NCBI GenBank assembly: GCA_022775045.1
Contig: JALFLB010000039.1
Coordinates: 1-64,000 of the forward strand
Source: Agathobacter sp.
Lineage (GTDB): Bacteria; Bacillota; Clostridia; Lachnospirales; Lachnospiraceae
DNA: 64,000 nt
Direction: 5' to 3'
Positions 1 to 64,000 of the stretch are shown here, piece after piece. The notes below the pieces were generated by a model, which saw nothing but the letters and a program-made list of their open reading frames with translations, searched no databases and was not told where the DNA came from. Within the stretch, counting starts at the first letter, position 1; every line of letters begins with the position of its first letter. A program made the translations under genes and the position numbers.

Positions 1-133
1 TGCACCCTCTTTTGGCTGTTCAGTACAAGATACAATGACTGTCATACACTTTTGGCTCTGTTTTATGAGGTAAATATTTAAAGAAAAGACTGAAAAATCA
101 ATGATTTAGGGCTTGACATTATAGGAAGGGAGT

Positions 134-1471
134 ATGAAAAGAGACTATAAAAAGTACTTAAGTAAACTTCTGCTTATAGCAGTACCTATTATACTGAGCA
201 ATCTGATCAGTCAGTTTCAAATGCTCATTGACAGAATTTTTCTTGGACATGCTGATAATTTATATATGAGTGCACTGTCTAATGTTACGGCACCTATGTG
301 GGCAACGATGTCATTTTGCTTTTCATTGGCAGCAGGTGCTTCTATTTTGATTAGTCAGAATGTTGGAGCAGGTGACAGAGTAAATATTGAAGAATATGCA
401 GGGGCAATGATTAAATACAATAACATTATACCAATCCTGCTGTTTTTCTTTTGGCTGTTACTATCAGAACCGGTATTTAAACTTATGGGTGTATCCGAAA
501 ATCTGATGCCAATGTGTTTAAGTTACTCCAGATTTTATGCTCCGGTATTTATTCTTACCGGATTAGGCGGATCTTTAAGCGTCATTCTTCAGACATCAAA
601 TTACACAAAACCTATGGTTGTGTATGGAGTGATACGTGCAGGGCTTAATATTGCCCTGGATTATATTCTGATTTATGGAAAGCTTGGATTTCCGGCTCTT
701 GGAATAAAAGGAGCTGCAATAGCAACCGTAATAGCCGAATATTTGGGAGCAGTGTTCATCACGTATGTTTTTATTACAAGTAATCAGTTAGTTACCAGAC
801 CTTCTATGAAAGGGGTAAAAGCGGCTAAGCTGTCCACTTACCTTAGATCAGCAAGGCTTGGAGTAAACACTGCTCTTGAAGATTTTGCATGGAATATTGG
901 TAATTTATGTTTAATCAGGATTTTGAATACCATTAATGAATTTGCAGCAGGTATCTATTCGATTATATTTGGGGTGGAAGTGTTGGCTGTTGTGATTGTA
1001 GGTGCGATTGGAACCAGTACCATGACATTAACCTCGGAGGCAACCGGTAAGAAAGATCTGGCACAGTACAAGGGTGTCTGTATATGTGCATATGGATTGT
1101 GTGCAATTGTCGCAGTGGTTATGCTTATTTTGGGAATTACAATTCCAGAACAGATTATAGCAATATTTACAAAGGATACCTCCGTTATTGCAACAAGCAG
1201 TGTGTATTTATTGATTGTGGGAATTAATCTTTTTTCAAAGTCTGCGAATATCATTATCGGAAATGGGATTCGTGGAAGTGGGGATACCAAATGGATGCTC
1301 TATACACAGATTTTTGGAACAATAGGAATTGTCGGAGTGGCGGCATTCTTCGTATATATCTGTAGGTTTGGAATTACCGGAGTATTTCTGGCTGTTCTGG
1401 TAGATGAAGCGGTAAGAGCGGTCATAAATTTATGCAAATATTTGAGAATTATTAAAAAGTGGGGGAGTTAA
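134..1471 (+). CDS. MATE family efflux transporter
   Basis: A 445-residue polytopic membrane protein with about twelve hydrophobic segments in two halves, the usual size and layout of MATE (multidrug and toxin extrusion) transporters. These export cationic compounds using a Na+ or H+ gradient. The N-terminal half carries the typical 'PIILSNLISQF' opening helix and a 'GASILISQNVGAG' loop, and the second half has the related 'GNGIRGSGDTKW' stretch. The ATG follows GGAAGGGAG at good spacing. It stands alone, with a separate promoter for the next gene. The substrate cannot be read from the sequence. Family assignment is confident. Confidence 0.9.
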   Translation: MKRDYKKYLSKLLLIAVPIILSNLISQFQMLIDRIFLGHADNLYMSALSNVTAPMWATMSFCFSLAAGASILISQNVGAGDRVNIEEYAGAMIKYNNIIPILLFFFWLLLSEPVFKLMGVSENLMPMCLSYSRFYAPVFILTGLGGSLSVILQTSNYTKPMVVYGVIRAGLNIALDYILIYGKLGFPALGIKGAAIATVIAEYLGAVFITYVFITSNQLVTRPSMKGVKAAKLSTYLRSARLGVNTALEDFAWNIGNLCLIRILNTINEFAAGIYSIIFGVEVLAVVIVGAIGTSTMTLTSEATGKKDLAQYKGVCICAYGLCAIVAVVMLILGITIPEQIIAIFTKDTSVIATSSVYLLIVGINLFSKSANIIIGNGIRGSGDTKWMLYTQIFGTIGIVGVAAFFVYICRFGITGVFLAVLVDEAVRAVINLCKYLRIIKKWGS

Positions 1472-1479
1472 ATTAAAAA

Positions 1480-1508
1480 TTGTATTTCATTCTTTAAAAT
1501 GTTATAGT
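1480..1508 (+). promoter_or_regulatory. sigma-A-type promoter for the chemoreceptor gene
   Basis: TTGTAT (1480-1485), a 17-base spacer and TATAGT (1503-1508) lie between the MATE gene and the chemoreceptor gene. Spacing is ideal and both boxes are close to consensus. Confidence 0.55.
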
Positions 1509-1559
1509 AAAAATGAGAAAACCAGATAGTTACATTTTGAAGTAAAGTGAGGGGCGGTT

Positions 1560-3533
1560 ATGGAGAAAAACAGGCGAGAGGGCTTAAGCGTCAGAATCGG
1601 AAGAACTTTTACAATAATACTGAGGCGGGCGTTGCTGATTGTATGTGTGGAATCGGTATTGCTCAGCGGTATTATGGCAGTGTTGTACACTCTGAAAGAA
1701 AATGAGAGTTCTGTAGTGGAATATACAGAGGAGATGGATCGGGCCATGCAGAGCAAGGTCAGTATGCTGGATGCAGTTGCATCTGGAATCAGCAGCGGAA
1801 CGATTCAGGAAAAAGAGGATGTTTTAGCGTATGTGGATTCCATGGTGGAGATGGATGATCAAATTTCGGCAGTGTATAGTTGTTATGATGAGAATGTAAC
1901 GATTATGAGCGGTGGATGGGAACCGCCGGCAGATTTTATTGTGACTGAGCGGGAATGGTACAAGTGTGCACAGGAAGAACCGGAGAAGGTATATATTTCC
2001 GATCCGTATGTGGATATGCAGACAGGCGGAATCTGTATTACATTGGCAAAGGCAACCTATCGCAACGGGAAGGTCGCCGGTGTGGTAGGAATGGATATGT
2101 ATATGGATAATCTGGTTTCTTTGATTGAGAACAGTTATACGTCAAACAGTTATGTATTCTTGACTACTGCTGATGGAACCGTGCTTGTGCATCCGAATGA
2201 TTCCTACGCGCTGACAGCGGACAGTACACCTACAGTTAAGAATGTTAATTCCGGACGTTACCAGTCTCTTACAAAGGGAGATATGAAGACAAAAATCTTT
2301 TTGGACTATAAAGGTGGACTTAAGTTCGGCATTGGGGATACTTCGGCGGTGACCGGCTGGAAGGTTGTTGCGGTGAAGACGTTGTATCAGATCCTGATAT
2401 TTTTTGTGTTGATTATTGCACTGAATCTGACCATTTATTTTGTGACACTTTCCATTACCAAGAAGTATGTCAGCGAAAAGAGCGGTGTCTTGTTCCGTCC
2501 GCTAGAGTCCATAAGTGGCAAGATGATGCAGGTGGCACAGGGTGATTTGTCTGTAGTATTTGATGAGGAAAAGAATTCAACTGAGATTGAAAGGTTGACG
2601 GAATCCATTAATGATACACTTATGAGTCTAAAACATTATATTGGCAGTATTTCGGATACCGTTACAGCGATTTCAGATAAGAATCTGACTGTTTCAATTG
2701 ATGGCGAATTTAAGGGAAGCTATGTGCAGATTAAAGATGGTCTGGAAAGTATTGTTAGCAATCTGAATGAATCTTTTTTGGAAATCAACAGGGAAACGGA
2801 GCGGGTTCTAGAGTTTGCGGACAAGCTTGGGAAGACAACAGAGAGTGTAGCGCAGAGTGCGGCTATGCAGAATGAATCGATTGTCAATGTGTCGGAAGAT
2901 ATGACACAGCTGACGGAGCAGACAAGACAGATTACGGAACGAGCTGTCAATGTACGTGATAATGCAGAGCTTACCAAGGAACATCTGGAGATTGGAAATG
3001 GTGAGATGGAACAATTGGTGCAGGCAATGGAGAGCATCGACCGCTGTTATGGACAGATTGCGGAATTTGTCGGTGAAATCCAGAGTATTGCTTCGCAGAC
3101 GAATCTGCTTTCCTTAAATGCTTCGATTGAGGCTGCGCGTGCCGGAGAAGCAGGAAAGGGTTTTGCGGTTGTCGCAGATGAAATCAGTGCACTTGCTGAA
3201 TCCAGCGAAAAAGCAAGCCAGAATATCAATAAGCTGATTGCTCAATCCCAGTCTGCAGTTGCGACCGGAAAGGAACTGGTTACTGCTACTTCTGCGACAA
3301 TTCAGCAGGGAATGAACGATTCAATCCAGTCAAAGCAGCATATGGATGCAATTGTAGAGTTTGTTGAGAATCAGCAGAAAGCAATTGAGGATGTTAACGA
3401 GGAATTGAAGGAAGTTGCAAGCCTGGTGGAGAACAATGCAGCAAGTGCCGAGGAGAACGCGGCAATCAGCCAGCAGCTCAATGAATGTGCACAGAGTTTG
3501 AAGCAGATGGCGGATTCTTTCCACCTGCGTTAA
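1560..3533 (+). CDS. methyl-accepting chemotaxis protein with extracellular Cache domain
   Basis: A 657-residue transmembrane chemoreceptor that signals to CheA/CheW. TM1 lies near residues 20-41, followed by an extracellular double-Cache-like sensor (about 60-270, with '[20 protein letters not shown]'), TM2 near 278-300, HAMP (about 305-360) and a long cytoplasmic coiled-coil signalling domain. The hairpin tip is conserved ('[20 protein letters not shown]'), followed by '[16 protein letters not shown]'. Cache domains of this kind usually bind amino acids or small organic acids; the ligand here is unknown. ATG follows GAGGGGCGG. No chemotaxis genes flank it. A second receptor lies at 44144. 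Confidence 0.93.
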
Positions 3534-3623
3534 GAACTTGATGACTTGTAAAAGAAAACTGAATGGAACATCTGCTCTGTTCTCGCATAAGATAAAGGGA
3601 ATAAGAACAAGGCAGGACATAAA

Positions 3624-4892
3624 ATGAGAGAATTATATCCGGGGGATCAGGGAACCCTTGTACGTTATCTTCAGCTGGCACTTCGGCGTGCGGGACAGCA
3701 GGTGACGCTGGACGGAATCTTTGGTCCGAAGACATGCACGGCAGTGGAGCAGGTGACGGGCAGCAGTGGACGCTGTGTGGTGGAGGACGCACAGTGGAAT
3801 CTGCTGCTTCCGTATTTGAAGGGGTACGTGACGCACACGGTTGCCGCTGGGGACAGTTTATATAAAATTGCACAGATGCATGGAACTACAGTGGAGACAA
3901 TTCAGGAGGCGAATCCGGGGGTAAGTGCGGACAATCTGATGATAGGGAGTATTCTTGTGGTGCCTCTTTCTTTTTCACTGGTGGCGACAGATGTTCCCTA
4001 TTCTTCACAGCTGGTGGAGTGGATTGTGGAGGGACTGCAGGCACGTTATCCGTATCTGGAGACTGGAAGTATCGGGCAGAGTGTAATGGGAAGTCCTCTC
4101 TGGTACTTAAAGCTTGGCAACGGTCCAACGGAGGTGACCTATAACGCTTCATTCCATGCAAATGAAAATATTACGACGCCCATACTTCTTAAATTCGCAG
4201 AGGAACTGTTGGATGCCTATGCAAAGGAGCATACCTACATGGATGTCTATCCGGAGCATCTTTTTGAAGAATTTTCCCTGTACCTGATTCCGCTTGTGAA
4301 TCCCGATGGTGTGGATCTGGTTAACGGGGTTCTGGACAGTGGTCGCTTTTACCGGCAGGCGGCAAGGATTGCCCAGGGATTTCCGGCAATTCCGTTTCCG
4401 GATGGATGGAAGGCGAACATTCAGGGAGTTGATCTGAATCTGCAGTTCCCAGCAGGATGGGAGGAAGCAAAACGCATCAAGTATGCACAGGGCTATGTGA
4501 AGCCGGCACCCCGGGATTATGTAGGGATGACGCCTCTGAGTGCACCGGAGAGTATTGCTATGTACAACTTTACCAGAAGCCGGGATTTTGCTCTGATTCT
4601 TGCATACCACACCCAGGGGGAGGTTATTTACTGGCGTTTTCTTGACTATAATCCGGAAGGGTCACACGAGATTGCAAAGTATTTTTCAAGTGTGAGCGGA
4701 TATCGTCTGGAGGAGACTCCGGCGGCATCCGGATATGCTGGTTACAAAGACTGGTTTATCCAGGAGTATGACCGTCCGGGCTATACCATCGAAGCAGGAA
4801 AAGGCATGAACCCGTTGCCAATGGAGCAGTTTGATAAAATTTATGCGGATAATGTGGGAATTCTTCTTGGAGGTATGACACAGCTGGAGTAA
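3624..4892 (+). CDS. M14 family zinc peptidase with peptidoglycan-binding and LysM domains
   Basis: 422 residues that resemble gamma-D-glutamyl-meso-diaminopimelate peptidases of the M14 family, which cut peptidoglycan stem peptides. Residues 1-60 form a PG_binding_1 domain ('LDGIFGPKTCTAVEQ'), 70-115 a LysM repeat ('HTVAAGDSLYKIAQMHG') and 130-420 the carboxypeptidase fold. The zinc ligands are visible as H178-x-x-E181 ('FHANEN') and H329 ('LAYHTQGE'), with catalytic E390 ('YTIEAGKG'). There is no clear signal peptide, so it may act from the cytoplasm or in the spore mother cell, as related sporulation endopeptidases can. Start ATG follows AAGGCAGGA. Exact bond specificity is inferred from architecture. 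Confidence 0.9.
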   Translation: MRELYPGDQGTLVRYLQLALRRAGQQVTLDGIFGPKTCTAVEQVTGSSGRCVVEDAQWNLLLPYLKGYVTHTVAAGDSLYKIAQMHGTTVETIQEANPGVSADNLMIGSILVVPLSFSLVATDVPYSSQLVEWIVEGLQARYPYLETGSIGQSVMGSPLWYLKLGNGPTEVTYNASFHANENITTPILLKFAEELLDAYAKEHTYMDVYPEHLFEEFSLYLIPLVNPDGVDLVNGVLDSGRFYRQAARIAQGFPAIPFPDGWKANIQGVDLNLQFPAGWEEAKRIKYAQGYVKPAPRDYVGMTPLSAPESIAMYNFTRSRDFALILAYHTQGEVIYWRFLDYNPEGSHEIAKYFSSVSGYRLEETPAASGYAGYKDWFIQEYDRPGYTIEAGKGMNPLPMEQFDKIYADNVGILLGGMTQLE

Positions 4893-4899
4893 ATTGGAT

Positions 4900-4928
4900 T
4901 TGTGCATCCTTTGTCTTTCGTTTATAAT
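4900..4928 (+). promoter_or_regulatory. sigma-A-type promoter for the ASKHA/ferredoxin gene
   Basis: TTGTGC (4900-4905), 17 bases, then a perfect TATAAT (4923-4928), 29 bases before the start codon at 4958. Confidence 0.55.
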
Positions 4929-4957
4929 GAAATCAGATAGAGAAAGGAAGAAAGCAT

Positions 4958-6439
4958 ATGCAGATTCGATTGGAGACAGTTCCGGGAGAAAAAAAGACAA
5001 TTCTCGAGGCACTGCTTGAGTGTGGCATCACCAGCATACCGACACCCTGCGGCGGTCGGGGGCGGTGTGGAAAGTGTAGCGTGCACATAGAAGGGCAGGA
5101 GCAGGAGGTTTTAGCCTGTATCACGGAGGCAAAGTGTGGAATGGTAGTCCGGCTGCCGGATGAGAATGCGCAGGAACAGATTGCGGAGGAAAGCTCCTGC
5201 ACATCTTATTTGCCGGATCAAGACTATAATCTTGTTGCAGCCTGTGATCTTGGCACGACGACAGTGGTATGCCATCTGATTGATGGAAAGAGCGGTCGGA
5301 TTCTTGCAACGGCAAGCGAAAGTAATGCACAGCGTATCTACGGTGCGGATGTAGTGTCGCGGATTCAGGCGGCAAAAGAGGGGAAGCTGTCAGAATTACA
5401 GAAGCAGATTGTAAATCAGCTAAATAGAATGTTGAAGAATTTGCTGGAGCAAAGCAAAGCTCCTGAAATTGAAATTCTTGCGGTGGCAGGAAATACAGTT
5501 ATGTGCCATTTGCTGACAGGACTGTCACCGGCTTCGATTGGAGAAGCTCCATTTCTTCCGCAGGATTATTTTGGAAAGATATGTGAGGGAGAAACAATTG
5601 GAATACAAAGATGCAGACAGATTTATCTTACACCCGCTGTTTCGGGATATGTGGGAGGGGACATTACGGCAGATCTGCTTGCGGTGACACCGGAGTATGA
5701 AGAGGAGGAAATTCTGCTCCTCGATATCGGAACCAATGGGGAGATGGTACTTGGAAAAAAGGGCGATTATGTCTGTTGTGCTGCTGCGGCGGGACCGGCC
5801 TTTGAAGGAGCCCAGATTGAGATGGGAATGCCGGCAAAGGAAGGGGCTGTTTCGCATGTGTACCTTGATCAGCGCAGAATTCGTGTGCAGGTGATTGGGG
5901 ATACAAAGTCTGTTGGAATATGCGGTTCGGGGCTTCTTGATGCCCTTTGCATTTTTCTTCAAATGGGACTGGTCGATAATAGTGGACAAATCAGGAAACA
6001 GCAGGAAGTATCTGTAGCTTACCGAAAATATTTGGGGGAGTATGAAAATCAAGCATGTATCTGGCTGACGGATACTGTTTGTGTGACGCAGGCGGATATT
6101 CGTAATCTTCAGCTTGCCAAAGCTGCAATCGCTGCCGGCATAGAGATTCTTATGAAGGAGAGAGGGGGTGTCTGGAAAGATGTGAGCCGGCTGGTGCTTG
6201 CCGGAGGATTTGGAAGCTTTTTAAAGCCGGAGAGTGCGGCGGCAATCGGGCTCATTCCACGGGAATTGCTCTCAGTGACTTCTTCTGTTGGAAACGCAGC
6301 CGGTTCAGGTGCTGTATCAGCAGCCATATCACGGAAAGCAAGACAGGAACTGGAACGAATTCGCAGTAGTATGCATTATCTGGAAATGTCTGCACACCCG
6401 GATTTCGCGGATCTGTACCTGAAACATATGGGTTTTTGA
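4958..6439 (+). CDS. [2Fe-2S] ferredoxin-ASKHA ATPase, corrinoid-activation (RACo/RamA-like) protein
   Basis: 493 residues. The N-terminus is a plant-type [2Fe-2S] ferredoxin with ligands C31, C37, C40 and C54 in 'PCGGRGRCGKC' and 'VLACITEAKC'. The rest is a DUF4445-type actin/Hsp70-fold ATPase with phosphate-binding motifs 'DLGTTTV' and 'LLDIGTNGEMVLG', plus 'GICGSGLLDAL' and 'LAGGFGSFL'. Characterised relatives reductively reactivate Co(II) corrinoid proteins of methyltransferase systems at the cost of ATP. No corrinoid protein or methyltransferase lies nearby, so its partner must be elsewhere or it has a different role. Family call is firm; function is inferred. Confidence 0.85.
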   Translation: MQIRLETVPGEKKTILEALLECGITSIPTPCGGRGRCGKCSVHIEGQEQEVLACITEAKCGMVVRLPDENAQEQIAEESSCTSYLPDQDYNLVAACDLGTTTVVCHLIDGKSGRILATASESNAQRIYGADVVSRIQAAKEGKLSELQKQIVNQLNRMLKNLLEQSKAPEIEILAVAGNTVMCHLLTGLSPASIGEAPFLPQDYFGKICEGETIGIQRCRQIYLTPAVSGYVGGDITADLLAVTPEYEEEEILLLDIGTNGEMVLGKKGDYVCCAAAAGPAFEGAQIEMGMPAKEGAVSHVYLDQRRIRVQVIGDTKSVGICGSGLLDALCIFLQMGLVDNSGQIRKQQEVSVAYRKYLGEYENQACIWLTDTVCVTQADIRNLQLAKAAIAAGIEILMKERGGVWKDVSRLVLAGGFGSFLKPESAAAIGLIPRELLSVTSSVGNAAGSGAVSAAISRKARQELERIRSSMHYLEMSAHPDFADLYLKHMGF

Positions 6440-6491
6440 TGGGGCAGAAAGCCCCCTTGCCCATACGCAGCAAAAATGTGACGCGATTGGG

Positions 6492-6644
6492 CTAGAACAT
6501 CAGCCGTTCGCGATTTTTTAGTAATCGTGCTCCATTCACAATTAAAAGGATGCCGGATACAACACCGGTAATTAAAACGCAGATGCCGAGTGCGAGCGTT
6601 CCGGCGCCGGTACTTCCCATTGTCTTATATACTTTTTCGCTCAT
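6492..6644 (-). CDS. 50-residue single-TM small membrane protein
   Basis: A short reading frame of 50 codons, start ATG preceded on the minus strand by GGAGG at 8-base spacing. It has a short polar N-terminus ('MSEKVYKTMGSTGAG'), one hydrophobic helix (about residues 16-37, Gly/Val/Ile rich) and a basic tail ('RLLKNRERLMF'). The strong ribosome site and the clean topology argue that it is real. It is divergent from the DegV gene and convergent with the ASKHA gene, filling an otherwise empty 330-base gap. No function can be named. Confidence 0.6.
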   Translation of the reverse strand: MSEKVYKTMGSTGAGTLALGICVLITGVVSGILLIVNGARLLKNRERLMF

Positions 6645-6768
6645 GATAGACCTCCGATACATATTCTGCTCCGAAAACAGGAGTGTTGTAAAGATTATAA
6701 CATAACCTGTCTTGCTATTCTATAATTTTTGTTATAAAATTGGCATAGATTGTGAAAGGGAGATGGTT

Positions 6769-7653
6769 ATGGCTGATTATATTTTAAGCTGCTGTTCAAC
6801 AGCAGATCTTACAAAGGATTATTTTAATAAGAGAAATATTCATTATATCTGTTTTCATTTTGAACTGGATGGAAAGTCGTATATGGATGATCTGGGGGAG
6901 TCGATTCCCTTTGATAAATTTTACCAGGCGATGGCAGATGGTGCAGATACAAAAACATCACAGATTAATGTGGATGAATTCTGCAGCTATTTTGAACCTT
7001 TTTTGCGAGAGGGAAAAGATATTCTTCATTTAACACTTTCTTCCGGAATTTCGGGGGTATACAATTCGGCCTGCATTGCACAGGCAATGCTACAGGAAAA
7101 GTACCCGGAACGCAAAATTTATATTGTGGATTCTTTGGCGGCATCTTCCGGCTTTGGACTCCTTATGGATAAGCTTGCAGATTTGCGGGATGAGGGAAAG
7201 ACTGTTGAGGAACTGTATCAATGGGCTAAAGAGCATAGAAAGCATTTACAGCACTGGTTTTTTACGAGTGATCTGACTTTTTTTATCAAGGGAGGTCGTG
7301 TGTCCAAGACAGCCGGATTTATAGGAGGAATGATGAATATCTGTCCACTTCTCAACGTGGATAAGGAGGGCAAACTGACTCCGCGGCAGAAGGTGCGCAC
7401 AAAGAAAAAAGTAATTCGGGCAATGGTTGATAAAATGGAAGAAAATGCCATTGATGGGCTTGATTATTCCGGAAAGTGCTTTATCAGTCATTCTGCATGT
7501 ATGGAAGATGCAAAAGCGGTAGCTGAATTGGTGGAGGAGCGGTTTCCAAAACTGAATGGAAATGTAGAAATCTTTTCTATTGGAACAACCATCGGAAGTC
7601 ATACGGGACCGGGAACGGTTGCGCTGTTCTTCTGGGGAAAAGAAAGGGATTAG
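6769..7653 (+). CDS. DegV family fatty-acid-binding protein
   Basis: About 294 residues from the ATG at 6769, chosen because GAAAGGG lies 8 bases upstream; an extension to 6712 would begin inside a likely promoter region. DegV proteins bind a fatty acid in a cleft between two domains, and FakB members present it to the kinase FakA. Visible family marks are 'YILSCCSTADL' at the N-terminus, 'TLSSGISGVYNSA', 'VDSLAASSGFGLLM' and 'IKGGRVSKTAGFIGGMM'. It is followed after 5 bases by uppP, so co-transcription is likely. No FakA kinase is nearby. Confidence 0.9.
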   Translation: MADYILSCCSTADLTKDYFNKRNIHYICFHFELDGKSYMDDLGESIPFDKFYQAMADGADTKTSQINVDEFCSYFEPFLREGKDILHLTLSSGISGVYNSACIAQAMLQEKYPERKIYIVDSLAASSGFGLLMDKLADLRDEGKTVEELYQWAKEHRKHLQHWFFTSDLTFFIKGGRVSKTAGFIGGMMNICPLLNVDKEGKLTPRQKVRTKKKVIRAMVDKMEENAIDGLDYSGKCFISHSACMEDAKAVAELVEERFPKLNGNVEIFSIGTTIGSHTGPGTVALFFWGKERD

Positions 7654-7658
7654 TATTC

Positions 7659-8525
7659 ATGGAATTATTTGAGGTGTTAAAGGCTGTATTATTTGGAATT
7701 GTGGAAGGTATTACTGAGTGGCTTCCAATCAGCAGTACCGGACATATGATTCTGCTCAATGAAATTCTTCCGCTCAGTGAGGGGGAAGCTTTTTACAGTA
7801 TGTTTGAAGTCGTTATTCAGCTCGGCGCAATATTGGCGGTTGTTGTCTTGTTCTGGAACCAGATCTGGCCGTTTGGCAGAAAGGATAACATGGCTCCTCT
7901 TTCTCCATATGGTCTGGGAGCATGGATTAAGACCGATATTTTTCACTTGTGGTTTCATATCTTGGTATCGTGTGTGCCGGCAGCGGTAATTGGAATCCTT
8001 TTTAATGACGTCTTTGAAAAATACTTTTACAATTATCCGACAGTTGCTGTGATGTTGATTTTGTTTGGAATCGCATTTATTCTGATTGAGAATCATTACA
8101 AGGGAAAAAGTGCTAAGATTGCAAGCCTTGCAGATATCGGATATGATACGGCGCTTTTAATCGGTTTGTTTCAGCTGATTGCTGCTGTTTTTCCGGGGAC
8201 ATCGCGTTCCGGTGCGACCATTGTGGGAGCACTTCTGATTGGGGTATCCCGTACTGTGGCAGCAGAGTACACATTTTTTCTTGCGATTCCGGTTATGTTT
8301 GGAGCCAGTCTGCTTAAAATCTGGAAGTTTGGTCTGTCCTTTACGACCGGACAATTGGTTATTCTGGTTGTTGGAATGGTGGTCGCATTTGTTGTGTCTT
8401 TGCTTGTAATCAGGTTCCTTATGGGATATATTAAAAAACATGATTTTAAAGTGTTTGGATGGTACCGCATTGTTCTTGGCGCGATTGTGCTGATTTGCGG
8501 ATTGGCAGGATTTGTGCATGCTTAA
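7659..8525 (+). CDS. uppP: undecaprenyl-diphosphatase (BacA/UppP)
   Basis: 288 residues, multi-pass membrane enzyme that hydrolyses undecaprenyl diphosphate to the monophosphate, recycling the lipid carrier for peptidoglycan and other wall polymers. Overproduction gives bacitracin resistance in other bacteria. Both signature regions are present: 'GIVEGITEWLPISSTGHMIL' (residues 12-31) and 'FPGTSRSGATI'. Length is typical. The gene sits 5 bases after degV and its 3' end overlaps the phosphopantetheinyl transferase start. Confidence 0.95.
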   Translation: MELFEVLKAVLFGIVEGITEWLPISSTGHMILLNEILPLSEGEAFYSMFEVVIQLGAILAVVVLFWNQIWPFGRKDNMAPLSPYGLGAWIKTDIFHLWFHILVSCVPAAVIGILFNDVFEKYFYNYPTVAVMLILFGIAFILIENHYKGKSAKIASLADIGYDTALLIGLFQLIAAVFPGTSRSGATIVGALLIGVSRTVAAEYTFFLAIPVMFGASLLKIWKFGLSFTTGQLVILVVGMVVAFVVSLLVIRFLMGYIKKHDFKVFGWYRIVLGAIVLICGLAGFVHA

Positions 8526-9156
8526 GGTATATATTGCAGATTGTACGCCTTTTGCGGAACCGGATGTGTTTCGGCGAGGTCTGGCGTTGGTAAAAGAAGA
8601 GCGTAAAGATAGAATCCTCTCGTTTCGTTCACATGCAGACCGGCAACGTTCACTTTCTGCGACGTTGCTACTTCGTCTGGCTTTGGAGAAGGAGGGGATT
8701 TCTTATGCAGACTCCTGTTTCCGGATTGAGGCAAACGGAAAGCCACAGCTCTGTGATCAGGGGCTTTATTTTAGTTTGAGTCACTCCGGTGACCGGGCAT
8801 TGTGTGCGCTTGCTGATTGCGAAGTTGGGGCGGATATCGAGTTGCTTTCCCGTTTTGGAAAGGATGAGAATAAGGCAAGACAGGTTGCAAGACGGTGTCT
8901 CACTGCTGACGAGAGGGTTCAGTTGGAAGCGTCAGATGATTTTTGCGAGAATCTGATTCGCATGTGGACGAAAAAAGAGAGCTATGTAAAGCTTACCGGA
9001 GAGGGACTTGCATGTGATTTTACTTCTGTTGATACCATCCGCAGGGGATTCTATGAACAACGGATCTTAAGTGGCGGGTATTGTGCGACGGTATGTACAA
9101 GGAAATCTTGCAGCGGGATTTTATGGTTCGAAGGTACGAAATTTATATATGAGTAA
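8518..9156 (+). CDS. 4'-phosphopantetheinyl transferase superfamily protein
   Basis: About 212 residues from ATG 8518, which overlaps the end of uppP by 8 bases. Sfp-type enzymes transfer the 4'-phosphopantetheine arm of CoA to a serine of carrier proteins. The conserved Mg2+/CoA motifs are visible: 'GADIELLSRFG' and 'WTKKESYVKLTGEGL', plus 'YFSLSHSGDRALCAL'. This is the two-domain (Sfp) type rather than the short AcpS type. No carrier protein or synthetase gene lies in the window, so whether it serves fatty acid synthesis or a secondary pathway is open. Confidence 0.88.
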   Translation: MLKVYIADCTPFAEPDVFRRGLALVKEERKDRILSFRSHADRQRSLSATLLLRLALEKEGISYADSCFRIEANGKPQLCDQGLYFSLSHSGDRALCALADCEVGADIELLSRFGKDENKARQVARRCLTADERVQLEASDDFCENLIRMWTKKESYVKLTGEGLACDFTSVDTIRRGFYEQRILSGGYCATVCTRKSCSGILWFEGTKFIYE

Positions 9157-9174
9157 AATACTATGAATTAGGGA

Positions 9175-9203
9175 TTGCGTAAAAAGAACAAAACTGTTAG
9201 GAT
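9175..9203 (+). promoter_or_regulatory. possible promoter for greA
   Basis: TTGCGT (9175-9180), 17 bases, TAGGAT (9198-9203), 30 bases before the greA start. Confidence 0.35.
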
Positions 9204-9232
9204 ATTATAAGTGAGGAATTTGGAGGTATCAT

Positions 9233-9736
9233 ATGCATGATGAACTGACACAGAAAGATATCGAAAAAATGGAGGCGGAGATTGAGCACCGCAAGCTTGT
9301 GGTCCGGAAGGAGGCACTTGAGGATGTTAAGGAAGCGCGTGCACAGGGGGACTTGAGCGAAAATTTTGAATATAAGGCGGCTAAGAAATTTAAAAATGAG
9401 AATGAAAGCCGCATTCGTTATCTTGAGAAGATGATTAAAACGGCAGTTGTCATTTCAGAGGATTCTCCTGAGGATGAAGTGGGAATGAATAATACGGTTG
9501 ATGTTTATTTTGAGGATGATGATGAGGTGGAAACTTATAAGTTGGTGACCACGGTGCGCAGTAATTCGCTGAAAAATTTAATCAGCCGCGAATCGCCGCT
9601 GGGTGCAGCGATTTATGGACATAAGGTAGGGGACCGTTGTGAGGTTCGCGTGAATGATGATTATTCTTATTTTGTGCAGATTCGCCGGATTGAAAATACT
9701 GTGGATGACGGAACGGATGAATTACGCAAATTTTAA
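9233..9736 (+). CDS. greA: transcription elongation factor GreA
   Basis: 167 residues, slightly longer than the usual 158. The N-terminal half is the antiparallel coiled coil that enters the RNA polymerase secondary channel; the acidic tip is at 'EARAQGDLSENFEYKAAK', whose Asp/Glu pair drives cleavage of backtracked transcripts. The C-terminal half is the FKBP-like globular domain, with 'SPLGAAIYGHKVGD'. ATG lies 6 bases after TTGGAGG. It is followed by metF at 38 bases. Confidence 0.93.
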   Translation: MHDELTQKDIEKMEAEIEHRKLVVRKEALEDVKEARAQGDLSENFEYKAAKKFKNENESRIRYLEKMIKTAVVISEDSPEDEVGMNNTVDVYFEDDDEVETYKLVTTVRSNSLKNLISRESPLGAAIYGHKVGDRCEVRVNDDYSYFVQIRRIENTVDDGTDELRKF

Positions 9737-9774
9737 GGCAGTTAAAATACAAAAGGACAAGGGGATTACTATTT

Positions 9775-10644
9775 ATGAAAGTATCAGAATTATTAAAGGA
9801 TAATAAGGTTACAATTTCCTGTGAGCTTTTTCCGCCGAAAAAGGGGGCACAGCTGGAAAATTATAAAGTGATTGTTGGCAAGATAGCAGAACTGAAGCCA
9901 TCCTATATCAGTTGTACTTATGGAGCAACCGGTGGAACCAGTGATTATACGGTAGAGATTGCGGATACGATCAATTCGTATGGAATTCCGGCAATTGCAC
10001 ATCTTACCTGTGTTTCTTCAACAAAGGAAAAAGTTCATTCGGTGATCAATGAATTGAAGGAAAGAAAGATTGAAAATATTTTAGCTCTTCGTGGAGATAT
10101 CCCGGAAAACGCAGATTTTCCGCTTCCAAACCAGTATCACCATGCTATTGAACTTATTCGGGAGATTAAAGAGGCAGGCGATTTCTGTATTGGTGGTGCC
10201 TGCTATCCGGAAGGACATCCGGAGGCAGAAACAATGGATGCGGATTTAGACTATCTGAAAGAAAAAGTAGATGCCGGATGTGATTATTTGACGACACAGA
10301 TGTTTTTTGACAATAACATCTATTATCGTTTCTTGTACAAAGCATTGGCAAAAGGAATCGATGTGCCGGTTACTGCGGGTATTATGCCGGTAACGAATGC
10401 AGCGCAGGTTAAGAGAACAATTTCTCTTACCGGGAATCTGGTTCCGGCAAAGTTCTTAAGCATTGTGGATCGCTTTGGAGATAATCCGGATGCAATGAGG
10501 CAGGCAGGAATAGCCTATGCGACGGAGCAGATTATCGACCTGATTGCTAATGGAGTCAATCATATTCATATTTATTCGATGAACAAACCGGATGTGGCAG
10601 GAGCTATCATGGGCAACCTGTCAGAGATTTATGTGAGAGAGTAA
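9775..10644 (+). CDS. metF: 5,10-methylenetetrahydrofolate reductase
   Basis: 289 residues of a single TIM-barrel flavoenzyme that reduces methylene-THF to methyl-THF for methionine synthesis or the acetyl-CoA pathway. Typical motifs are 'SCELFPPKKG' at residues 14-23, 'YGATGG', 'LALRGDIPEN' and 'TQMFFDNNIYYRFL'. Length matches bacterial MetF without a regulatory domain. No methionine synthase or other folate genes are adjacent. The operon ends at a hairpin just after its stop. Confidence 0.94.
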   Translation: MKVSELLKDNKVTISCELFPPKKGAQLENYKVIVGKIAELKPSYISCTYGATGGTSDYTVEIADTINSYGIPAIAHLTCVSSTKEKVHSVINELKERKIENILALRGDIPENADFPLPNQYHHAIELIREIKEAGDFCIGGACYPEGHPEAETMDADLDYLKEKVDAGCDYLTTQMFFDNNIYYRFLYKALAKGIDVPVTAGIMPVTNAAQVKRTISLTGNLVPAKFLSIVDRFGDNPDAMRQAGIAYATEQIIDLIANGVNHIHIYSMNKPDVAGAIMGNLSEIYVRE

Positions 10645-10666
10645 CCGTAAGGGACTCTCTTTTCTT
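10635..10666 (+). terminator. intrinsic terminator after metF
   Basis: Stem AGAGAGT/ACTCTCT, which starts within the last metF codons, is followed by TTTCTTT. It separates metF from the surface-fibre locus. Confidence 0.6.
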
Positions 10667-10688
10667 TATATTATAGGGAATTTCTCCG

Positions 10689-10721
10689 TGTGACTTCCGT
10701 GTGACTCTTTGCGTCTATAAT
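10689..10721 (+). promoter_or_regulatory. SARP-like promoter 1: two direct TGTGAC repeats plus TATAAT
   Basis: TGTGAC at 10689-10694 and again at 10700-10705 (11-bp period), then exactly 10 bases to TATAAT (10716-10721). No -35 hexamer is present at the expected place. The same arrangement occurs at 14682 and 20548. The direct heptad pattern next to a weak -35 is how SARP-type activators bind, and a BTAD/SARP-like regulator is encoded at 13439. Confidence 0.75.
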
Positions 10722-10761
10722 TTGCACAGAAAGTAAAGTGGAATCCTTGGAGGAAAAGATT

Positions 10762-11427
10762 GTGAAAAAAAAGTATTTACTGCTGATTGCAGTGGCAGCA
10801 ATGATTGCTGTGGCAGTAGTCGGAGGAACTTTGGCATCCGGTTATGTAGAATCTGGCAATGTGCTTGAAGAAATTTCCGAGAAGGCTCTCGGTATTTCAA
10901 TTATGTCCGGGAGTACCAAAAGTGGAAGCGGAAGTGCAAATGCAGGTATTGATGTTGTGCCGGGTGGAACCACACAATTGGATTATCGGATTCAGAATGA
11001 TCAGAAGAATGGATACAATCTGTATGCAAAAGTAGATTTGTATTTTGGATGGTCCTCAGATTCACTTGTGGCAGATCAGGAGCGTAATGGATATGTTAGC
11101 CTGCAGTTGGCAAACCACACATTGCCTCTTGTTTCGTCTTATGACAGACAGACGAAGGTTGGTGATTGGATTGTGGCTTACTGTGACAGAGAACAGGCTA
11201 CTCTGTATTATACAAGACCTCTTTCCTATGGGGATTCAGCTGCCTTTTTGGATTCTATATCCTTTAGCAATGCGATGGGGAATTCTTATGCAGGGGCGCA
11301 GTTTTTGCTGGATATGGATGTGACTGCGGTACAGGCAAATAACAGTGAGGAAGCAATCGAGGCAGAATGGGGAGTGTATCCGCATTTTGATAATGGTACA
11401 CTGATTAGTGTATCGGAGACGAGATAA
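10762..11427 (+). CDS. SipW-type signal-peptide secreted protein (TasA/CalY-like), first gene of fibre operon 1
   Basis: About 221 residues from GTG 10762, which has GGAGG 8 bases upstream. The N-terminus is basic (KKK) followed by a long hydrophobic core ending in 'VVGGTLASGYV', the pattern of signal peptides cut by SipW-type peptidases. The rest is a beta-rich, Ser/Gly/Tyr/Asp-rich domain without cysteines apart from one. It resembles TasA/camelysin-class fibre or sheath proteins only at the signal and composition level, so the exact family is uncertain. It heads a three-gene operon behind a TGTGAC-repeat promoter. Confidence 0.65.
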   Translation: MKKKYLLLIAVAAMIAVAVVGGTLASGYVESGNVLEEISEKALGISIMSGSTKSGSGSANAGIDVVPGGTTQLDYRIQNDQKNGYNLYAKVDLYFGWSSDSLVADQERNGYVSLQLANHTLPLVSSYDRQTKVGDWIVAYCDREQATLYYTRPLSYGDSAAFLDSISFSNAMGNSYAGAQFLLDMDVTAVQANNSEEAIEAEWGVYPHFDNGTLISVSETR

Positions 11428-11441
11428 TATAAGGAGTAATC

Positions 11442-12224
11442 ATGAGAAAGAAGTTTGTAGTTTTTGGTTGGGTGCTGGCACTTTGTATTGGACTGCAGAC
11501 AGTTGTTTGTATGGCTAATACGATTCCGGCTGTCCGGTTGACAGATCAGGATGAATTTGAATATTATGCAGATGAGAATGAGAAGGTTAAGGTGGATTCC
11601 CTGTCACTGACAGAATTTTCAGGAATGGCTCCGGGAGATGAACGCACGCAGATTATTCGATTACATAATGACAGTGAAGATACTGTGAACTTTTATATTT
11701 CGCAGAAGACTCTTGATACTCTTGAGGATGATAATCGTTCTTCTGGAGGCGCTTACTATTTTAATCTTCTGGTTGGAGATGATTTTTCGAATGCGGTTTC
11801 GCTGCTGGATTCACAGTCAGGGGGCTACAGTGCGGATGGAACCGGGAGCAGAGAGGGGCTTGCAGAAGTTAAAGAATTGGAGAATTATACCTTTTTAGCT
11901 ACAGTTGAGCCGGGACAGGATACTTATCTGTATTTAACACTGAAGCTGGAAGGCGAGGGAAACGATAACCGTGCAAGCAATAATTATACCGATGCGATTG
12001 CACATTTGCAGCTGTCGTTTCGGGCATATGATGTAGAGCATGAGGTAACATATGGAGAGGACACTGAGATTGTCACGGTGGAGAAACGCGTTACGACAAC
12101 GAAGAAGACAACTCAAGTAAAGACAGGGGATAGTTTTCAGTATGGTGTTTTTGCGGTGATTTTGCTGGCCGGGGTGGTTCTTGTTGTTGTTGCAGTTGTG
12201 AAGCGTAGGAAGGGAGATGCCTGA
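11442..12224 (+). CDS. secreted protein with C-terminal sortase-like sorting signal
   Basis: 260 residues. An N-terminal signal peptide (about 1-26, ending near 'VVCMANT') precedes a beta-rich domain with 'FSGMAPGDERTQIIRLHNDS', a pattern seen in TasA-like or DUF11-like surface domains. Near the C-terminus 'TTQVKTGDSFQYG' is followed by a hydrophobic helix and the basic tail 'KRRKGDA'. This is the layout of a sortase substrate, with VKTGD in place of LPxTG. The sortase half of the protein at 22127 is a candidate partner. Operon 1, 14 bases after the preceding gene. Confidence 0.6.
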   Translation: MRKKFVVFGWVLALCIGLQTVVCMANTIPAVRLTDQDEFEYYADENEKVKVDSLSLTEFSGMAPGDERTQIIRLHNDSEDTVNFYISQKTLDTLEDDNRSSGGAYYFNLLVGDDFSNAVSLLDSQSGGYSADGTGSREGLAEVKELENYTFLATVEPGQDTYLYLTLKLEGEGNDNRASNNYTDAIAHLQLSFRAYDVEHEVTYGEDTEIVTVEKRVTTTKKTTQVKTGDSFQYGVFAVILLAGVVLVVVAVVKRRKGDA

Positions 12225-13315
12225 TGAAAAAGATAGTTCGTTGTAATTTATTCACCTGGCTTTTTGCAATTGTTTTGGTATTGTCAGTGATTCCGCAGAT
12301 GCGTGTGGAAGCGGCATCTACATATACGGTTACATTTCGTGCCGGAAATGTGGGGAGTTTTGATACCCAAAAGGTTAATGAGTCTGTGAAAAATCATAAT
12401 CTTGTTGAAGCCCGGGCTGAGTATGTGAAGCTGAAGGTTGGAAGAGGGCAGAGTGTACAGAGTGCGATTTATGCTGCTTTTGGCAGAGCTGTCAATGGTA
12501 CGGCGGATTTGAATGCGTTGTTTCTTGGTTTTTTAAAAGAAAATGCACAGTATACGCTTTTGGATGAAGCATCCTGGGGACCGAAGGCTACGGATGTAGT
12601 CCGGCATAATGAGGAATATGTGTTGGATTACGGAGTGGTAGTTGATCCGGTTTCTTATACAGTGAACTATGTAGATGTCAGTAGTGGGGAAGCTGTTGCG
12701 GCACCTGTTTTAAGCTATGGAAGTGAAGGGGACAGTGTGACGCTTGCGCCGATTACGGTCAGTGAGTATGAATCAAGCGAAGAGCCTGTTACCATTGTAT
12801 TGTCGAAAGAAAAGGAGAATGTGGTTACTTTTTCCTATACTTATACAGGAGTTACTTATGTACCGGGAGAGACCACCTATCGTACAGAGTATGAATATGT
12901 GACAAATGTTGTTAATGTTCCTGTGAATAATCCTCCGGCCGGAGGGAACGCAAACGTGAATGCGAATGGAAATGCTAATGCTAATGCAAACCAAAATGCC
13001 AATGGCAATGATGGAGGTAATGGAGCAAATGCTGGTGCAGATGGTAATGCGGATGCAAATGCAGAGAATGGAAACGGCAACAATGCGCCGCAAAATGTGA
13101 TTCCGGATGATGATGTGCCATTGACGCCGGGAAATGATGCTTCTATGGGGGAACTGAACGAGATCAAAGAGTCGGAGGTCCCGAAGGCGGCAAATGAGCC
13201 GGCAGGTTTAAATACTTGGATGATAGGGGCGATTGCCGGGGTTGTGGTTCTGGCAGTTGCAGTTGTTCTTGTTACGGTTCATATTCGAAAGAAAAAGAAA
13301 ACGGCAGATAATTAG
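12224..13315 (+). CDS. secreted, membrane-anchored protein with Asn/Ala/Gly-rich stalk
   Basis: 363 residues. The start overlaps the previous stop. A signal peptide (about 1-30) is followed by an N-terminal domain, a MucBP-like or beta segment ('VSYTVNYVDVSSGEAV'), a low-complexity stalk of Asn, Ala and Gly (about residues 236-292), a C-terminal hydrophobic helix and the tail 'RKKKKTADN'. No LPxTG-like motif is obvious before the helix. The stalk suggests a flexible spacer holding the N-terminal domain away from the membrane. Last gene of operon 1, followed by a strong terminator. Function unknown. Confidence 0.6.
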   Translation: MKKIVRCNLFTWLFAIVLVLSVIPQMRVEAASTYTVTFRAGNVGSFDTQKVNESVKNHNLVEARAEYVKLKVGRGQSVQSAIYAAFGRAVNGTADLNALFLGFLKENAQYTLLDEASWGPKATDVVRHNEEYVLDYGVVVDPVSYTVNYVDVSSGEAVAAPVLSYGSEGDSVTLAPITVSEYESSEEPVTIVLSKEKENVVTFSYTYTGVTYVPGETTYRTEYEYVTNVVNVPVNNPPAGGNANVNANGNANANANQNANGNDGGNGANAGADGNADANAENGNGNNAPQNVIPDDDVPLTPGNDASMGELNEIKESEVPKAANEPAGLNTWMIGAIAGVVVLAVAVVLVTVHIRKKKKTADN

Positions 13316-13318
13316 ATA

Positions 13319-13360
13319 AAAACCGTTATGCAAAAGAAGTTGATTGCGTAACGGTTTTTT
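13319..13360 (+). terminator. intrinsic terminator after fibre operon 1
   Basis: Stem AAAACCGTTA ... TAACGGTTTT with a run of nine T. It ends operon 1 before the regulator gene. Confidence 0.85.
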
Positions 13361-13375
13361 TTTATCGGGAAAATG

Positions 13376-13404
13376 TGGATTTTCGATTTCTCAAATGATA
13401 TAAT
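13376..13404 (+). promoter_or_regulatory. possible promoter for the BTAD regulator gene
   Basis: TGGATT (13376-13381), 17 bases, perfect TATAAT (13399-13404), 34 bases before the ATG. It carries no TGTGAC repeats, unlike the three neighbouring promoters, so the regulator may not activate itself. Confidence 0.45.
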
Positions 13405-13438
13405 AAAAAATGTTTGACATTTTAGAAGGGGGTAAAGG

Positions 13439-14638
13439 ATGTTAACAGTTAATTCTCTTGGAAAGTTCCAGCTGACAGATGGCAATGTGGTAGTGAATGA
13501 AGATGATCTTCGCTCCATTATGTTGTCGAAACTGTTGATGTATATTTTGTTATATCGCGATAAAACCTTGACAACGGAAGATATTGCAACTGCAATCTGG
13601 CAGGACGAGGAGATTGATAATCCGGCAGGAGCATTAAAAAATTTGATGTATCGTCTGCGTAAGAATCTCGCAAAATATTTTGGCAATCAGGATTTTATTT
13701 TGACAAATCGAGGGTCATATCGCTGGAATACGGATGTCGAGGTTAATTTGGATATTGAACAGTTTGAAAAACTGATTAATGAGGCTAAGCAGGAAAATGT
13801 GTATGAGAGGGCTATCCTGATGTATGAACAGGCGATTGCAATCTATCAGGGGGATTTCATGACGAAACTGACGGATATGCATTGGATCCTTACACTTAAT
13901 ACATATTATCATTCTCTTTATCTTACCTGCGTGAAGGCTTTGTCTGAGTTGTATCTGAAGATGGAGCGTTATGAGGAGATGGAACGTATCTGTACGGATG
14001 CACTCAAGCTGGAGAATGCAGACGAACAACTGTATTGTTATCAGATTGAGGCTCGTATGCACTGCGGAAAGATTAATCTTGCGTTTGATTCTTATGATGA
14101 AGCTCGAATAATTATGGAGAAGGAGCTTGGTATTCGTAAGACAACTATTCTTAATAAAGTGTATGAGGAACTGATGGCAATCAGTAAGGGTGGTGTCTCG
14201 TACAATATCAGCGAAGTAAAGAAAGACATTGAGGAAGAAAATCCAAGTGGCGTGTTTTTGTGTGGATATCCGATCTTTAAGGAAATCTATCATTTGGAAG
14301 TGCGAAAAAGTACTCGTTCTGATTCGCCGGAAAATCTAGTGCTTTTAACGCTGGAACCCAAGAAAGAGGATACGAAGGAAGTGGCAGAATTTCGTATTAA
14401 GCAGGCAATGAATGGTCTCGAAGAGACCATTTGTGAGTGCCTCCGTGTGGGGGATGTGGCGGCAAAGTATAGCGATTCTCAGTTCATTTTACTTCTGCCA
14501 ACCTGCACAAAGGATTTAGCTATGCTTGTTGCAAACAGAATTGTATCCAAAATGTACGAAAAGAACTCGAAATATAAAAAAGTGAATGTAAAAATAAATA
14601 TTGAAGAGGTTTCTCAGGATGGAAATCTTGTGGATTAG
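13439..14638 (+). CDS. SARP/BTAD-type transcriptional regulator with degenerate GGDEF-like C-terminus
   Basis: 399 residues. Residues 1-100 form an OmpR/SARP-like winged helix ('LSKLLMYILLYRDKTLTTED', then 'LKNLMYRLRKNL'). About 105-250 is a bacterial transcriptional activation (BTAD/TPR) domain. The last 110 residues look like a diguanylate cyclase fold ('CLRVGDVAAKYSDSQFILLL') in which GGDEF is replaced by SDSQF (345-349), so it should not make c-di-GMP but might sense something. It sits between operons 1 and 2. SARPs bind direct repeats overlapping the -35 region, which fits the three TGTGAC promoters here. ATG follows AGAAGGGGG. Regulation of the locus is inferred. Confidence 0.8.
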   Translation: MLTVNSLGKFQLTDGNVVVNEDDLRSIMLSKLLMYILLYRDKTLTTEDIATAIWQDEEIDNPAGALKNLMYRLRKNLAKYFGNQDFILTNRGSYRWNTDVEVNLDIEQFEKLINEAKQENVYERAILMYEQAIAIYQGDFMTKLTDMHWILTLNTYYHSLYLTCVKALSELYLKMERYEEMERICTDALKLENADEQLYCYQIEARMHCGKINLAFDSYDEARIIMEKELGIRKTTILNKVYEELMAISKGGVSYNISEVKKDIEEENPSGVFLCGYPIFKEIYHLEVRKSTRSDSPENLVLLTLEPKKEDTKEVAEFRIKQAMNGLEETICECLRVGDVAAKYSDSQFILLLPTCTKDLAMLVANRIVSKMYEKNSKYKKVNVKINIEEVSQDGNLVD

Positions 14639-14681
14639 GACGGAAAGGCTTCTGTGGATACACAGATGCCTTTTTTATATA

Positions 14682-14714
14682 TGTGACCTTTGTGTGACTT
14701 TCAATTGTTATATT
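14682..14714 (+). promoter_or_regulatory. SARP-like promoter 2: two direct TGTGAC repeats plus TATATT
   Basis: TGTGAC at 14682-14687 and 14693-14698 (11-bp period), then 10 bases to TATATT (14709-14714). Geometry is identical to the sites at 10689 and 20548. It drives the giant adhesin, sipW and a SipW-type substrate. Confidence 0.75.
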
Positions 14715-14762
14715 AAGTACAGTATAAAAGGAATTTTATATATTTATTCAGGAGGTTGCAGG

Positions 14763-17700
14763 ATGAAGTCTGCAGGATTAGGTAAGAAGATAATTGCAAT
14801 GGTGATGAGCACTGCTATGTTTGTCGGCTGCTTTGCGAATACGTCTATTAAGGCTGAGACAACGAACCAGAAGCTGGAAGAAGGGGCAGTTGTACCATTT
14901 AAGGCAACGGTGTTTGATTATGATATGGATAGTATGAATCAGGCAACCATGGACATGGTATATAAAGATGCAAAGAGCGATGAGAAGCTTTGGTCTAATG
15001 GCAAGCTGGATGAGGAGTGGCTTGTACGCGCATATCCTGCATTCTTTTTCACAGATAAAGGCGGTGTAAATGAACGGACTGCCGGCAGTAACTCGAAAAA
15101 GATTTCTACAAGCAACTATAGTATCAATAAGGCAGAGAATAACAGAGTGCGCTATAACTGTCTGGATTCGGGAGCGAGTGACCTTAAGGGTACTGCGTAT
15201 CAGGGATTGGTTGGAAGCACCTTGTACAATAATCTCCCGGATTTTAATTTGTACGGAGTGAATCCGTTTGATATGAATGCGGTAAGTGGAAAAAAAGATT
15301 GTGCCGTATATCAGAATCAGAATGTAGAATTTAAGTATGAGAACGGATACTATGTCCTCGACAGTAAGAAATATGAGTACAAATATGATCAGGCGGGCAA
15401 TACACTTAAGGTTGGAAGAAATGTACAGGGAACAAATGCACAGTTTTTCCCTTTTGACAATATCGGACGAAAAAATTCGGATGGACACAATGTTCACTTC
15501 GGTTTGAGTATGGAAGTGGATTTTTCCATGCCGACTGAGGGAAAGAATAATAATGAAGATTATGTGTTTCAGTTTTCCGGTGATGATGATGTGTGGATCT
15601 TTATCGACGGTAAGCTGATTCTGGATCTGGGCGGTATTCATGAGGCTTCTGCGGCATCGGTCAATTTTGCCCAGGGAATCGTGACTTATGAGAATCATAC
15701 ATATAATGAGACGGGAAGGCTTGGAACAGGAAAAGGAACTTACTATAAAGATCATACGTCCTATTCATTTGCAGAAATCGGTGTGGACAGAAATGCAATC
15801 TGTGATAATAAGCAGCACAAGCTTCAGATTTTCTATATGGAGCGAGGTGGTGGAGAATCGAACTGCAAGATTACGTTTAATATGCCTGTAGTTGGAGATG
15901 GCTCTGGTGACTATTCTTTTACGAAGAAGTCGGCATCGGATGAACGTGTTCTTTCAGGGGCGGAGTTCCAGTTGATTGATATCAGTTCGAAGCAGGTTTG
16001 CGGGACTGCGGTTTCTGATGATAATGGTAAGGTGACATTTAAGGATGTGAAGGCCGGAACTTATTGGGTCAGAGAAACGAAGGCACCGGCGGGATATGAC
16101 CGTGTTGAGGATTATATGCTGGTCGCAAAGAGTATTGGTGATGACCGGTTGGCATTCTCTTTGCAGAAATCAGATGGAACAACAGTTGATGATGTGATTT
16201 ATGATCCGGTTACGGAGGGATTGCATTCGGAGGATGTAACGAAGACAGCAACACTTGACAGCTGGCAGAATCGTACCTATGATATTCAGCTTGGTGCTAC
16301 GGTTGAAGATACAACTATTTCAAGAGATGATCTTCTGATCACGGATCCAATCGATGTTGTGCTGGTTCTGGATGCTTCCTGGTCCATGAATTTTCCAAGC
16401 GCATTGACAACCTATACACGCGGAAATCGTAAACTGGATAAGAATCAGGAATACTATTTCGTGACAGAAAATTCTCAGTCTACCGTTTATCGTGCTTATT
16501 ATGATGATAATGCTGGTTCATGGATGTACATTGACGCATCCAACAACGGAAGTGCTCCGGGAAAGATGCAGGAGAACACTTTATACGAGACCAAGACGGT
16601 ATTAAGGGAATCATGGAACAGCGAGCCAATCCAGCTGATGGCGCATTACTATTTCTGGAGAGACGGTTCGAACCATGTGGAGAACTTTGACCCGAACAAT
16701 CATTCCGGTAGATATTTCTTTAGCAGATATGGAAGCTATGCAGACCGGTTCCCATACTGTGTTGAGTATCTGGAAAATGTGGGCTGGGTATACCGTGAAT
16801 TGAGCGACAGCTCAAGTGATTATCAAATTAATTATAAGAATTATGGGGATTGGAAGCCTTTGATGGTGGATTATAATTACCAGGAGGCAGCTGGTTATAC
16901 CTATACTTACGGCAATAACAACGAGATTAGGCAGTTCTATCGTGCTTCCTCTGATGGTGTTCGCTTTGATCAGATGGAGACGGCGGTGAACAGCTTTATC
17001 GATCAGCTTGCTGCCGGGAATGAAAATACGCGTATTGGTGTTGTATGGTTTAACAGTCAGGCAGAGCAGATGGGTGAAATCCTTGATCTGACCGGGGACA
17101 ATGCAGAGTCTATAAAGAGCAGTATCGCAGCTTTGAGAGGGCAGCTTGCTTCTAAGACTTGTCAGGAAAAAGGAATGCAGGTGGCTCAGGACATTCTTGC
17201 TCAGATGTCTGAACCGGCACAGACATATGCGGTATCCGAAGCAACTGTTGAGACGGAGTCTGATTTGACAGATGGGGAAGGGCAGTCTTCTGAAAACACA
17301 GATGCAGTAACTTCTTCCGATGAAAAAGGGCAGGCTCAGGAAAATACAGATGCAGTGGAAAGTTCTGATGTGGAAGTACAGGGGGATGAAAATGAAGTGG
17401 CTTCCGGTGAGACAGATGGTACCGTATCTGTAGTGGGAACCGGATTGGAAAATGGCGCATCGTCAATTTTAAATGAAGTGACGAATTTGGATAATACGGT
17501 GTCGGAAGTCCCGGAGACACAGGAAGGTGCAAATCTTACAGAGGCAGATTCCGCAAGTGGTGTGAATTCTGCGGGCGTTTCAAAGGATGGAGATACGTTC
17601 GATCAGGAGTCTTTGGATGGTGCAGAAGCAAGCTTGCTTTCAGATGATATGGAAAGCTATGATCCTGCTAATAATAAAAAGTATGTTGTTTTGGTAACTG

Positions 17701-19328
17701 ACGGATGTCCAACGAATGAAACCGTGACGACGGATACGATTTTGGGAGATAACGGACTGAAGGACCAGATTGAGGCATGTGGAGCGAAGATTATGACCAT
17801 TGGTGTTGATATCAATGATTATATGATGGTTGCCGATGAACTTTTGAACAGTATTGCAACAGAAGAAGGTTACTATGTAAAAGGAAGTTCTCTTCAGCTT
17901 CCATCTCTGTTCCAGACAATTCTTAAGGAGGTTGTCGATGAACAGACCAGATATGGAACGGGAACGGTTGTCGATTATATTGATTCGAGATTTGAACTTA
18001 TTGATGCAGAAACCGGAGGTGTGCTGACGGAAGGAACGCAGGTGAACAGTCAGGGTAAAACGGCAACAGAAGCAGATGCGGCAGAAAATACAGGAACCGT
18101 TCATGTGGATGGAAATGGTCAGGTCTATGTAGAATGGACTAATGTGGCGTTAAATGGTTGGGGAGCATTGCTCAAGATACGGGCAAAGGATCCGTATGTT
18201 GGTGGAAATGCGGTGAGTACCAACGGACCGGGATCGGGTGTGACACTTGATAGTGGGGAAAAGTATGATTTTCCACAACCGAAGGTAAATGTAAGAATTC
18301 AGTTTGCACCGGGAAGTACGGATGATACGATTTTCCTTGGTCAGACATTAGAAAGATATTTTGATGACAATCAGCTGGAAAAACTGTTCACGGTAAATGG
18401 TCTGGATACACAGGATGTTGATTTTGTGTACAGTTGGAAAGATGATAAGGATGAGAATCATACCGGTTCTTTAAAAGATTATCAGGCATATATTGCTGCT
18501 TTGACGCCGGATGCCGATATCACGTATCAGCTTAATGTGACAGCGGTCCCAAAGGTTGGAGGAAATGAACAGGCAGCACAGGATGCGGCAGAAAACATGA
18601 AGAATTCTTCCGGAGAACTGTATACAGCAAGTATGCAGAGCGTGGAAGATGCAGAAAGCATTTTTGATGAGAATGGCAAAGATCAGGGGTATATGAAACC
18701 GGCGTACTATTATGTCAAAGTTCTTGCCGGCACGCTGAATCTTTCTAAGTGTTATGATAAAAAATTCGCAGACACACTGCCGTATTCAAAACATGAGAGT
18801 GAGCAGGTAAATGCAATTCAGACGGCGGTGTTTACGATTGAGCGTTACGCAGAGGATACCACCAAGGATTTGATTGAGAATGGTGAAGCAGAGCCGATTG
18901 AAACATTTCAGGTATCCATAACAGATGAGGATTCCGTTCAGGTGGAACATCTGAAGGCTGGTGTGTATCGTGTTGTTGAGGATGAATGGACATGGCGCTA
19001 TAGGGGTGAAAAAGGCATTGTTGAAACCATGGTGTCAGGCATCAATCAGAATAATTTTGAAACAAATGATTTTGAAGAAGCGGATGGTATTTTCTATTTT
19101 GGAAAGTATCGGGATGGATTAACTGCCGGACAGCAGGAGAATACAGTAATCAATCCTCGGGATGAGGTGTTTGCTTATGTTGAACTTGGTTATGAAAATC
19201 GTTATGCAGGTTCAAAATGGCTTGCGGATACCACGAATGTGCTGAACGTGTTTAAGGAGAGAATTGAACAGGATGATGCAAAGGCCAGCGATATACCGAG
19301 TGAAGATGTAGTAGAGGAGCAGAGATGA
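14763..19328 (+). CDS. giant surface adhesin with fibro-slime, Cna-B/SpaA and VWA domains
   Basis: 1,521 residues from ATG 14763, which has AGGAGG upstream; the open frame back to 14601 crosses the promoter and is rejected. A signal peptide (1-30) is followed by a fibro-slime/PA14-like domain ('GDDDVWIFIDGKLILDLGG', about 273), a Cna-B/SpaA domain (about 380-456, 'AGTYWVRETKAPAGY') and a VWA domain with MIDAS 'DASWSMN' at 537. The VWA domain is split by an acidic Ser/Glu/Asp-rich insert (about 818-972) before 'KYVVLVTDGCP'. Another Cna-B-like stretch lies near the end. No C-terminal helix or LPxTG motif is seen, so attachment is probably non-covalent or through fibre partners. sipW overlaps its stop. 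Role as adhesin or fibre tip is inferred. Confidence 0.85.
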   Translation: MKSAGLGKKIIAMVMSTAMFVGCFANTSIKAETTNQKLEEGAVVPFKATVFDYDMDSMNQATMDMVYKDAKSDEKLWSNGKLDEEWLVRAYPAFFFTDKGGVNERTAGSNSKKISTSNYSINKAENNRVRYNCLDSGASDLKGTAYQGLVGSTLYNNLPDFNLYGVNPFDMNAVSGKKDCAVYQNQNVEFKYENGYYVLDSKKYEYKYDQAGNTLKVGRNVQGTNAQFFPFDNIGRKNSDGHNVHFGLSMEVDFSMPTEGKNNNEDYVFQFSGDDDVWIFIDGKLILDLGGIHEASAASVNFAQGIVTYENHTYNETGRLGTGKGTYYKDHTSYSFAEIGVDRNAICDNKQHKLQIFYMERGGGESNCKITFNMPVVGDGSGDYSFTKKSASDERVLSGAEFQLIDISSKQVCGTAVSDDNGKVTFKDVKAGTYWVRETKAPAGYDRVEDYMLVAKSIGDDRLAFSLQKSDGTTVDDVIYDPVTEGLHSEDVTKTATLDSWQNRTYDIQLGATVEDTTISRDDLLITDPIDVVLVLDASWSMNFPSALTTYTRGNRKLDKNQEYYFVTENSQSTVYRAYYDDNAGSWMYIDASNNGSAPGKMQENTLYETKTVLRESWNSEPIQLMAHYYFWRDGSNHVENFDPNNHSGRYFFSRYGSYADRFPYCVEYLENVGWVYRELSDSSSDYQINYKNYGDWKPLMVDYNYQEAAGYTYTYGNNNEIRQFYRASSDGVRFDQMETAVNSFIDQLAAGNENTRIGVVWFNSQAEQMGEILDLTGDNAESIKSSIAALRGQLASKTCQEKGMQVAQDILAQMSEPAQTYAVSEATVETESDLTDGEGQSSENTDAVTSSDEKGQAQENTDAVESSDVEVQGDENEVASGETDGTVSVVGTGLENGASSILNEVTNLDNTVSEVPETQEGANLTEADSASGVNSAGVSKDGDTFDQESLDGAEASLLSDDMESYDPANNKKYVVLVTDGCPTNETVTTDTILGDNGLKDQIEACGAKIMTIGVDINDYMMVADELLNSIATEEGYYVKGSSLQLPSLFQTILKEVVDEQTRYGTGTVVDYIDSRFELIDAETGGVLTEGTQVNSQGKTATEADAAENTGTVHVDGNGQVYVEWTNVALNGWGALLKIRAKDPYVGGNAVSTNGPGSGVTLDSGEKYDFPQPKVNVRIQFAPGSTDDTIFLGQTLERYFDDNQLEKLFTVNGLDTQDVDFVYSWKDDKDENHTGSLKDYQAYIAALTPDADITYQLNVTAVPKVGGNEQAAQDAAENMKNSSGELYTASMQSVEDAESIFDENGKDQGYMKPAYYYVKVLAGTLNLSKCYDKKFADTLPYSKHESEQVNAIQTAVFTIERYAEDTTKDLIENGEAEPIETFQVSITDEDSVQVEHLKAGVYRVVEDEWTWRYRGEKGIVETMVSGINQNNFETNDFEEADGIFYFGKYRDGLTAGQQENTVINPRDEVFAYVELGYENRYAGSKWLADTTNVLNVFKERIEQDDAKASDIPSEDVVEEQR

Positions 19329-19861
19329 AAAAAGTTTGGAACTTTGTGACAACGGTTGTCTTAGTTGTATTATTGGCATTTATTGCGATTATGTATGTGC
19401 CAAAACTTTTTGGCATTGAGCCGATGATTGTTTTAAGCGGAAGTATGGAGCCTACTTATCATGTTGGCTCTCTCCTCTATGTAAAAGAAGCAGATACGGA
19501 TAAGGTTGAGGTTGGTGATCCGATTACGTTCTATCTTGATGAAAGCACTCTGGTTACACACAGAGTTGTAGATATTGATGAAAAAAACCGGACGTATACC
19601 ACCAAAGGAGATGCAAATGATGCGGAGGACGGTACACCGGTAAGTTTTGATCAGGTTCTTGGAATACCGGTATTCAATATTCCACAGGCAGGTTATCTGG
19701 CGGATAAAGTTAGTCAAACGTCGGGCAAGATTATCTACATAGTTGTTATTATTGTTGATTTGATATTGATGTTTATGGGCGATCTGATTTGGTCGGACGA
19801 AAAGGAAAAGGATGGACTGGAAAATGAAAAATCCAAAAAGCATGATTCGAAAGAAGATTAA
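19325..19861 (+). CDS. sipW: SipW-type signal peptidase I (S26B, Ser/His type)
   Basis: 178 residues, overlapping the adhesin stop by 4 bases. TM1 near 8-26 is followed by catalytic Ser40 in 'LSGSMEPTYHVGS'. His80 ('VTHRVVDID') replaces the Lys of ordinary bacterial signal peptidases, as in SipW and eukaryotic Sec11. 'TTKGDANDAED' supplies the acidic residue, and a C-terminal TM precedes a charged tail. SipW of Bacillus processes TasA-class proteins for fibre assembly. Four substrates with SipW-like signals are encoded in this locus (10762, 19824, 20654, 21462), so it is the expected processing enzyme. Confidence 0.92.
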   Translation: MKKVWNFVTTVVLVVLLAFIAIMYVPKLFGIEPMIVLSGSMEPTYHVGSLLYVKEADTDKVEVGDPITFYLDESTLVTHRVVDIDEKNRTYTTKGDANDAEDGTPVSFDQVLGIPVFNIPQAGYLADKVSQTSGKIIYIVVIIVDLILMFMGDLIWSDEKEKDGLENEKSKKHDSKED

Positions 19862-20513
19862 AAACATTTCGCCGTTGGCAGCTGTTCTTATGATTGTTTT
19901 GACAGTGGGAATTACACTGGCGTTACTTAAGAAAGTTACCAATACGCTCTATAATGCTTTTGGGCCGGGAATTGTTAATATTGCTGTTGATGAGGATTTT
20001 GAGGGTGGAGATATTCTGACAGAGGGGTCTGTTGTGAAAAAAGTCCGAATCAAAAACAGTAAGGAAGAGGATCTGAATATTGTACCGGCATATATCCGTG
20101 TTCAGCTTGTCGCGACATGGATGAAGGATGAGGTGGATGAGAACGGAAATGTGCGGTCGGTTGCGGTTCCTGTTGATCCGATGGAGTTTTTGACTTATGA
20201 GCTGAATCTGGCGGATCGTATGGTAGAGGGAAATGTAGAAGGCTACTGGGTAGAAGGAAAAGATGGGTATTATTATTTTACGGAACCGGTCGATCCGGAA
20301 AATTTGACAGATTATCTTTTGGAACGAGTTTCTGTAAAAGAAGGGGCTGAGATACCGAGAGAGGCAGAAGGTGGATATTTGCAGATAAATGTATTGGCAG
20401 ACGCGATTCAGGCGGAGGGCAGTACAACAGAAGATCATGTGAAGGCAGTAAATGATGCATGGGATTCGCCATGTTATTCAAATGGAGAAACACCAATCTA
20501 CAAAAATGAGTAA
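19824..20513 (+). CDS. SipW-type secreted protein, TasA-like, overlapping sipW
   Basis: About 229 residues; starts at 19812 or 19824 are both possible, overlapping the 3' end of sipW in another frame. The N-terminus has basic residues and a hydrophobic core ('AVLMIVLTVGITLALL'), then 'KKVTNTLYNAFGPGIVNIAV', close to the post-cleavage region of the 20654 protein ('VTNTVDNVF'). The rest is a beta-rich acidic domain with 'IVPAYIRVQLVATW', recalling the 'AYIRVKI' segment of the 21462 protein, so the three look paralogous. Translational coupling to sipW is likely. Confidence 0.65.
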   Translation: MKNPKSMIRKKIKNISPLAAVLMIVLTVGITLALLKKVTNTLYNAFGPGIVNIAVDEDFEGGDILTEGSVVKKVRIKNSKEEDLNIVPAYIRVQLVATWMKDEVDENGNVRSVAVPVDPMEFLTYELNLADRMVEGNVEGYWVEGKDGYYYFTEPVDPENLTDYLLERVSVKEGAEIPREAEGGYLQINVLADAIQAEGSTTEDHVKAVNDAWDSPCYSNGETPIYKNE

Positions 20514-20547
20514 AATCAGTAGAGGGTGTGGAAATTAATTTCCTCTA

Positions 20548-20580
20548 TGTGACCAACATGTGACCCGATACCATTATACT
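20548..20580 (+). promoter_or_regulatory. SARP-like promoter 3: two direct TGTGAC repeats plus TATACT
   Basis: TGTGAC at 20548-20553 and 20559-20564 (11-bp period), then 10 bases to TATACT (20575-20580). Just upstream, TAGAGG/CCTCTA (20521-20546) forms a short hairpin without a T run. The promoter drives the two TasA-like genes at 20654 and 21462. Confidence 0.75.
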
Positions 20581-20653
20581 GATATTATAAGGTGTAATCG
20601 AGTATGGATTGCATGCAAATATTAAATTTAAATGTAAAAAGGAGAACAACAAA

Positions 20654-21430
20654 ATGAATAAGAAAAAAGTAGCACTTACAGCATGCGCAGCTGCATTGGT
20701 AGGAACATTGGCAGTAGGTGGAACACTTGCTTACTTAACACAGGTTACCAATACAGTAGACAATGTATTTTCCAGCGATTCTAATCTGACAGGTGAGCTT
20801 GTAGAGCCGAGCTGGAATCAGGAGACTGCTAGCAAGTATGTTCCTGGACAGACAATTGCGAAGGATCCACAGCTGAAGAGCACCTGTGATTTTGATGCTT
20901 ATGTTGCAATGAAGGTTGTTGTTAAGGATAATGATGGAAATGTTATTTCTCTGGATGATTTCCAGAAAACATATGCAACAATTGATGATTTCAATACTGC
21001 AGCATGGGATGAGATTGCAAAGAATGATAATTATGCATTATATATGTATAAGACAACACTTGACAAGAACACAACAACTGCACCTCTGTTTACTAAGGTA
21101 ACCACAAATGCAAAGATGGAGACTATTTACAACAAGACCACAGAGGTTACAGTTGCTTACAAGCAGGTTGACCAGGCTACATATGAGGCTGCACAGGGAA
21201 ATAAGAAGGAAGTAGACGGAAAGTATTATGTAGAGGTTTCTGTTGATTCTAAGAGTTATGACAGCACCGCAACTTACTATGTACTCAAGGATGGAAGCAA
21301 GATGGAAGTGGAGAATCTTGGAAAACTTCCGAAGTTTGATATTGTAGTTACAGGATATATGGTTCAGGCTGATAATGTTGATGTAAATACTGCAAAGACT
21401 GAGCTTACAAATCTGGCAGCTACAAAATAA
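20654..21430 (+). CDS. TasA/camelysin-like SipW-dependent secreted protein, probable major fibre subunit
   Basis: About 258 residues from ATG 20654, preceded by AAAAAGGAGAA. The N-terminus has the SipW-cognate pattern: KKK, a hydrophobic stretch, then 'GTLAVGGTLAYLTQVTN'. The mature domain is rich in Lys, Asp, Thr and Tyr, lacks cysteine except one, and contains 'PSWNQETASKYVPGQTIAKD', a TasA/CalY-type beta-strand motif. It uses optimal AT-rich codons more strongly than its neighbours, which together with its own promoter and strong ribosome site suggests high expression. The subunit role is an inference. Confidence 0.75.
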   Translation: MNKKKVALTACAAALVGTLAVGGTLAYLTQVTNTVDNVFSSDSNLTGELVEPSWNQETASKYVPGQTIAKDPQLKSTCDFDAYVAMKVVVKDNDGNVISLDDFQKTYATIDDFNTAAWDEIAKNDNYALYMYKTTLDKNTTTAPLFTKVTTNAKMETIYNKTTEVTVAYKQVDQATYEAAQGNKKEVDGKYYVEVSVDSKSYDSTATYYVLKDGSKMEVENLGKLPKFDIVVTGYMVQADNVDVNTAKTELTNLAATK

Positions 21431-21461
21431 GCAATTGCCTTCCCGTATTGGAGAATAAGTT

Positions 21462-22028
21462 ATGAAGCGTAAGATTTCACTTGGCATTGCCGCTGTGGCT
21501 ATGGTGCTTACCGTAGCCATCGGCGGTACGCTTGCTTATTTCACGGACCGTGATGAAGCAACTAACGTAATTACCATGGGAAAAGTTCATATTAGTCTTG
21601 TTGAAAAGACGGATTCTACCGGAGAGAAGGAATATACGGATGGTATTCGGTATGACGGTGTGAAACCGGGGGATGTGATCAGTAAGAAACCGATTGTCAA
21701 GGTGGCATCTGATTCGCAGCCTGCCTATATTCGGGTGAAAATCAACAGAACCAGTTCAGATGCAGAAGTGTCAAAGCATCTGTCTGAATTGGGATTGGAT
21801 ACAACCGGATGGATTTATGTGAACGGATATTACTATTATCCGCAGGTTGTGCAGCCGGGGACGAATTTGACGGTATTTACCCATGTTACCATTCCGAAAG
21901 AATGGGGAAATTTTTTTGTGGGTAAAACGTTTCATATCAGCATTACCGCAGAAGCAATTCAGGCTGCAAATTTTAATCCGGATTTTAGTTCTAAGATTGA
22001 TCCATGGAATGGTGTGAAAATCGAGTAA
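21462..22028 (+). CDS. TasA-family SipW-dependent secreted protein
   Basis: 188 residues. Signal 'MKRKISLGIAAVAMVLTVAI' is followed by 'GGTLAYFTDRDEATNVITMG', the textbook SipW/TasA motif with post-cleavage 'FTD...N.IT.G'. Then comes 'VHISLVEK' and a beta domain with 'KPGDVISKKPIVKVASDSQP' and 'AYIRVKINRTSS', as in TasA and camelysin. It shares a promoter with the 20654 gene (31 bases between them) and ends at a strong terminator. It may be a minor subunit or anchor of the fibre, like TapA or CalY partners; this is inferred. Confidence 0.8.
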   Translation: MKRKISLGIAAVAMVLTVAIGGTLAYFTDRDEATNVITMGKVHISLVEKTDSTGEKEYTDGIRYDGVKPGDVISKKPIVKVASDSQPAYIRVKINRTSSDAEVSKHLSELGLDTTGWIYVNGYYYYPQVVQPGTNLTVFTHVTIPKEWGNFFVGKTFHISITAEAIQAANFNPDFSSKIDPWNGVKIE

Positions 22029-22041
22029 TCAATATAGAAAA

Positions 22042-22076
22042 GGGACAGGTTTAAAGAAACCTGTCCTCTTTTTGTT
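22042..22076 (+). terminator. intrinsic terminator after the TasA-like pair
   Basis: Perfect 10-bp stem GGACAGGTTT/AAACCTGTCC with loop AAAG, then TCTTTTTGTT. Confidence 0.9.
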
Positions 22077-22103
22077 GTGAAATTACGAGAGAATGTGTAT
22101 ACT
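22075..22103 (+). promoter_or_regulatory. promoter for the signal peptidase-sortase fusion
   Basis: TTGTGA (22075-22080), 17 bases, TATACT (22098-22103). This is an ordinary sigma-A layout without the TGTGAC repeat pair, so this gene appears to be expressed separately from the three TGTGAC-driven operons. Confidence 0.5.
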
Positions 22104-22126
22104 GAATAGTGATAAAGGGGGATAAA

Positions 22127-23395
22127 ATGAAGAAATTATTTCAGGCGTTGGGAACGATTCTGTTGATTGGATTAGTAGTAATTAGTATTCCCTTTACAAT
22201 ACCAAGATTTTTGGGTTATTCCATTTTCGAAGTGATTTCAGACAGTATGTCACCAGAGTATCCGGTAGAAAGTGTTATCTATGTGAAAGATGCTAATCCG
22301 GATGAGATTACAGTGGGGGATGTCATCACGTTTTCTCTTGGAACGGATACTACGCAGGTTATGACCCATCGAGTAGTGGCAATTGATACGGACAATGGAT
22401 TATTTACCACAAAGGGGGATGCAAATGAGCAGGCTGATGTAAGTCCGGTATCTTTTCAGAGGCTTATTGGAAAGCCGGTTTATAAACTTTCCCATATGGG
22501 GAAAGTGGTATCACTTTTTGAAACCACACAGGGAAGAGTTTTGTTGGCATGTCTGGTTGGATTGGTATTTATTCTATGGTTTTCTGCAGATCATTTAGAT
22601 TCTGCCGATGAACAAATATCAAAAGAAAAAATAAAAGGCAAATTAAATCGTTCTACAACAATTATATTTGTTGTGGGGATTGCAATGATTTTGTTTGCAA
22701 TTTGGAATATGTATCGGATATCGAAGGATTACCGGGATTCCAATGATTTGTATGAACAGCTGAAGCAGGAATATGTCAAAGTGCCTGTGCAGGATGTGCC
22801 CGAATGGTATCAGATGGCGGAAATCGATTTGCCTTCGCTCCAGAAACAAAACCCGGATGTAGCAGGATGGCTTCTTTTTGAAAATGAAGACATTAGTTAT
22901 CCGCTTATGTATTCGGGGGATGATACGACTTATCTGCATACGGCATTAGATGGAAGCTCTGCGACTGCCGGTTCTATTTTTATCGAAGGTGGAAATCATC
23001 CGGATATGGAGGATAGTCATACGATTATTTATGGACATAATATGCGTAATCTGAGTATGTTTGGAAAGCTGCGCTACTATAAGCAGGAAGATTACTATAA
23101 AGACCATGCATATTTTCAGATTATTACGAACGCAGGCGTATATCGTTATCAAATCTTTGCTTGTGAGGAGATTTCAGCAGACAGCTTTATCTATCATGTA
23201 CCTTATGCTGCAGACGAAACCTTTGAACAGTTTATTGCAAAGCTGTATCGTTTGTCCTATTATGATACGGGAGTTGTTGCCACGAAGGAGGATAAGATTG
23301 TAACACTATCCACATGCTCAAGGTCAGGAATGAGGTTTGTTGTTCATGGTGTACGGATAGACAGTTATTGTGACGATACGAAAAAGGAAGAATAG
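22127..23395 (+). CDS. signal peptidase I-class B sortase fusion protein
   Basis: 422 residues from ATG 22127 (AAAGGGGG upstream). Residues 1-155 are a complete S26B signal peptidase: TM near 8-28, Ser40 in 'ISDSMSPEY', His81 in 'MTHRVVAID', Asp98 in 'TTKGDANEQ'. TMs follow near 138-153 and 178-195. Residues 225-410 are a class B sortase: 'DLPSLQKQNPDVAGWLLFE', His304 in 'IIYGHNMRN', Cys397 in 'TLSTCSRSG' and Arg403 in 'MRFVVHG'. Both active sites are intact. No frameshift is needed to join them. It could cleave signal peptides and then anchor or polymerise the exported fibre proteins of this locus. Substrates are inferred. Confidence 0.9.
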   Translation: MKKLFQALGTILLIGLVVISIPFTIPRFLGYSIFEVISDSMSPEYPVESVIYVKDANPDEITVGDVITFSLGTDTTQVMTHRVVAIDTDNGLFTTKGDANEQADVSPVSFQRLIGKPVYKLSHMGKVVSLFETTQGRVLLACLVGLVFILWFSADHLDSADEQISKEKIKGKLNRSTTIIFVVGIAMILFAIWNMYRISKDYRDSNDLYEQLKQEYVKVPVQDVPEWYQMAEIDLPSLQKQNPDVAGWLLFENEDISYPLMYSGDDTTYLHTALDGSSATAGSIFIEGGNHPDMEDSHTIIYGHNMRNLSMFGKLRYYKQEDYYKDHAYFQIITNAGVYRYQIFACEEISADSFIYHVPYAADETFEQFIAKLYRLSYYDTGVVATKEDKIVTLSTCSRSGMRFVVHGVRIDSYCDDTKKEE

Positions 23396-23406
23396 AGGGT
23401 GAAAGA

Positions 23407-23856
23407 ATGAAAAAGGAACAGGAATTGTTGCGAGAGGTAACGGAATTGATAAAGGAAACGCAGGGGGGCAGAGTGCATTGGCAGATACAATATCAGACCA
23501 GCGAATATAACGATCCAGAGAGTAAGCCTGTTGAGGTGGAGAAAGGAGAAAAATGGACAGTAGATGAATGTTTTGTATCTTATCACTGTATTCATCAGGA
23601 AAAGGAGTTTTTGCTGATTACATATGAACAATTCTATACGTGCGGTGATAAAACAAAGTCTTGTAATCTGATTTTTTTGCCACCGGCCGGCATTCGCTTT
23701 TTTGATGTTGATGTATTGGCGCCTTATGCAATTCAGGCAGATCAAATGCTTTCTTATGAAATACATATGCTTTGGCTGCAAGTCCTGGAGGCATATAAAA
23801 AGGATCCTGCCAGTGTGGAACTGGATGTGACACCGCGGGAGTTAATGTTAAGCTAG
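23407..23856 (+). CDS. hypothetical protein downstream of the sortase fusion
   Basis: 149 residues, soluble, acidic and aromatic-rich, no signal peptide or membrane helix. I do not recognise the family. It starts with ATG after AGAGGGTGAAAG, 11 bases behind the fusion gene and 15 bases before the dehydrogenase gene, so it is probably co-transcribed with both. Features are 'EKGEKWTVDECFVSYHC' and 'CNLIFLPPAGIRFFDVD'. No function can be proposed. Confidence 0.55.
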   Translation: MKKEQELLREVTELIKETQGGRVHWQIQYQTSEYNDPESKPVEVEKGEKWTVDECFVSYHCIHQEKEFLLITYEQFYTCGDKTKSCNLIFLPPAGIRFFDVDVLAPYAIQADQMLSYEIHMLWLQVLEAYKKDPASVELDVTPRELMLS

Positions 23857-23871
23857 TTTTAAGGGGGATTT

Positions 23872-24651
23872 ATGAAACATTCATACGCTGTAATTACTGG
23901 TGCAAGTTCAGGAATTGGAGCTGCGTTCGCAAGGTGTCTTGCGAGAGAGGGATATCCACTTGTGTTAGTTGCGAGGAGACGGGAACGATTAGAGCAGCTT
24001 GCGCAGGAATTAAAACAGGCAGGTGTGGAAAGCGTGGTCTTTGTGGCAGATCTATCCCAAAAGGAAGAGTGTTATCGATTGATGGAAGAACTTTCCAGTA
24101 AAACACTTGGCGTTTTTATTAATGATGCAGGATTCGGAGATTGTGGCTGTTTTCTTGAAACGGATGTGGAAAAGGAATTGGAAATGATCGATGTTAACGT
24201 TAAGGCGATGCATCTTTTGAGCAAGTTGGTATTAAGGAAGATGGAAAAGCAGAATGGTGGTTATCTTCTTAATGTTGTTTCATCTGCAGGATTGATTCCG
24301 GCGGGACCGTATATGGCAACTTATTATGCAACGAAATCCTATATGTTAAGTCTGACAAGAGCTGTCGCGCAAGAACTGAAGGAGAGAAAGAGCAGTGTAT
24401 ATATTGGTGCGTTGTGTCCAGGTCCCGTTGATACCGAGTTTAATTCGGTAGCTAATGTGGAATTTGCTCTGCATGGCATAACACCGGAGTATTGTGCTGA
24501 ATATGCAGTCAGACAGATGCGTAAACGTCGAGTCCTAATCGTTCCAACGATGACGATGAAAGCAGCAACAACATTTGGACGCCTAATTCCTCAATCGCTT
24601 TATATTCGTTTGACAGGGCATCAGCAAAAAAAGAAGTTGGGGACAAAATAG
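23872..24651 (+). CDS. short-chain dehydrogenase/reductase (SDR) family protein
   Basis: 259 residues of a classical Rossmann-fold oxidoreductase. The NAD(P) motif 'TGASSGIGAAFARCLAREG' lies at residues 9-27, with Arg residues following the second strand ('VARRRERL'), which favours NADPH. 'NDAGFGDCG' replaces the usual NNAG, the catalytic Ser is in 'VVSSAG' and the Tyr-x-x-x-Lys is in 'YYATKSY'. The substrate is unknown. It is likely the last gene of the unit that starts at 22127. Confidence 0.9.
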   Translation: MKHSYAVITGASSGIGAAFARCLAREGYPLVLVARRRERLEQLAQELKQAGVESVVFVADLSQKEECYRLMEELSSKTLGVFINDAGFGDCGCFLETDVEKELEMIDVNVKAMHLLSKLVLRKMEKQNGGYLLNVVSSAGLIPAGPYMATYYATKSYMLSLTRAVAQELKERKSSVYIGALCPGPVDTEFNSVANVEFALHGITPEYCAEYAVRQMRKRRVLIVPTMTMKAATTFGRLIPQSLYIRLTGHQQKKKLGTK

Positions 24652-24654
24652 AGG

Positions 24655-24683
24655 TTGACATTTGGATGAATTTGGAATATAGT
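24655..24683 (+). promoter_or_regulatory. trp operon promoter
   Basis: Consensus TTGACA (24655-24660), 17 bases, TATAGT (24678-24683), immediately upstream of the T-box leader. Confidence 0.8.
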
Positions 24684-24699
24684 ATTAGCAGTTAGATAA

Positions 24700-25043
24700 G
24701 TTAAAGTCATTGAGCGAAGGTAAGTACGGCAGATGATTCTTTTCAGAGAGTCAACGATGGTGGGAGTTGATAAGATAGTTTGTTCGGAATGGATTCGTTA
24801 GATGCGAGGTGAATATGGTGATTTCATTAGTAGCTGAGCCGTTTCCCCACGTTATAGGGGTGAAGATATCGAAACAATGATATTGTTTCTGTATCATAGA
24901 GGTTACGTAATTGGTGGCGGTTATTTCTGGTTCGGAAGTAACTGCTTTTTCTTTTGAAGGAAGAAAATTGCGCGTAGCAAAGAAGGGTGGCACCACGAGA
25001 AAATTCGTCCCTGATATAGTAAAAGCTATATCAGGGACTTTTT
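24700..25043 (+). promoter_or_regulatory. tryptophan T-box leader with terminator/antiterminator
   Basis: This fills the gap of about 420 bases before trpE. The conserved T-box sequence AAGGGTGGCACCACGA is at 24983-24998, followed by a terminator stem GTCCCTGATATAG/CTATATCAGGGAC (25007-25038) and a T run. The Stem I region includes the AG-bulge and GATGGTGGGAG elements around 24746-24768. The likely specifier is TGG (24790-24792) in GGAATGGATT, matching tRNA-Trp. Uncharged tRNA-Trp would bind, stabilise the antiterminator and allow transcription of the trp genes. Confidence 0.92.
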
Positions 25044-25070
25044 AGTTTGTTAGAAAAGGAGAAAGAGGTT

Positions 25071-26483
25071 ATGAAAAGAAGATTGCGTGTATACAAAAAG
25101 ACAGTGAGTATTGTCAGTGAGACAGCAACAGGAATGTATGAGAGTCTTGCGGGAAACCAGAAAGGATTTCTTTTAGAGAGCTATGACAAGAATTATGACC
25201 GCTATACCTTTTTTGGAAGTGAGCCGGAGGAAATTATTACTTCAAAAGGGAATGCACTTGTCATTACAAAAAGTGATGGAACAAAAGAAATCCGGGAAGG
25301 TAATCCACTGGAGCGGCTGAAGGAATATTACAGTGAATTTGATATTGTTAAGGATAATGAGGAACTTTCGTTTTCCGGCGGTTTAGTTGGCAATCTTGGA
25401 TATGATTTTGTCCGATATGCGGAGGTGCTTCCAGACAACAATCCGGATGAAATCGGAATTGAGACAATTCAGATGATGCTGATGACGGAATTTATTATGG
25501 TTGATCATGTTGCGGAGACATTGACGGGAATTGTTCTTGGCGAAGATAGTGAGGAAGGAAGAAAAGCAGCGCTTGCGAAGGCGGAGGCAATGATTGTCAA
25601 GGCACGAAAAGGTGGTGGAGATGCTCCGAAAAGGAATTTTGTTCATGATGGTGTGATTATCCACCAGTCTGATACTCTTGAAGAGTATAGTGCCAAAGTG
25701 GATAGAATCAAAGAATACATTCGCGAGGGACATATTTTCCAAACGGTTCTTTCACAGAGGTGGACAGTACAGACTGGGCAGAGTGGATTTGAACTGTATA
25801 AGGAACTTCGTGAACTCAATCCTTCTCCGTATCTGTATTACTTCAACTATGGTGATTTTGAAGTGATTGGAAGTTCACCGGAAATGATTGTTAAGCAACA
25901 GGGAAATCGTGTGTATACTTGTCCAATTGCTGGAACGAGACGGCGAGGTGTTGACGCGGAAGAAGATGCATTGTTGCGGGATGAACTGTTACAGGATGAA
26001 AAAGAGAGAGCCGAGCATGTCATGTTGGTAGATCTGGCCAGAAATGATATGGGGCGGATATCTGAGTTTGGAACCGTAAAGGTGACACAATTTATGGAAG
26101 TACAAAACTATTCCCACGTTATGCATATCGTATCTATGGTGGAGGGGCGCAAGAAGGGAGAATTTCATCCGCTGGATTTAGTGTCTTCATTTCTCCCGGC
26201 GGGAACATTGAGCGGGGCACCAAAGATTCGTGCGATGGAGATTATCGATGAGCTTGAGAACGTAAGACGAGGATTGTACGGTGGAGCAACCGGATATATT
26301 GATTTTTCCGGAGACATGGATTTCTGCATCACAATCCGAACCATGATTAAAAAAGGGGATAAGGTATATTTACAGGCCGGGGCAGGAATCGTTGCGGATT
26401 CTGTGCCGGAAAATGAATATCAGGAATGCTGCAATAAGGTGATGGCACTTGCAAAGACATTGGTTGAGGAGGAAAACTTATGA
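25071..26483 (+). CDS. trpE: anthranilate synthase component I
   Basis: About 470 residues from ATG 25071, which has AAGGAGAAAGAGG upstream; the frame extended to 25047 includes that ribosome site and is rejected. TrpE converts chorismate to anthranilate using ammonia from TrpG. The chorismate-binding half shows 'REGHIFQTVLSQRWTVQT', 'LYYFNYGDFEVIGSSPEM', 'CPIAGTRRRGVDAEEDALL' and 'GATGYIDFSGDMDFCITIRT'. First gene of the trp operon; overlaps trpG by 4 bases (ATGA). Confidence 0.96.
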   Translation: MKRRLRVYKKTVSIVSETATGMYESLAGNQKGFLLESYDKNYDRYTFFGSEPEEIITSKGNALVITKSDGTKEIREGNPLERLKEYYSEFDIVKDNEELSFSGGLVGNLGYDFVRYAEVLPDNNPDEIGIETIQMMLMTEFIMVDHVAETLTGIVLGEDSEEGRKAALAKAEAMIVKARKGGGDAPKRNFVHDGVIIHQSDTLEEYSAKVDRIKEYIREGHIFQTVLSQRWTVQTGQSGFELYKELRELNPSPYLYYFNYGDFEVIGSSPEMIVKQQGNRVYTCPIAGTRRRGVDAEEDALLRDELLQDEKERAEHVMLVDLARNDMGRISEFGTVKVTQFMEVQNYSHVMHIVSMVEGRKKGEFHPLDLVSSFLPAGTLSGAPKIRAMEIIDELENVRRGLYGGATGYIDFSGDMDFCITIRTMIKKGDKVYLQAGAGIVADSVPENEYQECCNKVMALAKTLVEEENL

Positions 26484-27049
26484 TATTACTGATTGATAAT
26501 TACGATTCGTTTACCTACAATCTGTATCAGTATATTGGAATCTTTGATTCTGACATCAAGGTTATTCGAAATGATAAGATCACGATTAAAGAAATTGAAG
26601 AGATGGATCCGCAGAGGATTGTTTTATCACCGGGTCCAAAGAGTCCTAAGGATGCAGGAATTTGTACGGATGTGGTAAAAACGTTTACTGGTAAAAAGCC
26701 GATTCTTGGAATATGCCTGGGACATCAGTGTATTGGAGAAGCGTTGGGAGGAACCGTTTCTTACGCAAAAGCACTTTTTCATGGTAAACAGTCGCTCATT
26801 GAACATGATGGAAGCAGTGTCTTTACGGGAATCAATTCCCCGATTAAAGTGGCGAGATACCATTCTCTGGCACTTCAGGAAGCAGATCTGCCGGAGTGTC
26901 TCAGAGTGCTGGCAAGAACAGCAGATGGTGAGATTATGGCAGTTCGTCATAAGCAATATCCGGTTGTCGGGCTGCAGTTTCATCCTGAATCGATTTACAC
27001 AGAGCATGGAAAGAGAATTATTGAAAACTTTGTGAATGATACCTTGTAA
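26480..27049 (+). CDS. trpG: anthranilate synthase component II, glutamine amidotransferase
   Basis: 189 residues, class I amidotransferase. It hydrolyses glutamine and channels ammonia to TrpE. The nucleophile Cys is in 'ILGICLGHQCIGEALGG' and the His-Glu pair in 'VGLQFHPESIYTEHG'. Opens with 'ILLIDNYDSFTYNLYQY'. It could double as PabA, since no pab genes are in the window. ATG overlaps the trpE stop. Confidence 0.95.
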   Translation: MILLIDNYDSFTYNLYQYIGIFDSDIKVIRNDKITIKEIEEMDPQRIVLSPGPKSPKDAGICTDVVKTFTGKKPILGICLGHQCIGEALGGTVSYAKALFHGKQSLIEHDGSSVFTGINSPIKVARYHSLALQEADLPECLRVLARTADGEIMAVRHKQYPVVGLQFHPESIYTEHGKRIIENFVNDTL

Positions 27050-27072
27050 TAGAAATAGTCAGGAGAACAGAT

Positions 27073-27849
27073 ATGATTTTAGATGAGATTGTTACGGATA
27101 AGAAAAAACGTCTTATGGAACAGAAAAAGAGTATTTCACCGCAGGAGATGCGGAAGATGGCAGAACAGACAAAAACTCGTAACAGAGACTGCTTTTATAG
27201 CAATTTGAAAAAGCCGGGACTGTCCATTATTGGAGAGTTTAAAAAGGCTTCGCCAAGCTTGGGAAAAATTACCAGCAAGATAGATCTTCTTGAAAGAATC
27301 GAGGATTACAATGCATCGGTAGATGCAATTTCCTGTTTGACTGAGGAGGATCATTTCAATGGTAATGCTGATTATTTAATCCAGATTAGAAAAATGTCGG
27401 AATTACCAATTTTACGAAAAGACTTTATGATTGATGAATATCAGTTTTATGAGGCGAAAACAATTGGAGCGGATGCGGTGCTTCTGATCACGGCGATTCT
27501 GGATGATGTGCAGATGCATGATTTTTATCAACTTGCAAGACAGCTCGAACTGGATGTGCTTGTGGAGACACATGATGAGAGAGAAGTTGATCGGGCAATG
27601 AAGATTAATCCGCGCATTATTGGGGTGAATAACCGCAACCTCAAAGATTTTTCCATCACCCTTGAGACGACAAAAAGACTTCGCTCTTATGTACCGGAGG
27701 AAAAGGTCTTTGTTGCGGAGAGCGGAATTATGGGAGACGATGATGTTCGTTTTTTAAGAGCGTGCGGTGTGGATGCTTTTTTAATCGGGCGTGCATTTAT
27801 GGAATCAGAGAATCCGAAAATGCTTGCAGGAAAGTGGAAAGAATTATGA
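27073..27849 (+). CDS. trpC: indole-3-glycerol phosphate synthase
   Basis: 258 residues, TIM barrel that closes the indole ring from CdRP. Motifs are 'IIGEFKKASPSLGKI', 'LPILRKDFMIDEYQ', 'GADAVLLITAILDD', 'IGVNNRNLKDF' and 'VFVAESGI'. AGGAGA lies 7 bases upstream of the ATG. The stop overlaps the trpF start (ATGA). Confidence 0.96.
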   Translation: MILDEIVTDKKKRLMEQKKSISPQEMRKMAEQTKTRNRDCFYSNLKKPGLSIIGEFKKASPSLGKITSKIDLLERIEDYNASVDAISCLTEEDHFNGNADYLIQIRKMSELPILRKDFMIDEYQFYEAKTIGADAVLLITAILDDVQMHDFYQLARQLELDVLVETHDEREVDRAMKINPRIIGVNNRNLKDFSITLETTKRLRSYVPEEKVFVAESGIMGDDDVRFLRACGVDAFLIGRAFMESENPKMLAGKWKEL

Positions 27850-28487
27850 AAGTAAAGATATGTGGATTGACACATCCCAAAGAAGCCGAATTTCTAAATG
27901 AGGCAGGTGCAGATTATGCAGGATTTGTTTTTTTTGAACCGAGCAAGCGCAATGTAACTCTGGAACAATCACAGGAGATTCGAATGCGTTTGGATACAGC
28001 AATTAAAACCGTTGCTGTGACAGTGGCGCCGGATGTGTCACTGGTAGAAAAGCTGGGGAGTGCCGGATTTGATATTTTACAGGTACATAAAGAGTTGAAG
28101 CCGGAGGTGCTTGAAGCTGTACAGATTCCAGTCTGGTATGCAGTCAACTTATCGGATGTGTCGGGTCTTAATGAAAAGACCAGATTTATTAAGGAACTTC
28201 CGAAAATATTGTCTGATAAAATTGAGGCCATTGTGGTGGATGCGGGAGAATATGGAAGCGGTAAAACATTTGACTGGAAGAAATCGCAGATAGGACTGCG
28301 GAAACAAAATATTTTTAAGGGAAGAAAATTTATCCTGGCGGGTGGTTTAAATGCTTCGAATGTTGAGGAAGGCATCCGCCTTTTCGAACCGGATGCAGTG
28401 GACGTAAGTTCGGGTGTGGAGAGCACAGGCGGTAAGGATCGGAATTTAATCAAAGAATTTACAGGAAAGGTGAAAGGTTATGAATAA
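27846..28487 (+). CDS. trpF: phosphoribosylanthranilate isomerase
   Basis: About 213 residues from ATG 27846, overlapping the trpC stop by 4 bases; the longer frame to 27762 lies inside trpC and has no ribosome site. Motifs are '[17 protein letters not shown]', '[15 protein letters not shown]', 'DILQVHKEL' and '[14 protein letters not shown]'. It catalyses the Amadori rearrangement of PRA to CdRP. Overlaps trpB by 8 bases. Confidence 0.94.
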
Positions 28488-29667
28488 GAAAGCTTATTAT
28501 GGAGAATTTGGTGGTCAGTATGTATCAGAGTCGCTGATGAATACCCTTGAGGAGTTGGAACATGCTTTTGAGGAGGCAATCCATGATCCGGGATTTATGG
28601 AGAAATATCATTATTATCTGCGTCAGTATGTAGGGCGTGAGACACCTCTTTACTTTGCGGAGCGTCTTTCGGAGAAATATGGGACAAAAATTTATTTAAA
28701 GAGAGAAGATCTGAATCATACCGGTGCCCACAAGATCAACAATGTAATCGGGCAGATTCTTTTGGCAAAGCGCATGGGAAAGACAAAGGTCATAGCAGAG
28801 ACCGGAGCCGGGCAGCATGGTGTTGCTACGGCTACCGGTGCAGCGCTGTTTGATATGGAATGTACAGTATATATGGGAAAAGAGGATATGGAGCGTCAGA
28901 AGCTAAATGTAATGCGCATGGAAATGCTGGGGGCAAAGGTCGTCTCTGTAGAATCGGGAAGCAATACATTAAAGGATGCCACCAACGAGGCAATTCGTAC
29001 ATGGGCAAAGACAGCAGAGGATACTTTCTACGTAATCGGTTCTGCCGTGGGACCACATCCGTATCCGAAAATGGTCAAGGAATTTCAAAGCGTGATCAGC
29101 CGTGAGGCAAAACGACAACACATGGAGGTGGAAGGACGAAATCCGGATGTTGTTATGGCGTGTGTGGGTGGGGGATCTAATTCCATTGGAATGTTTGCAG
29201 ATTTTATTGATGAGAAGGATGTAGAGTTAATTGGTGTAGAGGCAGCGGGACTCGGAATTGAGACCGGAAAGCACGCATCTGCGATGGCTCTTGGTGAGCC
29301 AGGAGTATTGCATGGTATGAAATCTTACCTTTTGCAGGATCCGGATGGCAATATCCAACTGGCACATTCCATTTCTGCGGGACTAGATTATCCGGGAGTA
29401 GGACCGGAGCATGCTTATCTTCGAGATACCGGTCGAGCAAAGTATGTTTCCATCACAGATAAAGAGGCAATGGATGCTCTGATGGAGCTCTGTAAGCTGG
29501 AAGGAATCATTCCGGCAATTGAAAGTGCACACGCTATTGCTTATGCAATAAAGAAGGCAAAAGAGATGACAAAGGATCAGAGTATGATTGTTTGCCTGTC
29601 CGGCCGTGGTGATAAGGATGTCAATACAATTTCAGATTATCTGGCTGGAAAGGGATATTTAAATTAG
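28480..29667 (+). CDS. trpB: tryptophan synthase beta chain
   Basis: 395 residues, PLP enzyme joining indole and serine. The PLP lysine is in '[14 protein letters not shown]', with '[18 protein letters not shown]', the phosphate loop '[12 protein letters not shown]' and '[10 protein letters not shown]'. Standard TrpB1-type length. Starts within the end of trpF, so translational coupling is likely. Confidence 0.97.
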
Positions 29668-29692
29668 GATTAGATAAATTGGAGGAAAGAAT

Positions 29693-30487
29693 ATGAATCG
29701 TATCGAGAATGCTCTTGCAGCATTGCAGGAGAAAAAAGAAAAAGCGTTTATTACATATATTACAGCAGGACTGCCAAATTATGGAAAGACAAAGGAATTG
29801 ATCCATGCACAGGAAAAGGCGGGGACAGATATTATTGAACTGGGAATTCCTTTTTCAGATCCGGTTGCGGATGGCCCGGTTATTCAGGCGGCATCCTATG
29901 ATGCTATTTTGAAGGGGGCAACCTTGGAGAAAACATTTTCCTGTATGCAGGAGCTTCGGGGGGAAGGCGTGGAGATGCCCATCATTTTTATGATGTATTA
30001 CAATACGGTTCTTCATTACGGAGTACAGAAATTTGTGGAGATGTGTCATAAAAGCGGAGTGGATGGACTGATTATTCCGGATCTTCCGTTTGAGGAGCAG
30101 GAGGAGCTTTCTGCTGCGTTGGAAGGAGATGATGCAACAATTCTGATTCAACTTGTATCGCCGGTTTCAAAGGAGCGGGTACCGAAACTTTTGGAGAATG
30201 CGAGAGGTTTTGTTTACTGCGTGTCCGCTATGGGGGTAACAGGTCAGGAGGCAAATTTCCACAAAGAGGTCATCAGTTATCTTTCCTGTGTGAAAGAGGT
30301 ATCTAAGATCCCAGTGATGATGGGATTTGGAATCCGTACGGCGGAGGATGTCCGGCCGATGAAGGATATTATCGATGGGGCAATCGTTGGCTCACACTTT
30401 ATTAATCTGATGAGGAAAAGCAATTTTTCTGCAGAGACAGCAATGAAGTATTGCAGTACATTTAAAAAAGAATTAAATCAACTTTAA
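29693..30487 (+). CDS. trpA: tryptophan synthase alpha chain
   Basis: 264 residues, TIM barrel that cleaves indole-3-glycerol phosphate and passes indole to TrpB. The active-site Glu and Asp are in 'IIELGIPFSDPVADGPVIQ', with 'YITAGLP' and 'YCVSAMGVTG'. ATG follows TTGGAGGAAAG. Confidence 0.96.
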   Translation: MNRIENALAALQEKKEKAFITYITAGLPNYGKTKELIHAQEKAGTDIIELGIPFSDPVADGPVIQAASYDAILKGATLEKTFSCMQELRGEGVEMPIIFMMYYNTVLHYGVQKFVEMCHKSGVDGLIIPDLPFEEQEELSAALEGDDATILIQLVSPVSKERVPKLLENARGFVYCVSAMGVTGQEANFHKEVISYLSCVKEVSKIPVMMGFGIRTAEDVRPMKDIIDGAIVGSHFINLMRKSNFSAETAMKYCSTFKKELNQL

Positions 30488-30521
30488 AAATCTTTTGGTT
30501 AGATAGAAGGAGGAGCAGATC

Positions 30522-31532
30522 ATGAAAGAAATTTTAGGTAAATTAGTAGAAGGGAAAAATCTGACAAAGGAAGAGGCAATGAGGGCACAGGAACTCATAT
30601 TGACAGGGCAGGCAACTCAGGCACAGATTGCAGGTTTTCTTACAGCACTCCGAATGAAGGGGGAGACACTTGATGAGATTACAGGTCTTGCTGCAGTGCT
30701 CAGAGAAAAAGCAAACACCATCTCGCCGAAGGTTGACAATTATATAGATTTTGTAGGAACAGGAGGAGATGGTACATCTACATTTAATATTTCTACAACC
30801 TCTGCATTTGTTGTTGCAGCAGCCGGGCTTCCGGTGGCAAAGCATGGAAACCGTTCTATTTCTTCCAAGAGTGGAGCTGGTGATGTGCTTGAGTCGCTTG
30901 GCGTAAATATTTCTGCAGATCCGGCAGTTGTAGAAAAGTGTGTGGAGGATGTTGGAATTGGATTTATGTTTGCCCCAAATTTCAATCCATCTATGAAGTA
31001 TGTGGGGCCTGTTCGTAAGGAAATGGGAATCCGTACCGTATTTAATATTTTAGGACCTCTTTCCAATCCGTCACGGGCGAAAGCAATGCTGATTGGTGTT
31101 TATTCGCCAAAGCTTACTGAGGTAATTGCAGGTGCAATTATGAATCTTGGGGTTGAAAGAGGGTTTGTCGTCAGCGGTGAAGATAATATGGATGAACTGA
31201 CACTGACAGGGGAAACTACAGTTTCTGAGATCAGGGATGGCAACATTACCACCTATACCGTGACTCCGGAACAGTTTGGATTGAAGCGTTGTAAGATTGA
31301 TGAAATACAGGGAGGAGACGGAAAGGTAAACGCAAAGATTGCAAAAGATATTCTTTCAGGAAAAGAACAGAGTGCCAAGAGAGATATTGTTCTGTTGAAT
31401 GCCGGTGCGGCTCTTTATATTGGTGGCAAAGTAGACAGTATGAAAGATGGAATTGTGCTTGCAGCACAGACGATTGATTCAGGAAAAGCAATGCAGAAAT
31501 TGGAAGCATTGGTTAATGCAACTGCAAATTAA
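30522..31532 (+). CDS. trpD: anthranilate phosphoribosyltransferase
   Basis: 336 residues. It attaches PRPP ribose phosphate to anthranilate. Motifs are 'VGTGGDGTSTFNISTTSAFV', 'KHGNRSISSKSGAGDVLE' and 'LGPLSNPSRAKA'. It is the last gene of the operon, after trpA, rather than between trpG and trpC as in many Firmicutes. AAGGAGGAG precedes the ATG. No strong terminator is seen after it; the 160 bases to the next gene hold only AT-rich sequence. Confidence 0.96.
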   Translation: MKEILGKLVEGKNLTKEEAMRAQELILTGQATQAQIAGFLTALRMKGETLDEITGLAAVLREKANTISPKVDNYIDFVGTGGDGTSTFNISTTSAFVVAAAGLPVAKHGNRSISSKSGAGDVLESLGVNISADPAVVEKCVEDVGIGFMFAPNFNPSMKYVGPVRKEMGIRTVFNILGPLSNPSRAKAMLIGVYSPKLTEVIAGAIMNLGVERGFVVSGEDNMDELTLTGETTVSEIRDGNITTYTVTPEQFGLKRCKIDEIQGGDGKVNAKIAKDILSGKEQSAKRDIVLLNAGAALYIGGKVDSMKDGIVLAAQTIDSGKAMQKLEALVNATAN

Positions 31533-31695
31533 GTTTTTATTCTGATGGTTTAGTCTTTTTACACAAAATATTGAAAAAAAGTTAGTGAATATTCCAATTT
31601 ACATCTGTTGCAAGGTTAAATATAATTAAATACGAAAAAATACGAAATAAAAATTGCAATCTCGCAATATAGAACAGATTGGAAGGAGTGGTGGA

Positions 31696-33606
31696 ATGCA
31701 AAAAGAATGTTATCTGGGAGAAGGCCTTGGAGCAATCTACCAAAGAACACATACAGATTTCCGGCTTTGGGCACCATCGGCAGATGAGGTGAAGCTGCGC
31801 CTGTATGAGCACGGAGATGGTGACTGTCTTCTTGAGGAGATTCCGATGAAACCAGATGTGCAGGGAACCTGGTTTGTTTCCAAAACGGGGGATTTGAACA
31901 AGGTTTATTATACTTATCAGGTGACACGAAAAGAAACAACTGTTGAGACGCAGGATCCTTATTCGATTGCTGTCGGAGTGAATGGTATGCGAAGTATGGT
32001 TGTGGATCGAAGAACCACAGATCCTATTGGTTTTATTACAGATCATGGACCGAAAGTGAAAAGTAAGACGGATTTGGTTGTTTGTGAGGTGTCAATTGCA
32101 GATATAACTGGAGATGTAACTTCTGGCGTGAAGCATCCGGGAAAGTATCTTGGACTTGCGGAGCTGGGAACCCGGAATTCTTCCGGTCAGGCTACGGGGC
32201 TGGATTATTTGAAAGAACTTGGGATAACGCATGTGCAGCTCATGCCATCATTTGATTTCGCCAGTATAGATGAATCTGCGCAGGGACAGTATAACTGGGG
32301 ATATGATCCTCTGAATTTCAATGTTCCGGAAGGATCCTATTCTACAGATCCATTTCATGGTGAGGTCCGGATCAGGGAATTCAAAGAGATGGTTGCCACC
32401 TTGCATAGAGCGGGCATTGGTGTGATTATGGATGTTGTGTATAATCACATGTTTAACGCAGAGGACAGTTGCTTTGAAAAAGCAGAGCCGGATTATTTCT
32501 TCAGGAAGGATGGAGACCGCTATTCGGATGCATCCGCTTGTGGAAATGAGACTGCTTCAGAACATCCGATGGTACATAAATATATCGTTGATTCCGTGTG
32601 CTATTGGGCAAAAGAATATCATATTGATGGATTCCGGTTTGATCTGATGGGAGTGTTGGATGTTGATACTCTGAATGATTTGAGTAAAAAGTTAAAGAAA
32701 ATCAATCCTTCGATCATTTTATATGGTGAGGGCTGGACTGGTGGAGACTCAATTCTTCCAGCATATCAAAGAGCAATGAAAACCAATGTGCGTATGCTTG
32801 ATGGAATTGGAATGTTTTCGGATGATATTCGGGATACCATCCGTGGGCATGTATTCTACGATCAGGAGTGCGGTTTTGTGAACGGTCATCCAGGCATGGA
32901 AAATGCAGTGCGTTACAGCGTGACGGGTGCAGTATGGCACCCACAGGTGGATTACGCTGCTTACATGTATACACAAGGCGGACCATGGGCAGAGAGCCCA
33001 CAAGATACCGTAAGTTACATATCCTGTCATGATAATCTGACTCTGTGGGATAAACTGGCAATATCAAGACCGGATTGCAGCAAGGAGGAGCGGTTTTCTA
33101 TGAATCGTCTTGCTGCTGCGATGGTATTTACTTCTCAGGGAATGCCATTCTTTTTAAGCGGGGAAGAATTTGCCAGAACAAAGCCGATTGAAGGCAGCGA
33201 CGAAGTGTCAGATAACAGCTATAATCTGCCGCTTTTTACAAATGCAATACGTTATAAATGGACAGCTGAACAGGAGTCATTGATACAGTATTATAAAGGA
33301 TTGATTGCTTTTCGAAAGAAACATGAGGGACTGAGACTTCCGACAGCAGAGCTGGTGCGTAAAAGCATTCATTTTATAGAGAATCTGCCGGATAATATTG
33401 TGGCATTTACAATAGCAGGAGAGGAACAGCTCTTTGTAGTTTACAATGCGAATGAGCAAGAGGTTCAGATTGCATTGCCGGATGGGAGAACATGGGAGGC
33501 CTATATTGATGGAACCCGTGCCGGAACGGAAGTGCTGTGGAAAGCAACTGATTTAGTAAAAGTAGACGCAGTCAGCTGCGTGGTGCTTACTGCGTCATCT
33601 TGTTGA
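31696..33606 (+). CDS. pulA: type I pullulanase / glycogen-debranching GH13 enzyme
   Basis: About 636 residues from ATG 31696 (GGAAGGAGTGG upstream). No signal peptide, so cytoplasmic. CBM48-like N-terminal domain (about 15-100, 'DFRLWAPSADEVKLRLYEHG') and GH13_14 barrel with the type I mark 'YNWGYDPLNFNVPEGSYS'. The four GH13 regions are present: 'DVVYNHMFN', nucleophile Asp in 'GFRFDLMG', acid Glu in 'LYGEGW' and 'ISCHDN'. It cleaves alpha-1,6 links in glycogen or imported branched maltodextrins. Together with malQ nearby it suggests intracellular glucan turnover. Its 3' end overlaps the convergent CLC gene by 20 bases. Confidence 0.94.
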   Translation: MQKECYLGEGLGAIYQRTHTDFRLWAPSADEVKLRLYEHGDGDCLLEEIPMKPDVQGTWFVSKTGDLNKVYYTYQVTRKETTVETQDPYSIAVGVNGMRSMVVDRRTTDPIGFITDHGPKVKSKTDLVVCEVSIADITGDVTSGVKHPGKYLGLAELGTRNSSGQATGLDYLKELGITHVQLMPSFDFASIDESAQGQYNWGYDPLNFNVPEGSYSTDPFHGEVRIREFKEMVATLHRAGIGVIMDVVYNHMFNAEDSCFEKAEPDYFFRKDGDRYSDASACGNETASEHPMVHKYIVDSVCYWAKEYHIDGFRFDLMGVLDVDTLNDLSKKLKKINPSIILYGEGWTGGDSILPAYQRAMKTNVRMLDGIGMFSDDIRDTIRGHVFYDQECGFVNGHPGMENAVRYSVTGAVWHPQVDYAAYMYTQGGPWAESPQDTVSYISCHDNLTLWDKLAISRPDCSKEERFSMNRLAAAMVFTSQGMPFFLSGEEFARTKPIEGSDEVSDNSYNLPLFTNAIRYKWTAEQESLIQYYKGLIAFRKKHEGLRLPTAELVRKSIHFIENLPDNIVAFTIAGEEQLFVVYNANEQEVQIALPDGRTWEAYIDGTRAGTEVLWKATDLVKVDAVSCVVLTASSC

Positions 33607-34846
33607 TATAATTGGTTTTGTATTTGGAATAAACAATCTTCTGGCTGCGATATAATCCGAAGTAGCCGGACAGCATGTAGCTGAGCGCGGTTGCAAGGAG
33701 AAAATAAGGCATCCCCTCGTAGCCAAACAGTTCAAAGCTGATAAGCAGAGAAGTAATCGGACAGTTGGTTACACCGCAGAAAACGGCAGTCATGCCGACC
33801 GCAGAACAAAGTGATGGTGAAAAATTCATCAGGTTACCGAACAGGCATCCGAAGGAGGCACCAACGAATAGAGTTGGAACAATCTCACCGCCTTTGTATC
33901 CGGCGCCAAGTGTCAGTGCTGTGAAGAGCATTTTGAGTAGAAATGCGACTGGAATAACATTTCCGTGAATGCATTGTCTGATCACATCGGTACCGGCACC
34001 ATTGTAGTTGTGGTTGCCTACAAGCAGGGTTAGGACAATGATGATACAGCCGCCGATAAAAATGCGAAGGTATGCATTATTGAAGAATCGTTTGTAAAGC
34101 TCTTCACTTTTATGGAGCATAATACAGAAGATAATACTGACCAAAGCGCTCAGTACGGCAAGAAATGAAATCTTTATTGCCGGCAGAATGCCAAAATCCG
34201 GGATGGAACCCAGTGAAAAAAGGCTTCCTGATATTCCGAAGGAAACGGCAATTCCGTGCGCAACTAGAGAACTGATCACACAGGGAACAAGTGCGATGTA
34301 ATACATGATTCCAACGCTCACCATTTCCATAGGGAGAATGGCGGCTGCCATAGGGGTGCCGAACAGAGCAGAGAAGGCAGCACTCATTCCACACATGATC
34401 ATAACATGCTTGTCTTTTTCATCAAATCGGAACAATTTACCAAGTGCATTGCCGATGCTGCCTCCCATTTGGAGAGCTGCACCTTCACGACCGGCAGAAC
34501 CGCCGAAGAGATGGGTGATCAGCGTAGAGATGAAAATGAGTGGAGCCATACGTAGTGGAAGTTCGTCATCCGAATGGATTGCCGAGATGACGAGATTGGT
34601 TCCGGTATCCTTCTCATTATGGAGAAGCTGATATGAGGCAACAATTGCGAGACCTCCGACAGGGAGGAGATACAACAGCCAGGGATTTTGTGTGCGCAGC
34701 ACGGTTACCAGAGTCAGTCCAAAATAGAAAGCAGTTCCACACAGACCGACCAGGCTTCCGACCAAAATAGCAAAGATAACCCACTTGACGGATACGATGC
34801 CTCGGTGCAGGTTATGTTTGATTTTGTGTTTCATAACATCATTCAT
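33587..34846 (-). CDS. CLC family transporter, probably CLC-F (fluoride) type
   Basis: About 419 residues from ATG 34846, which has AAAGGTGG upstream on the minus strand; an in-frame extension to 34912 has no such site. Multi-pass protein. The CLC signature regions read 'LPLRMAPLIFISTLITHLFG', 'GGSAGREGAALQMG' (GREG with the gating Glu), 'GTPMAAAILPMEM' and 'YKGGEIVPTLFVGASFG'. The GREG and GGE variants with the RMAP stretch resemble fluoride/proton antiporter members more than chloride ones. No fluoride riboswitch was seen in the leader, so the ion remains uncertain. Confidence 0.85.
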   Translation of the reverse strand: MNDVMKHKIKHNLHRGIVSVKWVIFAILVGSLVGLCGTAFYFGLTLVTVLRTQNPWLLYLLPVGGLAIVASYQLLHNEKDTGTNLVISAIHSDDELPLRMAPLIFISTLITHLFGGSAGREGAALQMGGSIGNALGKLFRFDEKDKHVMIMCGMSAAFSALFGTPMAAAILPMEMVSVGIMYYIALVPCVISSLVAHGIAVSFGISGSLFSLGSIPDFGILPAIKISFLAVLSALVSIIFCIMLHKSEELYKRFFNNAYLRIFIGGCIIIVLTLLVGNHNYNGAGTDVIRQCIHGNVIPVAFLLKMLFTALTLGAGYKGGEIVPTLFVGASFGCLFGNLMNFSPSLCSAVGMTAVFCGVTNCPITSLLISFELFGYEGMPYFLLATALSYMLSGYFGLYRSQKIVYSKYKTNYINKMTQ

Positions 34847-34897
34847 AAAAAAACCACCTTTTCTTTTATGCTTCCATACTAGCATTGAAAAATGCTT

Positions 34898-34926
34898 TTT
34901 ACAAGAGGACAAAAAGGTGGTATGAT
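34898..34926 (+). promoter_or_regulatory. malQ promoter
   Basis: TTTACA (34898-34903), 17 bases, TATGAT (34921-34926), 37 bases before malQ and divergent from the CLC gene. Confidence 0.65.
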
Positions 34927-34962
34927 ATAAAAGTAGTTTAAAACTATCAGGAGGAATAACTT

Positions 34963-36540
34963 ATGAGAACAAGTGGCGTGCTTATGCCGATATCTTCCTT
35001 GCCATCACCGTATGGTATTGGAACTATGGGAAAATCAGCAAGGGAATTCGTAGATTTTCTGCTTAAGGGAGGACAGACCTACTGGCAGATCCTTCCAATT
35101 TGTCCGACAAGTTATGGAGATTCTCCATATCAGTCTTTTTCCAGCTTTGCAGGGAATCCATATTTTATAGATCTGGAGTATCTGTGTGAAGATGGATTGC
35201 TTACAAAAGAAGAATGTGAGTCCTTTGAGTGGGGCGGAAATGAGAAATATGTTGATTATGGTACAATGTATGTATCGAGATATGCATTGCTTAAGAAGGC
35301 ATATTTACGTTTTGTAAAGAACATTCCTGAGGATTTTGCCGATTTCTGTAAGAGCAAAAAAGAATGGCTTGATGATTATGCATTATTTATGGCTTTGAAG
35401 GATGCCAACAATGGAGTAGCGTGGTTCGAGTGGGAGAATGATTTGCGCCTGCGCAAGGAAGAAGCTCTTACTAAGGCACGCAGCGAGTATGAGGATGATA
35501 TTGAGTTTTACAAGATGTTGCAGTATCTGTTTTTCCAGCAGTGGGAAAGTCTGAAGAAGTATGCTAATGATAAAGGAATTGAGATTATCGGGGATGTACC
35601 AATCTACGTTGCAGGAGACAGTGCAGATGTATGGGCGAATCCGAAGCAGTTTTATCTGGATGAAGATTTGAATCCGATTGAAGTGGCAGGATGTCCGCCA
35701 GATGGTTTTTCTGCGGACGGACAGTTGTGGGGTAATCCGCTGTTCCGCTGGGATGAGATGAAAAAAGACGATTATGCATGGTGGACAAAGCGCATTAAGG
35801 CAATGTCGGAGTTGTATGATATCATTCGAATCGACCATTTCCGAGGATTTGATTCTTATTATGCGATTCCTGCGAAGGATACTACTGCCAAGAATGGTAA
35901 GTGGAAGACAGGACCGGGAATGGACTTATTTCATCAGCTTGAGAAAAAGCTTGGAAAGCTTCCGATTATTGTGGAAGATCTCGGATTCCTTACTCCATCG
36001 GTGCGTCAGCTTTTGAAGGATTCCGGCTTCCCGGGAATGAAGGTGATTCAGTTTGCGTTTGATAGTCGAGAGGGCAGTGATTATCTTCCGCATACCTATA
36101 CTCAGCATTGTGTGGTATATACCGGAACACATGATAATGATACGGTGATGGGATGGATGGATACCGCTCCGGAGGAATCGGTTCAGTTTGCTAAGGAGTA
36201 TTTAAATCTTACAGAAGAAGAAGGATACAACTGGGGTATGATGCGGGCTGCATGGTCTTCCGTTGCGGATATGGCAATTGTGCCACTTCAGGATTTGCTT
36301 GGACTGGGGTCTGAGGCGCGCATTAACATTCCGTCTACATTAGGTGAAAACTGGAAATGGCGTGCAACAAGTGATCAGATTACAGATGAGCTTGCGGAGA
36401 AGCTTTATAGATATATGGAGATGTATGGACGCATCAATGCCGTCATCTTAGAAGAGCTTGCTAAGCAGGCAGAAGAGGAAAAGCAGGCAGAAGAGGAAAA
36501 ACAGGCAAAAGAGGAAAAAGCCGCGAAAAAGAAAAAATAA
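34963..36540 (+). CDS. malQ: 4-alpha-glucanotransferase (amylomaltase)
   Basis: 525 residues, GH77. It disproportionates maltodextrins, releasing glucose. Motifs are 'GDVPIYVAGDSADVWANP', nucleophile Asp in 'IRIDHFRGFDSYYAIPA', acid Glu in 'IVEDLGFLTP' and 'YTGTHDNDTVMGW'. The last 30 or so residues form an unusual Lys/Glu/Ala-rich charged tail with repeated 'KQAEEE' units, outside the normal family core of about 500 residues. AGGAGG precedes the ATG. Confidence 0.94.
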   Translation: MRTSGVLMPISSLPSPYGIGTMGKSAREFVDFLLKGGQTYWQILPICPTSYGDSPYQSFSSFAGNPYFIDLEYLCEDGLLTKEECESFEWGGNEKYVDYGTMYVSRYALLKKAYLRFVKNIPEDFADFCKSKKEWLDDYALFMALKDANNGVAWFEWENDLRLRKEEALTKARSEYEDDIEFYKMLQYLFFQQWESLKKYANDKGIEIIGDVPIYVAGDSADVWANPKQFYLDEDLNPIEVAGCPPDGFSADGQLWGNPLFRWDEMKKDDYAWWTKRIKAMSELYDIIRIDHFRGFDSYYAIPAKDTTAKNGKWKTGPGMDLFHQLEKKLGKLPIIVEDLGFLTPSVRQLLKDSGFPGMKVIQFAFDSREGSDYLPHTYTQHCVVYTGTHDNDTVMGWMDTAPEESVQFAKEYLNLTEEEGYNWGMMRAAWSSVADMAIVPLQDLLGLGSEARINIPSTLGENWKWRATSDQITDELAEKLYRYMEMYGRINAVILEELAKQAEEEKQAEEEKQAKEEKAAKKKK

Positions 36541-36550
36541 AACATAATTT

Positions 36551-36598
36551 GTTCCCCCCTTCCATATATTGAGAATATATGGGAAGGGGGACTTTTTT
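36551..36598 (+). terminator. strong hairpin between malQ and spoIVA, overlapping the spoIVA ribosome site
   Basis: Arms CCCCCTTCCATATATT and AATATATGGGAAGGGGG (loop GAG) are followed by ACTTTTTT. It looks like a malQ terminator, but its 3' arm contains the only Shine-Dalgarno sequence (GGAAGGGGG) for spoIVA, whose ATG at 36599 follows the T run directly. Confidence 0.75.
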
Positions 36599-38116
36599 AT
36601 GGATAGCAGGGAAAACAAGGACTTTGATTTATATAAAGATATTCAGGGTAGAACCGGCGGCGAGATCTACATTGGCGTGGTAGGACCGGTGCGTACCGGA
36701 AAATCCACGTTTATCAAACGGTTTATGGATTTGTTTGTGCTGCCTTATATAGAGGACGAGAACGCAAAAAAGCGGGCAATGGATGAAATGCCGCAATCGG
36801 CGGCAGGAAAGACGATTATGACAACGGAACCCAAATTTATTCCACAGGAAGCGGCAGAAATTACGCTGGCAGATGAGAGCAGCATTCGGGTGCGCCTGAT
36901 TGATTGTGTGGGATTTATGGTTGATGGTGCCAGTGGACATATGGAAGGGGATGAAAACAGGATGGTCAAGACTCCATGGTTTTCAGAAGAAATTCCATTT
37001 GTGGATGCGGCCCGGATTGGAACACAGAAAGTAATTCGTGATCATGCAACTATCGGTATTGTTGTGACTACGGATGGAAGTATCGGAGAACTTTCACGTG
37101 AAAGCTATATTGATGCAGAGCAGACAACAATTGCAGAGCTTAGAGAAATTGGAAAACCTTATGTGATGGTGCTGAATTCTATGCGCCCATATAGTGAAGA
37201 AACCGTAAAACTGAAGGAAAATCTGGAACAGACTTATGGAACGGTTGTAATTCCGGTTAACTGTCAGCAGATGCACAGAGAGGATATCGTATCCATCATG
37301 AATGCAATTTTGCTGGAGTTCCCTGTGACAAGAATGGATTATTTTATTCCCAAATGGACAGAGATGCTTCCGGCGGAACATCCTGTGAAAGCTGCTATGA
37401 TTCAAACCGCCGGAAATCTGCTGGAAAGAGTAGAAAAAGTGAGGGATGTCAGTGCTTTGTCGATTGGAAAAAATCTTGCAATGACTGCCAATGAACAGGT
37501 GGGAGAAGCATTTTTTAAAGAAATTCTTTTGCAGAATATCAACTTGTCAGATGGGACTGTGACCATTCGAATGGAGATTGATGACCGATATTATTTTGCT
37601 TATGTCAGCGAGATGACAGGTGTGACCATTGATGGAGAATATCAGATGATCTCGATGCTGCGTTCTCTTGCTGCAATGAAAAAGGAATATGAGCGTGTAA
37701 AAGATGCGATGGATGCAGTGGAGCAGAAAGGATATGGCGTTGTGATGCCGGGACTGTCTGATATTCGGATGGAAAATCCGGTCCTGATTCAGCATGGTGG
37801 AAAATATGGAGTGAAAATGCGGGCACTTTCGCCGTCCATTCATATGATCAAAGCGAATATTGAGACAGAGATTGCTCCGATTGTGGGAAGTGAAGAGCAG
37901 GCAAATGATCTGATCGAATACATAAAAGCCGGGGAAGAGAGCGGTGAGGGAATCTGGACAACGAATATCTTTGGAAAATCGGTGGGAGAACTGATGGAGG
38001 ACGGAATCCGCAGTAAGATTATGCAAATGGATGATGAATGTCAGTTAAAGCTTCAGGATACGATGCAGAAAATTGTGAATGACAGCAATGGGGGAATGAT
38101 CTGTATCATTATCTAA
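36599..38116 (+). CDS. spoIVA: stage IV sporulation protein A
   Basis: About 505 residues from ATG 36599; the open frame back to 36569 runs through the hairpin. SpoIVA is an ATPase that polymerises on the forespore surface to make the coat basement layer. The Walker A is in 'GVVGPVRTGKSTFIKRFM' and the signature continues with 'TTEPKFIPQEA' and 'LIDCVGFMVDGASGHME'. The C-terminus ends in 'SNGGMICIII', needed for membrane association via SpoVM in Bacillus. Length is as expected. It shows that the organism is a spore former. No clear sigma-E promoter was found. Confidence 0.96.
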   Translation: MDSRENKDFDLYKDIQGRTGGEIYIGVVGPVRTGKSTFIKRFMDLFVLPYIEDENAKKRAMDEMPQSAAGKTIMTTEPKFIPQEAAEITLADESSIRVRLIDCVGFMVDGASGHMEGDENRMVKTPWFSEEIPFVDAARIGTQKVIRDHATIGIVVTTDGSIGELSRESYIDAEQTTIAELREIGKPYVMVLNSMRPYSEETVKLKENLEQTYGTVVIPVNCQQMHREDIVSIMNAILLEFPVTRMDYFIPKWTEMLPAEHPVKAAMIQTAGNLLERVEKVRDVSALSIGKNLAMTANEQVGEAFFKEILLQNINLSDGTVTIRMEIDDRYYFAYVSEMTGVTIDGEYQMISMLRSLAAMKKEYERVKDAMDAVEQKGYGVVMPGLSDIRMENPVLIQHGGKYGVKMRALSPSIHMIKANIETEIAPIVGSEEQANDLIEYIKAGEESGEGIWTTNIFGKSVGELMEDGIRSKIMQMDDECQLKLQDTMQKIVNDSNGGMICIII

Positions 38117-38222
38117 ATCCGGTTTTATATTTTACAACAATCTGTTATACTATCTATATATATCATTACAAAACACAATTTTGCAATTTGTAGTAAAATG
38201 TTTGCAGATGAAAGGAAAAAAC

Positions 38223-39059
38223 ATGAATGAAGTGTACGATAAACTGATGCACTGCTATGAGAGCGTGCGCAGACAGGTAGATTTTGTGCCGAAGGTGGCA
38301 CTGGTGCTGGGATCGGGCCTTGGTGATTATGCCGAGGGAGTCCGTGTGGAGGCAAGTCTGGATTACCATAATATTGAGGGCTTTCCTGTGTCAACCGTTC
38401 CGGGGCATGCGGGGCGGTTTATCTTTGGTTACGTGGGTGAGGTTCCGGTTGTGTGTATGCAGGGACGTGTGCATTATTATGAGGGATATGCGATGTCTGA
38501 TGTTGTGCTTCCGGTTCGCCTGATGCGCCAGATGGGGGCACAGGTGCTTTTTCTTACGAATGCGGCGGGGGGAGTTCAGCAGGGGATGAGGGCCGGCGAT
38601 CTGATGCTTCTGACGGGACAGATTGCCAGCTTTGTTCCATCACCGCTTATCGGACCGAATTGTGAAAAGCTTGGTACACGTTTTCCGGATATGAGTGAGA
38701 TTTATAATCGTGATTTGATCTTGATCGGTCGTAAATGTGCTGCGGAACTTGGCATTGATCTGAAGGAAGGAACTTATCTGCAGTTTACGGGACCGGCCTA
38801 TGAATCTCCGCAGGAAGTTGCGATGGCCCGTATTCTGGGAGCGGATGCAGTGGGGATGAGTACAGCCTGTGAGGCGGTTGCTGCCAATCATATGGGTATG
38901 CGCATTGTGGGTATTTCCTGTATTTCCAATCTTGCAAGTGGGATTGCACCGCAACCGCTTTCACACGAGGAGGTGCAGAAATCAGCAGATGCTGTGGCAC
39001 CAAAATTTAAGGCGCTTGTGACACAAATGATAAAGGAGATAGGAAAAACATGCAGGTAA
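38223..39059 (+). CDS. purine-nucleoside phosphorylase, class I (trimeric type)
   Basis: About 278 residues from ATG 38223 (AAAGGA upstream). It phosphorolyses inosine and guanosine nucleosides to base plus ribose-1-phosphate. Conserved motifs are 'LVLGSGLGDYAEGV', 'GFPVSTVPGHAGRFIFG', 'MQGRVHYYEGY', 'LTNAAGGV' and 'VGMSTACEAVAANHMGM'. The 3' end overlaps the MBL-fold gene by 10 bases, so the two are likely co-expressed. Confidence 0.93.
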   Translation: MNEVYDKLMHCYESVRRQVDFVPKVALVLGSGLGDYAEGVRVEASLDYHNIEGFPVSTVPGHAGRFIFGYVGEVPVVCMQGRVHYYEGYAMSDVVLPVRLMRQMGAQVLFLTNAAGGVQQGMRAGDLMLLTGQIASFVPSPLIGPNCEKLGTRFPDMSEIYNRDLILIGRKCAAELGIDLKEGTYLQFTGPAYESPQEVAMARILGADAVGMSTACEAVAANHMGMRIVGISCISNLASGIAPQPLSHEEVQKSADAVAPKFKALVTQMIKEIGKTCR

Positions 39060-39805
39060 TATTTATTCATCACAGCTGTTTCCTGATAGAAGTGGATGAT
39101 AAAGTGTTGATTTTTGATTATTTTGGAGGAGACCGTGTGAATGGGTATACATTTACCGGCAAAATTCCATCCTATGCACCGGATACAAAGATTTACATGT
39201 TTGCCAGTCACAGCCATCGGGATCACTTTGATATGGATATTTTGCGCTGGAGTGGTCAGTATCCCAATATTCGATATATTTTGTCCAAGGATATCCGTAT
39301 CAGTCCACATTTTCTTGAAAAGCATGGGATTGATCCGAAAGTGAGAGAGCAGGTGCAGTTTGTTACGGCAGGCAAAAGGTATGAAGTAGATGATCTTGTA
39401 ATTGAGACTCTTGCATCGACGGATGCAGGAGTTGCATTTTACGTTACGACAAATGGCGTCAGTTTTTTTCATGCGGGGGATCTGAATGACTGGAAGATGG
39501 AGGGGGCTGGAGATCTGATCAATGGAAAACAGGAGAGGGCGTATCGGCATGAAATCCGAAAGATTACGGACAAGCCCATTAATCTGGCATTTGTGCCGAT
39601 GGATCCGCGGCTTGGACCGTACCAGTCACTTGGAATTGACTTCTTTTTGAAAAATACAGATGCAGAGTTTGTTTTTCCGATGCATATGTGGCAGGATTAT
39701 TCTGCAATTGCAGCTTATAAGAAGAAAATTTCTAATTTGGGAATGGCACAGCGTGTGATAGAAATCGAGCGGGAAAATCAGGTTTTTCCGTTTGGAGAGT
39801 TATAG
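39050..39805 (+). CDS. MBL-fold metallo-hydrolase
   Basis: 251 residues with a metallo-beta-lactamase fold of the UlaG/RomA-like subset. The metal-binding motif is 'ASHSHRDHFD' (HxHxDH), preceded by 'FIHHSCFLIEVDDKVLIFDY' and followed by 'FFHAGDLNDW' and 'FPMHMWQDYS', which supply further ligands. The substrate is unknown. It overlaps the end of the nucleoside phosphorylase gene, hinting at a nucleotide-related role, but this is only context. Confidence 0.88.
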   Translation: MQVIFIHHSCFLIEVDDKVLIFDYFGGDRVNGYTFTGKIPSYAPDTKIYMFASHSHRDHFDMDILRWSGQYPNIRYILSKDIRISPHFLEKHGIDPKVREQVQFVTAGKRYEVDDLVIETLASTDAGVAFYVTTNGVSFFHAGDLNDWKMEGAGDLINGKQERAYRHEIRKITDKPINLAFVPMDPRLGPYQSLGIDFFLKNTDAEFVFPMHMWQDYSAIAAYKKKISNLGMAQRVIEIERENQVFPFGEL

Positions 39806-39815
39806 AGCAAAAGTA

Positions 39816-39844
39816 TTGAATTTCGGGACAAGTTCATATATAAT
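39816..39844 (+). promoter_or_regulatory. promoter for the small ORF-alaS unit
   Basis: TTGAAT (39816-39821), 17 bases, TATAAT (39839-39844), 60 bases before the small gene at 39904. Confidence 0.7.
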
Positions 39845-39903
39845 ATATTAATTGGAATAAAGGTGTAGACACACATGGGAGTTTGGTAGCAGGAGGTAGT
39901 AAA

Positions 39904-40050
39904 ATGGATTTTTTATTATGTATTGTAAAGTATGTGATTGAGATGGCTATTTTGCTTGGAATCGGTATCCTGGGGGCATTTATCGGGATTAAGCTTCGCA
40001 GGCGTAAGGATGCGAAGACTGCTGCTTTGGCAGACGAGACAAAAGAATAA
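39904..40050 (+). CDS. 48-residue membrane protein upstream of alaS
   Basis: ATG preceded by CAGGAGG at 7 bases; 48 codons. A hydrophobic helix (about 4-29, 'MAILLGIGILGAFIGI') is followed by 'KLRRRKDAKTAALADETKE', a basic then acidic tail. The stop is 17 bases before alaS, so it is almost certainly co-transcribed with it. The strong ribosome site supports a real gene. Function unknown. Confidence 0.65.
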   Translation: MDFLLCIVKYVIEMAILLGIGILGAFIGIKLRRRKDAKTAALADETKE

Positions 40051-40067
40051 TTTTGGAGGACTTGGTA

Positions 40068-42728
40068 ATGAAAAAGAGTTATGGCGTCAATGAGCTGCGT
40101 CGGATGTACCTTGACTTTTTTGAAAGTAAGGGGCATCTTGCAATGAAGAGCTTTTCGTTGGTACCGCACAATGACAACAGTTTATTATTGATTAACGCGG
40201 GAATGGCTCCGCTGAAACCATATTTTACAGGACAGGAGATTCCACCGAGAAGGCGTGTGACAACCTGCCAGAAGTGTGTGCGAACCGGCGACATCGAGAA
40301 TGTAGGTAAGACTGCCCGTCATCTGACGTTCTTTGAGATGCTTGGCAACTTTTCTTTTGGTGATTATTTTAAACATGAGGCAATTGCCTGGTCATGGGAA
40401 TTCTTGACCGAGGTGCTGGGACTTGAGAAAGATCGGTTGTATCCATCTATCTATGGAGAGGATGACGAGGCCTTTGATATCTGGACAAAGGAGGTTGGAG
40501 TACCGGCTGATCGTATTACACGTTTTTACCGTGATCCGGAGACGGGAGAATGTGATAACTTCTGGGAGCATGGCGCGGGACCTTGTGGACCGTGTTCAGA
40601 GATTTACTATGACAGAGGTGAGAAATATGGTTGCGGCAAGCCGGATTGTAAGGTTGGTTGCGATTGTGATCGCTTCATGGAAGTATGGAACAACGTATTT
40701 ACCCAGTTTGAAGGGGATGGCAAGGGCGGCTATGAGGAACTTTCCCAGAAAAATATTGATACGGGAATGGGACTGGAGCGTCTTGCTGTCGTGATGCAGG
40801 ATGTGGATTCTGTTTTTGATATTGATACGATGAAGGCAATTCGTGATAAGATCTGCGAGATGTCAGGAAAGACTTACCAGACGGACGCAATGGATGATGT
40901 GTCCATCCGTCTGATTACAGATCATATCCGTTCGTCAACATTTCTGGTATCGGATGGTGTTATTCCAAGCAATGAAGGAAGAGGCTATGTGCTTCGTCGC
41001 CTGATTCGCCGCACGGCCAGACATGGACGCATGCTTGGAATTGATGGCCTTTTCCTTGCAAAGCTTTCTGAGACTGTTATCAACGAGAGCAAGGATGGTT
41101 ATCCTGAGTTAGATGAAAAGAAGGAATTTATCTTCAAGGTACTGACACAGGAAGAGGAGAAGTTCAATAGGACAATCGATCAGGGACTCGCTATCTTAAA
41201 TGACCTGATGACAGAGATGCAGGAAAAGGGAAGCAAGGAACTCTCTGGTGCAGATACCTTTAAACTTTATGATACTTATGGATTCCCGGTAGACCTGACA
41301 GAGGAAATTCTTGAAGAAAAGGGATTTTCATATAATGAGGCCGAATTCAAGGCGTGTATGGAAGAGCAGCGTCAGAAGGCAAGAAGTGCCCGCAAGGTAA
41401 CCAACTATATGGGCGCTGATGCTACTGTATATGAACAGATTGATCCGGTCATTACAACGGAGTTCGTTGGATATGATAAACTGAGCTTTTCTTCAAAGGT
41501 TACAGTTATGACGACAGAGACTGAACTTGTGGAAGCTCTTTCTGATGGAGAGACCGGAACGATTATTGTGGACAAAACACCGTTCTATGCCACTATGGGT
41601 GGCCAGCAGGGAGATAAAGGAATTATCCGTACCGCTAATGGAACTTTCCAGGTGGAAGATACCATTAAACTGCTCGGCGGCAAGTATGGACATGTTGGAC
41701 ATATGATTTCCGGTATGATTCGTTGCGGTGAAGAGGTCGAACTAGTTGTTGATGCATCATTGCGTGCACGGACATGCGCAAACCATTCTGCAACACACTT
41801 GCTGCAGAAGGCCCTGCGTGAGGTCCTTGGCTCTCATGTAGAGCAGGCTGGCTCTTATCAGGATAGTGAGCGTACCAGATTCGACTTTACGCATTTTGCG
41901 GCAATGACTCCGGAAGAACTTGTCAAGGTTGAGGATCTTGTGAATGCCAAGATTAATGAGGCAATCGCAGTCAGAACCGATATTATGACGGTTGATGAGG
42001 CAAAGAAGACGGGTGCGATGGCTCTCTTTGGTGAAAAGTATGGAGAGAAAGTCCGCGTGGTATCAATGGGCGATTTCTCAAAGGAATTCTGTGGCGGTAC
42101 ACATGTAAAGAATACTGCTGATATCAAAGCTTTTAAAATTCTGTCTGAGAGTGGAGTGGCAGCCGGAGTGCGTCGTATTGAGGCACTGACCGGAGACAAT
42201 GTACTTGCTTATTATAAGAAGATGGAAGCAGATTTCGAGGCGGCGGCAAAGGTGGTCAAGGCAACACCGGCAAATCTTGCAGAGCGTCTGGAGCATTTGA
42301 CCGCAGAACTGAAAGCATTACAGAGCGAGAATGAGTCGCTTAAGAGCAAGGCGGCAAAGGATGCCTTGGGTGATGTTATGGATCAGGTTATGGATGTCAA
42401 GGGGGTTAAGCTTCTTGCCACAAGTGTTGCAGGTGTCGACATGAACGGATTGCGTGACCTGGGTGATCAGCTTAAGGGTAAATTGGGAGAAGGCGTAGTT
42501 GTGCTTGCGTCTGATTGTGATGGTAAAGTCAATCTGGTTGTTATGGCTACAGATGAAGCGATTAAAAAGGGAGCTCATGCCGGGAACCTTATTAAGGCGA
42601 TTGCGGGCAAAGTAGGCGGCGGCGGTGGAGGTCGCCCTAATATGGCGCAGGCAGGAGGCAAGAATCCGGCTGGCATTTCGGATGCGATTGCAGAGGCTTC
42701 GGAAGCGTTGGCTGCTATGATTTTTTAG
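40068..42728 (+). CDS. alaS: alanyl-tRNA synthetase
   Basis: About 886 residues from ATG 40068; the TTG at 40053 is part of the TTGGAGG ribosome site. Class II synthetase with 'MYLDFFESKGHLAM', 'INAGMAPLKPYF' and 'FFEMLGNFSFGDYFK' in the catalytic core. The editing domain has 'NHSATHLLQKAL' and 'CGGTHVKNTADI' (zinc ligands), then a coiled coil and a C-terminal DHHA1 domain with 'KVGGGGGGRPNMAQAGG'. It charges tRNA-Ala and edits Ser/Gly errors. Full length. Confidence 0.98.
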   Translation: MKKSYGVNELRRMYLDFFESKGHLAMKSFSLVPHNDNSLLLINAGMAPLKPYFTGQEIPPRRRVTTCQKCVRTGDIENVGKTARHLTFFEMLGNFSFGDYFKHEAIAWSWEFLTEVLGLEKDRLYPSIYGEDDEAFDIWTKEVGVPADRITRFYRDPETGECDNFWEHGAGPCGPCSEIYYDRGEKYGCGKPDCKVGCDCDRFMEVWNNVFTQFEGDGKGGYEELSQKNIDTGMGLERLAVVMQDVDSVFDIDTMKAIRDKICEMSGKTYQTDAMDDVSIRLITDHIRSSTFLVSDGVIPSNEGRGYVLRRLIRRTARHGRMLGIDGLFLAKLSETVINESKDGYPELDEKKEFIFKVLTQEEEKFNRTIDQGLAILNDLMTEMQEKGSKELSGADTFKLYDTYGFPVDLTEEILEEKGFSYNEAEFKACMEEQRQKARSARKVTNYMGADATVYEQIDPVITTEFVGYDKLSFSSKVTVMTTETELVEALSDGETGTIIVDKTPFYATMGGQQGDKGIIRTANGTFQVEDTIKLLGGKYGHVGHMISGMIRCGEEVELVVDASLRARTCANHSATHLLQKALREVLGSHVEQAGSYQDSERTRFDFTHFAAMTPEELVKVEDLVNAKINEAIAVRTDIMTVDEAKKTGAMALFGEKYGEKVRVVSMGDFSKEFCGGTHVKNTADIKAFKILSESGVAAGVRRIEALTGDNVLAYYKKMEADFEAAAKVVKATPANLAERLEHLTAELKALQSENESLKSKAAKDALGDVMDQVMDVKGVKLLATSVAGVDMNGLRDLGDQLKGKLGEGVVVLASDCDGKVNLVVMATDEAIKKGAHAGNLIKAIAGKVGGGGGGRPNMAQAGGKNPAGISDAIAEASEALAAMIF

Positions 42729-42768
42729 TCGATTTGCCGGTTTTTGATATTACAATACAAAAATAATG

Positions 42769-42809
42769 GGCTAATTATCCTGAAAAAAGGAAAATTAGCC
42801 TTTATTTTT
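42769..42809 (+). terminator. intrinsic terminator after alaS
   Basis: Stem GGCTAATT/AATTAGCC with an A-rich loop, followed by TTTATTTTTA. Confidence 0.8.
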
Positions 42810-42854
42810 AGCTGTTTTGTAGTATAATTGTACTATATACAGGGAGGTAAAAAT

Positions 42855-44129
42855 ATGAGGAAAAGACTATTTTCAATGCTTATGGTAACAACCCTGATGT
42901 TGACAATGTTGACGGGGTGTGCTTCCGGTAATAACAGACCGGGAGAGTCGACTGAGTCACAGGGGGTAAAGGAGACAAACTCCGGCGATGGTGTGGTTAA
43001 GCTCAGAGTATGGGCAGAGGAGTCTACGTTTGATACCCTGAATGAAATGGTTGAAAGTTTTAAGCAGGAGTATGCAGGACAGGCTGAATTTGAGATTACA
43101 CTTGAGGCTAATTCTGATGCAGAAACGAAAAATAATGTGTTAGCGGATGTGCACAATGCGGCAGATGTGTTTCCGCTGGCTGATGACCAGGTTTCGGGTC
43201 TGGTTGCGGCAGGTGCACTCTATCCGGTTCCAAATGCGGAAGAGGTGAAGAACGCCAATCTTGCAGATGCGGTGCTGGCGGCCACAGTCAAAGATGTCTT
43301 ATATGCATATCCGATGACTGCAGATAATGGATATTTTATGTATTACAATAAGAAGTACTTTAATGATTCGGATGTGCAGACTTTAGATGGAATTCTTGCG
43401 GTAGCGAAAGAGAATGGAAAGAAGATGACAATGGACTGGAGTTCCGGATGGTATCTTTATTCATTTTTTGGAAATACCGGTCTGGACTTCGGAATCAATG
43501 ATGATGGTGTAACCAATCACTGTGACTGGAATTCCACAAAAGGAGATATCAAGGGTGTTGATATTGCACAGGCGATGCTTGATATTGCCAATAATCCGGG
43601 ATTTAAAAACATCGGAGATGAAGGGGTGGTTGCCGGTGCAAAGGATGGAAGTGTGATTGCCGGTGTCAGCGGTGTATGGAATGAGACATCTTTGCGGGAA
43701 TGCTGGGGAGATGATCTTGGTGCCGTGAAGCTTCCAACCTATACAGTGGCGGGTAAGCAGGTTCAGATGGCATCCTACAAGGGATATAAATTGATGGGAG
43801 TAAATGCATATTCACAGAATCCGGAGTGGGCTGCAAAACTTGCAGACTGGTTGACAAACGAACAGAATCAGACACTTCGTTTTGAGAAGAACGGGCAGGG
43901 ACCGTCAAATATTAAAGCAGCTGATTCTGATGCTGTTGCACAGTCCCCGGCAATTCAGGCGGTAATTGCACAGTCGGAATTCGGAAAACTTCAGCGTGTC
44001 GGCAACAGTTATTGGGATGCATGTACAACATATGGACAGACTATTGCTGCGGGTAATCCCGATCATGTGAAGCTACAGGAACTGATGGATATTCTTGTGA
44101 AGGGAATCACAAGATCTGTGGCAGGTTAG
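42855..44129 (+). CDS. sugar-type ABC transporter substrate-binding lipoprotein without permeases
   Basis: About 424 residues from ATG 42855 (GGGAGG upstream). Lipobox 'MLTGCASG' near residues 22-29 marks lipid anchoring. The mature part is a type 1 (maltose/oligosaccharide) extracellular binding protein with 'LRVWAEESTFDTLNEMV', 'DVFPLADDQVSGLVAAGAL' and 'YKGYKLMGVNAYSQNPEWAA'. No permease or ATPase genes follow. Instead a chemoreceptor starts 14 bases after its stop, so the protein may deliver ligand to the receptor rather than to a transporter, as MglB or MalE do for Trg or Tar in enteric bacteria. The ligand is not known. Confidence 0.88.
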   Translation: MRKRLFSMLMVTTLMLTMLTGCASGNNRPGESTESQGVKETNSGDGVVKLRVWAEESTFDTLNEMVESFKQEYAGQAEFEITLEANSDAETKNNVLADVHNAADVFPLADDQVSGLVAAGALYPVPNAEEVKNANLADAVLAATVKDVLYAYPMTADNGYFMYYNKKYFNDSDVQTLDGILAVAKENGKKMTMDWSSGWYLYSFFGNTGLDFGINDDGVTNHCDWNSTKGDIKGVDIAQAMLDIANNPGFKNIGDEGVVAGAKDGSVIAGVSGVWNETSLRECWGDDLGAVKLPTYTVAGKQVQMASYKGYKLMGVNAYSQNPEWAAKLADWLTNEQNQTLRFEKNGQGPSNIKAADSDAVAQSPAIQAVIAQSEFGKLQRVGNSYWDACTTYGQTIAAGNPDHVKLQELMDILVKGITRSVAG

Positions 44130-44143
44130 GAGGATAGAAGAAC

Positions 44144-45877
44144 ATGGATAAGACAAAGCGTTTTAGCACGAAACTGATCATTCTGATTCCGGTGTTTATA
44201 CTTGGATTTGTGTCCATCATCTCTAATTTGATGGCTGTCTCAAGTCTGCGCAGAGTAAATGCGGATGCTTCACAGATTGCAGATGAATCCATGGCAAGTA
44301 TCACGCGTCTGGCAGAACTGGAAAGACAGACGCAGGATATTCATAAGTTGGGATTATCCCATATTATTGCCACAGATCTGGAAACTATGATTCAACTGGT
44401 GGATGATATCCGCGCTGAAGAGGATGAATTTGAAAAGTGTCTGGATGAGTATCAGACATATGTGACAGATGATACCAAAAAAGATTATGATTCGTTAATG
44501 GAAAACTACGAAGGGTTAAAATATGAGTGCGCGAATCTGATGGCATTCAGTGCTGCAGGCAGAAGCGAGGATGCTTATGGGCTTGCAAATGGTGCGATTC
44601 GAAACTATGCAAATGCAATTGAAAAAAATATTACGCAGATGAAGAATGTTATTAATGAGAGTGCTTCCAAGCAGAGAGATGATCTGGCTGCGTCTTATCG
44701 GAAATCTTTACTGATCAGTGGAGCAACGATTGTGATCAGTATTATTTCATTGATTGCGGCGGCTCTTTGTGTACTTCGTCTGGTCATTATGCCATTGTCT
44801 AAGACAAAGAAAGAGATAAATGAAATTATTACCGGTATTGATCAGCGTGAGGGCGATCTGACTCGTCGTGTATCAATTCTTTCGAATCAGGAGGTTGCAG
44901 CGGTTGGAAACGGAATCAATACCTTTATGGGCAAGCTGCAGGATATCTTTAAGATGATTAGCAGCAACGCGAGCCGTCTTGAGGGAGTGGTCAACGAGGT
45001 GCGCGACAGCGTGCAGACATCCAATGGAAGTGTTTCCGATTTGTCTGCGTTGACCGAGGAGTTATCTGCAACAATGCAGGATATTTCAGAAAACGCTTCT
45101 CGAATTAATGAGAATACGGAATCCGTTGCCAATGAAGTTAACGAGATTGCAGAAAAGACTTCTGAGATTACCCAGTACACGAAGGAAATGAAAGAGCATG
45201 CGGAAGAGATGGAATCTGCTGCACGGGAGAATATGGATACGACAGGTGCAAAAGTAAATGATATCGTATCTGTGCTCAGCCAGGCAATTGAAGACAGCAA
45301 TAGTGTCAATCAGGTTGACAATCTTACAAATGATATTTTGAATATTGCCAGTCAGACCAATTTATTGGCATTGAATGCTTCTATTGAAGCAGCGCGTGCC
45401 GGAGAAGCAGGTAAGGGATTTGCGGTTGTTGCAACTGAAATCAGCCAGCTTGCGTCTGCCAGTCAGGAAGCTGCCAATAACATTCAGAGCATCAATGCTG
45501 TTGTTACGGCGGCAGTACATAATCTTGCAGGGAATGCAAATGATCTTGTTGAGTATATGAAAGACAAGATTCTGCCGGAATTTGAAAATTTTGTGGAGTC
45601 CGGAAGTGCTTATCGTGATAAAGCCTCCTTTATTGAGGGTGTTATGGGTGAGTTTGAGCAGAGAACGGATTCCCTGCAGCATTCGATGAATGAGATTGCG
45701 GATTCTGTTAACACGATTTCACATGCAATTGAGGAGGGGGTAAGCGGTGTCGTATCTACTGCAGATTCAACGCAGGTTCTTGTGAGTGATATGGATCGTA
45801 TCTCCAGAAAAATGGATGAAAACTTTGAAATCGCAGATGGCTTGAGAAAGGAAACTTCAATTTTTACCAAACTTTAA
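44144..45877 (+). CDS. methyl-accepting chemotaxis protein with four-helix-bundle sensor
   Basis: 577 residues. TM1 (about 9-30) and TM2 (about 185-208) enclose a helical, four-helix-bundle-like periplasmic-side sensor of about 150 residues. HAMP follows, then a signalling coiled coil with the conserved tip '[20 protein letters not shown]'. Helical sensors of this type often read binding proteins, and the adjacent gene encodes a solitary sugar-binding lipoprotein. ATG follows TAGGAGGAT. Confidence 0.92.
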
Positions 45878-45885
45878 TAAAACTA

Positions 45886-45913
45886 TTGACAAATACAGAT
45901 TATTTGTTAAAAT
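45886..45913 (+). promoter_or_regulatory. rpsU promoter
   Basis: TTGACA (45886-45891), 16 bases, TAAAAT (45908-45913), 73 bases before rpsU. Confidence 0.65.
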
Positions 45914-45985
45914 ATTCAATAGTGCAATTAGGATTACCTTACAGTTGATGCACAATATCGCAACTGGAGGGAGGTTAGGTGTAGA

Positions 45986-46162
45986 ATGTCTAGTGTAATC
46001 GTAAAAGAGAATGAGACTTTGGACAGCGCATTACGTCGTTTTAAGAGAAACTGCGCTAAGGCTGGAATTCAGCAGGAGATTCGTAAAAGAGAACATTACG
46101 AGAAGCCAAGCGTTAAGCGTAAGAAGAAGTCTGAAGCTGCTAGAAAAAGAAAATACAATTAA
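45986..46162 (+). CDS. rpsU: 30S ribosomal protein S21
   Basis: 58 residues, typical length. Reads '[20 protein letters not shown]' and ends in a Lys/Arg-rich tail ('[16 protein letters not shown]'). S21 binds near the anti-Shine-Dalgarno end of 16S rRNA and helps initiation. AGGGAGG precedes the ATG. It has its own promoter and a strong terminator, so it is a single-gene unit. Confidence 0.95.
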
Positions 46163-46170
46163 TGTATTAA

Positions 46171-46205
46171 ACCCCACGGAAAAGAATCCGTGGGGTTCTT
46201 TTTAC
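46171..46205 (+). terminator. rpsU terminator, possibly bidirectional
   Basis: Stem ACCCCACGGA/TCCGTGGGGT with loop AAAGAA, then TCTTTTT. It lies between convergent genes and may also serve the LUD gene. Confidence 0.88.
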
Positions 46206-46229
46206 TCTGTGTCTGGGGCAATTGGAAAT

Positions 46230-46868
46230 TTAGTAACCCAATTCCTCGCCGACAAGAATTACTTTGATGCGGTCTGGACTGCCACTGCGGCGGGTGATGA
46301 CAATCTGATTACAGATACAGTCAGGACTGAGGCAGTCAGAACAAGTACCGGTTGCTGCACATGGGGTATTCTTGTTCAGCCGGATACAGTTTGGCGGAGT
46401 GGCGCTGTTGCGGACACGCCTGACACCACTCGGAATATCAGTAACAACTTTGTTCATTCCGGCAACGATGATGACCTGCCTTGGTCCGTAAATTAAGGCA
46501 GCAACGCGATTGCCGTTGCCATCAATGTTAATGAGTTCACCATCGAGTGTAATGGCATTGGTGCTCATAAAATAATGGTCGGCATCAAATGCATCCAGAT
46601 AACATTTTCTGGTTTCTTCCGGGGTGCCAGCTTTTGTACGATCAATCAGATGAAGATCCTCTCTGGCACGCAGAGCAGGAAGGATTCCGCTTTCTTCAAG
46701 CGTCATGGAACCGCCGAAAGAGACGGATGAATCAGGATGAATCAGAGAGAGCGCTTTTTCACAAGCATCTTTGGCAGTTGGGCAATAGAAACCTTCCATC
46801 TGGCGTTTGGAAAGATTTTGGATGATTGTTTGGGCAAGTTTACTGTGGTATTCTTCTTTTACTGTCAT
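46230..46868 (-). CDS. LUD domain (LutC/YkgG-like) protein
   Basis: 212 residues, LUD (DUF162) fold related to LutC of lactate utilisation. Motifs are 'SVSFGGSMTLEESGILPAL', 'MSTNAITLDGELINIDGNG' and 'VRNSATPPNCIRLN', with a Cys-rich patch 'TGTCSDCLSPDCICNQI'. No lutA or lutB is present, so this is a stand-alone homologue of uncertain role. On the minus strand, ATG preceded by AGGAGGTAT. Confidence 0.88.
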   Translation of the reverse strand: MTVKEEYHSKLAQTIIQNLSKRQMEGFYCPTAKDACEKALSLIHPDSSVSFGGSMTLEESGILPALRAREDLHLIDRTKAGTPEETRKCYLDAFDADHYFMSTNAITLDGELINIDGNGNRVAALIYGPRQVIIVAGMNKVVTDIPSGVRRVRNSATPPNCIRLNKNTPCAATGTCSDCLSPDCICNQIVITRRSGSPDRIKVILVGEELGY

Positions 46869-47018
46869 TATGTATACCTCCTTTGTCTTTTATGAATAAG
46901 GATATATCTTTCCGGTAATTTTGACAAGGTATGAAAAGCTTGTTAGAATGTGCTTTATGTAAAATGAGGTAAAAAATGTGTAAGAATCTGAGCATGAATA
47001 AGTTTATGGTAATTTTAT

Positions 47019-47047
47019 TTGCAAAATCTTCCTAATGCGAGTATCAT
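47019..47047 (+). promoter_or_regulatory. promoter for the CobW-type pair
   Basis: TTGCAA (47019-47024), 17 bases, TATCAT (47042-47047), 43 bases before the first gene. No clear Zur operator was seen. Confidence 0.45.
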
Positions 47048-47089
47048 AAAATATTAGATTATTAGAATTCATAGAAGGAGTGAACAGAC

Positions 47090-48160
47090 ATGACAAAAAT
47101 AGATATTATTTCAGGATTCTTAGGAGCAGGAAAGACAACTTTCATCAAAAAGATGATCGATGAAGCTTTCAAGGGAGAACAGATTGTCCTGATTGAGAAC
47201 GAGTTCGGTGAGGTCGGAATTGACGGTGGATTTTTAAAGGATGCGGGAATTGAGATTACGGAGATGAATTCCGGATGTATCTGCTGTTCACTGGTAGGAG
47301 ATTTCGGCAAGAATTTAAATGAAGTGATTACAAAATATCATCCGGACCGTATTCTGATCGAGCCATCCGGTGTGGGCAAGCTGTCCGATGTTATGAAATC
47401 TGTCATTGATATTGAAAAAGAACAGGATGTCAAACTGAATGCACTGGTTACCGTTGTCAATGCGCTGAAGGCCAGCAAGCAGATGAAGGCCTTCGGAGAG
47501 TTTTTTAACAATCAGATCGAGTATGCCACAACGGTAATACTGAGCCGTAGCCAGAATGCGACTCCGGAGCAGCTGGAGTTCTGTGTAAAGAAGATTCAGG
47601 AGCTAAATCCTAATGCAGCCATTATCACTACAGATTGGAACGCGTTAAAGGGTGAGCAGATTCTGAAAGTTATGGAAGGACAGGACAATTTGGAGATGAA
47701 GGCGTTGGCTGAAGCACGGCATGCCAAGGATGATGAGGAGCATGAGCACCATCACCATGAGCATGAGCACCATCACCACGACCATGAGCATGATCACCAC
47801 GAGCATGACAGCGAGCATCATCATGAGCACGGGGAAGGATGCACCTGTGGCTGCCATGATCACGACCATGAGCATCATCACCATCATGCGGATGATGTGT
47901 TTACCAGCTGGGGCAAGGAGACACCGCATAAGTTTGAGCGCGCTAAGATTGAGGAAATCCTCAAAGGCTTTGTGGAGTCCGATACAATTCTCCGTTCCAA
48001 GGGAATGGTTGAGTGCGTAGACGGAAGCTGGATCTACTTTGATATGGTTCCGGGTGAGTACGAAATCCGTGAGGGAGAGCCGGATTACACAGGACGCATC
48101 GTGGTAATCGGAACGGAGATCCATGAGCAGGAACTTTTGGAATTGTTCGGCATTGCTTAG
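47090..48160 (+). CDS. CobW/P47K (COG0523) GTPase with His-rich metal-binding loop
   Basis: 356 residues. A G3E GTPase with P-loop 'GFLGAGKTTFIKKM' (9-22), 'ENEFGEVGIDG' and the metal motif C63-x-C65-C66 ('SGCICCSLVG'). Between the GTPase and the C-terminal CobW domain lies a loop of about 55 residues of His/Glu/Asp (around 216-270), with a 'CTCGC' patch. COG0523 proteins are metallochaperones or metal-insertion GTPases, often for zinc, cobalt or nickel. The metal here is not identifiable. The second gene follows at 22 bases. Confidence 0.92.
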   Translation: MTKIDIISGFLGAGKTTFIKKMIDEAFKGEQIVLIENEFGEVGIDGGFLKDAGIEITEMNSGCICCSLVGDFGKNLNEVITKYHPDRILIEPSGVGKLSDVMKSVIDIEKEQDVKLNALVTVVNALKASKQMKAFGEFFNNQIEYATTVILSRSQNATPEQLEFCVKKIQELNPNAAIITTDWNALKGEQILKVMEGQDNLEMKALAEARHAKDDEEHEHHHHEHEHHHHDHEHDHHEHDSEHHHEHGEGCTCGCHDHDHEHHHHHADDVFTSWGKETPHKFERAKIEEILKGFVESDTILRSKGMVECVDGSWIYFDMVPGEYEIREGEPDYTGRIVVIGTEIHEQELLELFGIA

Positions 48161-48182
48161 AATATATTAAGGAGATTTTGGT

Positions 48183-49127
48183 ATGGCACAGGAAATACCG
48201 GTATATGTTTTTACAGGATTTATGGACAGTGGTAAGACTTCCCTTGTAGAAGAGACCCTGTTTGAAAATGAGTTTGGTGATGGAGCCAAGGGTATCATTA
48301 TCATGTGTGAGGATGGAGAGAAGGAGTACGATGAGGCAAAACTTGCCACTGTTAATTTTAAACTGGTGACAATCGATGCAGAGGAGGATTTCACACCTGA
48401 GAAGTTACAGGAAATTCAGAATTCCTATCTTCCGGAGCAGGTGTTTATTGAGTACAACGGCACATGGGAAATTGATAAGCTGCTTGAGGCAAAACTGCCG
48501 GATGGCTGGGTAATCGTACAGTCGCTGGCTACAGTGGATTCCACAACCTTTGATCTGTATATGAATAATATGCGTGCGATAATGCAGGAACAGGTCTTCT
48601 CCAGCGATGTGGTAATTTTTAACCGCACGGATGACAATACGGATCGCGGGCATCTGCGCCGGACTATTAAGAATATTAACCGCAAGGCACAGATCGTGTA
48701 TGAGCGTAAGGATGGAACTATCGATGAGCGTCCGGAGGAACTGCCCTTTGACATCAATCAGGATATCATTGAACTGACAGATGCCGACTATGCAATCTGG
48801 TATATGGATGCAATGGAGAATTATAAGAAATATGATGGAAAGAAAGTTAAGTTCCGAGCCCTTGTGTACAATCCGGAGAAATTAAAAAAAGGTGTATTTG
48901 TCCCGGGACGTTTCGCCATGACCTGCTGTATTGAGGATGTGACATTTATAGGTTTTAAATGTAAATACGAACAGGAAGATGAAATTCCACACAAGTCGTG
49001 GATTGATATTACAGCGGAGATTCATGTAGAGTTTGCGAGGGAATATAAGGGAAAAGGACCGGTTCTTTATCCAATTTCCATTGAGAAGGCAGAAAAGCCG
49101 GAGGATGAGCTGGTTTATTTCTCATAA
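48183..49127 (+). CDS. CobW-like GTPase fused to a YcgQ/DUF1980-like C-terminal domain
   Basis: 314 residues. The N-terminal part has a COG0523-type P-loop ('VFTGFMDSGKTSLVEE') but lacks the CxCC motif and has altered later motifs. The C-terminal 100 residues ('VFVPGRFAMTCCIEDVTFIG', 'SWIDITAEIHVEF') resemble the C-terminal domain of the YcgQ/TIGR03943 family, whose genes sit with permeases (YcgR) and metal-homeostasis genes. It follows a canonical CobW GTPase, and the two may form a pair acting on metals. The domain comparison is by eye. Confidence 0.75.
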   Translation: MAQEIPVYVFTGFMDSGKTSLVEETLFENEFGDGAKGIIIMCEDGEKEYDEAKLATVNFKLVTIDAEEDFTPEKLQEIQNSYLPEQVFIEYNGTWEIDKLLEAKLPDGWVIVQSLATVDSTTFDLYMNNMRAIMQEQVFSSDVVIFNRTDDNTDRGHLRRTIKNINRKAQIVYERKDGTIDERPEELPFDINQDIIELTDADYAIWYMDAMENYKKYDGKKVKFRALVYNPEKLKKGVFVPGRFAMTCCIEDVTFIGFKCKYEQEDEIPHKSWIDITAEIHVEFAREYKGKGPVLYPISIEKAEKPEDELVYFS

Positions 49128-49139
49128 CAAAATATTCCT

Positions 49140-49168
49140 TTGACATATGCTCATATTTCCGATATGAT
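49140..49168 (+). promoter_or_regulatory. nfnAB promoter
   Basis: TTGACA (49140-49145), 17 bases, TATGAT (49163-49168), 58 bases before nfnA. Confidence 0.75.
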
Positions 49169-49225
49169 AAAAAAAGTGCAATAACACATGAAGGGAATTA
49201 GATAGTAAACACTAGGAGGAAGATT

Positions 49226-50116
49226 ATGTATCCAATTGTTCGGAAAGAAACATTGGCAGATAACATTATCCTTATGGATATCAAAGCTCCGCGCGTTGCG
49301 AAGGAATGTCTGCCGGGACAGTTTATCATTGCAAAGACAGATGAGGTTGGGGAAAGAATTCCACTGACCATTTGTGACTATGACAGAGAAAAGGAGACTG
49401 TTACAATCGTTGTACAGACTATTGGTGCTGGAACAGAGCGCATGATGAGTCTGAATGTGGGCGATGCTCTTGAGGATTTTGTAGGACCGCTTGGATGCCC
49501 GTCTGAGCTTTGCACAGAGGGAAACCTTGAGGAGACTAAGAAGAAGCATATCGTATTTATTGCCGGAGGACTTGGTACAGCACCGGTATATCCGCAGGTA
49601 AAGTGGCTGTATGAGCACGGTGTGGCTGTGGATGTGATTATGGGATCCAGAACAAAAGATCTGCTTTTCTATATTGATGAGATGAAAGCAGTGGCTGAGA
49701 ATGTTTATGTCACAACTGATGATGGTACATATGGCTTTCATGGTAATGGCTGCCAACAGCTGGAAGCATTGGTAGGAGAAGGCAAGCATTATGATGTGTG
49801 CGTGGCAATCGGACCAATGATCATGATGAAATTTGTTACTATTCTGACCAAAAAGTTAGAGATCCCGACCATTGTTTCCATGAATCCAATTATGGTGGAT
49901 GGAACCGGAATGTGCGGTGCCTGTCGACTGATGGTTGGTGGCGAAGTGAAGTTTGCTTGCGTAGATGGTCCTGAGTTCGATGGACATCTGGTCGATTTTG
50001 ATCAGGCAATGAAGCGCCAGCAGCAGTATAAGACTGAGGAAGGACGTGCAAAGCTGGCATATGAAGAAGGCGACACCCACCACGGTGGCTGTGGTCATTG
50101 CGGAGGTGACAAATAA
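49226..50116 (+). CDS. nfnA: NADH-dependent ferredoxin:NADP+ oxidoreductase subunit A (FAD/NAD-binding, [2Fe-2S])
   Basis: 296 residues, ferredoxin reductase-like flavoprotein. 'ERIPLTICDYDREKETVTIV' (FAD), 'FIAGGLGTAPVYPQVKWL' (NAD) and a C-terminal [2Fe-2S] site ('GTGMCGACRLMVGGEVKFAC'). It ends in a His/Gly/Cys tail ('THHGGCGHCGG'). With NfnB it makes the electron-bifurcating transhydrogenase linking NADH, ferredoxin and NADPH. The stop overlaps the nfnB start. Such subunits are also annotated as sulfide dehydrogenase or dihydroorotate dehydrogenase electron-transfer subunit. Confidence 0.9.
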   Translation: MYPIVRKETLADNIILMDIKAPRVAKECLPGQFIIAKTDEVGERIPLTICDYDREKETVTIVVQTIGAGTERMMSLNVGDALEDFVGPLGCPSELCTEGNLEETKKKHIVFIAGGLGTAPVYPQVKWLYEHGVAVDVIMGSRTKDLLFYIDEMKAVAENVYVTTDDGTYGFHGNGCQQLEALVGEGKHYDVCVAIGPMIMMKFVTILTKKLEIPTIVSMNPIMVDGTGMCGACRLMVGGEVKFACVDGPEFDGHLVDFDQAMKRQQQYKTEEGRAKLAYEEGDTHHGGCGHCGGDK

Positions 50117-51501
50117 TGGAAGGATTAGTTAGAGTACCGGTTCGTGAACAGGAGCCAAAGGTTCGTGCAACAAATTTTGAAGAAGTATGTTATGGATATA
50201 ATGAAGAGGAAGCAGTTGCAGAAGCTTCCCGCTGTCTGAATTGTAAAAATGCACAGTGTATGAAGGGATGTCCGGTTTCTATTAATATTCCGGCATTTAT
50301 TGCTCAGGTAAAGGAGCGCAATTTTGAAGAGGCATACCAGATTATTTCTGAGTCCTCGGCACTTCCGGCAGTATGTGGTCGTGTATGTCCGCAGGAGAGT
50401 CAGTGCGAGGGAAAATGTATCCGCGGCATCAAGGGAGATCCGGTTGCTATTGGAAAGCTGGAGCGATTTGTTGCAGACTGGGCTCGTGAGAATGGCATTA
50501 AGCCAAAGAAAGCAGAAAAGTTAAATGAACATAAGGTAGCCGTGATTGGTTCCGGACCTGCCGGACTCACCTGTGCCGGAGACCTGGCTAAGCTTGGCTA
50601 TGATGTGACCATTTTTGAGGCACTGCACCGTGCCGGAGGCGTGTTAAGCTACGGGATTCCGGAGTTCCGTCTTCCGAAGGATAAGGTTGTTGCTGCCGAG
50701 GTTGAGAATGTAAAGGCTCTTGGTGTTAAGATTGAGACCAATGTTGTCATTGGTAAGTCGGTTAAGATTGATGAGCTGATGGCAGAGGAAGGCTTCGAGG
50801 CTGTATTTATCGGTTCCGGAGCAGGTCTTCCAAGATTTATGGGAATCCCGGGCGAGCAGGCTAACGGAGTGTTCTCTGCAAATGAATTTCTGACCAGAAA
50901 TAACCTGATGAAAGCCTTTGAGGAAGGGTATGAGACTCCGATTTCACGAGGCAAGAAGGTTGTTGTTGTCGGTGGTGGTAATGTTGCGATGGATGCTGCA
51001 AGAACAGCACTTCGTCTTGGCGCAGAGGTACATATTGTATATCGTCGTGGAGAGGAGGAACTTCCGGCACGTAAGGAGGAGGTTCATCATGCAAAGGAAG
51101 AGGGGATTATTTTTGACCTCTTACAGAACCCGACAGAGATTCTCGTTGATGAGAATGGATGGGTAAAGGGTATTCGCATCATCAAGATGGAGCTTGGAGA
51201 GCCGGATGAATCCGGAAGAAGAAGTCCGGTTGAGATTCCGGGATCAGAGTATGAGATTGACTGTGATACCGTCATCATGTCTCTTGGTACTTCGCCGAAT
51301 CCGCTCATTTCTTCTACGACTGCAGGTCTTGAGACGAACAGACGTAAATGTATCGTAGCTTCCGAGGAAAATGGACAGACTAGCAAGGCTGCTGTATTTG
51401 CAGGTGGTGATGCTGTGACAGGTGCTGCAACTGTAATTCTTGCCATGGGAGCCGGAAAAGCTGCTGCAAAAGGAATTCACGAATACTTGTCAACAAAATA
51501 A
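50116..51501 (+). CDS. nfnB: NfnB / glutamate synthase (NADPH) small-subunit-like, homotetrameric type
   Basis: 461 residues. The N-terminal domain binds two [4Fe-4S] clusters ('CLNCKNAQCMKGCPVSINIP', then 'VCGRVCPQESQCEGKC'). FAD site 'VAVIGSGPAGLTCAGDLAKL' and NADPH site 'VVVVGGGNVAMDAARTALRL' follow. Fused to nfnA by a stop-start overlap, it forms the bifurcating transhydrogenase rather than a true glutamate synthase, since no large GltB subunit is adjacent. Confidence 0.9.
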   Translation: MEGLVRVPVREQEPKVRATNFEEVCYGYNEEEAVAEASRCLNCKNAQCMKGCPVSINIPAFIAQVKERNFEEAYQIISESSALPAVCGRVCPQESQCEGKCIRGIKGDPVAIGKLERFVADWARENGIKPKKAEKLNEHKVAVIGSGPAGLTCAGDLAKLGYDVTIFEALHRAGGVLSYGIPEFRLPKDKVVAAEVENVKALGVKIETNVVIGKSVKIDELMAEEGFEAVFIGSGAGLPRFMGIPGEQANGVFSANEFLTRNNLMKAFEEGYETPISRGKKVVVVGGGNVAMDAARTALRLGAEVHIVYRRGEEELPARKEEVHHAKEEGIIFDLLQNPTEILVDENGWVKGIRIIKMELGEPDESGRRSPVEIPGSEYEIDCDTVIMSLGTSPNPLISSTTAGLETNRRKCIVASEENGQTSKAAVFAGGDAVTGAATVILAMGAGKAAAKGIHEYLSTK

Positions 51502-51510
51502 GAATTATGA

Positions 51511-51540
51511 AGAAGACAGGCACGGCCTGTCTTCTTTTTA
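51511..51540 (+). terminator. intrinsic terminator after nfnAB
   Basis: Stem GAAGACAGGC/GCCTGTCTTC with loop ACG, then TTTTTA. Confidence 0.9.
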
Positions 51541-51672
51541 TGGAAGGATGGGAAACCATTATTTCTTAAAAGTTTGAGAAATATTTATGAAATCGGCTGC
51601 TTTTCAGATAAAATAGGGTATAATCATATAAAATAATAGTTATAATGTTACATAGGAAGCGAATGGGTAAAT

Positions 51673-54084
51673 ATGGCAGAGAATCGTATGGCACAGGAAG
51701 AAGAAAATAGAATAACAGTGGAGCGTGTGCAGGCAGATCCGACTGTGGGACTGACTAGGCAGCAGGTGGATGAACGTTTTGCGGCGCATGCGGATAATTA
51801 TAAAGTGGAGTCATCGACAAGACCGGTGTCAGAGATTGTCAAATCTAATGTATTTACGTATTTTAACCTTGTGTTTCTCATCATAGCGATTTTGTTGACC
51901 ATTGTGGGTGCATGGTCGGATATGATGTTTTTACCGATTATTATTGCCAATACCTGTATTGGAATTATTCAAGAGGTGCATTCCAAGAAAGTTTTAGATA
52001 AACTTTCGATTCTCAATGCTCCGCAGACAGTTGTGCTTCGAGAAGGGGAAAAATCGCAGATTCCGGCAGATCAGCTTGTGCTTGATGATGTAGTGGAATT
52101 CTCGGCAGGAAGCCAGATTCCAGCAGACGCGGTGGTGTTGGAAGGAGAATTGCAGGTTAATGAATCCCTCATCACAGGCGAATCGGATGAGATTGAAAAG
52201 AAACCGGGAGATTCACTGCTTTCCGGAAGTTATGTTGTTTCAGGAAAAGCTATGGCAAGGCTGGAAAAAGTCGGGAGAGACTCCTATATTTCCAGGCTGA
52301 CTCTGCAGGCAACTAAATCGAAGAAGGGAGAACAATCAGAAATGATTCGTTCTCTGAATTATCTGATCATGGTGATGGGAATCATCATTATTCCAATTGG
52401 CATTGCTTTGTTTGTACAGTCTTTTATCTACAATGAGGGGACGCTTCATGACAGTATTACCTCAATGGTAGCCGCAGTCATCGGAATGATTCCGGAGGGG
52501 TTGTATCTGCTTTCCAGTGTTGCAATGGCAGTGAGTTCAGTGCGCCTTGCACAAAAGAAAGTTCTGATTCATGATATGAAGTGTATTGAGACACTTGCGC
52601 GTGTAGATGTACTTTGTGTTGACAAGACGGGGACTATCACAGAGCCGGGAATGCATGTGTATGAAGTTGAAATTCTTGAGGGAATGGACTCAGAACATAC
52701 CACAGCACTTTTGACTGATTTTGTACAGGCACAGTCTAGAGATAATGCAACAATGGAAGCGTTGCAGGAGCATTTTTCCAAGGGAAGCGGTATGCGTGCA
52801 AAAGAAGTGTTCTCTTTTTCCTCTGAGACAAAGTTCTCAGGGGCAATTATGGAAGATGGAAGGTCCTATGTGATCGGTGCGCCGGAGTTTGTTTTGCGAA
52901 GTCAGTTTGAAGAGTATCAGGAACAGATTTCTTCTTACAGCAGCAAAGGGTATCGGGTACTTGTTTTCGGGGAATATGAGGGAACACTCAGCAGAAAGCC
53001 ATTAACAGAACCGGTTATACCAATGGGGCTTGTCATGCTTGCCAATCCGATTCGCAAAGGTGCGAAGGAGACCTTTACTTATTTTGCAAACAATGATGTA
53101 GAAATCAAAGTAATCTCAGGGGATAATCCACTGACTGTTTCGGTGATTGCAGAGGAGGCCGGTATAGCGGGGGCAGAGCGCTATGTGGACGCATCTACAC
53201 TTAAGACAAGGAGCGATTATGAAAAGGCGGTTGAAGATTACACGGTATTTGGGCGGGTGACACCGAACCAGAAGCGGATGCTTGTACAGGCTCTGAAAGA
53301 GCATAAGCACACGGTTGCCATGACCGGTGACGGAGTGAATGATGTTCTGGCTCTCAAAGATGCGGACTGCAGTGTTGCCATGGCATCCGGAAGTGATGCG
53401 GCATCAAATGTATCCCAGCTGGTTCTTCTCGATTCTGATTTTACCAGAATGCCGGCTGTAGTTGCTGAAGGGCGGCGGGTGGTCAATAATATTGAACGGA
53501 CAGCATCCTTATATATTGTGAAGAATATTTTTTCCATGCTGCTTGCGATTTTCTCGGTGATTTTGATGCTGGATTATCCGTTGGAACCTTCGCAAGTGTC
53601 TTTGATCAGTATGTTTACAATCGGAATTCCATCTTTTGTTCTGGCTCTCGAACCAAACAAGGAGCTGATTAAGGGACATTTTCTGACCAATGTACTTGTT
53701 CGTGCATTGCCTGCCGGTCTGACGGATTTTATTGTGGTCAGTGGACTGGTTGTGTTCTGCCGTGAATTCTCTGTGGACTTGGATTGCTTGTCAACATCCT
53801 GCACCATTCTTGTGGCAATTGTTGGGTTTATGATTCTCTATCGCATTGCAAAGCCGATGAATACCGGTCATATCATACTAATGATTGGGGTAGTCGCAGG
53901 ATGGTCCTTTTGTATGTTGTTTGTCGGCGATTTCTTTGGAATTACAGGAATATCCAAGCAGTGCACAATGTTGATGCTGATTTTTGCCATTATTACAGAA
54001 CCGGTACTTCGTTATCTGTGTACCGTTGTGGAGTGGATTTATGGGAAGGTACATGCTCTCCGAAGCAGGGAAGTACAGGCATAG
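51673..54084 (+). CDS. cation-translocating P-type ATPase
   Basis: 803 residues. Actuator loop 'LITGESDEIEKKPGDSLLSG', TM4 motif 'GMIPEGLYLLSS', phosphorylation site 'CVDKTGTITEPG' (Asp near 317), nucleotide-domain segment 'FSSETKFSGAIMEDGRSYVI' and hinge 'AMTGDGVNDVLALKDADCSV' are all in place. The PEGL motif, not CPC, rules out heavy-metal P1B pumps, and the layout resembles P2/P3-like pumps (Ca, Mg or related) seen in Lactobacillales and Clostridia. The transported ion is unknown. ATG lacks a strong ribosome site (AGGAAGCGAATGGG). Confidence 0.88.
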   Translation: MAENRMAQEEENRITVERVQADPTVGLTRQQVDERFAAHADNYKVESSTRPVSEIVKSNVFTYFNLVFLIIAILLTIVGAWSDMMFLPIIIANTCIGIIQEVHSKKVLDKLSILNAPQTVVLREGEKSQIPADQLVLDDVVEFSAGSQIPADAVVLEGELQVNESLITGESDEIEKKPGDSLLSGSYVVSGKAMARLEKVGRDSYISRLTLQATKSKKGEQSEMIRSLNYLIMVMGIIIIPIGIALFVQSFIYNEGTLHDSITSMVAAVIGMIPEGLYLLSSVAMAVSSVRLAQKKVLIHDMKCIETLARVDVLCVDKTGTITEPGMHVYEVEILEGMDSEHTTALLTDFVQAQSRDNATMEALQEHFSKGSGMRAKEVFSFSSETKFSGAIMEDGRSYVIGAPEFVLRSQFEEYQEQISSYSSKGYRVLVFGEYEGTLSRKPLTEPVIPMGLVMLANPIRKGAKETFTYFANNDVEIKVISGDNPLTVSVIAEEAGIAGAERYVDASTLKTRSDYEKAVEDYTVFGRVTPNQKRMLVQALKEHKHTVAMTGDGVNDVLALKDADCSVAMASGSDAASNVSQLVLLDSDFTRMPAVVAEGRRVVNNIERTASLYIVKNIFSMLLAIFSVILMLDYPLEPSQVSLISMFTIGIPSFVLALEPNKELIKGHFLTNVLVRALPAGLTDFIVVSGLVVFCREFSVDLDCLSTSCTILVAIVGFMILYRIAKPMNTGHIILMIGVVAGWSFCMLFVGDFFGITGISKQCTMLMLIFAIITEPVLRYLCTVVEWIYGKVHALRSREVQA

Positions 54085-54100
54085 ATTTTCTGTTTCGCAG

Positions 54101-54129
54101 TTGCATGTGAGGAAGGAATCGTTTATACT
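54101..54129 (+). promoter_or_regulatory. promoter of the DUF5717-type operon
   Basis: TTGCAT (54101-54106), 17 bases, TATACT (54124-54129), 50 bases before the GTG at 54179. Confidence 0.55.
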
Positions 54130-54178
54130 ATTCTTATTGTTGTAAAGGCAAATTAGATTACACGAAGCAGGTGCAGGT

Positions 54179-57100
54179 GTGCGTAAACGAATTAGGCAGA
54201 TTGCCAGAGGCAAGTTCGAATACGATGAGCCATCACTTTCGCTCCCGGAAGAGGAAATGTCCCTTACAGTGACGGAGGGACAGGAATATACAGGCAGCTT
54301 TGAGATTACCAGTGTGAATCATATTCCGGTACGAGGTATCGTCTACTCCACCAATCCGCGGATGGAGTGTCTTACGCCGCAGTTTGAGGGCGAAGAGGTG
54401 CGGATTCGTTATCAGTTTTATAGTAAGGGCCTTGTAGAAGGCGAAGTAGAAAAGGGTGACTTTGTGATTTTTTGTAATCAGAGTGTACACAGCCTTTCTT
54501 TTTGTGTGTCTATTTCTAAGCTCTATGCAGAAGCTTCCACGGGACCGGTACGCAGTCTGTATGATTTTACCTGTCTGGCGAAAGAAAATTGGAATGAAGC
54601 TTATAAATTATTCTATCATAAGAGTTTTCCCAATATTATTAAGTCCAAAGAGATCAAGGAGGCAATGATCTATCGGGGAATTTTGGCAGCGAAGCCTTCT
54701 TTGCAGAACATGGAGGAATTTTTGATTGGAATCTGCAAAAAGAAACGGATTCAATTCTCACTGGATACGACTTCCTGTATTGTGGATTGCATGACAGAAA
54801 CCATGCAGCAATCGGTTGAAATCAAAAAAGACGGGTGGGGGTATTTGGCTATCCGTGTGTCTGCAGATGAGGAATTTATCAGTTTGTCTGATACGGTTAT
54901 CACTACAGAGGATTTTCTCGGTAGTACTTATACCTGTAAATATTTGTTGGATTATGACCGGATGCATGCCGGGAATAATTATGGAAGAATTTTCTTTTCT
55001 TCTGCCTATGAGACGCAAATTCTGGAAGTTGCAGTACATAAGGACAAGAAAGAAGAGGGGAAAAAGGAATCAGAGAGGAATCAGATTAAAGAATGCAGAG
55101 CCGGCTTGATGGAGCTTTATCAGGCGTATCGTCTGAAGAAGATTGTGACTGGGGTGTGGTCCAACGAGACAGTTGAAATCTTAAATCATCTTCATGCAAT
55201 GGAGCCGGAAGAACCAATGTATGTGCTCATGAAAGCACAGGCGCTTATTATTAACCGGCAGCGTCAGGAAGCTGAGTGGATTCTTGATGATTTTAAGAGA
55301 GAGTGGACAGATCGCAATTCACCGGAATGGGGATATTATCTGTATATTATGACGTTGATGGAGAGGGAACCGTCTTATGTAGACCGTATGACACATGAGA
55401 TTGAACTGATATTCCGTCAAAATCCGGATTCTGCGCTACTGTTCTGGGTACTTTTGTTCTTGGAGGAAGAGTACTATAACAATAGTGCACATAAGCTGGA
55501 GGCAATTGCAAATTGGGTTATGAATGGCTGTTCATCGCCATATCTGTATTTGGAAGCATATTATTTGATTTGTCAGGATCCTTATCTGCTGACGCATCTG
55601 GGAGCATTTGAGGTCCGGATTCTGCGTTGGGCAATTCGAAAAAATGTATTGACCAGAGATCTTGCAGAACAGGTTTTTCAGGTTGTGGAAGTGAATAAAG
55701 GGTTTGATCCAATACACTATAAACTGCTCTGTGCAGCATATGAGATTCTGCCGGGGCCGGAGCATGTTGGAATCATCTGCAGCTATCTGATTAAAGCACA
55801 GAAGTTTGATGTGAAGTATCATCACTGGTTTGAGATGGGAATCGAGTTGGAACTTCGCATTACCAGCCTGTATGAGGCATATTTACTCTCTCTGGATGAG
55901 CGTGCCGTTGGAACGGTGCCGAAGATTATACAGATGTATTTTCAATACGACAGTAATCTTCCATATCGGAAGATGGCAATATTGTATAATAATATTATTG
56001 CATCGAAAGATATTGAACCGGAGATTTATCAGAAGTATCGTCGTACCATGGGACGGTTTGCAATGGAGCAGGTGGAACAGGAACATATGGATGACAATCT
56101 GGCGGTACTCTATGAGGACATGCTGGATTTGGGCTTTGTAAATGAGGAACTGGCGCATTGCCTGTCCAAGATTCTGTTTACTCATAAGCTGGTGCTTTTT
56201 GATAAGCGGATGGTGCGCGCGATTATTTACCAGAGACAGATCAGGGAGCCGCAGATTGTTCCAATCGTGGAACAGGTAGCTTATTTTCAGCTTTATTCAG
56301 ACGAGTATGTGATTCTTTTTGAGGACGAGAAGGGACGGCGATACGTCAGCAGTATATCATATCGTATGGAGAATTTGATGAAGCCGGAGGTTTATCTGGA
56401 AAAATGTATGGAGCTGGCACCGGACGAGTTGACTTATCTTATCGCATATTTTGGGAAAAAGCCAAACTATCTGACTTATGGGAAAGAGGATGAGCGCTTT
56501 TTTGAAAGAATGCTTTTTGCAAAAGAATTGGACCCGGTATATCAGGCAGATACTGCCCATGAAATTTTACGCTATTACCAGACAAAAGAGTCACAGCCGT
56601 TTGTGAAGGAATATCTTGCACAGGCAGATTTTTCGGTAATGCCACAGCCTGTCCGCCAGTACATGCTTGAGATGCTGGTAGACAATCACATGTATGATCA
56701 GGCATATGAATTGATTCAGATATATGGAATGGATCAGGTTGGTTCAGCTGCAAAGGTAACTCTGGCAAGCTATATGATCGATCATCTGGAGGATGAGGAT
56801 GAAAAAGACGAGTATTTGCTTCTTTTGGCGGCAAATACCTTTGCTGGTAAGAAGTATAATGATAAGATTTTGCGATATCTATGCGATTTTTATAACGGAC
56901 CTGCAGAGATGATGCTTCGCTTGTGGCGTGCGGCGAGAGAGTTTGAAATCAATACCTTTGAGCTGGAGGAGCGGATTCTTGTCCAGATGATGTATTCCGA
57001 TATGAGCCTTGGCGGACTGGAAGATTTGTTTGTCCATTATTATGAGGCCGGCGGCCGGGAACTGGTTGTACTGGCGTATATCAGTGCATGTGCACATGCC

Positions 57101-57727
57101 TATTTTGTGCAGGGGGGGGCGCTGGAACCGCAAGTGCTTTCCATTATTCTGGAACGGTATCAGCATCACATGGAATTGAATGATGCGTGCAAGCTTGCAC
57201 TATTGCAAGCTTTGTCTGAAGAACCGCAGCAGGATGAGTTTTATGAAATTGAGGATGCCCTGTTATCCGAGTATACCTGCCGGAATATGAATTTTTCATT
57301 CTATAAAAAACTCGATAAGCGTTTGGTACAGAAATATCATCTGTATGATAAGGTGTTTTTAGAGTACCGCACAGACCCAAAGAAACATGTGGTACTGCAT
57401 TATAGCAGGGATGAGGATGGAGAAAACTTTATCCGGGAAGATATGCCGGATGTATATGACGGGATTTTTGTTGAGCAGTTTGTTCTCTTTTTTGGGGAAG
57501 TTGTCCAGTACTACATTACGGAGGAGTATGGCAATCAGGTTGAGGTGAAAGAAAGCAGTCGTCTGACCAAAAGTGACGTGTACACACAGAAAGATGAAAG
57601 CCGCTATAATTTGTTGAATCAGATGCTGATGTCAAATACCTTATCGGATGAGAAGTCATTGTATCACAATATGAAACAGTATGCGGGATTTGACGAAGTA
57701 ACCCAAAAAGTATTTAAGTTGTTGTAG
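54179..57727 (+). CDS. large DUF5717-like protein, first gene of an undescribed operon
   Basis: 1,182 residues from GTG 54179, after GCAGGTGCAGG. No signal peptide, membrane helix or catalytic motif is seen. The first 110 residues form a beta-rich module with 'SLTVTEGQEYTGSFEITSVN' and 'GEVEKGDFVIFCNQSVHSLS'. The rest is mostly helical with repeating TPR/HEAT-like pairs, such as 'PEEPMYVLMKAQALIINRQR'. It resembles large Lachnospiraceae proteins carrying DUF5717. A scaffold role is inferred from the repeat content. The stop overlaps the upstream end of the next gene. Confidence 0.7.
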   Translation: MRKRIRQIARGKFEYDEPSLSLPEEEMSLTVTEGQEYTGSFEITSVNHIPVRGIVYSTNPRMECLTPQFEGEEVRIRYQFYSKGLVEGEVEKGDFVIFCNQSVHSLSFCVSISKLYAEASTGPVRSLYDFTCLAKENWNEAYKLFYHKSFPNIIKSKEIKEAMIYRGILAAKPSLQNMEEFLIGICKKKRIQFSLDTTSCIVDCMTETMQQSVEIKKDGWGYLAIRVSADEEFISLSDTVITTEDFLGSTYTCKYLLDYDRMHAGNNYGRIFFSSAYETQILEVAVHKDKKEEGKKESERNQIKECRAGLMELYQAYRLKKIVTGVWSNETVEILNHLHAMEPEEPMYVLMKAQALIINRQRQEAEWILDDFKREWTDRNSPEWGYYLYIMTLMEREPSYVDRMTHEIELIFRQNPDSALLFWVLLFLEEEYYNNSAHKLEAIANWVMNGCSSPYLYLEAYYLICQDPYLLTHLGAFEVRILRWAIRKNVLTRDLAEQVFQVVEVNKGFDPIHYKLLCAAYEILPGPEHVGIICSYLIKAQKFDVKYHHWFEMGIELELRITSLYEAYLLSLDERAVGTVPKIIQMYFQYDSNLPYRKMAILYNNIIASKDIEPEIYQKYRRTMGRFAMEQVEQEHMDDNLAVLYEDMLDLGFVNEELAHCLSKILFTHKLVLFDKRMVRAIIYQRQIREPQIVPIVEQVAYFQLYSDEYVILFEDEKGRRYVSSISYRMENLMKPEVYLEKCMELAPDELTYLIAYFGKKPNYLTYGKEDERFFERMLFAKELDPVYQADTAHEILRYYQTKESQPFVKEYLAQADFSVMPQPVRQYMLEMLVDNHMYDQAYELIQIYGMDQVGSAAKVTLASYMIDHLEDEDEKDEYLLLLAANTFAGKKYNDKILRYLCDFYNGPAEMMLRLWRAAREFEINTFELEERILVQMMYSDMSLGGLEDLFVHYYEAGGRELVVLAYISACAHAYFVQGGALEPQVLSIILERYQHHMELNDACKLALLQALSEEPQQDEFYEIEDALLSEYTCRNMNFSFYKKLDKRLVQKYHLYDKVFLEYRTDPKKHVVLHYSRDEDGENFIREDMPDVYDGIFVEQFVLFFGEVVQYYITEEYGNQVEVKESSRLTKSDVYTQKDESRYNLLNQMLMSNTLSDEKSLYHNMKQYAGFDEVTQKVFKLL

Positions 57728-57750
57728 TGGATGAAGAACAGGAGAGAAGA

Positions 57751-58962
57751 ATGGTTGGTATTGATCTGAATGATGATTATGCCATGGTCAGTTTTTATCA
57801 ACAGAATATGAAGGAACCGGAGACTTTCAGTACAATAGCCGGGAGCGAGAATTATCATATCCCGATGCTTCTTGCACGGAGAAAAAATATTGCAATGTGG
57901 TATTATGGTGAAGAGGCGAAGAAGATGGCTAAAACGAGTGAGGTAATCTGTGTTGACTGTCTGCTTCGACGTGCGGTATCCGGAGAGGTGATCGGTGTTG
58001 GTGGGGAGAACTACGACGCAGTGGATTTGCTGGCTCTTTTTCTGAGAAAGGTTATGGAATTGCCGCAGAAGCTGGGAAATGCAGTGAAGATGGATCGCCT
58101 GGTGCTGACGGTTGACCGTCTCACACGGGAGAATATGGAGGTTTTCTGGAAGGTGGCTTCCAGACTGGAACTTACAGCTCAGCAGTTTATGGTTGTGGAT
58201 CACAAAGAGAGCTTTTATTACTTTGCACTGAACCAACAGGAAGAATTGTGGCTGCATGATGTTTTTCTGTTTGGCTGTGAGAAGGATCTGGTCTATTCCT
58301 ATGATCTGAAGAGGGATATGAGAACACGACCGCAGGTGGTTTCGATTCATGAGTCCGGGCGGCATGCCCTTCGGGAGGAGCGGGATAAAGATTTTTCCGA
58401 TATTTTGACCCGCGCATTTGAGAACCGGATTGTTTCTGCCGTTTACCTGGTTGGCGATGGATTTGACGGGGGATGGATGAAGAATTCTTTGAACATTATG
58501 TGCAGAGGACGTCGGGCATTTATCGGGAAGAACCTTTTTTCCAAGGGGGCGTGTTATGCGGCTGCTGTGCGGGATAAAGAGGAAAACTGGCCTTATATTT
58601 ACATGGGGGAGAATGAGATGAAATTCAATCTAAGCCTCAAGGTAAGAGATAAGGGGAAGGTGGCGTTTTATAATCTTATCAGCGCAGGAAAAAACTGGTT
58701 TGAGACAAGAGGGGAGTGCGAGGTGATTCTGACAGGTACTCCAGAGGTGGATTTCTGGAAGCAGCTTCCCAATAGCCGTGAGGCAAAAATTGAAACCCTT
58801 GAACTTACCGATCTGCCTAGAAGGCCTGATCGGACCACAAGAATTCGGATTTCTGCCAATCCGGTTGCGGATGACAAAATTGAAATTGAGATTAAAGATC
58901 TGGGGTTTGGAGAATTTTTCCGGGGAACCGATAAAGTTTGGAAGTATACAATGGTTATGTAG
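57751..58962 (+). CDS. DUF5716-like, actin/Hsp70-fold ATPase-like protein
   Basis: About 403 residues from ATG 57751, which has AGGAG 6 bases upstream; a GTG at 57727 touching the previous stop is the alternative. The start 'MVGIDLNDDYAMVSFY' looks like the phosphate-1 loop of the actin/Hsp70 fold, 'DRLVLTVDRLTRENMEVFWK' and 'AVYLVGDGFDGGWMKN' like its later loops, and a beta domain follows. Such ATPases act as chaperones or filament formers. The comparison is by eye. Second gene of the operon. Confidence 0.6.
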   Translation: MVGIDLNDDYAMVSFYQQNMKEPETFSTIAGSENYHIPMLLARRKNIAMWYYGEEAKKMAKTSEVICVDCLLRRAVSGEVIGVGGENYDAVDLLALFLRKVMELPQKLGNAVKMDRLVLTVDRLTRENMEVFWKVASRLELTAQQFMVVDHKESFYYFALNQQEELWLHDVFLFGCEKDLVYSYDLKRDMRTRPQVVSIHESGRHALREERDKDFSDILTRAFENRIVSAVYLVGDGFDGGWMKNSLNIMCRGRRAFIGKNLFSKGACYAAAVRDKEENWPYIYMGENEMKFNLSLKVRDKGKVAFYNLISAGKNWFETRGECEVILTGTPEVDFWKQLPNSREAKIETLELTDLPRRPDRTTRIRISANPVADDKIEIEIKDLGFGEFFRGTDKVWKYTMVM

Positions 58963-58971
58963 GATTCGGAT

Positions 58972-59811
58972 ATGGGTGAATTATTATTTTGTCATGAATC
59001 AATTGCATCATTGCCTTATTATGTGGAAGGCGTAGGTCTCAATATCTACTCCATGGAGGAATTGTGTTACTATATTGCCGGTAACACCTATCTTTTGGAT
59101 TCTACTTTTATGAATGAAGAGCTGTGCATCTGGGTAGAGAAGGAGATGGGACTTTATAAACTGGCAGAACGACTGCGGGATATCATGCATACGCAGGGAA
59201 TGTTGTCAGATTTTGTACTTGCGATTCTGGAAGATACAGCATATTGTAATATGAAAGAGATGCAGGAAATTATACTGACGATCCGACAGATGGAAGAAAA
59301 GTCGGATTTCGAATGTAATAAGATCCGTGCAGATCAACTGATGGAGAAAGAGAAATATTTAAGTGCCATCTACGAATACAAGCGTTTGCTGGATGCCAAA
59401 GAATCAGAGGAACAGAACTCCGTTCTTCTTGGGAACATTTGGCACAATCTGGGGACAGCATATGCAAGACTGTTTCTTTTTGAGGAGGCCGCGCACTGTT
59501 ACGACAAGGCTTACAAGCTCAATCAGAGCGGAGAATCCCTGCGGGAATGTCTGATGTGTTATCGGTGTATGCATGATGAAGATGGGTTTATGAAAAAGGC
59601 ACTTGAGAATCACATGGATGATATGGGAATGCAGGAAATCCGGAATGAGCTTTCGCTGGCAAGTCGTGGTGAAAAAACACAGGCTTTTGAAGAACGTTTA
59701 GAGGAGATTGCCGTTCAGAATGAAGAGGACAATAAGAGTGAGGCAAAGGCGGCCATTAACGATATTATTTTTAAGTGGAAGGAAGAGTATCGCAGGAGCT
59801 GTAGAGTATGA
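58972..59811 (+). CDS. TPR-repeat protein of the DUF5717-type operon
   Basis: 279 residues, soluble and helical. 'MGELLFCHESIASLPYYVEG' opens the protein. TPR-like helices include 'AIYEYKRLLDAKESEEQN' and 'IWHNLGTAYARLFLFEEAAH', followed by a charged helix. It starts 9 bases after the ATPase-like gene and overlaps the next start by 4 bases. Probably an adaptor for the other operon products; no function is known to me. Confidence 0.6.
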   Translation: MGELLFCHESIASLPYYVEGVGLNIYSMEELCYYIAGNTYLLDSTFMNEELCIWVEKEMGLYKLAERLRDIMHTQGMLSDFVLAILEDTAYCNMKEMQEIILTIRQMEEKSDFECNKIRADQLMEKEKYLSAIYEYKRLLDAKESEEQNSVLLGNIWHNLGTAYARLFLFEEAAHCYDKAYKLNQSGESLRECLMCYRCMHDEDGFMKKALENHMDDMGMQEIRNELSLASRGEKTQAFEERLEEIAVQNEEDNKSEAKAAINDIIFKWKEEYRRSCRV

Positions 59812-60992
59812 TTTTTTCAAGATTATTTCATAGAAGAAACAGATATGTACAGGAAGAGTATGATCAGAGCGAATATGCGGATCTGCAGACGGAAAACATT
59901 GTTGAAGAATTAAATTTGTCGGATGAGGCTCAGGCAAAGCGCTATGTTGTAGATTTGTGTGAACAGATGATCAATACGGCAAAGGATCTGGAGGATGCAA
60001 AGGCCGAATATGACCTTGTGACATCCTATCTGACGGATGTTCAGACGATTGAAGATCTGAAGGATGAGGAGAAGGCACCGATTGTAGAGTGTGCAACCCA
60101 TGTGGCAAAGCTGGATAAGGAACGCAGTGAATTCTTAAAGACGGAGCGAAAGCTTTCGGATACCCAGTTTGCCCAGATGCAGGAGGAGGAAGATCAGCTT
60201 CCCGGCATCATTAAACGTTTGAAATCCAATGAATCTTATCTTGATGCCATTAAAAAAGATCTGGCTTATCTGGAGGGAAAAAAGCTGGAATGGGGCATGC
60301 TACGCACAGAGTCAATCCGCACCCAGAAGATTATGCGCAAATCGGCCTGTTATCTGTTTGCGAGTTTTGCAACATTAATGGCATTGCTGGGGATTCTTTC
60401 ATGGTATCTGAAGACAGATCTTATGTTGGTCATGACGATTGCAGCAATTCTTGCGGTGCTGGCTGGTGGATATATCCTGATTCGCTATCAGGATGCCATA
60501 AGGGATATTAAAAAGGCGGATGTGAACCGCAATCATGCTATTTCACTGGAAAATCATGTGAAAATTAAGTATGTCAATATCAAGAATGCGGTGGATTTCA
60601 CCTGTGAGAAATACCATGTACGCAATGGATATGAACTGCAGTTTATATATGAGCAATATCAGGAGGAGGCACGTGAAAAAGCAAAATTCCGGAAAACCAG
60701 TGATGATCTGGATTATTTTTCCAAGTCATTGATTCAAAAGCTTTCCCGTCTGGATATGTATGATGCCAGAGCATGGCTGAATCATGCCAATGCGATTGTT
60801 GACAGCCGTGAGCTGGTGGAACTGAAGCACGATCTGATTACGCGCAGACAGAAGCTTAGGGCACGGATTGAATACAGTACGGCCAGCATTTCCAACATGA
60901 GACAGGAAGCACTTCGGAATGTACATCGAATCAATCATTGCGGACCACAGATCATGCAGATTATCCGGCAGATAGAGGCGATTAGTTTGTAA
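59808..60992 (+). CDS. two-TM coiled-coil protein of the DUF5717-type operon
   Basis: 394 residues. Charged coiled-coil segments flank a pair of hydrophobic helices around 180-225 ('SACYLFASFATLMALLGILS', 'LMLVMTIAAILAVLAGGYIL'). The N-terminus is basic ('MIFSRLFHRRNRYVQ'). The membrane hairpin suggests that it anchors the preceding soluble proteins to the membrane, with most of the chain cytoplasmic. Last gene of the operon, ended by a strong terminator. Function unknown. Confidence 0.6.
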   Translation: MIFSRLFHRRNRYVQEEYDQSEYADLQTENIVEELNLSDEAQAKRYVVDLCEQMINTAKDLEDAKAEYDLVTSYLTDVQTIEDLKDEEKAPIVECATHVAKLDKERSEFLKTERKLSDTQFAQMQEEEDQLPGIIKRLKSNESYLDAIKKDLAYLEGKKLEWGMLRTESIRTQKIMRKSACYLFASFATLMALLGILSWYLKTDLMLVMTIAAILAVLAGGYILIRYQDAIRDIKKADVNRNHAISLENHVKIKYVNIKNAVDFTCEKYHVRNGYELQFIYEQYQEEAREKAKFRKTSDDLDYFSKSLIQKLSRLDMYDARAWLNHANAIVDSRELVELKHDLITRRQKLRARIEYSTASISNMRQEALRNVHRINHCGPQIMQIIRQIEAISL

Positions 60993-60997
60993 AGGGA

Positions 60998-61033
60998 AAA
61001 CTGCGGAGCACTTTATGTGGTCCGCAGTTTTTG
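60998..61033 (+). terminator. bidirectional terminator between the operon and cotJC fragment
   Basis: Stem AAACTGCGGA/TCCGCAGTTT, flanked by A-rich and T-rich sequence on both sides, between convergent genes. Confidence 0.85.
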
Positions 61034-61043
61034 CGCGATAATT

Positions 61044-61577
61044 TTATTTTTTGAAGCAGTCAAAGTCCGGATTGAAGGCATAGAAGTTCTTGCTGTCAAG
61101 ATCTTCCTGTACCATGCGCAGTGCTTCCCCAAAACGTTGGAAATGAACGATTTCGCGTTCACGCAGGAAGCGGATTGGATCTGCAACTTCAGGATCTGTT
61201 GCCAGTCTTAATATATTGTCGTAGGTTTTTCTTGCTTTTTGTTCAGCGGCCATATCTTCTACCAGATCCGCGATAGCATCGCCGGTACATTGGAATTCGC
61301 ATGCGTTAAACGGAACTCCTCCTGCTGCCTGTGGCCATACACTGGCAGTGTGATCAATATAGTATGGAGCAAATCCCTGACTTTCCAATTCTTTTGCAGA
61401 AAGCCCTTTGGTCAACTGTCGTACAATTGCACCGATCATTTCAAGGTGTCCGAGTTCCTCAGTTCCGATATCGGTAAGGAGTCCGGCTACCCTTGGATTT
61501 GCAGCAGAAAAACGTTGTGAAAGATAGCGCATGGAAGCACCTAATTCACCGTCTGGACCACCGTACTGCAATAACAT
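61044..61577 (-). CDS. cotJC: spore-coat manganese catalase CotJC, 5'-truncated
   Basis: The frame holds 177 residues beginning 'MLLQYGGPDGELGASMRYLS', which is where the conserved CotJC body begins. The usual 25 or so N-terminal residues ('...YEKKLQYPV...' in Bacillus) are missing. The Mn-binding Glu/His set is seen in 'DIGTEELGHLEMIGA', 'DMAAEQKARKTYDNIL' and 'FLREREIVHFQRFGEAL'. Upstream codons still read 'NLGLLQHYMLLQYGG', as if native, up to about 61,600, where the serine recombinase gene ends. CotJC protects spore coats and is made in the mother cell. The gene appears interrupted by the element on its 5' side; cotJA and cotJB would lie beyond it. Confidence 0.85.
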   Translation of the reverse strand: MLLQYGGPDGELGASMRYLSQRFSAANPRVAGLLTDIGTEELGHLEMIGAIVRQLTKGLSAKELESQGFAPYYIDHTASVWPQAAGGVPFNACEFQCTGDAIADLVEDMAAEQKARKTYDNILRLATDPEVADPIRFLREREIVHFQRFGEALRMVQEDLDSKNFYAFNPDFDCFKK

Positions 61578-61594
61578 ATAATGCTGTAAAAGCC

Positions 61595-63085
61595 CTAAAT
61601 TACAAGCTTTAGATACACATCGAGACTGTAATTTTTACGGTCAAATACAATCCGATCGACGAGGTTGCGCATCATAACACCCTTGGCCACATAATCAGCG
61701 GAATCATCTTTGAGCACGGTCAAAAGATCAGAGATGTTCTGTCGCATCTTTTTATCCAGCATAGCTTTATCATGGTCAGAAGAGCCAGAAGAGAGGCTTG
61801 ATATGTTGTCCTGAAGCAATTTCCGCTCAGCCGCAAGAGCTTCTTTATTTGCCTTGTATTCCTCCAATGTGTCAACCCCATTTTGATATGCAGCCTTAAT
61901 ACGAGATTCTTTAGCGGAGAGACGAGCCAGCTGCTTTTGAAGATCTGCAACCTGAGAGTCTGATTCAGGAGCAGAACGAACAATCCGGTAGGAGATGTTA
62001 TCAGCGCGAAGGATATCGTCGATATACTGGATCACAAGCTCTTCAACACGTTCAACACCAATATAATGAGATTCTTCGCATTGCCCCTTGCCGTATTTCC
62101 AACATTGGAACCCTTGGTAGGAGGAAGTACGCATATATGCGAGCGTGGAGCCACAGCTGGAGCAAACAAGGATACCACTGAGCCAATGCTTGGTTGATGA
62201 CACATCGCGAGAGCGGATGGTACGTTTGTTTGCAGCAAGCTTAGCCTGTATCTGGTTAAATGTTTCCTCATCCCAGATCGGCTCCCAGTTGCCATCGACA
62301 TAGATAACTTCCTCTGCGGGCTTCAGGCGCCGGCCGCGATCTGTATAGTTCCACCTGGATTTACCGATGTAAAAAGGATTTTCCAATACATAGCGGACGC
62401 CGCGTGCTTCCCAGAGATTTCCACGCTTGGTGCGGTAGCCAAGATCATTCAGACGGCGTGCAATCTGCAGGAGCGTGGAGCCGGAAAGAAACATATCTTT
62501 GATGGTAAGCGGAATCTGCACAGTGCCAGAATCGATAACAGGAGGTTCTCCATTCCCCGGAGATCTGTACCCGATCGGGGCATCGCTCTGGTAATGGCCA
62601 CGCATGGCATTTTCCGTCATTCCACGCATCACCTCCCCGGACAGGCGGATGCTGTAATACTCATCCATCCACTCAATGATTCTTTCAATCAGTGATCCGA
62701 AAGGACCGTCAACAAGCGGCTCGCTGACGCTGACCACATCCACGTCATTTTTCTTAAGGAGAGATTTATATACGATAGATTCCTCCTGATTTCGGGCAAA
62801 TCGGGAGAACTTCCATACGATGATAACATCAATCGGATGCTCCTTGGATTTGGACAATGCGATCATCTGCTGGAAGGCTGGACGCTTTTTTGCCTTCCGG
62901 CCGGAGATGCCGTTGTCCTGAAATATATATTCCGCTGGAACATCGATATTGTTATTATTGGCATAGTCGAGTAGCAGGCGCTTCTGTGCATCAGGGGACA
63001 ACTCCTCCTGCTTATCCGTAGATACGCGGATATAGATTGCGCCGGTCTTACGATCGAGGATCCGGGAAAGCTCTTTATTTTGCAT
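61595..63085 (-). CDS. large serine recombinase (site-specific integrase/excisionase)
   Basis: 496 residues. Resolvase catalytic domain (about 15-160) with nucleophile Ser22 in 'GAIYIRVSTDKQEE' and 'IVWKFSRFARN'. Recombinase DNA-binding domain (about 180-285, 'APIGYRSPGNGEPP', 'RRLNDLGYRTKRGNLW'), a zinc ribbon ('CSSCGSTLAYMRTSSYQ', then 'CWKYGKGQC') and a coiled coil (about 375-445) follow. The type is that of phage and conjugative-element integrases, and of SpoIVCA, which excises the sigK intervening element. Its stop lies 17 bases from the truncated cotJC start. GGAGG precedes the ATG. Family certain; role inferred. Confidence 0.95.
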   Translation of the reverse strand: MQNKELSRILDRKTGAIYIRVSTDKQEELSPDAQKRLLLDYANNNNIDVPAEYIFQDNGISGRKAKKRPAFQQMIALSKSKEHPIDVIIVWKFSRFARNQEESIVYKSLLKKNDVDVVSVSEPLVDGPFGSLIERIIEWMDEYYSIRLSGEVMRGMTENAMRGHYQSDAPIGYRSPGNGEPPVIDSGTVQIPLTIKDMFLSGSTLLQIARRLNDLGYRTKRGNLWEARGVRYVLENPFYIGKSRWNYTDRGRRLKPAEEVIYVDGNWEPIWDEETFNQIQAKLAANKRTIRSRDVSSTKHWLSGILVCSSCGSTLAYMRTSSYQGFQCWKYGKGQCEESHYIGVERVEELVIQYIDDILRADNISYRIVRSAPESDSQVADLQKQLARLSAKESRIKAAYQNGVDTLEEYKANKEALAAERKLLQDNISSLSSGSSDHDKAMLDKKMRQNISDLLTVLKDDSADYVAKGVMMRNLVDRIVFDRKNYSLDVYLKLVI

Positions 63086-63109
63086 AGCACATACCTCCGA
63101 TAATAAAAA

Positions 63110-63263
63110 TGGGTATAAAAAATAACACCTGAATTGACAGGTGCTGCTCCGAATGCTAAAATATGGATGTACAGTAAAGCTGAGCTCTTCGGAGCGGCAG
63201 TTGGGGATTCCCGGTGTTGACGCACCGGGGATTTTTAATGTTGATTTAGAGTTATTCTAAATC
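63110..63263 (-). promoter_or_regulatory. hairpin-rich leader before the serine recombinase
   Basis: The 317-base gap before the 63403 gene holds four inverted repeats. CACCTG/CAGGTG (63126-63143) is followed on the minus strand by TTATTTTTT, a terminator just before the recombinase. GCTGCTCCGAA pairs with TTCGGAGCGGC (63143-63198). CCCGGTG/CACCGGG (63210-63229) has ATTTTTA on the + side. GATTTAGA/TCTAAATC (63243-63263) is a possible operator. Together they suggest attenuated expression of the recombinase. Confidence 0.5.
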
Positions 63264-63402
63264 GGATTGCAGATACAGTCAATAACGCAATGAATAAAAT
63301 TCGAAAGATATACAAAAATTAACAAAATCTCTTGTGTTTTTAGTTAAAATAGATTATTGTATAGTTAAACTTAGAAAAGGGTATGCCAAAGGAGTGAATG
63401 AT

Positions 63403-63603
63403 ATGAGAGCATCAATAAGCAAGTACTTTCTCAGTGGGTATAAACGGGCTCTTAATCTAGGCGGAACAAAAGAATGGCCAGATATTTATGGCGATAGAAC
63501 AAAAGATTATGATGCACTAAGGAGAGACTGGTGTCATGTCGGAGATTCAATCAGAAAAGGAACGGAGCAATTCAAAAGAGGAAGCGTTAGACGCTCAAGA
63601 TAA
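63403..63603 (+). CDS. 66-residue hypothetical protein of the integrated element
   Basis: ATG at 63403 follows AAAGGAGTG; the open frame back to 63334 has no ribosome site. The protein is basic and soluble ('MRASISKYFLSGYKRALNLG' to 'KRGSVRRSR'), with several Trp and Tyr residues. I do not recognise the family. It is transcribed away from the recombinase and overlaps the start of the DUF2335-type gene by 68 bases. Confidence 0.5.
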   Translation: MRASISKYFLSGYKRALNLGGTKEWPDIYGDRTKDYDALRRDWCHVGDSIRKGTEQFKRGSVRRSR

Positions 63604-64000
63604 AAAACAGAAGAAAACCAGAGAGAAGAAGGAAATATCAAGAGATCATGATATTGAGGTGGAATCAGTAGAAAATCAGAAGATGGAGCGTGCTGTTGCT
63701 AAGATAATACAGAGCGAATTCAGCGGCCCAATTCCACCGCCGAGCATCATTAGTGGATATGAAGAGACTTTACCTGGAGCTGCAGACAGAATCTTATCTA
63801 TGGCAGAAAAGCAGTCAGAACACAGGCAGAACATGGAGAGGATTATGGTAGCATCGGAATCCAGAGACGGACTGCTTGGAATCCTGTTTGCGTTTATACT
63901 AGGAATGGGATGTATTATTGCTGCAATTGTTATTGTTGTGATGGTTCCACAGAATGCCGGAGCAATTTCGGGGGCGCTGATTGGAGTAACAGGAATAGGA
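63536..64000 (+). CDS. DUF2335-like membrane protein, cut by the window end
   Basis: Open from ATG 63536 (AAGGAGAGACTGG upstream) to the window edge, 155 codons with no stop. A charged N-terminal part of about 45 residues is followed by 'FSGPIPPPSIISGYEETLPG' and 'AADRILSMAEKQSEHRQNME', the typical DUF2335 stretch. A hydrophobic segment follows ('LLGILFAFILGMGCIIAAIV'). DUF2335 proteins are small predicted membrane proteins common on phages and mobile elements; their function is unknown. The overlap with the preceding gene suggests coupling. Confidence 0.75.
   Translation, partial: MSEIQSEKERSNSKEEALDAQDKKQKKTREKKEISRDHDIEVESVENQKMERAVAKIIQSEFSGPIPPPSIISGYEETLPGAADRILSMAEKQSEHRQNMERIMVASESRDGLLGILFAFILGMGCIIAAIVIVVMVPQNAGAISGALIGVTGIG

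Follow-up and report, generated by a model that had tools for sequence, protein, structure and literature searches.

Genes of the locus and three paired repeats

The window analysed here is the whole 64,000-nt stretch at positions 1-64,000 (forward strand) of contig JALFLB010000039.1 from Agathobacter sp. (GCA_022775045.1), and the genes, operators and hairpin described below lie on its plus strand. Operon 1 (10762-13315) begins with a GTG-started gene (10762..11427) for a protein, probably secreted, whose N-terminus is TasA-like; it has no family match, and its homologues are conserved at the same place. It is followed by genes for a probable membrane-anchored surface protein (11442..12224), with a weak, below-cut-off match to DUF5305, and for a probable surface protein (12224..13315) without a family match, in which an Asn-rich linker and a C-terminal membrane anchor can be read from the sequence. 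A terminator-like hairpin (13316..13370; fold z-score -4.4) separates operon 1 from the gene for a 399-aa regulator (13439..14638), composed of an OmpR-type winged helix, a BTAD domain and a degenerate GGDEF-like domain. Operon 2 encodes a 1521-aa surface protein with fibro-slime/PA14, SpaA and VWA domains (14763..19328), a SipW-type signal peptidase identified by family search (19325..19861), and a BsaA-like SipW-dependent matrix protein that scores below the family cut-off (19812..20513). Operon 3 encodes a TasA/BsaA-like protein with a SipW-dependent signal peptide (20654..21430; family search) and a SipW-dependent TasA/camelysin-like protein (21462..22028; family search).

Paired TGTGAC hexamers 11 bp apart had been noted at 10689, 14682 and 20548, each hexamer flanked by a purine (A or G) on its 5' side and a pyrimidine (C or T) on its 3' side, with exactly 10 bp between the second copy and TATAAT, TATATT or TATACT; all of this is found in the sequence. 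Operator/promoter 1 (10688..10721) precedes operon 1, with hexamers at 10689-10694 and 10700-10705 and TATAAT at 10716-10721. Operator/promoter 2 (14681..14714) lies downstream of the regulator gene and ahead of the VWA/SpaA gene, with hexamers at 14682-14687 and 14693-14698 and TATATT at 14709-14714. Operator/promoter 3 (20547..20580) precedes the TasA-like pair, with hexamers at 20548-20553 and 20559-20564 and TATACT at 20575-20580. The position of operator 1 upstream of the homologue of the first gene is kept in homologous loci, as is the place of operator 2, and equivalents of operator 3 are found near SipW/TasA-like genes in several of them.

The predicted lack of a -35 element also held, in that a simple sigma-70 scan pairs no TTGACA-like hexamer with these three -10 boxes; an ordinary sigma-70 promoter was rejected on this ground. 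At site 3 the scan gives a weak -35 candidate (9/12), which is GTGACC of the second repeat and goes with a different -10 box, TATTAT at 20583-20588. A CRP/FNR site is an inverted repeat, TGTGA-N6-TCACA, and this type of site was rejected because the half-sites at all three places are direct rather than inverted. TGTGAC is absent from the window between 12898 and 14682, so there is none upstream of the regulator gene there, and autoregulation via this element was rejected. Riboswitch control of the locus was rejected as well, given that Rfam at gathering thresholds returns only a T-box (24701-25015), outside the locus.

The search pattern offered with the original prediction, RTGTGACY-N4-RTGTGAC, contains one N too many and has zero matches. 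The correct pattern is RTGTGACY-N3-RTGTGACY-N9-TANNNT, with the core TGTGAC-N5-TGTGAC-N10-TANNNT. Genome-wide, it finds the three sites of the window and, beyond the window, a fourth identical arrangement (G000:C39:23468-23500) that precedes a gene for a membrane protein of 59-74 aa.

Spacing and distribution of the element

The rigidity of the element was examined in the window plus 60 regulator-centred loci (1.10 Mb). TGTGAC pairs occur 48 times at 11 bp, against a mean of 0.15 at the other 54 distances, and reversed hexamers give 0 pairs at 11 bp. In 46 of the 48 dimers a TATAAT box (at most one mismatch) follows at a distance of exactly 10 bp. Four loci (L225-L228) had been chosen after a site was already known there, and the window itself gave the original finding; when these are left out, 56 loci hold 41 dimers, 39 of them with a -10 box. 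The full pattern has 34 matches in 62 genomes, and read backwards it has 0. Chance was rejected by the reversed-pattern and distance controls. A local window test that allowed two mismatches and ignored the -10 box was not significant on its own (4 seen versus 4.5 expected); the signal resides in exact copies and their spacing.

The element follows the BTAD regulator across genomes. Within the genus, the extended motif is present in 13/13 genomes with a regulator of at least about 44% identity versus 1/49 others (Fisher 1.7e-12). Within the family, it occurs in 27/397 genomes, including 15/18 with a regulator at E<=1e-60 versus 12/379 others. At E<=1e-20 the regulator is held by 22 of the 27 motif genomes (97/397 overall), and in all 22 it is a form with Asn at position 68. 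Of 52 family sites, 30 have an Asn68 regulator no more than 15 kb away, where 0.44 would be expected. The comparison of diverged homologous loci for which the original prediction had called shows the motif adjoining the regulator and preceding the same target genes. When 391 Clostridia genomes were searched with nothing but the motif, three from outside the family turned out to carry several sites, and all three hold an ALKNLMYR regulator together with SipW/TasA-like genes. The extended motif is absent from 13/35 examined Asn68 family genomes.

The distribution also bears on which protein occupies the sites. The PHO box is built from two direct repeats of 11 nt, with some seven bases conserved, and is bound by tandem effector domains, so that the architecture is of the same class (PMC4415409). 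The comparable sipW-bsaA operon of Clostridium perfringens is controlled by BsaRS, a two-component system with a response regulator that binds at the promoter of sipW (PMC7395162). A PhoB/OmpR-type response regulator might thus bind here in place of the BTAD protein. The main counter-case to the BTAD protein is G098, a genome that is 96% complete and has five exact sites, three of them clearly before surface-protein genes; a BTAD search found no BTAD protein in it, and the window protein matches only GGDEF-like stretches there. None was found either in G039 (86% complete), which has two sites, and the BTAD search was negative in all seven genomes checked for a missing regulator (G098, G039, G067, G241, G206, G302 and G053). 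A response regulator is nevertheless given very little probability, since the motif accompanies the BTAD regulator from genome to genome and frequently adjoins it, the three extra-family genomes found via the motif alone hold that regulator, and the concerted base switch described below follows the BTAD recognition helix. The pairing of the repeats with the BTAD regulator, which the original prediction had proposed, is strongly supported by the computation through co-occurrence, locus position, base-residue switch and motif-only discovery, and direct binding of the regulator to the repeats is the predicted basis.

The genes behind the sites make up a broader set than the fibre regulon first proposed. 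Fibre genes do stand behind the sites, but the regulon is wider and takes in genes for adhesin-like, LPXTG-type and small membrane proteins. Some dispersed sites (L091, L093 and L102) have no clear surface gene nearby.

The regulator and its recognition helix

The product of 13439-14638 is the only BTAD protein found in its source genome, which is 90% complete. Pfam searches of the regulator alignment give BTAD in 39/39 members and Trans_reg_C in 37/39, and profile alignment matches AfsR (8hvr; E 3.9e-14) and EmbR (2fez; E 7.1e-10). Against the SARPs named in NCBIfam, the window regulator scores 41.6 bits for FevR (cut-off 500) and 23.8 bits for AfsR (cut-off 1430), and is therefore SARP-like rather than one of those named proteins. 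The original prediction held that a fibre regulon of this kind would be a notable find in Clostridia; with homologues of the regulator in 97/397 family genomes, the presence of a SARP there is not in itself surprising.

Very probably, the protein acts as a SARP-like one-component activator of a surface-fibre/surface-protein regulon through the paired repeats. The computation shows the element and its conservation across loci, as well as how it occurs together with the regulator and how residue 68 and the repeat base covary. In the proposed mechanism, a head-to-tail dimer of the regulator would occupy the two 11-bp repeats, each with eight read bases (RTGTGACY) and three free ones. The repeat pair, at its fixed distance from the -10 box, would stand in for the -35 element, and the bound regulator would recruit RNA polymerase, presumably activating rather than repressing. 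By analogy with AfsR, contacts to RNA polymerase may be those of the SARPs, with sigma region 4 and the beta flap. The predicted regulon comprises SipW-dependent TasA/BsaA-like proteins and the fibro-slime/VWA/SpaA protein, and elsewhere LPXTG-type and adhesin-like proteins.

This layout resembles that of AfsR and the afs box of Streptomyces. Both regulators join an OmpR-type winged helix to a BTAD domain. The afs box has two 11-bp direct repeats with eight read bases; they overlap the -35 region, and their distance to the -10 element is constant (PMC10936776). At SARP promoters some 8 bp separate the 3' repeat from the -10 element (PMC10936776). Here the -10 box lies 9 bp past the 8-bp unit RTGTGACY (10 bp past TGTGAC) in 46/48 dimers, the difference between 8 and 9 bp being a matter of where the repeat is considered to end. 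The PHO box of PhoB/PhoP likewise has paired 11-nt direct repeats (PMC4415409), and PhoP competes with AfsR at afsS; PhoB/PhoP, however, are two-component response regulators, whereas the present motif is restricted in distribution (27/397) and follows the BTAD protein. Unlike AfsR and the SARPs, the present system has a Clostridia host, a different repeat sequence, a degenerate GGDEF C-terminus instead of NOD/TPR, and surface fibres and adhesins rather than antibiotic clusters as targets. The sipW-bsaABCRSD locus of C. perfringens shares the SipW-dependent BsaA-type extracellular fibre (PMC7395162), with the reservation that the BsaA of the window scores below cut-off; control is two-component there and, it seems, SARP-like here.

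The direction of the effect is not readable from sequence, and sites that overlap the -35 region could block RNA polymerase too. The BTAD protein might therefore bind the same sites as a repressor, or need a partner rather than act alone. The chance of this is judged to be small, given that the three -10 boxes have no -35, that the distance to the -10 box is fixed (46/48) and that activator-dependent SARP promoters have the same layout (PMC10936776).

Further evidence for the pairing of regulator and repeats comes from the recognition helix (residues 62-75; 13622..13663), in which Asn68 (codon 13640-13642) covaries with position 5 of the repeat. Changes in the repeats and in regulator residue 68 go together across species. 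Loci with an exact TGTGAC dimer and -10 box have regulators with Asn68 in 28 cases and Val68 in 2 (n=30), the Val68 loci being L059 and L246, whose genomes both hold an Asn68 paralogue as well. TGTAAC repeats, with both copies changed, stand beside Thr68 regulators in 6/6 cases. At the same spacings, the window and 60 loci contain 11 TGTAAC dimers, 9 of them with a -10 box at 10 bp. Across the family there are 29 exact TGTAAC sites in 12/397 genomes (reversed control 1), and 10 of the 12 hold a Thr68 regulator. One genome, G162, has both paralogues, each next to its own version of the motif. In a column test that excluded L043 (Asn68) and the Val68 rows L059 and L246, residue 68 alone of 399 columns was invariant within both classes (27 N, 6 T). 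On the tree there are two independent switches, and residue and repeat agree in 2/2, too few for significance, so that shared descent may be a source of the covariation.

The regulator aligns with AfsR (8hvr) without gaps in the helix, pairing N68 with T88, Y71 with S91, R72 with R92 and R74 with R94. In the AfsR structure the protein contacts bp 1-8 of the 11, and T88 touches position 5 of the direct repeat (PMC10936776), which makes the residue homologous to Asn68 the base-contacting one for that position. Asn68 would thus read G at repeat position 5, and Thr68 would pair with A there.

Exact TGTAAC sites are absent from 12/22 examined Thr68 genomes, in all but one of which residue 71 is His or Tyr (11/12). 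Sorted by that residue, sites occur in 1/12 Thr68 genomes with His/Tyr versus 9/10 with Phe/Ser. Among the Thr68 genomes, G326 has His, and G094 has Phe and no site. No operators were identified for regulators whose residue 68 is V, A or S, and a de novo search for repeats of 11 bp around regulators whose recognition helix differs gave nothing convincing.

The GGDEF-like C-terminus and wider meaning

RxxD is the I-site motif of GGDEF domains, and the regulator carries it at Arg336-Asp339 (14444..14455), with SDSQF five residues on at the position of the GGDEF signature. Among the 99 of 103 alignment rows that contain this stretch, GG(D/E)EF is found in 0/99 and RxxD in 98/99. The window protein scores 22.8 bits for Pfam GGDEF against a cut-off of 23.8, or 24.7 with its neighbours in a six-frame search; 25/39 alignment members match at E<=0.01, and the regulator profile matches diguanylate cyclase structures (E 1.1e-7). 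PelD and CdgG are degenerate GGDEF receptors of c-di-GMP, and the regulator resembles such receptors in having lost the GGDEF active site and kept RxxD. It differs from them in that the domain is joined to a SARP-type DNA-binding domain and its c-di-GMP binding is putative. In the large SARP-LAL proteins of Streptomyces a SARP domain is likewise followed by a cyclase-like region, which the opening of the abstract of PMC3367932 does not call a GGDEF domain.

The lost GG(D/E)EF and kept RxxD suggest an activator that is read by c-di-GMP. As a less secure part of the mechanism, the C-terminal domain may be a catalytically dead GGDEF that binds c-di-GMP at the retained I-site and so gates the activator. 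There is an even chance, however, that the C-terminus is blind to c-di-GMP. RxxD would then be retained for the fold or for contacts in the dimer, and another ligand, or simply the amount of regulator, would determine activity. This alternative bears only on the signal and is compatible with the DNA part of the preferred explanation. RxxD by itself does not equal binding. On the other side, RxxD is kept in 98/99 of these degenerate domains but accompanies canonical GGDEF motifs in 0/10 (12 loci of the same genome) and 6/30 (all fetched loci) cases, counts from a six-frame scan in which at least one entry is apparently spurious. The source genome also has 26 GGDEF matches, the regulator's included, so that c-di-GMP is probably made.

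It is a tentative but real possibility that one-component, c-di-GMP-read SARPs of the type winged helix-BTAD-dead GGDEF run fibre and adhesin regulons in gut Clostridia via a rigid afs-box-like element, with N at position 68 reading G and T reading A at repeat position 5. The messenger would then set matrix-gene transcription without an intervening two-component system or riboswitch.

SARPs are chiefly known as activators of antibiotic genes in bacteria of the soil, and no description of the target of this SARP-like family was found in open-licence papers. For this group of regulators, which has homologues in about a quarter of the sampled genomes of the bacterial family (97/397), an operator and a regulon are now proposed, along with a rule linking residue and base. 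The covariation offers a structure-independent evolutionary test of the AfsR-DNA contact. The motif alone led to the regulator in three extra-family genomes, and it would become possible to predict from sequence how gut bacteria express their surface fibres and adhesins. If the GGDEF-like domain senses c-di-GMP, a route by which the messenger reaches matrix genes in these bacteria is suggested.

The promoter element and its locus

The genome holding the window belongs to a Lachnospiraceae bacterium (Clostridia) and is a draft of 2.45 Mb that is 90% complete. Between 10.7 and 22.0 kb it carries three probable transcription units for secreted proteins, with a single regulator gene (13439-14638) among them that has a terminator-like hairpin on either side. 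The product of this gene is the sole BTAD protein detected in the genome. The first unit (10762-13315) encodes three probable surface proteins, the second (14763-20513) a 1521-aa fibro-slime/PA14, SpaA and VWA protein, a SipW-type signal peptidase and a BsaA-like protein, and the third (20654-22028) two SipW-dependent TasA/BsaA-like proteins. The protein encoded at 22127-23395 is a SipW/archaeal-type signal peptidase in its N-terminal half and a class B sortase in its C-terminal half; in several relatives, the alignment at any one place covers one half only. A T-box leader (24701-25015; Rfam RF00230, 93.8 bits, gathering 93) is found upstream of an ORF at 25047.

Each unit is headed by RTGTGACY-N3-RTGTGACY-N9-TANNNT, with sites at 10689, 14682 and 20548. 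The original prediction had the coordinates and spacings of these sites right, as re-reading of the sequence confirms, and one N too many in its proposed search pattern. A fourth exact element in the genome (G000:C39:23468-23500, locus L004) lies upstream of a gene for a 59-74 aa membrane protein, and the gene beside that one is presumably SpoVT/AbrB-like. A homologue of this small membrane protein is also found behind a copy of the element in another genome, G034, with a 568-aa probable surface-protein gene in between. A further six pairs in the window's genome fit the two hexamers at one mismatch, and none of them is recovered by the extended search, which also tolerates one mismatch.

The 62 genus genomes contain the exact pattern 34 times, in 15 of them, and the reversed control not at all; the R/Y-flanked pattern with one mismatch allowed gives 35 copies, in 14 of the genomes (control 1). 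The spacings were examined in 1.10 Mb, comprising the window and 60 loci fetched around regulator homologues. There, 48 TGTGAC pairs stand 11 bp apart; the other distances between 6 and 60 bp average 0.15 pairs and reach 2 at most. TATAAT with at most one mismatch lies at exactly 10 bp in 46 of the 48 dimers, and no more than five have it at any other spacing in the 0-30 range. Of the 61 loci, 29 hold one or more such dimers. Without the window and L225-L228, loci chosen after a site had already been seen there, 41 dimers remain in 56 loci, 39 of them with the box. In each repeat, eight bases are conserved and three mostly free. The first hexamer is preceded, at 8-12 bp, by an A-rich stretch that is possibly an alpha-CTD contact; it is seen across 74 TGTGAC and 29 TGTAAC sites filtered on the -10 box and not on the stretch itself. 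Complete elements also occur in tandem, 82 bp apart in L040 (8524, 8606) and 101 bp apart in L192 (18858, 18959).

Co-occurrence of element and regulator

Within the genus, 13 genomes encode a regulator of at least about 44% identity, two of them by a gene in pieces. All 13 carry the extended motif, as does one of the remaining 49 (G039, an 86%-complete draft). In L052 and L054 (genomes G006 and G048), the regulator gene is divided over two frames, reflecting either a broken gene or an assembly error.

In a family sample of 397 genomes from 334 genera, the motif occurs in 27 genomes (reversed control 3). A regulator at E<=1e-20 is found in 22 of these 27, compared with 97 of 397 overall, and all 22 have a regulator with Asn at residue 68 of the recognition helix, as in the window. 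Of 52 family sites, 30 lie within 15 kb of an Asn68 regulator, where 0.44 would be expected. Many diverged loci keep the sites in place: before the homologue of the first gene of operon 1 (10762-11427), before the VWA/SpaA gene that follows the regulator, and before SipW/TasA-like genes. The regulators of G433, G076, G400 and G156 share only 26-29% identity with that of the window; in these genomes the regulator gene lies immediately upstream of the site, which points away from it.

A search by motif only recovered seven of 391 genomes of the class (control 3). Two, G000 and G241, are inside the family. Three multi-site genomes from one other family (G830, G713, G778) all encode a regulator whose helix reads ALKNLMYR and which shares 34-38% identity with that of the window; their sites adjoin SipW/TasA-like genes. 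The fetched stretches of the two single-hit genomes (G477, G679) contain no such regulator or SipW/TasA-like genes.

Counter-cases also occur. G098, a 96%-complete draft, has five exact TGTGAC sites; a search for BTAD proteins found none there, and the window protein matches GGDEF-like stretches only. Three of its sites (L231, two in L232) clearly precede genes for large or anchored surface proteins, one (L229) precedes genes for a small protein and a probably secreted one, and one (L230) is without a clear target. Among 35 examined Asn68 family genomes, 13 lack the extended motif, including G064, where an exact dimer is present and its flanks fail the pattern.

Concerted change of element and recognition helix

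In one set of regulators, both adjoining repeats are TGTAAC, with the two spacings unchanged, and the TGTGAC and TGTAAC classes sort by the single residue 68. The 30 regulators with an exact TGTGAC dimer and -10 box in the fetched locus comprise 28 with Asn68 and two with Val68 (L059, L246), and both Val68 genomes also have an Asn68 paralogue; all six with a local TGTAAC dimer and box have Thr68. In a column test (27 versus 6 rows; L043, L059 and L246 left out, and the L054 fragment too short for classification), only residue 68 among 399 columns is invariant in both classes, and Tyr71 (Tyr versus Phe/Ser) ranks next. Exact TGTAAC elements number 29 in the 397 family genomes (control 1) and are spread over 12 of them, 10 with a Thr68 regulator. 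Those 10 include G107, G326 and G381, where no site was seen in the fetched regulator locus, and G421, whose element comes from the family-wide search and whose regulator locus lies outside the site scan. One genome, G162, encodes two regulators, one per class, and next to each stands the motif of its class. With the helix columns left out of the tree, two motif changes are seen, and the residue changes along with both, an agreement below significance because two events are too few. A Ser68 regulator (L279) is adjoined at about 3737 by a mixed dimer in which one repeat is TGTGAC and the other TGTAAC, followed by TATAAT after 10 bp.

Exact TGTAAC is missing in 12 of 22 examined Thr68 genomes, 11 of which have His or Tyr at 71; sites are present in 1 of 12 Thr68 genomes with His/Tyr71 versus 9 of 10 with Phe/Ser71. 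For the many BTAD-GGDEF-like regulators with V, A or S at position 68 (L249-L288), a search for operators found none. In L050 and L051, second paralogues (34-36% identical) have a recognition helix altered beyond alignment, and no TGTGAC or TGTAAC site was seen in these fetched loci.

A profile of 39 regulators matches AfsR (8hvr) with an E of 3.9e-14 and a gapless helix, pairing K67/R87, N68/T88, Y71/S91, R72/R92, R74/R94 and K75/K95. In the AfsR structure, as described in PMC10936776, the SARP dimer touches each 11-bp repeat over its first 8 bp and makes no contact with the final 3, and T88 forms a bond with the base at -36/-25, which is repeat position 5. The switching base is likewise position 5, if the repeat is taken to start at R. 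The regulator is SARP-like in the order of its domains, the geometry of its operator and the contact residue, and differs in the group of its hosts, its targets, the code of its repeats and its C-terminal domain. Counted against the pairing are PHO boxes of response regulators, which share the architecture of the element (PMC4415409), and the C. perfringens sipW-bsaA operon, which is under a two-component system (PMC7395162). Co-occurrence, conserved places, the concerted switch, the fit to AfsR and the motif-only search support the pairing originally proposed, and the 13439-14638 protein very probably reads these promoters. No prior description of this regulator/operator system was found in the open-licence literature.

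The C-terminal domain and the probable regulon

The C-terminal domain resembles GGDEF, by Pfam in 25 of 39 members and by matches to diguanylate cyclase structures at 1.1e-7; the window's genome has 26 GGDEF matches, the regulator included. GG(D/E)EF is found in none of 99 regulators, and RxxD five residues before it in 98. RxxD accompanies 0 of 10 canonical GGDEF motifs (12 loci, window's genome) and 6 of 30 in all fetched loci, a count in which at least one entry looks spurious. That the regulator may be a candidate c-di-GMP receptor is an attractive, if tentative, reading of these features.

Dispersed sites in other genomes precede genes for an Ig-like-domain protein, a collagen-binding/SpaA protein with an LPXTG anchor, a serine-rich protein that adhesin models match below cut-off, large proteins without a family match, and small membrane proteins; at L091, L093 and L102, no clear surface gene lies within 250 bp after the site. 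The targets are wider than the fibre regulon first proposed. Therefore, surface-protein regulon is the better name.
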